From contig JADHWK010000036.1 of the NCBI GenBank assembly GCA_016783505.1, positions 1 through 23,676 on the forward strand: a stretch of DNA of 23,676 nucleotides. Direction: 5' to 3'. Position numbers and translations under genes: made by a program. This stretch comes from Candidatus Zhuqueibacterota bacterium (GTDB taxonomy: Bacteria > BS750m-G25). The notes under the pieces are model-generated. The model was not told the origin of the DNA and did no database searches. It saw only the letters and a list, made by a program, of their open reading frames with translations. The first letter of the stretch is position 1. Each line of letters starts with the position of its first letter. Of the stretch, positions 1 through 23,676 are shown in pieces.

Positions 1-84
1 TGTTAAATAACCAGCATATCCCATCCGTCGTCAGCGATCTGATCTACCATTTCTAACTTGTTTCAAATAACGTTATCTGTTGAT

Positions 85-156
85 CTATTTAACAGGGCTG
101 GCTAACTTATAAACTTCAAGATCTTCAAAAGAACGAATAACTTTATTATCACCCAT
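85..156 (-). pseudogene. N-terminal remnant of a four-helix-bundle (S23-type) protein
   Basis: Reading from ATG at 156, 23 codons give MGDNKVIRSFEDLEVYKLAS and three more residues before a TAG. The stretch S-F-E-D-L-E-V-Y-K-L-A is what I know as the usual N-terminus of the four-helix-bundle proteins of the 23S rRNA intervening-sequence/Avd-like family, which are normally about 120 residues. The rest of the gene is absent; the sequence beyond the stop shows no continuation that I recognise. I infer a truncated fossil, not a working gene. The octamer repeat at 175-211 lies just upstream of its start. Confidence 0.5.
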
Positions 157-174
157 TTTCAGAATTTTTTTCTT

Positions 175-211
175 TTAATGACTTAATAACCTAATGACTA
201 AATGACTAAAT
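175..211. repeat. Octamer tandem array, copy 1
   Basis: About four tandem 8-nt units fitting YTAATRAC or the variant TAAATGAC. The same kind of array recurs at 881-918, 2061-2099, 4519-4568 and 22165-22249. The units place stop codons in every frame of both strands. Confidence 0.75.
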
Positions 212-256
212 CAGGATGATTTTTTTGTGTTTCATTTTGGGGCTATTTATTTATAC

Positions 257-286
257 GGTAATCGTAGCCAGTTTTTCCGTCAGGCG
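257..286. repeat. 30-nt direct repeat, copy 1
   Basis: The 30 nt starting GGTAATCGTAGCCAG and ending CCGTCAGGCG recur exactly at 1158-1187 in the same orientation. After both copies the sequence continues with GGCGCC-type inverted motifs (CGTCAGGCGCCGGA near 309 and 1180). The two copies bracket the nucleotidyltransferase/HEPN remnant pair. Confidence 0.85.
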
Positions 287-402
287 TCAGTCAGGTTAGT
301 CAGTTCCGTCAGGCGCCGGACTGATTCGCGGCCTTTTTAACCCTTTACAGTATTTTGTCAAAGAAATTCTCAATATCAGATCGGAATGCTTTGAAAACTG
401 TG

Positions 403-567
403 TCAATATTCATGGAGAAAAGAGCCAATTGCAGCTTTATCCCTATGAGTAGGAATTGAGGTACCAATTTCCTTCAAAGCGACCTGTATTTCCTGAACAA
501 TAACATCCAGATCGGAAAGGTCCGATTCGATCTCCACCTTTAGCAGTGAAATGTCATTTCGCTTCAT
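403..567 (-). pseudogene. Truncated HEPN (HepT/DUF86-like) partner of the nucleotidyltransferase
   Basis: An ATG at 567 overlaps the end of the nucleotidyltransferase gene by 14 nt and opens a 54-codon frame (MKRNDISLLKVEIE..., ending AAIGSFLHEY, then TGA). In HepT/DUF86-like HEPN proteins this N-terminal segment, ending in a helix with an H-E-Y/F-Y motif, is followed by about 60-90 residues that carry the R-x4-6-H catalytic motif. None of that is present. Another short frame (345-413) follows but does not restore the family. I infer a gene whose 3' two thirds were lost. A functional antitoxin or substrate-binding role is unlikely. Confidence 0.55.
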
Positions 568-877
568 AAAGCAGCATACCTTCTTTCACTATTCGTTTTC
601 GTAAAGTTTTCTTAACTTCCTTTAAGTCTACAAGGTCTACCCTTTTTCCCATCGTTGATAATAGTCTACCAAGAACCTTGAAGAATCTATCAGGTGATAT
701 GCCTTCACAGGCCAAGTCAATATCAGAAAGTCGATGGTGCCTCCCAGCAACTAATGACCCGAATAGAAACACCCTTTTCACCCCGTATTCCTTTAAGACA
801 TTCACCGCGTCCTGCACTTCACTGCGGTCTGAATCCGTAAGTTGATTCTGGATTTCCATATTTTTCAAGCCGTTCAT
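554..877 (-). CDS. MNT-type nucleotidyltransferase (MntA-like antitoxin)
   Basis: This 107-residue protein is a minimal nucleotidyltransferase. It shows the family signature G-S-L at about residue 41 followed by S-D-I-D-L near residues 51-55, the metal-binding Asp pair of the polymerase-beta superfold. Proteins of this kind pair with HEPN proteins in type VII toxin-antitoxin systems, where the nucleotidyltransferase AMPylates and silences the HEPN RNase. Here the gene overlaps a HEPN reading frame that is cut short, so the module is probably no longer active as a pair. Start choice is uncertain: neither ATG 877 nor in-frame ATG 859 has a clear ribosome binding site, and an octamer array (881-918) sits directly upstream where a promoter would be expected. 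Confidence 0.85.
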   Translation of the reverse strand: MNGLKNMEIQNQLTDSDRSEVQDAVNVLKEYGVKRVFLFGSLVAGRHHRLSDIDLACEGISPDRFFKVLGRLLSTMGKRVDLVDLKEVKKTLRKRIVKEGMLLYEAK

Positions 878-880
878 ACG

Positions 881-918
881 CTAATCATTACTTAATAACT
901 TATTGACTTTATTGCTTA
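881..918. repeat. Octamer tandem array, copy 2 (degenerate)
   Basis: Degenerate units such as CTAATCAT, TTAATAAC and TTATTGAC lie immediately upstream of the nucleotidyltransferase start at 877. It belongs to the same family as the arrays at 175, 2061, 4519 and 22165 but is less regular. Confidence 0.6.
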
Positions 919-1019
919 AAATACCACTTTGCACCAGGACATGCGGGAGTTGGTGCTGGTGGGGGAAAATTCAATTCTATTCCAGTCGCCGTGGGAGAGA
1001 GGATTGTTAATTGCTGATT

Positions 1020-1037
1020 GTCCCGAATGCTCGGGAC
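1020..1037. repeat. CCCGA-N4-TCGGG palindrome copy
   Basis: GTCCCGAATGCTCGGGAC is a palindrome with a 7-bp stem and 4-nt loop. The same core recurs at 6190-6205, 10287-10304, 13001-13016 and 20766-20781, with a half-related copy at about 17143. Confidence 0.75.
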
Positions 1038-1157
1038 TGACAGCTGAATCCATGATCCGTGATCCGGGATGAAATTGTGAGTTGAAAAATAATAAGAAAA
1101 GGCAACTAGAAAATAGGTATATTTTTTTGTTCTTCATTTGTATCTGTTCAATCAGAT

Positions 1158-1187
1158 GGTAATCGTAGCCAGTTTTTCCGTCAGGCG
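1158..1187. repeat. 30-nt direct repeat, copy 2
   Basis: Identical over 30 nt to 257-286 and in the same orientation. The distance between the copies is about 0.9 kb. Confidence 0.85.
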
Positions 1188-1212
1188 CCGGATTGATCGG
1201 TTACGCTGCCCG

Positions 1213-1244
1213 CCCCGTTGAGTAGTAAAACTTACTCCACGGGG
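1213..1244. other. Imperfect hairpin downstream of the PemK toxin gene
   Basis: CCCCGTTGAGTA pairs with TACTCCACGGGG (11 of 12 positions) around an 8-nt loop. It lies beyond the 3' end of the toxin gene at 1330 and could help end its transcript, but no T-run follows on either strand, so a rho-independent terminator is not supported. Confidence 0.5.
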
Positions 1245-1329
1245 CCCGTATCGGCTTTCGGTGTTCGACAAAACCGGGCAATAAACGACTATGGTGGACT
1301 GTTACAAAATTAATTATAGGTGTTGTGAT

Positions 1330-1683
1330 TTACCACTCTAATAATCCCAAGATCCTCAATAGCTTTAGGTTTATTTGGTTCATTATATCATGGCTTACGA
1401 CGCCAAGCCTCTTAACTAACGACGCTTTTGTAATCGCTGTCAATGCGCCTAGCATGACCTTGGAGTCTTCTTTCAGTCCTCCAACTCCCTTTGGTAAGAG
1501 AACATCTTGCTGGTAGATAGCCTTTAATTTTTTAGTAGTAATGGGTGCTATTAAAACGAAAGGATAGTATTTATTTTCATTATCATCATCGCACTGTAAT
1601 ACTATAACCAGACGTGCCTTATTCTTCACCTCATGCGGGAACGAGAAGGTCGCTAAATATGTCTCCCCTCTTTTAATCCTCAT
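1330..1683 (-). CDS. PemK/MazF-family toxin (endoribonuclease)
   Basis: A 117-residue protein of the PemK/MazF fold, the usual length for the family. The N-terminus MRIKRGETYLATF matches the conserved R-G-E/D-I/V-Y opening, and A-R-L-V-I-V-L-Q at about 24-31 corresponds to the R-P-x-x-V strand. Members are sequence-specific RNases that cleave mRNA when the antitoxin is lost. The gene overlaps the end of the upstream antitoxin gene by 11 nt, a typical antitoxin-first operon with translational coupling. The substitution of Ala for Pro before the Arg-containing strand is a mild departure; the rest looks intact. I infer an active toxin, but cleavage specificity cannot be read from sequence. Confidence 0.85.
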   Translation of the reverse strand: MRIKRGETYLATFSFPHEVKNKARLVIVLQCDDDNENKYYPFVLIAPITTKKLKAIYQQDVLLPKGVGGLKEDSKVMLGALTAITKASLVKRLGVVSHDIMNQINLKLLRILGLLEW

Positions 1684-1954
1684 CGTCTAAGCCTAAAGTT
1701 TTGGCAACTTCTTCCTGTGCAGACATCAGCTCCGGGTAAACCTCGGTTAGTTCCTTTCCGTATTCTCGATCAGCCTTGCGACCGAAGTCGAAACCTTTGG
1801 CTATCTTCTGATAATAATTTATAATGTTTTGTACTACCTTCTTCTCCATATCCTGCAAGAATACGATTACCACCTCTGATTCTGCTACATTTAACCTTTC
1901 ATGGGGCACAGCCACCCCATTTCTATAAAAACCCTTTACCGCCAGAATAGCCAT
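1673..1954 (-). CDS. Antitoxin of the PemK module (AF2212-like)
   Basis: A 93-residue protein upstream of and overlapping the PemK gene. Its N-terminus (ILAVKGFYRNGVAVP, then a strand ending VVIVFLQD at about 34) resembles AF2212-like antitoxins, which open with a short beta-barrel type segment Y-x-N-G-x-x-x-P. The acidic C-terminal half, with A-Q-E-E-V-A-K-T-L-G-L-D-D-E-D at the end, is the likely disordered toxin-wrapping part. The start at 1954 is supported by a strong purine-rich ribosome binding site (GAGGGGGTG) about 8 nt upstream. It probably neutralises the PemK toxin and may repress the operon. The family assignment is by motif only. Confidence 0.75.
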   Translation of the reverse strand: MAILAVKGFYRNGVAVPHERLNVAESEVVIVFLQDMEKKVVQNIINYYQKIAKGFDFGRKADREYGKELTEVYPELMSAQEEVAKTLGLDDED

Positions 1955-2060
1955 TTAATTTCACCCCCTCTCCACGCATTTCTGCTTTCGTTTGCTTTCA
2001 ATTATCAATTTACAAAAATCAGTAGTAAACGTCAAGAGAATTTTCCTCATATTTATGTTT

Positions 2061-2099
2061 TTAATAACTTAATAACCTAATAACTAAATGACTAAAATC
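2061..2099. repeat. Octamer tandem array, copy 3
   Basis: Units TTAATAAC, TTAATAAC, CTAATAAC, TAAATGAC and a partial unit. It lies just beyond the 3' end of the lipoprotein gene (stop at 2137) and between that gene and the antitoxin start. Confidence 0.75.
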
Positions 2100-2136
2100 A
2101 CACCAATGAGCGTTCCGGATCGAAAAAGCTGGTCTG

Positions 2137-2841
2137 CTATTCGATATCCACCATCCCGTAACCTTTCATTTCTTCTTCGCTCAAGCCCACATTGGATGTA
2201 AAATTTATCCAGTTCAAACTGTCCCCCACCGCAATCAGGGTTCCTCTTACCTTCAGTTTATAAAATCCATCCCCGGACGGGTCTGTCGAAAACCTAATTA
2301 CCGCCCCCGGTTCTATGGTCAAGGTTACAGCTTCGGGAACTTCAACATCGCTGGTAACAATATAATGACGTCCAGACTCCCAGGTAGTATTTTCAGTTAA
2401 AGTACCACTTACTTGCCTCTCAGCTAACAAATTTACGGTTTGCAGTTCATAGTTGTTAGTTGATAGTGAAAGGTAGAAAATATAGTGGTAGCCAAAGCCG
2501 GATTTTTCGCAAACAACGATATAATCATTATAGGGAATATTTTCAAGTGAAAAGTTTCCGTTCTGCTCAGTAGTGGTCTCATATTCGGGGTAATGTGACC
2601 GATGATCGAATTCTGTTCGTTGAGAAATAATAACCCCGATGTTGGGGTATTCTTGATTTATGGCAACCATATCCGGATCGAGTCCAATGTGTTCGTAAAG
2701 GGAAATGGTAATTCCAGAATGGTTAGACATTTCTTCTAAGGTTACCTTTCCAGAAATGGTGCCTTCGTCGGTATCTGTATTGAATAATTTGGTACAGTTA
2801 AGAAATAGAATGAAGGTAAATGATATTAGAATTTTTCGCAT
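2137..2841 (-). CDS. Predicted lipoprotein with carboxypeptidase-regulatory-like and beta-helix-type segments
   Basis: A 234-residue exported protein. Residues 1-15 form a short signal peptide (MRKI, then a hydrophobic run) with Cys16 in an L-F-L-N-C context, so lipid anchoring is likely. Residues about 28-120 look like a carboxypeptidase-regulatory-like beta-sandwich (G-x-I-S-G-K-V-T, later N-G-N-F-S-L-E-N-I-P and Y-x-V-x-C-E-K-S-G). From about 140 the text (S-G-T-L-T-E-N-T-T-W, L-T-I-E-P-G-A-V-I-R-F, V-R-G-T-L-I-A-V-G) is what starts right-handed beta-helix surface proteins, which usually run on for hundreds of residues. This one stops soon after the first coil, close to an octamer array. 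I infer 3' truncation. The function is unknown. Confidence 0.7.
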   Translation of the reverse strand: MRKILISFTFILFLNCTKLFNTDTDEGTISGKVTLEEMSNHSGITISLYEHIGLDPDMVAINQEYPNIGVIISQRTEFDHRSHYPEYETTTEQNGNFSLENIPYNDYIVVCEKSGFGYHYIFYLSLSTNNYELQTVNLLAERQVSGTLTENTTWESGRHYIVTSDVEVPEAVTLTIEPGAVIRFSTDPSGDGFYKLKVRGTLIAVGDSLNWINFTSNVGLSEEEMKGYGMVDIE

Positions 2842-2857
2842 TGATAAATAGGGTTAA

Positions 2858-2903
2858 AAGGGCTTGACAAGGTATCACAAGGCTTAACAGGGCTCGATAG
2901 GTC
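2858..2903. repeat. Roughly 10-nt phased degenerate tandem repeat
   Basis: Units AAGGGCTTGAC, AAGGTATCAC, AAGGCTTAAC and AGGGCTCGAT follow one another, then AGG starts a fifth. The period is close to one helical turn. It lies just upstream of the lipoprotein start at 2841. Confidence 0.45.
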
Positions 2904-3104
2904 AATCCGCCTCAGGCGGACTCAATAAGGCAGAAAGGGCTCTGGTTTTTATTGTTAAGCCTTCTTTAGCCTTTTTTCAACTTTGTAGCCTTTTTTACCC
3001 ACTTCTTTTTTCTTGTTTTCCAATGAAAACCGTAGTCTATCAAACATATACATTGTTTGCATTGATAATTTATAAAAAATATGGCAGAATGCCGTCACTC
3101 GTGA

Positions 3105-3129
3105 GTAGCGGATGAGTGCCATCCGCTAC
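3105..3129. other. Perfect 10-bp hairpin
   Basis: GTAGCGGATG at 3105-3114 and CATCCGCTAC at 3120-3129 are exact reverse complements around the loop AGTGC. No T-run follows on the minus strand, so I do not call it a terminator for the lipoprotein or HEPN genes. Confidence 0.6.
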
Positions 3130-3207
3130 GGGGGTTGTAGGGGACAGTGCCCCCTGCCCTGGGGTTTCCAAAGGGGATTTGTTTCCCTTTGGCCAACTGC
3201 ATATCAA

Positions 3208-3633
3208 TCAGGAATTGGCTTTTGTGTCACCTTGTGCTTCGATCAAATTATTTATAACAGTGCCAATTGCATCAATATATCCGGGTACAATAGAACTATA
3301 AATTTCATTAGCAACTTCATCGTTGTAAATATGTACAATATCATTCCTCTTTCGAACCATTTGTACAAAGGTGAGTTCAAGATTTTCAGGAATTAACCCA
3401 ACCTGAAATGCAAGTTTAAAACAATCCATCGGAGAAAAGCATTCCAACCCTTTTTCCTCAAGCAAGAATAATTTTATCGTTTTCCACATAACTTCATAAG
3501 TGTATTCAAACCGTTTGGCAGATAACTCGACATTATTGATATGGTCGAAATGAAATTCTTTACATTCCTTTAACCTACTATATGCCTTTAGAAGATCGCT
3601 GACTTTTTTCTTTAATATTTCACTGTATGCCAT
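3208..3633 (-). CDS. HEPN protein, HI0074-like nucleotidyltransferase partner
   Basis: A 141-residue all-helical protein that fits the HI0074-like 'nucleotidyltransferase substrate binding' HEPN family in length and pattern: an N-terminal helix with L-x-x-L-x-x-A-Y-x-R-L-x-E, then F-E-Y-T-Y-E-V-M-W-K-T-I-K at about 41-53, and the HEPN motif R-N-D-I-V-H at about 91-96. The R-x4-H motif is the RNase active site in HEPN toxins. The gene starts 22 nt inside the end of the upstream nucleotidyltransferase gene, so the two are translated as a pair. In studied type VII systems the HEPN protein is the toxin and is AMPylated at a C-terminal or active-site Tyr; here the Tyr right after the motif (V-H-I-Y) is a candidate, by analogy only. 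Confidence 0.85.
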   Translation of the reverse strand: MAYSEILKKKVSDLLKAYSRLKECKEFHFDHINNVELSAKRFEYTYEVMWKTIKLFLLEEKGLECFSPMDCFKLAFQVGLIPENLELTFVQMVRKRNDIVHIYNDEVANEIYSSIVPGYIDAIGTVINNLIEAQGDTKANS

Positions 3634-3935
3634 AATTCAACCTTTTTCATAGCTATTTTTTTGAATTTATCATCAATGCGTGAAAAATCTACTAAATCAA
3701 TCTTTCTTAATGTATCCACTTCATAGTTTAGCCGTTCAACGAGTGATAGAAAGTTTTTGTCTTCAATTCCTGTATCATTAATAAGGCCAATATCAATATC
3801 CGAAAGACGTGATTTCTTTTCGCTAACCTGTGACCCAAATAGCAAAACGGTTGTTTCTTCTGGTGAAAGAACGCTGAATATTATATCCAGTATTTGTTTC
3901 TGAAGCATTGTTTTTATATAACGTGAAGGATTCAT
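3612..3935 (-). CDS. MNT-type nucleotidyltransferase, HI0073-like (antitoxin partner)
   Basis: A minimal nucleotidyltransferase with L-L-F-G-S-Q and S-D-I-D-I-G-L motifs in the first half, matching the metal-binding signature of the polymerase-beta superfold. The ATG at 3935 (MNPSRYIKT) is preferred over ATG 3953 because AGGGGG sits 7 nt upstream of it and nothing lies upstream of 3953; from 3935 the protein is 107 residues. It overlaps the HEPN gene by 22 nt. This is the intact nucleotidyltransferase-HEPN pair of the window, in contrast to the broken one at 403-877. The likely role is modification and silencing of the HEPN RNase, known for the family and not shown here. Confidence 0.85.
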   Translation of the reverse strand: MNPSRYIKTMLQKQILDIIFSVLSPEETTVLLFGSQVSEKKSRLSDIDIGLINDTGIEDKNFLSLVERLNYEVDTLRKIDLVDFSRIDDKFKKIAMKKVELWHTVKY

Positions 3936-3952
3936 CCCAAAACCCCCTATCA

Positions 3953-4300
3953 TTAAAAAACAAAATGCAAATGCGCATAAAGGATGTTCGAATTCCTATT
4001 CGAAATTCCTTCGTCATATTGAACCCCTTGGTAGTCCAAAACCAATTCTACATCTTTACTTATCCAATATCCTATCCCTATAATTTCCCTCAGGTGGGAA
4101 TCATTTTCTGTCTTTGTATCAGGATCAAACCAGTCCATTCTGCCAATGATAGTCCACTTAGAAGTAAGTTTGAAAACACTGAAGAAAGAATAGCCTAAAA
4201 ATTTGGTCTCTTGGCTGCCTATTTTATCATTCCCAGCCGAGAGCTCCGCACCAAGAGTTAATCGGTTGGATTCAAAGGTGGCAAAGCCCGTCCTCTCCGG
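3953..4300 (-). pseudogene. C-terminal remnant of a porin-like outer-membrane beta-barrel protein
   Basis: One frame reads for about 115 codons without a plausible start: T-G-F-A-T-F-E-S-N-R-L, then R-M-D-W-F-D-P-D-T, N-D-S-H-L-R-E, I-G-I-G-Y-W-I, V-E-L-V-L-D-Y-Q-G, and it ends L-H-F-V-F-stop. Alternating strands, a R-x-D-W/Y-x-D-P turn, a L-D-Y-Q strand and a terminal Phe are what I know from C-terminal halves of phosphate-selective or similar porins. An ATG inside (4138) opens only the last 61 codons. The upstream end meets the cytidylyltransferase remnant at about 4272-4300. I infer a deletion or recombination junction that left only the barrel's tail. Confidence 0.6.
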
Positions 4301-4382
4301 CTATTGCTTTAGCGTTTTTCATCATTAACAAATGCCCTCTATGAACAATATCTAACACGTAATACGATTAGACTACCTTCAT
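4272..4382 (-). pseudogene. N-terminal remnant of a cytidylyltransferase-type protein with in-frame stop
   Basis: ATG at 4382 follows a good ribosome binding site (AGGAGG, 5-nt spacing). The frame reads M-K-V-V-stop, then S-Y-Y-V-L-D-I-V-H-R-G-H-L-L and A-K-A-I-A-G-E-D-G before a TGA at 4272. The order hydrophobic strand, D-x-x-H-x-G-H and a following K-x-A-K-A helix is the nucleotide-binding start of cytidylyltransferase-like proteins (H-x-G-H motif). Codon 5 is TAA where the family has a residue such as L or Y, and the protein is lost after about 32 residues. The 3' end overlaps the start of the porin remnant in another frame, which marks a fusion junction of two dead genes. Confidence 0.5.
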
Positions 4383-4406
4383 CTTGTCCTCCTATCATAT
4401 TTTCTC

Positions 4407-4508
4407 TTAATTCTGAATGCCAGCACTATCAATCTCTGCTTCCTCAAAAGTAATATATTTTACAAATAATATAGGATATTCATAAAAATCATTTTCATCC
4501 CAGATCAT
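4407..4508 (-). other. Short open frame, possible C-terminal gene remnant
   Basis: Thirty-three codons from ATG 4508 (MIWDENDFYEYPILFVKYIT, then an acidic E-E-A-E-I-D tail) end at 4407, 24 nt before the cytidylyltransferase remnant. The composition looks protein-like, and the frame opens out of the octamer array at 4519-4568. I do not recognise the family. It has no ribosome binding site of its own. It may be the tail of a lost gene. Confidence 0.25.
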
Positions 4509-4518
4509 TTCAAAATAT

Positions 4519-4568
4519 TTAGTAATTAAGTAATTAAGTTATTGAGTCATTAAGTCGTTGGGTTATTC
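4519..4568. repeat. Octamer tandem array, copy 4 (reverse orientation)
   Basis: Units in the opposite sense (GTAATTAA, GTTATTGA, GTCATTAA, GTCGTTGG, GTTATT) relative to copies 1 and 3. A further GTTATTGAGTCATT piece follows at about 4591. Confidence 0.65.
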
Positions 4569-4638
4569 TCCGCACCGCTTAACTCCGCAACGGTTATTGA
4601 GTCATTTTTTGCGCCCCAATAATTAGAAATCTCACTCA

Positions 4639-4929
4639 TTACCCCTTTCTTAACCGCTGTCGTGCCTGTTTATAAATGTTCTCCCTCGTCCCAATGATCG
4701 TCACAGTGATAACTTCATTTTCAACGAAATAAACTATGCGATATTCAGGTTTGCGCCCGAAACGATAACAATGTTCGCCTCTTAGAGCCCCTTGCAAAGG
4801 TTTTCCAACTTCGAAGGGCTTCTCCTGAATCTTAGGGAGATATATAAACATAATTTTCTTCCGTATCTTCGGTGGTAACCTCTTCAAATCGCGTCTTGCC
4901 GCGGGTGACAGCTCAAGTGCAAAATCCAT
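4639..4929 (-). CDS. RelE/ParE-family toxin
   Basis: A 96-residue protein of RelE/ParE size. It opens with the family's F-A-L-E-L-S-P-A-A-R-R-D-L-K-R-L-P (start of strand 1 and helix 1), and has L-x-G-x-x-R-G-E-H-C-Y-R-F-G near the middle and Y-R-I-V-Y-F-V in the central strand, then V-I-G-T-R at the C-terminal strand. RelE-type members cleave mRNA in the ribosome, ParE-type poison gyrase; sequence alone does not decide between them. The Y-R-I-V-Y-x-V core and C-terminal R favour RelE-like. The gene starts 6 nt after the antitoxin stop, the usual antitoxin-first arrangement. Confidence 0.85.
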   Translation of the reverse strand: MDFALELSPAARRDLKRLPPKIRKKIMFIYLPKIQEKPFEVGKPLQGALRGEHCYRFGRKPEYRIVYFVENEVITVTIIGTRENIYKQARQRLRKG

Positions 4930-4935
4930 AGGCTG

Positions 4936-5154
4936 TTATCCGACAAATTCCTTTTGGACCTCTTCAAGTGTATAGAATTTCTCCCCTTTTTCCCTAGCCT
5001 TTAAAGCCTCTTCGGTTCGTCCATTGACATAGGCTATAAATTCAGGGGATTCGCGAACGGAAAGGAATTCTACGAACAGCAACACTTCACGAAGATGATC
5101 CGGCGGCAGATTTTCAAGCTTTTCTGCAATTTTTCCCTTTAAGGCGACTGCCAT
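4936..5154 (-). CDS. Antitoxin of the RelE/ParE module (DUF2281-like N-terminus)
   Basis: A 72-residue protein directly upstream of the toxin gene. Its N-terminal half (E-K-L-E-N-L-P-P-D-H-L-R-E-V-L-L-F-V-E-F-L) resembles the DUF2281 pattern of small antitoxins, with L-P-x-x-x-x-x-E-V-x-x-F-x-x-F-L. The C-terminal end (G-E-K-F-Y-T-L-E-E-V-Q-K-E-F) resembles the toxin-binding helix of RelB/Phd-like partners. It probably binds and neutralises the toxin at 4639 and may bind its own promoter. AGGAGG lies 6 nt upstream of the start at 5154. The family assignment is from pattern only. Confidence 0.7.
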   Translation of the reverse strand: MAVALKGKIAEKLENLPPDHLREVLLFVEFLSVRESPEFIAYVNGRTEEALKAREKGEKFYTLEEVQKEFVG

Positions 5155-5408
5155 GACTAACCTCCTATTTCGAATTTCTGTGTAACTTTATCGCATCTTT
5201 ATACTCTTAGACACCAAACTCGCCTTTCGCTATACGATCTACGCTTTACGCAGTTCCCCACTCCACAAATACACAGAGGATTTTTAGGATCATTCCCTTT
5301 CATTCCCATCAGTCGGGCGGGCCTGTTGCAGAACTTCGATTCAAGCTTCTATTCCACCTAGGAAGATTTGAAACCAAGTTTTTTGAAAAAGTTGGTTTCT
5401 TGGCTATA

Positions 5409-5474
5409 AACCCCGAAGTTTCGGGGTAACTCCAATAAAAACAATTCTCGGAGTTACCCGTTTACGGGTTTATT
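5409..5474. repeat. Multi-hairpin dispersed element, copy 1
   Basis: Three stems in order: CCCCGAAGTTTCGGGG, AACTCC paired with GGAGTT, and CCCGTTTACGGG, then TTTATTT. A close copy lies at 23133-23195 and a partial copy at 7650-7690. Confidence 0.75.
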
Positions 5475-6189
5475 TAACAACCACCCGGCCAGGGAGGATC
5501 CGCAACGTCGGAATTGAGTCTATTTTTGTAATGTTTGCCAGTAGTGCCACAGGCCCGCTCGACTGATTTAAAGTCTCTTCAGACTTTTCAACCCTTTACA
5601 TTATATGGAAAAATTATCTTTATATAATATGCAAAAAATAGTTTGGAAAGTCAATAAAAAATTTGATTTTTAGAAGAAAAAGTTGGATGTGAAACTTGAC
5701 CTAATATATCAAAGCTGAAGCAAGTAAAGTGTGCTCAATAGCATAAAAAATGCATCAGCTTAATTTCAAGGCCAAACTTCACACGGCCATTATTCATAAA
5801 TAGACTTGCAAGTATTGAATTGGCACTGGCGAAAAAAAACCCATAGTCTCAACTACGGATTTTGAATTTTTTCACCTGTTATTAGACCACAGATTATCCC
5901 GATAGTGATCCCTTACGGGACACGGATTTATACAGATTTTTATACTGGGCTTATCCCAGCTCGATGGAATTAATCCTTGGGTTTCGGGATTCTAAAAGGC
6001 TAACGCTCCGATGGAGTCCTATACTTCGGACTCATACGGAGTTATCGGACCTTAACTCCAACAATTTCAAAATCGTGGAGTTAATCTGTAAAGATTTTCT
6101 TATATAGCTCAGAACAATAGAATCAATGCAACTATCCATTTATCCAACTATCCAAGAATAAATAATTTACATATTTTCATTTTCCTTTG

Positions 6190-6205
6190 TCCCGAATACT
6201 CGGGA
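6190..6205. repeat. CCCGA-N4-TCGGG palindrome copy
   Basis: TCCCGAATACTCGGGA, 14 nt beyond the 3' end of the UDP-glucose dehydrogenase gene. It forms a 6-bp stem. No T-run follows, so I do not call it a terminator. Confidence 0.6.
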
Positions 6206-6218
6206 TGGAGGTTTCATT

Positions 6219-7517
6219 TTATCTGCCCATTCCCGTATATCGGAATCCCATTCTTCTAAGCTTTTCTGGTTCATAGATGTTTCTAAGATCAATAATATTT
6301 GGTTCCTTCAGTAGGGACTTTATCCGGTCCAGGTCCAAACTGCGGAACGGATTCCATTCCGTAACCAGAACCAGGGCATCCGCCCCTTGAACTACTCCGT
6401 AGGCATCGGTGGTATAAGTAATTCCACCCAGAACTTTTTTAGCCGCCTCTACGGCTACCGGGTCGTATGCTTTTATTTTTGCCCCCTTTTCCAGCAGCTT
6501 TTGGATGATGTAAATGGAGGGGGCATCCCGGACATCATCTGTGTTGGGTTTAAAAGAAAGGCCCAAAATTCCTATGGTCTTCCCTCGGACCCCATTCAGG
6601 AAGGAAACGATCTTTTCCACAGCCATATCTTTCTGTCTCCGGTTAACCCCCAGGACGGCCTCAGTGATCTTTAATTGAAGATTGACCTCCTTGGCAATAT
6701 GGCTGAGGGCGCTGACGTCTTTGGGAAAGCAAGATCCCCCAAAACCGGGCCCGGGATGGAGGAACTTGGGGCTGATGCGACCATCCAGCCCCATGGCCTT
6801 GGCCACCAAATGAACGTCGGCGCCAAACCTTTCGCAGAGGAGGGCTATTTCGTTGATGAAGGAGATTTTCGTGGCTAAGAAGGTATTGGAGGCGTATTTG
6901 ATCAGCTCAGCCGTTTCCAGATTGCCGATAACAAAGGGGGTTTCGATGAGATATAGGGGATGATAAAGTTCCTTCATGACCTGGATGGCCTTTTCGCTGT
7001 CGGCCCCGATGACTACCCGGTCGGGTCTCATAAAATCGTTAATGGATGACCCCTCCCGCAGGAATTCGGGATTGGAAACAATGTCAAAATCTATGGGTTT
7101 CCCCTGATTTTTTTTAATGATTTCTTTCACCTTTTTAGCCGTTCCCACGGTAACCGTGCTTTTGTTCACCACCACTTTATACTCATTCATCCATCGCCCC
7201 ACATCCCTGGCCACGGCGTAAAGTTGGCTTAAATCAGCCGATCCGTCGGCGTTGGCCGGAGTGCCCACGGCGATGAAGATAACCTTTGATTCTTCAACAG
7301 CCGTCCTTAAATCAGTGGTAAACTTTAGCCGATTCGCTTTCACATTTTTCGATACCAGTTCTTCCAACCCGGATTCATAAATGGGAATAACCCCGTGGTT
7401 CAGTTTGTCAATCTTCTCTTTATCAATGTCCACACAGATGACCAGATTACCAAATTCAGCAAAGCACGCCCCGGTTACCAACCCCACATACCCTGTTCCT
7501 ACCATGCATATATTCAT
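6219..7517 (-). CDS. ugd: UDP-glucose 6-dehydrogenase
   Basis: A 432-residue dehydrogenase that oxidises UDP-glucose twice to UDP-glucuronate with NAD+. The dinucleotide fold opens G-T-G-Y-V-G (residues 7-12). Residues 147-154 carry S-N-P-E-F-L-R-E, and catalytic Cys263 lies in G-F-G-G-S-C-F-P-K-D. K-P-N-T-D-D-V-R-D-A-P follows in the C-terminal domain. Length and motifs are typical of the TuaD-like class, so UDP-glucose is likelier than UDP-GlcNAc as substrate. Its product is the substrate of the adjacent UDP-glucuronate decarboxylase (uxs), which ends 218 nt upstream on the same strand. GGGAGC 8 nt upstream supports the start at 7517. It supplies sugar for surface polysaccharide, by inference. 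Confidence 0.95.
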   Translation of the reverse strand: MNICMVGTGYVGLVTGACFAEFGNLVICVDIDKEKIDKLNHGVIPIYESGLEELVSKNVKANRLKFTTDLRTAVEESKVIFIAVGTPANADGSADLSQLYAVARDVGRWMNEYKVVVNKSTVTVGTAKKVKEIIKKNQGKPIDFDIVSNPEFLREGSSINDFMRPDRVVIGADSEKAIQVMKELYHPLYLIETPFVIGNLETAELIKYASNTFLATKISFINEIALLCERFGADVHLVAKAMGLDGRISPKFLHPGPGFGGSCFPKDVSALSHIAKEVNLQLKITEAVLGVNRRQKDMAVEKIVSFLNGVRGKTIGILGLSFKPNTDDVRDAPSIYIIQKLLEKGAKIKAYDPVAVEAAKKVLGGITYTTDAYGVVQGADALVLVTEWNPFRSLDLDRIKSLLKEPNIIDLRNIYEPEKLRRMGFRYTGMGR

Positions 7518-7649
7518 AGTCAGTAGCTCCCAATGACACTTAATATTTAAATTGCCAAAATTGCCTTAAGTTCAAAAATTGCCAAAATTATCCAAGTTTC
7601 GGCATTTTTTGAATTTTTTGAAATTTAGGCTGTTATAAGGATTAATGTT

Positions 7650-7690
7650 GACCCCGAAGTCTCGTGGTCACTCCAAGAGACGGGCATAGA
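7650..7690. repeat. Multi-hairpin dispersed element, partial copy
   Basis: TTGACCCCGAAGTCTCGTGGTCACTCC followed by GGAG-less AAGAGACGGGC resembles the first two thirds of the element at 5409. It lies between uxs and ugd. Upstream (7550-7591) the unit AATTGCCAAAATT occurs repeatedly. Confidence 0.45.
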
Positions 7691-7735
7691 AGCTTAAGAT
7701 ATAGGGTCTGCAACAGACCCGCCTAACTGATTTCT

Positions 7736-10117
7736 CTATTTCCTGTTTTGTTCTTTCCTGTTCTTCATAAACCAGTCAATTGTGGCTCGCAATCCTTTCT
7801 CCAGGTCTGTCTTCGGTTCCCAATTCAGGATCTCTTTTGCCCGGCTAATGTCGGGTTGCCGAATTTTAGGATCGTCCTGGGGCAGGGGTCTGAAGATTAT
7901 TTTTTTCTCGTTTCCAACCCATACAGGTCTACGGACAATTTCGGTGATCTTTTCCGCCAGTTCCAGAATGTTCATTTCCTGGGGGTTTCCCAGATTAACA
8001 GGGTCATTCTCTTCAGACGTCAATAGCCGATAGATCCCGTCAACCAGATCATCCACATAGCAGAAGCTGCGGGTCTGGGAGCCATCCCCGAAGACGGTAA
8101 TGGGTTTATTGTCCAGGACTTGATTTATAAATGTGGGCACGGCACGGCCGTCATAGGCCCGCATTCGGGGTCCGTAGGTGTTTTTGGCACATACCCCATT
8201 ACCCGCCACAAAATTCTCTACCTCTGGGACAGAAAAATCATAGACTAACTTTGTACTCTTGCATTTATTTATAGATCTAATTTGAACCCAAACTAGATCA
8301 CCCATTGAGGTTGCATTTAGCGTTTGGTGGACACCTTTATCCCACTGAAGAATATCAAAATTCGAGAGTTGACAGATGGTTATCCGGTAGAAAGGAAAAC
8401 GCCGTTCACCATATCTCTGTCGGAAGGTAGTCTTATAACAACCAACTGATGCTATAATACCGAAACGTAAGAGAAGTAAAGTTAGATCGGTAGCCAATTT
8501 ATCGCTGACAGTATTAAAACATAATTCGTTTCCCATCTTAGCCCCGCTGTGGGTGCCATCTCCTTGGCGGTAGCCCTCTAAAAAATACTTAAGACGAGAG
8601 AGGGGTAATTGAAAAACCCAAGGTGGAATCTGCTTGGTTTTAGAGCTGTGGGCCAGCCCAAAAAGCCTTTTGAAAACTAAGCAAAGGAGTTTCGAGTGAG
8701 CATATATTGATGGGCTGCGGTTAAGCGAAGGTTTAATAAAGCCCACTTTAACTCCAAAAATAGCTTGCAAGATCCGCTGAGCACGCTTAAGATAATCTGT
8801 ATCAGAGCTTAATGTTAAGAAATGGGTACCATGTTCATCGGAAGAGTAAACTGTCCCCTCGGCGACAAATAAGCCCAACAGCCACAAGACATCCGGGGTG
8901 ATTTTAATTTCGTTGTGAATCCAAACCCTTGCTCCTGCTTTATACATGCGCAATTTCCCCTTTCTGGGTAAGGGAATATTTTGCAGCTTTTTGAACACAT
9001 ATAGAGGTAAGAAGCTACCGTGCAGATATTTTCGATAGGCACAACCTGCACTGTTGTTCTTGCGGACGCCATGAAAATGATCCGACTGCCGTAAAAGTCT
9101 TTCGATCTCCGCTCTGTAATTTGAAATTAAGGGTCCTAACTCTGGCAAAGTCAGTGCATACTCCCATAACTCCTTCTCTGGGGTATTTTTTATGAGATAT
9201 TCTGTTACATTAATGTACTTTAAATCCTTTTCAACCACGGGCAACTTGCTAGGGATGGCAATATAATCCCCTACTCTTAAATGACGTACTGGCTCAGCTT
9301 CAGGCTTTCCATCTCTGGTGCGCCGGAATAGGCTGTGATCCCCTGTCACCCTGATCTTTCGGCCATACCGGGTGGTAACTTCGTAAGCATCCTTGCTATT
9401 GCCGGGATGACTGAACAATGCGCTCGCCTCATGCAAAGAGATACGCCCAGTCTGCGGATCAAAGGCAGGCACCCGAACAGTGCGGGGGCGCCATATTTTG
9501 GGGTTGGCTACTTCCTTTGCGTACTCTTCCACTGATTTAAGGTGGCACTGTTCGTCATTGAAAACAATGATCGTCTCATCGGCCAGAATGCTGTTGAAGA
9601 TACGAGCGATCCTTGTATCCACCCCATGAGTGCGATGATAGGCTAGGGTAATGGCTTCGGCATACCGTTTGGATTCATCATAGACTCCCCTGGGGCCGGT
9701 GGGATTGACGTTGCCCCAATAATCCTCAGTTTGGGGATGTACCAGGGGGTCCCCGTAAATTTCTGATGTGGAGGCTAAAAGAAAACGGGCTTTCTTTTCC
9801 TTGGCCAGGCCCAACGCTTTGTGAGTCCCCAGTGCATTTACCTTTAACGTTTGAATAGGATATTCTAAATAATCAATCGGGCTGGCCGGCGAGGCGAAAT
9901 GGAGGATGTAGTCTACCTCTCCTGGAATGTAAATATATTCGGTTACATCGTGCTTGATAAACTTGAAGTTTTCGTTTTCAATCAAATGGGCGATGTGATC
10001 AATCTTACCGGTCAGCAGATTGTCCATGCCGATCACTTTGAACCCCTTCGATAACAAATAATCGCAGAGATGGGAACCCAAAAATCCAGCAGCTCCGGTA
10101 ATGAGGGCGGTTTTCAT
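7736..10117 (-). CDS. uxs: UDP-glucuronate decarboxylase (UDP-xylose synthase) precursor with intein
   Basis: A 793-residue precursor. Residues 1-175 and 647-793 join into a 322-residue short-chain dehydrogenase of the UDP-glucuronate decarboxylase family, about the length of bacterial soluble members. G-A-A-G-F-L-G at 8-14 binds [11 protein letters not shown] at 117-124 holds the catalytic Thr/Ser and Glu; Tyr146 and Lys150 form Y-x-x-x-K. The C-terminal part has T-Y-G-P-R-M and R-S-F-C-Y-V-D-D-L. It converts UDP-glucuronate to UDP-xylose and CO2. Residues 176-646 are an intein inserted in R-I-F-N^T-Y-G-P-R-M, after the catalytic Tyr/Lys. Without splicing the enzyme core is split. The start at 10117 follows AAGGAAG at 5-6 nt spacing. 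ugd downstream supplies its substrate. Confidence 0.93.
8180..9592 (-). mobile_element. LAGLIDADG intein in the UDP-xylose synthase
   Basis: A 471-residue insertion in the host frame. It starts [11 protein letters not shown] (block A, Ser as nucleophile). V-T-G-D-H-S-L-F at intein residues 82-89 is block B with the T-x-x-H motif. Two LAGLIDADG dodecapeptides are seen: L-L-G-L-F-V-A-E-G (238-246) and [10 protein letters not shown] (337-346), with acidic residues Glu245 and Asp345 as expected for homing endonucleases. It ends V-Y-D-F-S-V...[11 protein letters not shown] (blocks F and G), followed by Thr as the +1 nucleophile. Lys replaces the usual penultimate His. The insertion point is the conserved R-I-F-N-T-Y-G-P motif of the host. 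Splicing and nuclease activity are inferred from motifs. Confidence 0.92.
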
Positions 10118-10144
10118 TAGTTCTTCCTTAGAAAATACGACCTA

Positions 10145-10173
10145 AAATTACGGAATTATTTTTAATATTTCAA
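10145..10173 (-). promoter_or_regulatory. Sigma70-like promoter for uxs-ugd
   Basis: On the minus strand TTGAAA (10173-10168) and TAATTT (10150-10145) are 17 nt apart. The start codon of uxs lies 28 nt downstream of the -10 box and has its own ribosome binding site. Prediction from consensus only. Confidence 0.4.
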
Positions 10174-10228
10174 GAAAAAAGTTACTCCGGTTTCGGAAAA
10201 TACCGTCGGAACGATCTTGGGAAATGAC

Positions 10229-10327
10229 ACTGAAACGATTGCTGATTGCTGCTGGAGCCTGGGTTTTAACAATTAGCAACCTGCCCGTCCCGAAGGTTCG
10301 GGACAGGCGGATTAACAATCAACAATT
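10229..10327. repeat. Composite repeat, copy A, with inserted palindrome
   Basis: ACTGAAAYGATYGCTGATTG...GGTTTTAACAATT and TTAACAATCAACAAT are shared with 11508-11572, but here 31 nt (10280-10310) holding the palindrome GTCCCGAAGGTTCGGGAC interrupt the shared text. The two copies flank the minus-strand 2-epimerase gene in direct orientation. Confidence 0.75.
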
Positions 10328-10363
10328 CAGTGGTTTTTCTCCACGGCGAACCTTCGGTCAGTG

Positions 10364-11470
10364 TTAAATCTTTGGATTTATGCTCATTATAACTTTGGCG
10401 ATTCTCTCCGCCGCTCTGCCTTCCCAAAACTCCGGGACCTTCCCCTTTTTTCCCCGGCCCGAAAGGATTTTTCGGGCTTCTCTCACAATATCTTCTCTAT
10501 TTACCCCTACCAACGTGTTCGTTCCCACCCTGATGGTAACCGGTCTTTCGGTATTCTTGCGAAGGGTCAGACAGGGAATTCCCATTACCGTGGTTTCCTC
10601 TTGCATTCCCCCAGAGTCGGTCATAACGAACCTGGAGTTGGCCTCTAACTTGATAAAATCCAGATAACCAAGGGGGTCGGTAATCTTTAGGTTTTTGGTC
10701 CGAGCCTGACTGATCCGGAATTTCCGGATCATCTTCTGGGTGCGGGGGTGGGCGGGGAAGATGATGGGAATTTCAGTTTGAATTTCCGCAAATGCATCCA
10801 GGAAATCCCCCAACTGCCCCTCCACATCCACATTGGCCGGCCGGTGCAGGGTGACCAGGGCGTATCCCTTGGGCTGTACCCCCAATTTTTCTAATATAGT
10901 GGATCTATCGGTCAGGGGCAGGTACTCCAGCAGTGAGTCAATCATGACGTTGCCTACCCGGTGGATTTGGTCGGGGGAATGGCCTTCCTTTAGTAAATTC
11001 TGGTCGGCGTCTTCACAGGTGGTAAAGAGCAGGTCGGATACGGTGTCAGTCACCAGCCGATTGATCTCTTCGGGCATCTCCCAATCGAAGCTTCGTAAAC
11101 CCGCCTCAATATGGGCGACCTTGATGTGGAGTTTAACCGCCGCTAGCGAGCAGGCTAGGGTCGAATTCACGTCCCCTACCACCAGCACCAAATCCGGTTT
11201 GTTTTCCCCATCTTTTAACAATGCCTCCTCATAAGCCATCATCACCTTGGCGGTCTGGACCCCATGAGTTCCGGATCCTACCCCCAGGTAAATATCTGGG
11301 TGGGGCAAATTCAGCTCTTGGAAGAATATCCGGGACATTTTATCATCGTAATGCTGTCCGGTATGAATGAGCCGGACCGAAAACCGCCCGGGCACCTTCT
11401 TCAATTCCCCGTAGACAGGGGCGGCCTTCATAAAGTTAGGTCGAGCACCGACAATTAGATCAATTCGCAT
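10364..11470 (-). CDS. wecB: UDP-N-acetylglucosamine 2-epimerase (non-hydrolysing), copy 1
   Basis: A 368-residue enzyme that interconverts UDP-GlcNAc and UDP-ManNAc or acts on a related amino-sugar nucleotide. Family motifs: G-A-R-P-N-F-M-K-A-A-P (8-18), T-G-Q-H-Y-D (37-42), G-D-V-N-S-T (99-104), H-I-E-A-G-L-R (120-126), P-E-E-I-N-R (133-138) and T-L-H-R-P near 210. An upstream ATG at 11572 would add 34 residues encoded by repeat sequence, so the start is placed at 11470, which begins like other members. The ribosome binding site there is weak. The gene lies between the direct repeats at 10229 and 11508. It may act as a WbpI-type epimerase on a di-N-acetylated uronic sugar instead, given the fusion enzyme at 13105. 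Confidence 0.9.
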   Translation of the reverse strand: MRIDLIVGARPNFMKAAPVYGELKKVPGRFSVRLIHTGQHYDDKMSRIFFQELNLPHPDIYLGVGSGTHGVQTAKVMMAYEEALLKDGENKPDLVLVVGDVNSTLACSLAAVKLHIKVAHIEAGLRSFDWEMPEEINRLVTDTVSDLLFTTCEDADQNLLKEGHSPDQIHRVGNVMIDSLLEYLPLTDRSTILEKLGVQPKGYALVTLHRPANVDVEGQLGDFLDAFAEIQTEIPIIFPAHPRTQKMIRKFRISQARTKNLKITDPLGYLDFIKLEANSRFVMTDSGGMQEETTVMGIPCLTLRKNTERPVTIRVGTNTLVGVNREDIVREARKILSGRGKKGKVPEFWEGRAAERIAKVIMSINPKI

Positions 11471-11507
11471 GCTTCTATCATCCCAAATTCGGAAAACAAC
11501 GAATAAT

Positions 11508-11572
11508 ACTGAAATGATCGCTGATTGATGCTGGAGCCCAGGTTTTAACAATTGGCAATTAACAATCAACAA
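11508..11572. repeat. Composite repeat, copy B (uninterrupted)
   Basis: Sixty-five nt matching copy A at 10229-10327 apart from the palindrome insertion there. It overlaps the spurious 5' extension of the copy 1 epimerase frame. Confidence 0.75.
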
Positions 11573-11622
11573 TATAAAGATTTATCGGCTATTTATCAAG
11601 ATTAATTTTAATCATTTTATTG

Positions 11623-11651
11623 TTGAAAAATTCATTTCATTCCCGTATATT
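11623..11651 (+). promoter_or_regulatory. Sigma70-like promoter immediately before the second 2-epimerase gene
   Basis: TTGAAA (11623-11628), a 17-nt spacer and TATATT (11646-11651). The expected transcription start is about 6-7 nt downstream, at or next to the ATG at 11658. No ribosome binding site is seen before that ATG, so a leaderless mRNA is suggested. Confidence 0.45.
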
Positions 11652-11657
11652 TACTAT

Positions 11658-12863
11658 ATGAAGATTGACCTGGTTGTCGGGGCCCGGCCAAATTTTATGA
11701 AAGCGGCGCCGGTGGTTGAAGAACTGAGGGGGGATCCGGAATACTTTAGGGTCCGCCTGATACACACCGGACAGCACTACGACGTCCGGATGTCCCAGGT
11801 GTTCTTTCAGGACCTAAGCATGCCGGAGCCGGACATCTACCTGGGGGTGGGCTCGGGCACCCACGGGGTGCAGACGGCTAAGGTGATGATCGAATATGAG
11901 AAGGTTCTCCTTGGGGACAAACCCGACTTAGTGTTGGTCGTCGGGGATGTGAACTCCACCCTGGCCTGTTCCTTAGTCGCCGTGAAGCTCGGGGTCCGGG
12001 TGGGTCACATCGAGGCCGGGGTACGGAGCTTTGACTGGGAAATGCCGGAGGAAATTAACAGACTGGTGACGGATACCTTGTCGGAGTTTCTGTTTACCCC
12101 CACCGTGGATGCGGATCAGAACCTGCTGAAGGAAGGGCATTCCCCGGATCAGATCCACCGGGTAGGAAACGTGATGATCGATTCCCTCCTGAAACACCGG
12201 GAGAAGGCGGAGAAGTCCCCCATTCTGACCAAGATGGGTCTTGAACCTCAGGGGTATGTCCTGGTAACGCTGCACCGGCCCGCCAATGTGGACGCCCAGG
12301 AGCAGTTGAAAAAATTTATGGCAGCCTTTGCTGAGATTCAAGAGCGGATACCCATCGTCTTCCCCGTCCATCCCCGGACGCAGAAGATGATCCGGACTGC
12401 TCTGGGTGATCCTTCGGATCGGTCTGGCCCTGATAACCTTCAGAAAGGATCGCCCCTAACGGAGGGGACCATCAACCGCCTGAGAAATCTGAAGATGACG
12501 GATCCGGTAGGGTACCTTGATTTCATAAAACTGCAGGCCAACGCCCGGCTGGTGCTTACCGACTCCGGGGGGATTCAGGCGGAGACCACTGTGTTGAACG
12601 TCCCCTGTCTGACCTTAAGGAAAAACACGGAATGGCCTATCACCTTAGAGAGGGGTACGAATACCTTGGTGGGAGCGGAACCGGAAGGAATTGTTGGGGG
12701 GGTTCAGAAAATCCTGTCCCAGGAATTCCCCCCTGGCCGGGAAAAAGCGGGGGTGCCCGAACTCTGGGACGGAAAGACGGCCAAACGAATCGTAGGGATA
12801 CTTAAGAACTTAGCACTTCAGGGACAATTGTTTACCAACAGTATTCATCGGGGGAATTTTTGA
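11658..12863 (+). CDS. UDP-N-acetylglucosamine 2-epimerase family protein, copy 2
   Basis: A 401-residue paralogue of the gene at 10364, transcribed the other way from a shared 187-nt intergenic region. It shares long identical runs with it, for example G-V-G-S-G-T-H-G-V-Q-T-A-K-V-M, E-I-N-R-L-V-T-D-T and K-E-G-H-S-P-D-Q-I-H-R-V-G-N-V-M-I-D-S-L-L. Active-site motifs G-D-V-N-S-T, H-I-E-A-G and T-L-H-R-P are kept. It carries about 20 extra residues between K-M-I-R and N-L-K-M-T-D-P, encoded by a stretch rich in short inverted repeats (about 12402-12465), and a C-terminal tail (L-A-L-Q-G-Q-L-F-T-N-S-I) that I do not recognise. One copy may serve UDP-GlcNAc and the other a diacetamido-uronate. 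Confidence 0.9.
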   Translation: MKIDLVVGARPNFMKAAPVVEELRGDPEYFRVRLIHTGQHYDVRMSQVFFQDLSMPEPDIYLGVGSGTHGVQTAKVMIEYEKVLLGDKPDLVLVVGDVNSTLACSLVAVKLGVRVGHIEAGVRSFDWEMPEEINRLVTDTLSEFLFTPTVDADQNLLKEGHSPDQIHRVGNVMIDSLLKHREKAEKSPILTKMGLEPQGYVLVTLHRPANVDAQEQLKKFMAAFAEIQERIPIVFPVHPRTQKMIRTALGDPSDRSGPDNLQKGSPLTEGTINRLRNLKMTDPVGYLDFIKLQANARLVLTDSGGIQAETTVLNVPCLTLRKNTEWPITLERGTNTLVGAEPEGIVGGVQKILSQEFPPGREKAGVPELWDGKTAKRIVGILKNLALQGQLFTNSIHRGNF

Positions 12864-13003
12864 GATATTCGGTTACGTCAAAGGGTTGCGGTTGCGAGGC
12901 TTGTTTCGTCTTTAGTGGAACGGTTGCGTTCAAGGTCTCAACACTTTATACCATTGACCTATTAATCTTTAACACGATAACCGAAAACCGTATGACGATA
13001 TCC

Positions 13004-13044
13004 CGAGGCTTCGGGACAACCGACAGACGTTATACGCAACCCAT
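13004..13044. repeat. 41-nt dispersed repeat, copy 1
   Basis: Contains TTCGGGACAACCGA and GACGTTWTA then GCAACC. It matches 17143-17183 at 34 of 41 positions. Its start overlaps a CCCGAGGCTTCGGG palindrome (13001-13016). Confidence 0.6.
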
Positions 13045-13104
13045 TAATTATGTTGAAATTAATTTTTAGAAATTTTGGGAAGTAAATTTAACTCAGGGGT
13101 TAAT

Positions 13105-14685
13105 ATGAAAGACATTGCAGTGGTTGGTGCCGGATATTGGGGTCAAAATCTGATTCGAAATTTTTACGAACTGGGGGTTTTAAAGACCGTATTTGATCAG
13201 AAAAAGGAGGCCTCCCTGAGTCAAAAAGAAAGGTTCCCGGGATTGAACCTAGCGGACAGTTGGGGACAGCTCTTATCCGATCCTGATATTATCGGGGTGG
13301 TGATTGCCACCCCGGCTGAGACCCATTATGAATTGGCCTCCGATTCCCTAAAGGCTGGCAAACACGTCTTTGTGGAAAAACCCTTAGCCTTATTCTCCCA
13401 TCAGGCAGGGGAGCTAATTCAAAAATCAAAAGAGGCCCAGAAGGTCTTGATGGTGGGTCATCTGTTGCTCTATCATCCGGCCGTTTTGAAGTTGAAGGAA
13501 TTAATCGCGGAAGGAAGGCTGGGGAAATTGGAATATATTTATTCTAATAGATTGAACCTGGGAAAGGTCCGTAAGGAGGAAAACATCCTGTGGAGCTTCG
13601 CCCCCCACGACATCTCTGTAATTCTGTTTTTATTGGAATCCGACCCCATTCTGGTTGAGGCCCTGGGGGGAACTTATCTGCAGCCCGGAATACAGGACGT
13701 TACCATGACGACGATGAAATTTCCCAACGGGGTAATGGCTCATATATATGTGAGTTGGCTGCACCCCTTCAAAGAACAGCGGTTGATGGTCATCGGGGAT
13801 AGAAGCATGGCGGTGTTTGAGGATTCCCTTCCCTCTGAGAAGCTGAGATTGTACGATCGCGGAATTGACTGGATCGGGGGGGAACCGGTGAAGCGTCTTA
13901 AGGAACCTGAAGTGATCCCTATCTCCCGCGAAGAGCCCCTCAAATTGGAATGCCAACATTTCCTGGATTGTATAAATAAAAATCAAAAACCCCGCACCGA
14001 CGGTGAAAACGGCCTTAAGGTACTTTCCATTCTAGAACAGGCTCAGCGGTCCATGGCCCAGAAAGAACGGATGGTTTTTCAGGCCCCATTCGTAGAACCC
14101 ACACAGGGAAAATACTTTGTTCATCCAACGGCGGTGGTGGATGAAAGCTGTGCCATCGGGGAGGGAACCAAGATCTGGCATTTTTCGCACATTCAGGGTG
14201 GCAGCCGCATCGGGTGGAACTGTTCCTTGGGTCAGAATGTGAACGTGGGCAACAACGTTACTATTGGAAATTACGTAAAAATTCAGAACAATGTGTCCGT
14301 GTATGAGGGGGTGGAGCTGGAAGATTACGTTTTTTGTGGTCCTTCGATGGTGTTTACCAATATCAAAAACCCCCGGAGCGAATTTCCCCAGAAGGGGTCC
14401 TACATTCGAACTTTGGTCAAACGGGGGACTTCCCTGGGGGCGAACGCTACCATCCTCTGCGGGATTACCATCGGCAAATATGCGTTTATCGGGGCCGGAG
14501 CCGTGGTCACCAAGGATGTGCCCGATTATGCCCTCCTTACCGGCAATCCGGCAAAAATAAGGGGGTGGATGTGTCGGTGTGGGACAAAATTACAATTACA
14601 ACGGAAAGAAGCTAACTGCTCAAGATGTGGTCGGCAGTTTCGGCTTAAGGATGGAAAAATAGCCCCGGTTTCTGGGGAAGAGTAA
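13105..14685 (+). CDS. Fused Gfo/Idh/MocA sugar dehydrogenase and beta-helix N-acyltransferase (WlbA-WlbB/WbpB-WbpD type)
   Basis: A 526-residue two-enzyme protein. Residues 1-325 are a Gfo/Idh/MocA oxidoreductase: G-A-G-Y-W-G at 8-13 for NAD, E-K-P at 91-93. Residues about 337-485 are a left-handed parallel beta-helix acyltransferase, with hexapeptide repeats such as I-G-E-G-T-K-I-W and [10 protein letters not shown], and G-N-P-A-K at 480-484. Cys490, 492, 505 and 508 form a likely zinc-binding tail. In the WbpB/WbpD and WlbA/WlbB pathways the dehydrogenase oxidises C3 of UDP-GlcNAcA, an aminotransferase adds an amino group, and the acetyltransferase acetylates it. Here steps 1 and 3 are one chain; the aminotransferase is not in the window. 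ATG 13105 follows AGGGG; an upstream frame start at 13075 was rejected. Confidence 0.88.
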
Positions 14686-14742
14686 AGGAGGGACCGTCAC
14701 TGGGAGGGTTAGGTCGCTACGATAACAGGAGGGGAAAGGTTC

Positions 14743-14769
14743 ATGGGGTTATTCAGGGATCGGCTTTAA
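14743..14769 (+). pseudogene. Ribosome binding site plus 8-codon frame: start of a lost gene
   Basis: AGGAGGGG (14727-14734) stands 8 nt before ATG 14743, an ideal start signal right after the fusion gene. The frame reads MGLFRDRL then TAA, and overlaps the 3' end of the converging gene at 14749. I infer the beginning of a former downstream operon gene that was cut off; a real micropeptide is the alternative. Confidence 0.35.
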
Positions 14770-15282
14770 TAGTTTCTCATGATTAAAATTTATTAGGGTT
14801 TTGGCGAGGCAGTATTCGCCGAATTTGGTTACGATCTTTCCTTGACGATTATTGCTTAAGGATAAGAAATGATGGATAGCCGCGGCCGTGATATGGGCTC
14901 TTTTCAGGTTATTTTCCCCGCTAAAGTTTTCTAATCCATCAGCTAAATACTTGGGAACATAGAATTGAACAGGGATCCTTTTTTCTAATTTATTCCTTAT
15001 TGGGTAATAAATTTTTTTTGTTCTTAATGCCTTGGTTAAACTGATGTCACCGTATTTTACCAAGATTTTTTTCTGTCGGTTTTGATTAAGGGTCAAAAAG
15101 TGATGAAGTGTCGCGCCGACAAATTGATATGGTCTTCCCCCGTTATTCTTACAATATGATTCAAGATTAACTCTGAGGGATTTGGGGATGGTAATGCCTA
15201 TATGTCTATCCCTTTTCAATTTCACCTGAGAATACTTTTTTTCATTCTTCTTTGTGCCGAAAGGTCGGTATGTCTGTGTCAT
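14749..15282 (-). CDS. Hypothetical protein with two tandem ribbon-helix-helix-like units
   Basis: A 177-residue basic protein (from ATG 15282; a TTG at 15288 would add two residues). It is made of two copies of one unit with a 77-residue period: I-P-K-S-L at 32-36 and V-P-K-Y-L at 109-113; H-H-F-L at 60-63 and 137-140; N-R-Q at 68-70 and 145-147; K-Y-G-D at 76-79 and K-F-G-E at 153-156; L-T-K-A-L at 82-86 and L-A-K-T-L at 159-163. Each unit has a short strand (I-T-I-P or F-Y-V-P) followed by two helices, the layout of MetJ/Arc ribbon-helix-helix DNA-binding domains, which work as dimers; a single chain could form the dimer by itself. I do not recognise the family. The gene stands alone and has a weak ribosome binding site. 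The DNA-binding role is inferred. Confidence 0.65.
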   Translation of the reverse strand: MTQTYRPFGTKKNEKKYSQVKLKRDRHIGITIPKSLRVNLESYCKNNGGRPYQFVGATLHHFLTLNQNRQKKILVKYGDISLTKALRTKKIYYPIRNKLEKRIPVQFYVPKYLADGLENFSGENNLKRAHITAAAIHHFLSLSNNRQGKIVTKFGEYCLAKTLINFNHEKLLKPIPE

Positions 15283-15601
15283 TTTCAATTTCCATTATGG
15301 ACTAACAATAATATAAAAATTTTTTGGGAAAAATCAAGTAAAAAAACGATCCCAAGGAATAAAAGTCAATATTTATGTAACAATATCGGTCAGGAGCCTG
15401 ACTGATGTCCGACTTAAAGATCGATTCTGCCAGAGCGAGACAAAAAGTGTTGTCAGATTAAAAGCTCAAAAGACTTGACTTTTCCTTCTAAATGTTGTAA
15501 ATTTACGATTAGAAAATGCAGAGATTTTATTTTCCAAATTTTCTCCATTTTTGGGTTATTCAGGCAGATATTTTTCACCAAATTATACCGTTTTTATAAC
15601 T
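15283..15601. other. Intergenic region upstream of the tRNA gene
   Basis: No gene seen. It holds the start region of the converging gene, a perfect palindrome at 15389-15402 (GTCAGGAGCCTGAC) and a promoter-like pair at 15475-15503. Confidence 0.6.
15475..15503 (+). promoter_or_regulatory. Sigma70-like promoter for the tRNA gene
   Basis: TTGACT (15475-15480), a 17-nt spacer and TAAATT (15498-15503). The tRNA starts about 100 nt downstream, so a 5' leader would have to be removed by RNase P. Prediction from consensus. Confidence 0.45.
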
Positions 15602-15675
15602 GGCGGTGTAGCTCAGTTGGTTAGAGCAGCGGAATCATAATCCGCGTGTCCGGGGTTCGAGTCCCTGCACCGCTA
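15602..15675 (+). tRNA. tRNA with CAU anticodon, probably elongator tRNA-Met
   Basis: A full 74-nt cloverleaf. The acceptor stem GGCGGTG pairs with CACCGCT (first pair G-U), the D arm is GCTC...GAGC, the anticodon stem GCGGA/TCCGC has loop ATCATAA (anticodon CAT), the variable loop is GTGTC, and the T arm is CGGGG-TTCGAGT-CCCTG. The discriminator is A, and CCA is not encoded. The anticodon stem lacks the three G-C pairs of an initiator, which leaves elongator Met or Ile2 (CAU read as AUA after lysidine). G4-C69 and G5-C68 differ from the C4/C5 signature of E. coli tRNA-Ile2, so Met is favoured. Its neighbour tilS makes the Ile2 reading worth a check. Confidence 0.93.
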
Positions 15676-15716
15676 CTGTTTTTATGGATTCTGAATGATG
15701 AAACGGGTTGTTCAAC

Positions 15717-15742
15717 GACCTTTCCAATGAAAGGTCATTTTT
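15717..15742 (+). terminator. Rho-independent terminator after the tRNA
   Basis: GACCTTTC (15717-15724) pairs with GAAAGGTC (15729-15736) around a 4-nt loop and is followed by ATTTTTG. It lies 42 nt past the tRNA and just before tilS. tilS could be reached by read-through or have its own start. Confidence 0.7.
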
Positions 15743-15756
15743 GTTTCTGAGGAGTG

Positions 15757-17139
15757 ATGGATCTGGTAAGGGTTTTTGAAAAGGGGTTAAAAAGCAAAAA
15801 ATTGGTCGGTAGGGGGGACCATATCCTGCTGGCGGTATCCGGGGGCGTGGATTCGATGGTGTTGCTGGATTGTTTCCATCGGGTGGAAAAAAAATTCGGC
15901 CTGGCACTGGGGGTGGTCCATCTGAATCATGGGTTGCGGGGGGCAGAGTCAGACCAGGATGAGGAATTTGTCGCCCAACTGGTTAGGGAAAAGGGATATT
16001 CCATCTATGTCAAAAGGGTAGATGTTGGGGCTTATTGTCGGGAGAATAGGCTTTCCTGGCAAGATGGAGCCCATCGTTTGCGGCGGGCCTTTTTTATGGA
16101 GGTCCTCAGGAAAGAGGGGTACCACAAATTGGCCACCGGACACCATGCCGATGATCAGGCAGAGACGATCCTTATACATCTTTTAAAGGGGACAGGACTC
16201 CAGGGTTTGAAAGGGATGGCCTTTTGCGATCCCCCCCTTATCAGACCCCTGTTGGGCCTTTCCCGGGACGAGATCATTCGGTATGCGAATCAGAGAGGGC
16301 TGGTCTTTCGGGAAGACTCCAGCAACCGGGAGCGAAAATACCTTCGAAACCGCATTCGCTTGGATTTATTTCCCTTTCTGAAAAGCCAATTCAACCCCCA
16401 GGTTATCGAAGCGCTCAACCGCACGGCGATCGTTTTGAATGAATGTCAACAGCTGGTGGATCATTATGCCCGAAGAGCATGGGATAAGACCGTTCGATCG
16501 GTCAAAAAAGATGAAATAATTCTTGATAATAACAAATTTTTACATTATTTTAATATATTAAAGTTTCAGATTCTCACCCGGGCCTATATTCATGTTCACG
16601 GACAGCCGAATGGTCCCTCATTTTTACAATGCGAGGGAATTTTTAGATTGTCCGAACAGGGAGGAACGGGCCAGACCATTTCCCTGGGGGGTGGGGTCAG
16701 GGTGTTGAAGAATCGGGATGAATTGGTGGTGTTCAAAAAGAGCACCCCCTTTTTCCCCCAGGATGTGGTTATGGGGGAAAAAAAATCCTTTCTGGGGGGG
16801 AAATTCAGCTTTCTGGCGGAACCGGTAGCCAGAGGTGAAGTCCATTTTGATGGGAATCCCTGGGTGGAATATGTGGACGCTGATCGGGTCCACCCACCCC
16901 TCTGGCTCAGGGGTTGGCGCCCGGGGGACCGGTTTGTTCCCCTGGGGTTTAAGGTTTCCAAAAAGCTCTCCGACTTTTTTGTCAATTCCAAGGTGTCGCT
17001 AAGCCAAAAAGACCGCATTCCGCTGCTGGAAAGCCGGGGACGGATTGTATGGGTTTGCGGGCATAGGCTGAGTGAGGAGTTTAAAATTACCGAGGAGACC
17101 CAGAGGGTCTTACGGTTGAAACTGGAGATTAGAACTTAG
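15757..17139 (+). CDS. tilS: tRNA(Ile)-lysidine synthase
   Basis: A 460-residue ATP-dependent enzyme that attaches lysine to C34 of tRNA-Ile(CAU), so the tRNA reads AUA as isoleucine. The PP-loop S-G-G-V-D-S is at 28-33 and the N-terminal domain continues H-L-N-H-G-L-R and T-G-H-H-A-D-D-Q-A-E-T. The C-terminal domain has W-R-P-G-D-R-F and G-F-K-V-S-K-K-L-S-D-F-F, then W-V-C-G-H-R-L. Length is normal. ATG 15757 is preferred over GTG 15754 because GAGGAG overlaps the GTG; the spacing to the ATG is short. The gene heads the plus-strand housekeeping series with ftsH 147 nt downstream, an order seen in many bacteria. Confidence 0.95.
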   Translation: MDLVRVFEKGLKSKKLVGRGDHILLAVSGGVDSMVLLDCFHRVEKKFGLALGVVHLNHGLRGAESDQDEEFVAQLVREKGYSIYVKRVDVGAYCRENRLSWQDGAHRLRRAFFMEVLRKEGYHKLATGHHADDQAETILIHLLKGTGLQGLKGMAFCDPPLIRPLLGLSRDEIIRYANQRGLVFREDSSNRERKYLRNRIRLDLFPFLKSQFNPQVIEALNRTAIVLNECQQLVDHYARRAWDKTVRSVKKDEIILDNNKFLHYFNILKFQILTRAYIHVHGQPNGPSFLQCEGIFRLSEQGGTGQTISLGGGVRVLKNRDELVVFKKSTPFFPQDVVMGEKKSFLGGKFSFLAEPVARGEVHFDGNPWVEYVDADRVHPPLWLRGWRPGDRFVPLGFKVSKKLSDFFVNSKVSLSQKDRIPLLESRGRIVWVCGHRLSEEFKITEETQRVLRLKLEIRT

Positions 17140-17142
17140 CTA

Positions 17143-17183
17143 CGAAGGTTCGGGACAACCGAAGGACGTTTTAGGCAACCTAT
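17143..17183. repeat. 41-nt dispersed repeat, copy 2
   Basis: Matches 13004-13044 at 34 of 41 positions, directly after the tilS stop. It is followed by an inverted repeat of CAGGC...GCCTG type (17183-17210). Confidence 0.6.
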
Positions 17184-17286
17184 CAGTCGTCAGGCGGTTG
17201 CCTGATGACCGATTCATTTTATCAAAGTCAATTCTTAGAAAATCCGATACGTTTATTTAAGTTTTTTGAGGAGGCGTTGATAAGAT

Positions 17287-19296
17287 ATGGGGGGGAATGC
17301 AAGAAATAAGCCCCGGTCACCCCGCCGGCCACGACCTGAGGGTGGGGGGCGGAAAAAGGGGCGTCCGCAAGGGAAATTTGAATGGCGTCGAGCTACCAAG
17401 ACGCTGACCTTCTGGATTCTGATATTCATGGGGATCTTCCTGTTGACCCAGGTGATCAAAGACAGAAAGCCGGATGAACCGGTGGTGGACTACACCCAGT
17501 ATCGGGAACTTCTCGAGGATGAGGGCAACCGTATCAAGCGGGCTGAAATCGTGGGACAGCGCACCCTTCACGGTGAGCTGGAGTATGAAAAGCAACTCCG
17601 AACTGGGGAGGGTAAGAAAAGCCGCCCTGTTACCTCCAAATACTTTCGGGTGATCCTGCCCCCGGACATCGAAAAAGACCGGGAGTTGTGGGATCAAAAG
17701 GGCATTTCTTATGAATTTAAAGAGGAATCAACCAGCATTCCCGGTTATATCCTGAGCACTATTTTGCCCTGGGTGGTTCTTCTGGGAATCTGGCTTCTGA
17801 TCATGCGTCGGATGCAGGGTGGTGGGGCCAAGGGGATCTTTTCGTTCGGCAAGAGCAAGGCCAAGCTGCTGTTGGAGGGTAGTCAAAAGGTAACCTTTGC
17901 GGATGTAGCCGGGGCCGATGAGGCCAAGGAGGAGTTGCAAGAAATCATTGATTTTTTGAAGGATCCTAAGAAATTCCAGCGGCTGGGGGGGAAGATCCCG
18001 AAAGGTGCCCTCCTTTTGGGCCCCCCGGGGACGGGGAAGACACTTCTGGCCCGGGCAGTGGCCGGGGAGGCGGGGGTGCCCTTCTTTTCCATCAGCGGGG
18101 CCGAATTTGTGGAGATGTTCGTGGGGGTCGGGGCCTCCCGGGTGCGTGATCTTTTCGATCAGGGGAAAAAGAACGCCCCCTGTATCGTCTTCATTGATGA
18201 GATTGATGCAGTAGGCAGGCATCGGGGGGCCGGTCTGGGGGGTGGCCATGACGAGCGAGAGCAAACCCTGAACCAACTGTTGGTGGAGATGGACGGGTTT
18301 GACACCAACGAGGGGGTAATTCTGCTCGCCGCCACCAACAGACCCGACGTGCTCGACCCCGCCCTCTTAAGGCCGGGGCGTTTCGACCGCCAGATCGTGG
18401 TTGACCGGCCGGATATCCGGGGTCGTGAAGGCATTCTAAAAGTCCATACCCGGAAGATCCCTTTAGCAAAGGACGTGGATCTCTCCGTGCTGGCTAAGGG
18501 GACGCCAGGGCTGGCGGGGGCGGAACTGGCCAATCTGGTCAACGAAGCGGCCCTGCTGGCGGCCAAGTACGACTCTAAGTCCGTCACCATGAAGGATCTG
18601 GAGGAAGCCAAGGACAAGGTTATGATGGGGGTGGAGCGCAAATCTATCCTCATCAGCGATGAGGAGAAGAGGAATACCGCCTACCACGAGGCCGGGCATG
18701 TGCTGGTGGCCAAGCTCACTCCAGGTTCGGATTCCGTCCACAAGGTGACCATCATCCCCCGAGGGAGGGCGTTGGGTCTTACCAGTTACCTTCCCATTGA
18801 CGAGAAGCACAACTATTCCCGGTCCTATCTGGAGACCCTGTTGGCCCAGCTTTTAGGGGGGCGGGCGGCCGAGAAACTGGTTTTAAAAGACTTCACCACT
18901 GGTGCGGGAAACGACATCGAGCGGGCCACTGACATCGCTCGAAAGATGGTCTGCGAATGGGGGATGAGCGAGCGCATGGGACCTTTAACCTTTGGAAAGA
19001 AAGAGGAGGAGATATTTCTGGGTCGGGAGATCGCCAAGCATCGGGACTACAGTGAGCATACGGCTGAGGAGATTGACAGGGAAGTCCGGGAGATCGTGGT
19101 GGGGGCGGAGACCCGGGCCGAGTCCCTCATCAGGGGACATGTTGATAAACTTCATCGTCTAGCGGAGGCCCTTCTGGAGAAGGAAATATTAGATGGAGAA
19201 GAGATTGACCGCCTTTTGCGTGGGGCCAAATTGCCAGCCCCAAAGAAGAGAAAGAGAGTGGCTCGTAAAAAGGTTACCCCGGCGGAGGCGGCGTAG
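17287..19296 (+). CDS. ftsH: ATP-dependent zinc metalloprotease FtsH
   Basis: A 669-residue membrane-bound AAA+ protease that degrades damaged membrane proteins and short-lived regulators as a hexamer. TM1 is at 40-57 and TM2 at about 154-174, with the small external domain between them. The AAA module has Walker A G-P-P-G-T-G-K-T (245-252), Walker B I-V-F-I-D-E (300-305) and second-region-of-homology [20 protein letters not shown] (349-368). H-E-A-G-H at 467-471 binds zinc. The N-terminal tail before TM1 (39 residues, rich in Arg, Pro and Gly) is longer and more basic than in E. coli FtsH. The C-terminus is a Lys/Arg-rich tail. GAGGAGG lies about 11 nt upstream of ATG 17287. TilS upstream and folate genes downstream are common neighbours. 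Confidence 0.97.
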
Positions 19297-19344
19297 GTCA
19301 ACGTAAGAAAAACATTTTTCCCCATTATATTTCAGGAATAACCT

Positions 19345-20010
19345 TTGGATCAGGAAAAGGAACTCAGGGAGAAGATTCGCCGGGAGCTCGAGGAGCAAGA
19401 GAAAACCCGGAGCCTATCGGCAAAGGAGCGAAAGGAACTGGAGCAGCGAAAAAAGGAAGAGGAACGCCGCAGACGCATCCTGACCGAAGAGAGGGAAAAG
19501 TTCTTCAGGGAGAAGAAAGGCTACATCAGGTACGTAAACGAGCTGGGCGAAGAGGAGTGGCTGACAGAGGAGGAGATCAAGCAAAGGGAAGGATATTTTA
19601 AACTTGAGGATGATCTGGGGGATTTGGATAGGAAGAAGTGGTTGGTGAGCCTGAGGCTGGTGCTGGGAGCCGTGGCTTTTTTCCTCTTCTTGGGACTTTT
19701 GTATTTAATCCTTACGGAGAAAACGGGATCGCTGGAGGTGACCAGTTCCCTTCCCGGGGCGCACATTTTCGTGGATGGGGAGAAGACAGAATATGTGACT
19801 GACCATGTGCTGGAGGGTATCCCTGGGGGATACCATCTTATCGAGGTGAAAAAGGAAGGCTACCGGTCGGAACCCCGGACAGCCCCGGTTAAGGTGTCGG
19901 CACGCAAGCAGAAACAGGTTCATTTTGTCCTGAGGGCTGTTACTGAAGGAATGGCCGATGAGGCCCGGTCAAGGGAGGGTCCGGCGACCGGGGGAAATGA
20001 GCGGGATTAA
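19345..20010 (+). CDS. PEGA-domain membrane protein with N-terminal coiled coil
   Basis: A 221-residue protein from a TTG start (AGGA about 9 nt upstream). Residues 3-58 are highly charged and probably coiled-coil (many K-E-R-E runs). A motif G-Y-I-R-Y-V-N-E-L-G-E-E-E-W-L-T follows at 59-74, then one membrane segment at 103-124. Residues 128-198 look like a PEGA domain (G-S-L-E-V-T-S-S-L-P-G-A-H-I-F-V-D-G, later G-Y-H-L-I-E-V-K-K-E-G-Y). PEGA domains are found outside the membrane or in surface proteins; the function here is unknown. The 3' end overlaps folE by 14 nt, so it is part of the ftsH-folE transcription unit. Family level only. Confidence 0.75.
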   Translation: MDQEKELREKIRRELEEQEKTRSLSAKERKELEQRKKEEERRRRILTEEREKFFREKKGYIRYVNELGEEEWLTEEEIKQREGYFKLEDDLGDLDRKKWLVSLRLVLGAVAFFLFLGLLYLILTEKTGSLEVTSSLPGAHIFVDGEKTEYVTDHVLEGIPGGYHLIEVKKEGYRSEPRTAPVKVSARKQKQVHFVLRAVTEGMADEARSREGPATGGNERD

Positions 20011-20578
20011 TTTGCTTCGGGAAATGGATTTAAAAAAGATTGAAGGGGCGGTGATCTCCCTCTTAGAGGCGATCGGTGAGGATCCCAAACGGGAGGGTTT
20101 GGCCCGGACTCCCCAGCGTATCGCCCGGATGTACAAGGAGATATTCGCCGGGGTTTCAGTCGAGCCTAAGGAAAAAATTCAGATTTATTCCACCGAGAAT
20201 CAGGACGAAATGATTATCATACGGGATATACCCTTCTACTCCATGTGTGAACACCACCTGCTACCTTTTTCAGGAAAGGTCTCTATCGCCTATATTCCGA
20301 ATAATAACCAGATAACCGGCTTCAGTAATTTAGTTGAGGTGGTGGAGCTATATTCGAAAAGGCCCCAGCTTCAGGAGAGGATGACCACCCAGATTGCCGA
20401 ATCTATAATGGAGGTTCTGAAGCCTAAGGGTGTTTTGGTGGTGGTAAAAGCCAGGCATATGTGTCTTGAGATGCGGGGGGTCAAGAAGCCCGAGGCGAGG
20501 ACCGTTACCTCAGCAATGAGGGGCATCCTGCGCCAGACCCCTACCCGGATGGAGGCCTTTTCGTTGATTGGAGGCTAA
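19997..20578 (+). CDS. folE: GTP cyclohydrolase I
   Basis: A 193-residue enzyme that opens folate (and pterin) synthesis by turning GTP into 7,8-dihydroneopterin triphosphate and formate. The zinc site is C-E-H-H at 84-87 (Cys84, His87) with Cys156 in H-M-C-L-E-M-R-G. R-T-P-Q-R at 37-41 and G-F-S-N-L-V at 108-113 are family motifs. The frame runs upstream to 19958, but ATG 19997 is preferred: GGGGGAAA precedes it and the length then fits the family. It overlaps the PEGA gene and is followed, after a 366-nt repeat-rich gap, by folP, which acts later in the same pathway. Confidence 0.95.
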   Translation: MSGINLLREMDLKKIEGAVISLLEAIGEDPKREGLARTPQRIARMYKEIFAGVSVEPKEKIQIYSTENQDEMIIIRDIPFYSMCEHHLLPFSGKVSIAYIPNNNQITGFSNLVEVVELYSKRPQLQERMTTQIAESIMEVLKPKGVLVVVKARHMCLEMRGVKKPEARTVTSAMRGILRQTPTRMEAFSLIGG

Positions 20579-20944
20579 TAGTCTAACTAAACTGTGGCAA
20601 ATTAAAATCCAGAAGGTTCGGGACCAATAACCATCAGTCCGGCGCCTGACGGAAGCACCAAGTTCCTCTGGCCGGGCAGGCAAAGAATCTCCAACAACTA
20701 AAATTCCAATTACCAAAATGAAATTGTTTTTAGACATTTGGTAATTAGGAATTAGGATTTGTTTGTCCCGAACCTTCGGGATGGGATTTGGTGGTTGTAA
20801 TTTATAATTTTTGATCATTTTGCTAGAGTTTAGAATCTAATTTTCGATGTATCTTGATGAGGACCATTGATCGCTGATGCTATTTGCAGATCCCCACCGG
20901 ATTTCGTTCCAGGATGAAGGAGGGGATTTTTTATATTGGAGGGC
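20579..20944. other. Repeat-rich spacer between folE and folP
   Basis: No gene supported. It contains a TCAGTCCGGCGCCTGACGGAA motif related to 280-320 and 1180-1190, AATTACCAAAATG-type A/T-rich inverted pieces (20707-20757), the palindrome 20766-20781, and a purine-rich AAGGAGGGG (20917-20925) just upstream of folP. Confidence 0.6.
20766..20781. repeat. CCCGA-N4-TCGGG palindrome copy
   Basis: TCCCGAACCTTCGGGA, 6-bp stem. Same core as at 1020, 6190, 10287 and 13001. Confidence 0.6.
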
Positions 20945-22153
20945 ATGGTGGGTCATCCGCGAATTCTGGAACTGAAGACCCCGGCTGAGGTTCAAGAAGA
21001 GTTCGAAAGAATCGGGGTTTCCCAAAGCGGCATTCGGATTATGGCTCCACGAGCCCGTTTCCTGAACGTGAAAGTGGAGGGCGTAAAGACGCCGGCCGCC
21101 CTCATCTTGAAGCAAGAAATGCTGTCAGGGGGCGGGGAATGTGCGGTTCATGAGGGGGTCATTACCCATCAGGTGGGCCAATCCGACCTCGTCCTTATGG
21201 GTCGGCGGGACCATTTTGATGAACTGATCCAGAAAATTTCCACCCAGGATTTTGGCTTACATGAAATTGGGGAGGGGTTAAAAAAGCTTCTGTCCAATGT
21301 CTTTGATTATCAGGGGTTCCTTATTGATTGTGGGGGGAGGATTCTGAACCTGAAGGGGCGTACCGGGGTGATGGGGGTGTTGAACGTGACCCCCGATTCC
21401 TTCTCGGATGGGGGCTCATTTCTCGATCCCAGCGCGGCCATTGATCGTGCCATTCAAATGGAAGATGAAGGGGCCGACATCATTGACATCGGGGGGGAGT
21501 CCACCCGACCGGGGTCGAAGTCCGTTTCTATCCAGGAGGAGTTGAACCGGATTTTGCCGGTCATCGAGGGCCTTCAGGGAAGGTTGACCATTCCCATTTC
21601 CGTAGACACCTGTAAGGCAAAGGTGGTCCCCAGGGCGCTTAAGGCCGGTGCCGGGATGGTCAATGACATCAGCGGACTGGGCTTTGACAAGGAAATGGCG
21701 GATACCGTGGCCCATCATGAGGTGCCCTTGGTGATCATGCACATCAAGGGAATCCCAAAAAATATGCAAGAAAATCCCACCTATAATGACGTTATGGGGG
21801 AGATCATTTCCTACTTGGACGAGAGAACCCAGCAGGCCCTTAAGGCCGGGGTTTCACCCCATAAGGTCATTGTAGACCCAGGAATTGGTTTCGGGAAGAT
21901 GGTTGAGGATAACTTTACCATCCTGCGCCGTCTGGGCGAGCTTAAAGGATTGGGATTTCCCATACTGGTGGGCCCCTCGAGAAAGTCGTTCATCGGGATT
22001 ACCCTTGATCTTCCCGTTGAGGAGCGTCTGGAGGGGACGGCGGCCTCAGTGGCCGCGGCGGTGCTTAATGGGGCCAACCTGGTGCGGGTGCACGACGTCA
22101 AGGAGATGGTGCGGGTGGTGCGGATCGCTGATGCGATTAAATATCAAAGCTAA
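20945..22153 (+). CDS. folP: Dihydropteroate synthase with long N-terminal extension
   Basis: A 402-residue enzyme that joins dihydropterin pyrophosphate and p-aminobenzoate. The last 270 or so residues form the usual TIM barrel: G-V-M-G-V-L-N-V-T-P-D-S-F-S-D-G-G (start of the barrel), D-I-G-G-E-S-T-R-P-G, S-V-D-T, V-N-D-I-S-G and G-P-S-R-K-S-F-I-G. The first 130 residues are an extra domain (L-N-V-K-V-E-G-V, A-A-L-I-L-K-Q-E-M-L-S-G-G-G, L-V-L-M-G-R-R-D-H-F) that I recall from other about 400-residue DHPS proteins but whose function I do not know. ATG 20945 has GGAGG two nt before it; TTG 20936 and GTG 20948 are alternatives. Confidence 0.93.
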   Translation: MVGHPRILELKTPAEVQEEFERIGVSQSGIRIMAPRARFLNVKVEGVKTPAALILKQEMLSGGGECAVHEGVITHQVGQSDLVLMGRRDHFDELIQKISTQDFGLHEIGEGLKKLLSNVFDYQGFLIDCGGRILNLKGRTGVMGVLNVTPDSFSDGGSFLDPSAAIDRAIQMEDEGADIIDIGGESTRPGSKSVSIQEELNRILPVIEGLQGRLTIPISVDTCKAKVVPRALKAGAGMVNDISGLGFDKEMADTVAHHEVPLVIMHIKGIPKNMQENPTYNDVMGEIISYLDERTQQALKAGVSPHKVIVDPGIGFGKMVEDNFTILRRLGELKGLGFPILVGPSRKSFIGITLDLPVEERLEGTAASVAAAVLNGANLVRVHDVKEMVRVVRIADAIKYQS

Positions 22154-22164
22154 AGGATAAAATT

Positions 22165-22249
22165 GGTCATTAAGTCATTGGGTAATTAACTTATTGACCC
22201 TAACTAATTATATTTTAATGACTTAATAACCTAATAACTTAATGACTAA
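22165..22249. repeat. Inverted pair of octamer arrays between folP and accD
   Basis: GTCATTAAGTCATTGGGTAATTAACTTATT (left arm, read in parts) faces AATGACTTAATAACC... (right arm, 22214-22247) as near reverse complements (about 25 of 30). A 20-nt AT-rich spacer lies between. The right arm ends 3 nt before the AAGGG ribosome binding site of accD. Confidence 0.7.
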
Positions 22250-22258
22250 GGGATTATT

Positions 22259-23098
22259 ATGGATTGGTTTAAAAGGGCTACAACCGGGCTGAGGACCCAG
22301 AAAAAAAGGGAGATGCCCGACGGATTATGGATTAAATGCGACTCCTGCGGCGAGATCATCTTTAAAAAGGAGCTGGCACGACACCTTTACGTCTGTCCCA
22401 AATGTGGTAATCACTTCCGCATCAGCAGCGCCAACTATCTCGCCATCCTACTGGATGAAGGGACGTTTGAGGAGATAGATTCAAATTTGAAGTCCACCGA
22501 CCCGCTGGGGTTTAAGGATACCAAAAGATATGTGGATCGTTTAAAGGAAGCGACCCTGAAAACGGGTATGACCGAGGCGGTACGCACCGGTTACGGGCAG
22601 ATTTTTTCCCGAAAAGTGGTCTTCGGGGTGATGGATTTTTCCCACCTGGGTGGTAGCGTGGGTTCCGTAGTGGGCGAAAAGATAGGCCGAGCGGTGGACC
22701 GGGCCTATCAAGGGCGACTGCCCCTCATTGTGGTCTCTGCCTCGGGGGGGATGCGGATGCAGGAGGGGGTGGTCTCCCTGATGCAGATGGCTAAAACCTC
22801 GGCCAAGCTCGCCCGGATGGCCGAGAGCAGGGTTCCCTACATTTCCGTGCTCACCAATCCCACTACCGGGGGCACCACCGCCAGCTTTGCCATGCTGGGG
22901 GACATCATCATCGCCGAGCCCAAAGCGTTGATCGGATTTGCCGGTCCCCGGGTTATCAAGCAGACCATCGGCCAGGACCTCCCCGAAGGATTTCAGCGCT
23001 CGGAGTTTCTCTTAGAACACGGCTTTATTGACTTTATCGTGGAGAGAAAAGGGCTGAAGAAAAAGCTGGGGGAATTGCTTAATTTTTTTGATCATTAA
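22259..23098 (+). CDS. accD: Acetyl-CoA carboxylase carboxyltransferase subunit beta
   Basis: A 279-residue subunit of acetyl-CoA carboxylase, which makes malonyl-CoA for fatty-acid synthesis together with AccA, AccB and AccC. The N-terminal zinc ribbon is C-x2-C-x15-C-x2-C (Cys27, 30, 46, 49), typical of bacterial AccD. The crotonase-fold body has G-A-V-like S-A-S-G-G-M-R-M-Q-E-G and T-N-P-T-T-G-G-T-T-A-S-F-A, and ends in G-F-I-D-F-I-V-E-R. ATG 22259 follows AAGGG at about 8 nt. accA is not in the window. The upstream inverted octamer array may separate its transcript from folP. Confidence 0.96.
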   Translation: MDWFKRATTGLRTQKKREMPDGLWIKCDSCGEIIFKKELARHLYVCPKCGNHFRISSANYLAILLDEGTFEEIDSNLKSTDPLGFKDTKRYVDRLKEATLKTGMTEAVRTGYGQIFSRKVVFGVMDFSHLGGSVGSVVGEKIGRAVDRAYQGRLPLIVVSASGGMRMQEGVVSLMQMAKTSAKLARMAESRVPYISVLTNPTTGGTTASFAMLGDIIIAEPKALIGFAGPRVIKQTIGQDLPEGFQRSEFLLEHGFIDFIVERKGLKKKLGELLNFFDH

Positions 23099-23132
23099 GA
23101 AATGCCTTGTGTCATAATTTGGTTTGACAATT

Positions 23133-23195
23133 AAACCCCGAAGTTTCGGAGTAACTCCTCCACTCTCCCGAAGTTACCCGTTTATGGGTTTATTT
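23133..23195. repeat. Multi-hairpin dispersed element, copy 2
   Basis: Same order as 5409-5474: CCCCGAAGTTTCGG, GTAACTCC...GAAGTTAC, CCCGTTTATGGG, then TTTATTT. It sits between accD and surE and could end the accD transcript (stem CCCGTTTATGGG then T-rich), though the T-run is short. Confidence 0.7.
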
Positions 23196-23263
23196 GGGCA
23201 GAGTCTTCAAATTATTACAGGACACCAGGGAAGACGTTAAGACATAAAAAAATAGACTTTGAT

Positions 23264-23676
23264 GTGTTGAAGGATAAGATAAATATCCTCCTGACGAATG
23301 ATGACGGTATCGCTGCTCCGGGGCTTTTTGCCCTCTGCAAAGAGATGAAAAAGCTGGGAGGGGTGACCATCGTGGCTCCAGACTCGGAACAGTCGGCGGT
23401 GGGACATGCCATCACCCTATCCGATCCCCTGAGGGTATGGGAATTTTACCGTGACGATGAGCTTTATGGCTACGCCGTGAACGGCACCCCGGCCGACTCT
23501 GTTAAATTGGCCCTGAAGGCGATCCTGAAAGAGAGGCCGCGGCTCATCGTCTCCGGGATCAACCAGGGGGTGAATACCGGGATCAATGTCATCTATTCCG
23601 GTACGGTGTCGGCGGCCACCGAGGGGACCATCAACGAAATCCCCTCCATCGCTGTATCCTTAGCCTCCTTTACCGA
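23264..23676 (+). CDS. surE: 5'-nucleotidase SurE (cut by window end)
   Basis: The N-terminal 137 codons of SurE, a metal-dependent 5'/3'-nucleotidase acting on nucleoside monophosphates. I-N-I-L-L-T-N-D-D-G gives the metal-binding Asp-Asp pair. A-P-D-S-E-Q-S-A-V-G-H and N-G-T-P-A-D-S-V-K-L-A, then V-S-G-I-N-Q-G-V-N-T-G and Y-S-G-T-V-S-A-A-T-E-G-T follow, all family motifs. The 3' end runs off the window. No ATG is available: GTG 23264 and TTG 23267 are possible, while AAGGA at 23270-23274 points to an ATA at 23279 that would give the usual start. I chose GTG 23264 with low certainty about the exact start. Confidence 0.9.
   Translation, partial: MLKDKINILLTNDDGIAAPGLFALCKEMKKLGGVTIVAPDSEQSAVGHAITLSDPLRVWEFYRDDELYGYAVNGTPADSVKLALKAILKERPRLIVSGINQGVNTGINVIYSGTVSAATEGTINEIPSIAVSLASFT

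Follow-up and report, generated by a model that had tools for sequence, protein, structure and literature searches.

The window, i.e., the whole 23,676-nucleotide stretch of a Candidatus Zhuqueibacterota contig analyzed here, contains a gene for UDP-glucuronate decarboxylase (UDP-xylose synthase, UXS) whose frame is occupied in the middle by an insert that is, with very high probability, a class 1 intein carrying an intact LAGLIDADG homing endonuclease, predicted to splice and to cut, and mobile at the host motif RIFN^TYGP (the caret marks the insertion point). The identity of the insert lies far beyond chance because it rests on profile matches together with 23 further complete inteins found at the identical position. 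The insertion site itself is apparently undescribed, while the element is otherwise a normal intein. The relevant features are the following.

7736–10117, minus strand: precursor gene, UDP-glucuronate decarboxylase plus intein, 793 aa (open reading frame, Pfam, homology)
9593–10117, minus strand: N-extein, residues 1–175, with the Rossmann NAD domain and the catalytic Tyr146/Lys150
8180–9592, minus strand: intein, 471 aa (Ser1–Asn471), precursor residues 176–646, a Hint splicing domain with an inserted LAGLIDADG endonuclease (profiles, fold, alignment)
9590–9592, minus strand: block A nucleophile Ser1 (invariant in 24 alleles)
9335–9346, minus strand: block B TGDH with T83 and H86 (T and H invariant in 24 alleles)
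8855–8881, minus strand: first LAGLIDADG motif, LLGLFVAEG, with Glu245 (invariant acid)
8555–8584, minus strand: second LAGLIDADG motif, with Asp345 (invariant acid)
8180–8245, minus strand: C-terminal splicing region including block F and the last residues Lys470-Asn471 (NCBIfam model, alignment)
7736–8179, minus strand: C-extein starting with the +1 Thr (TYGPRM...), 147 residues and the stop codon
6219–7517, minus strand: UDP-glucose 6-dehydrogenase without an intein, next downstream of UXS on the same strand, which supplies the UDP-glucuronate substrate

The reading frame at 7736–10117 runs through 793 codons with zero internal stops. Residues 1–175 and 647–793 make up the UXS extein, for which a search of solved structures returned human UXS1 as the top match, with 353 bits versus 137 bits for the next family; among the extended SDRs the extein is nearest to UXS, and it has the YxxxK motif (Y146/K150). 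An earlier note on this DNA, made from the letters alone, had named UDP-xylose synthase as the host, and this assignment holds. Its description of a cell-surface sugar enzyme needs correcting: the enzyme makes a nucleotide sugar, and the protein does not sit on the cell surface.

Regarding the insert, Hint signals are present at both of its ends with the LAGLIDADG motifs in between: Pfam reports Intein_splicing (PF14890) at 68 bits and LAGLIDADG_3 (PF14528) at 48 bits, and the NCBIfam models for the N- and C-terminal intein splicing regions, TIGR01445 and TIGR01443, both score above their cut-offs. The predicted structure of the intein has a pLDDT of 89.1, and its best structural match is PI-PkoII (2cw7; Z 36.8, 412 aligned residues, rmsd 3.9), followed in order by the TliVMA and PhoVMA inteins and PI-PfuI, while residues 229–417 of the predicted fold match I-DmoI with a Z of about 15. 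The element has what defines a class 1 intein, namely a nucleophile at position 1, the block B TxxH, the block F Asp, a C-terminal Asn, and a Cys, Ser or Thr at +1, and it likewise has the two dodecapeptide motifs with acidic residues (E245, D345) of a LAGLIDADG endonuclease. Moreover, none of the 24 complete alleles departs from S1, T83, H86, E245, D345, D452 (the block F Asp), N471, and T+1. The insertion is in frame, the host frame is open, and homologues without the insert exist. A penultimate His is usual in class 1 inteins, although not essential and no bar to membership, and the source allele has Lys470 instead, which the earlier note had passed over; this allele also lacks the block F His. 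Together, these two departures could make Asn cyclization slower or impaired.

The coordinates given in the earlier note, 8180–9592 for a 471-residue intein, are exact to the base (471 codons, read from 9592 to 8180), with the minus strand to be added, and the junction falls between N175 and T176 of the host motif, after Tyr146/Lys150, at the point it had given within R-I-F-N^T-Y-G-P-R-M. The residues it had singled out (Ser1, T-x-x-H, Glu245, Asp345, the C-terminal Asn, and the +1 Thr) are present and belong to the invariant set, and two of the checks it had proposed, a search with Hint-N, Hint-C and LAGLIDADG profiles and an alignment with intein-free UXS, both turned out as it expected. Its emphasis on the active-site motif is right as to location but less so as to distinctiveness: insertion near active sites is typical of inteins, with a mean distance of 8.3 Å (PMC3359363), and it is usual to find them in conserved motifs close to active sites (PMC2814812, PMC3359363).

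Including the source allele, 24 complete inteins lie exactly between the N and the T of RIFN^T(Y/F)G, in hosts from the Deinococcota, Actinomycetota, Chloroflexota, Planctomycetota, and Acidobacteriota as well as the source phylum, and most of them are just 34–55% identical to the source intein. They were assembled in steps of different reach. Among 59 genomes of different families there was one full-length same-site relative, 47% identical, in Thermus composti (same contig as L021), and a search across the Deinococcota added three complete copies and one remnant. The remaining alleles come from a search of a collection of genome contigs with an alignment of five alleles, which recovered the family where a single-sequence scan of genome contigs gave zero matches. 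The match L041 and those after it were dropped from the allele set, as they are archaeal inteins within other genes. Two further same-site inteins (L039, L040) are cut by contig ends and stand outside the 24; that of L040 (2647–3129) comes from a contig of 3.1 kb assigned to the archaeon Ca. Methanoperedens and may be either a cross-domain case or a result of misbinning. Searches of phage, plasmid, and viral-contig collections found zero copies of the UXS intein.

Empty sites are common. In 45 UXS genes that lack an intein (16 in Thermaceae, 29 in other families), the RIFN^T(Y/F)G motif is uninterrupted; one of these genes has RFFN. The 21 Thermaceae genomes with a UXS match divide into 4 occupied, 16 empty, and 1 remnant, the last in genome G109 (L014, 8348–8923, minus strand), where the N-terminal half of the intein is lost and what is left is the end of the intein followed by the C-extein, with degenerate residues at the junction (FCQN^TYGLCM). 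As for the conservation of the target, among 312 ten-residue stretches the one at the junction is 12th and the one a residue later is 3rd.

The Thermaceae also provide the case of transfer. Between Thermus composti and G082, which belongs to another genus of the family, the inteins are 97% identical in nucleotides with 229 of 246 fourfold sites equal, whereas the two exteins are only 80 and 72% identical, with 49 of 85 and 27 of 57 fourfold sites equal, respectively. Identity falls to the extein level at the edges of the intein, except that a brief stretch upstream is identical as well, which resembles co-conversion. In addition, the intein tree pairs Thermus composti with G082 (support 100/96), while the extein tree groups G082 with its own genus (support 98). 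Because a 97% identical intein lies between 72–80% identical exteins and the two trees conflict, we conclude, from sequence comparison, that the UXS intein has moved horizontally, and recently, in the Thermaceae. When intein presence is mapped on the extein tree, 12 changes are needed, although well-supported branches force just 3 of them. Among more distant Thermaceae pairs the endonuclease domain has a dN/dS of 0.09–0.14, on which grounds it appears to be kept by selection. GC3 is lower in the intein than in the exteins, both in the source allele and in 8 of 8 other alleles checked.

An ancient intein inherited vertically, with many losses and little transfer, would account for the single group formed by the 15 actinobacterial inteins on the intein tree and for the low identity of most alleles to the source intein. 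Such a history is improbable for the family as a whole, being contradicted for the Thermaceae by the near-identical inteins and conflicting trees just described, but may hold for the source lineage. Horizontal transfer has apparently spread the UXS intein across unrelated bacteria, with the transfer case itself coming from the Thermaceae, as the comparison covered a single assembly of the source phylum.

Other alternatives concern what the intein does to its host, and they turn on the penultimate residue, which is His in most of the 24 alleles, Lys in the source allele, L022, L027, and L031, and Arg in L034. These Lys and Arg residues require at least three changes on the intein tree, in genes that are otherwise intact. 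The repeated replacement of His by Lys or Arg might adjust splicing so that the enzyme appears under some conditions only, a rate-tuned switch on UDP-xylose supply that we regard as quite unlikely. More generally, condition-dependent splicing could set UDP-xylose output, as the site is in a conserved motif near catalytic residues and residues able to tune the splicing rate vary across the family; we hold this to be similarly unlikely, given that the sporadic presence of the intein, the mostly empty Thermaceae alleles, and the maintained endonuclease fit a selfish element, and that the sequence data give zero sign of conditionality. Least likely of all is a decaying intein that splices poorly in the source lineage and leaves the gene effectively dead or weakly expressed: the penultimate Lys is non-canonical, and the broken same-family remnant in G109 shows that intein decay does occur, but the source frame is open with every catalytic residue retained, Lys or Arg arose repeatedly in intact genes, Lys at this position is also known from phage inteins (PMC5050341), and this UXS, the only one found in an assembly that is 60% complete, adjoins an intact dehydrogenase.

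The reading of a functional, mobile class 1 intein leads to a simple scheme for its action. Class 1 inteins proceed through an acyl shift at Ser1, transfer to Thr+1, and Asn cyclization, and the conserved residues described above fit this chemistry. The uxs gene would be translated as a 793-residue precursor, in which Ser1 would undergo an N-O acyl shift at the Asn175-Ser junction; the N-extein would then pass to the +1 Thr, Asn471 would cyclize, and the exteins would ligate as ...RIFN-TYGPRM... The products would be an enzyme of 322 residues and a free intein of 471. It is reasonable to expect the unspliced precursor to be inactive, and the predicted structure of the whole precursor (pTM 0.59, low confidence at 118–138, 173–179, and 637–645) is too weak a model to argue for active-site blockage. 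Once released, the intein would cleave the conserved RIFN|TYGP codons of uxs genes that lack it, and repair templated by an occupied copy would insert the intein into the cut gene. The transfer evidence most naturally points to homing by cleavage of these codons.

When placed among known inteins, the UXS element shares the Hint and LAGLIDADG architecture with PI-PkoII, which we take to be a Thermococcus DNA polymerase intein, but the latter is in another host protein and at another site, and is just 25% identical. Another parallel is the udp allele, located in the UDP-glucose 6-dehydrogenase of Halobacteria, Methanocaldococcus, and Dictyoglomus (PMC4071816): its host, too, is a nucleotide-sugar enzyme, which catalyzes the preceding step of the pathway, and it is also scattered across domains, while host enzyme family and site differ. 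The UXS intein was ruled out as a udp allele, since its host is UXS and the neighboring dehydrogenase carries no intein. Class 1 inteins with a non-His penultimate residue, Lys included, have been described from mycobacteriophage, where this residue can modulate splicing (PMC5050341). In both groups Lys or another residue occupies the position of the block G His. The mycobacteriophage inteins reside in phage proteins, most of them with roles in DNA metabolism, whereas in UXS the change to Lys or Arg occurred several times within an allele of a bacterial metabolic gene.

The rest of the window includes some observations of a different kind. On the minus strand, three toxin-antitoxin-like elements lie in 4 kb: a lone MNT-type nucleotidyltransferase (554–877), a PemK/MazF-like toxin gene (1330–1683), and overlapping genes for a HepT/nucleotidyltransferase-substrate-binding protein and a Polbeta nucleotidyltransferase (3208–3953), which resemble a HEPN-MNT toxin-antitoxin pair. 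Two UDP-GlcNAc 2-epimerase paralogues stand back to back (10364–11572, minus; 11658–12863, plus), followed by a GFO/IDH/MocA dehydrogenase fused to a hexapeptide acyltransferase (536 aa; 13075–14685, plus) and by a basic 179-aa protein without a Pfam match (14749–15288, minus), whose two halves are similar by eye.

The earlier note left open whether the insertion site had been recorded before. Publicly available genomes from no fewer than five named bacterial phyla carry inteins at this site; a published description was not found, and literature searches covering UDP-glucuronate (or glucuronic acid) decarboxylase, epimerases, and Thermus composti brought up no report of such an intein, within a partial coverage in which absence is not proof. 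The same note had stressed a host outside DNA metabolism as unusual; the host is indeed UXS, but the stress on it gives way to precedents that include UDP-glucose dehydrogenase (PMC4071816). The alleles from thermophiles, with their Ser1/Thr+1 chemistry, may be of use in protein engineering. The UXS site is widespread, being occupied in six bacterial phyla including the source phylum, and its intein has been caught moving between genera with clearly diverged exteins. Finally, two consecutive enzymes of one pathway, UDP-glucose dehydrogenase and UXS, host inteins, which weakens the tie of inteins to DNA metabolism.
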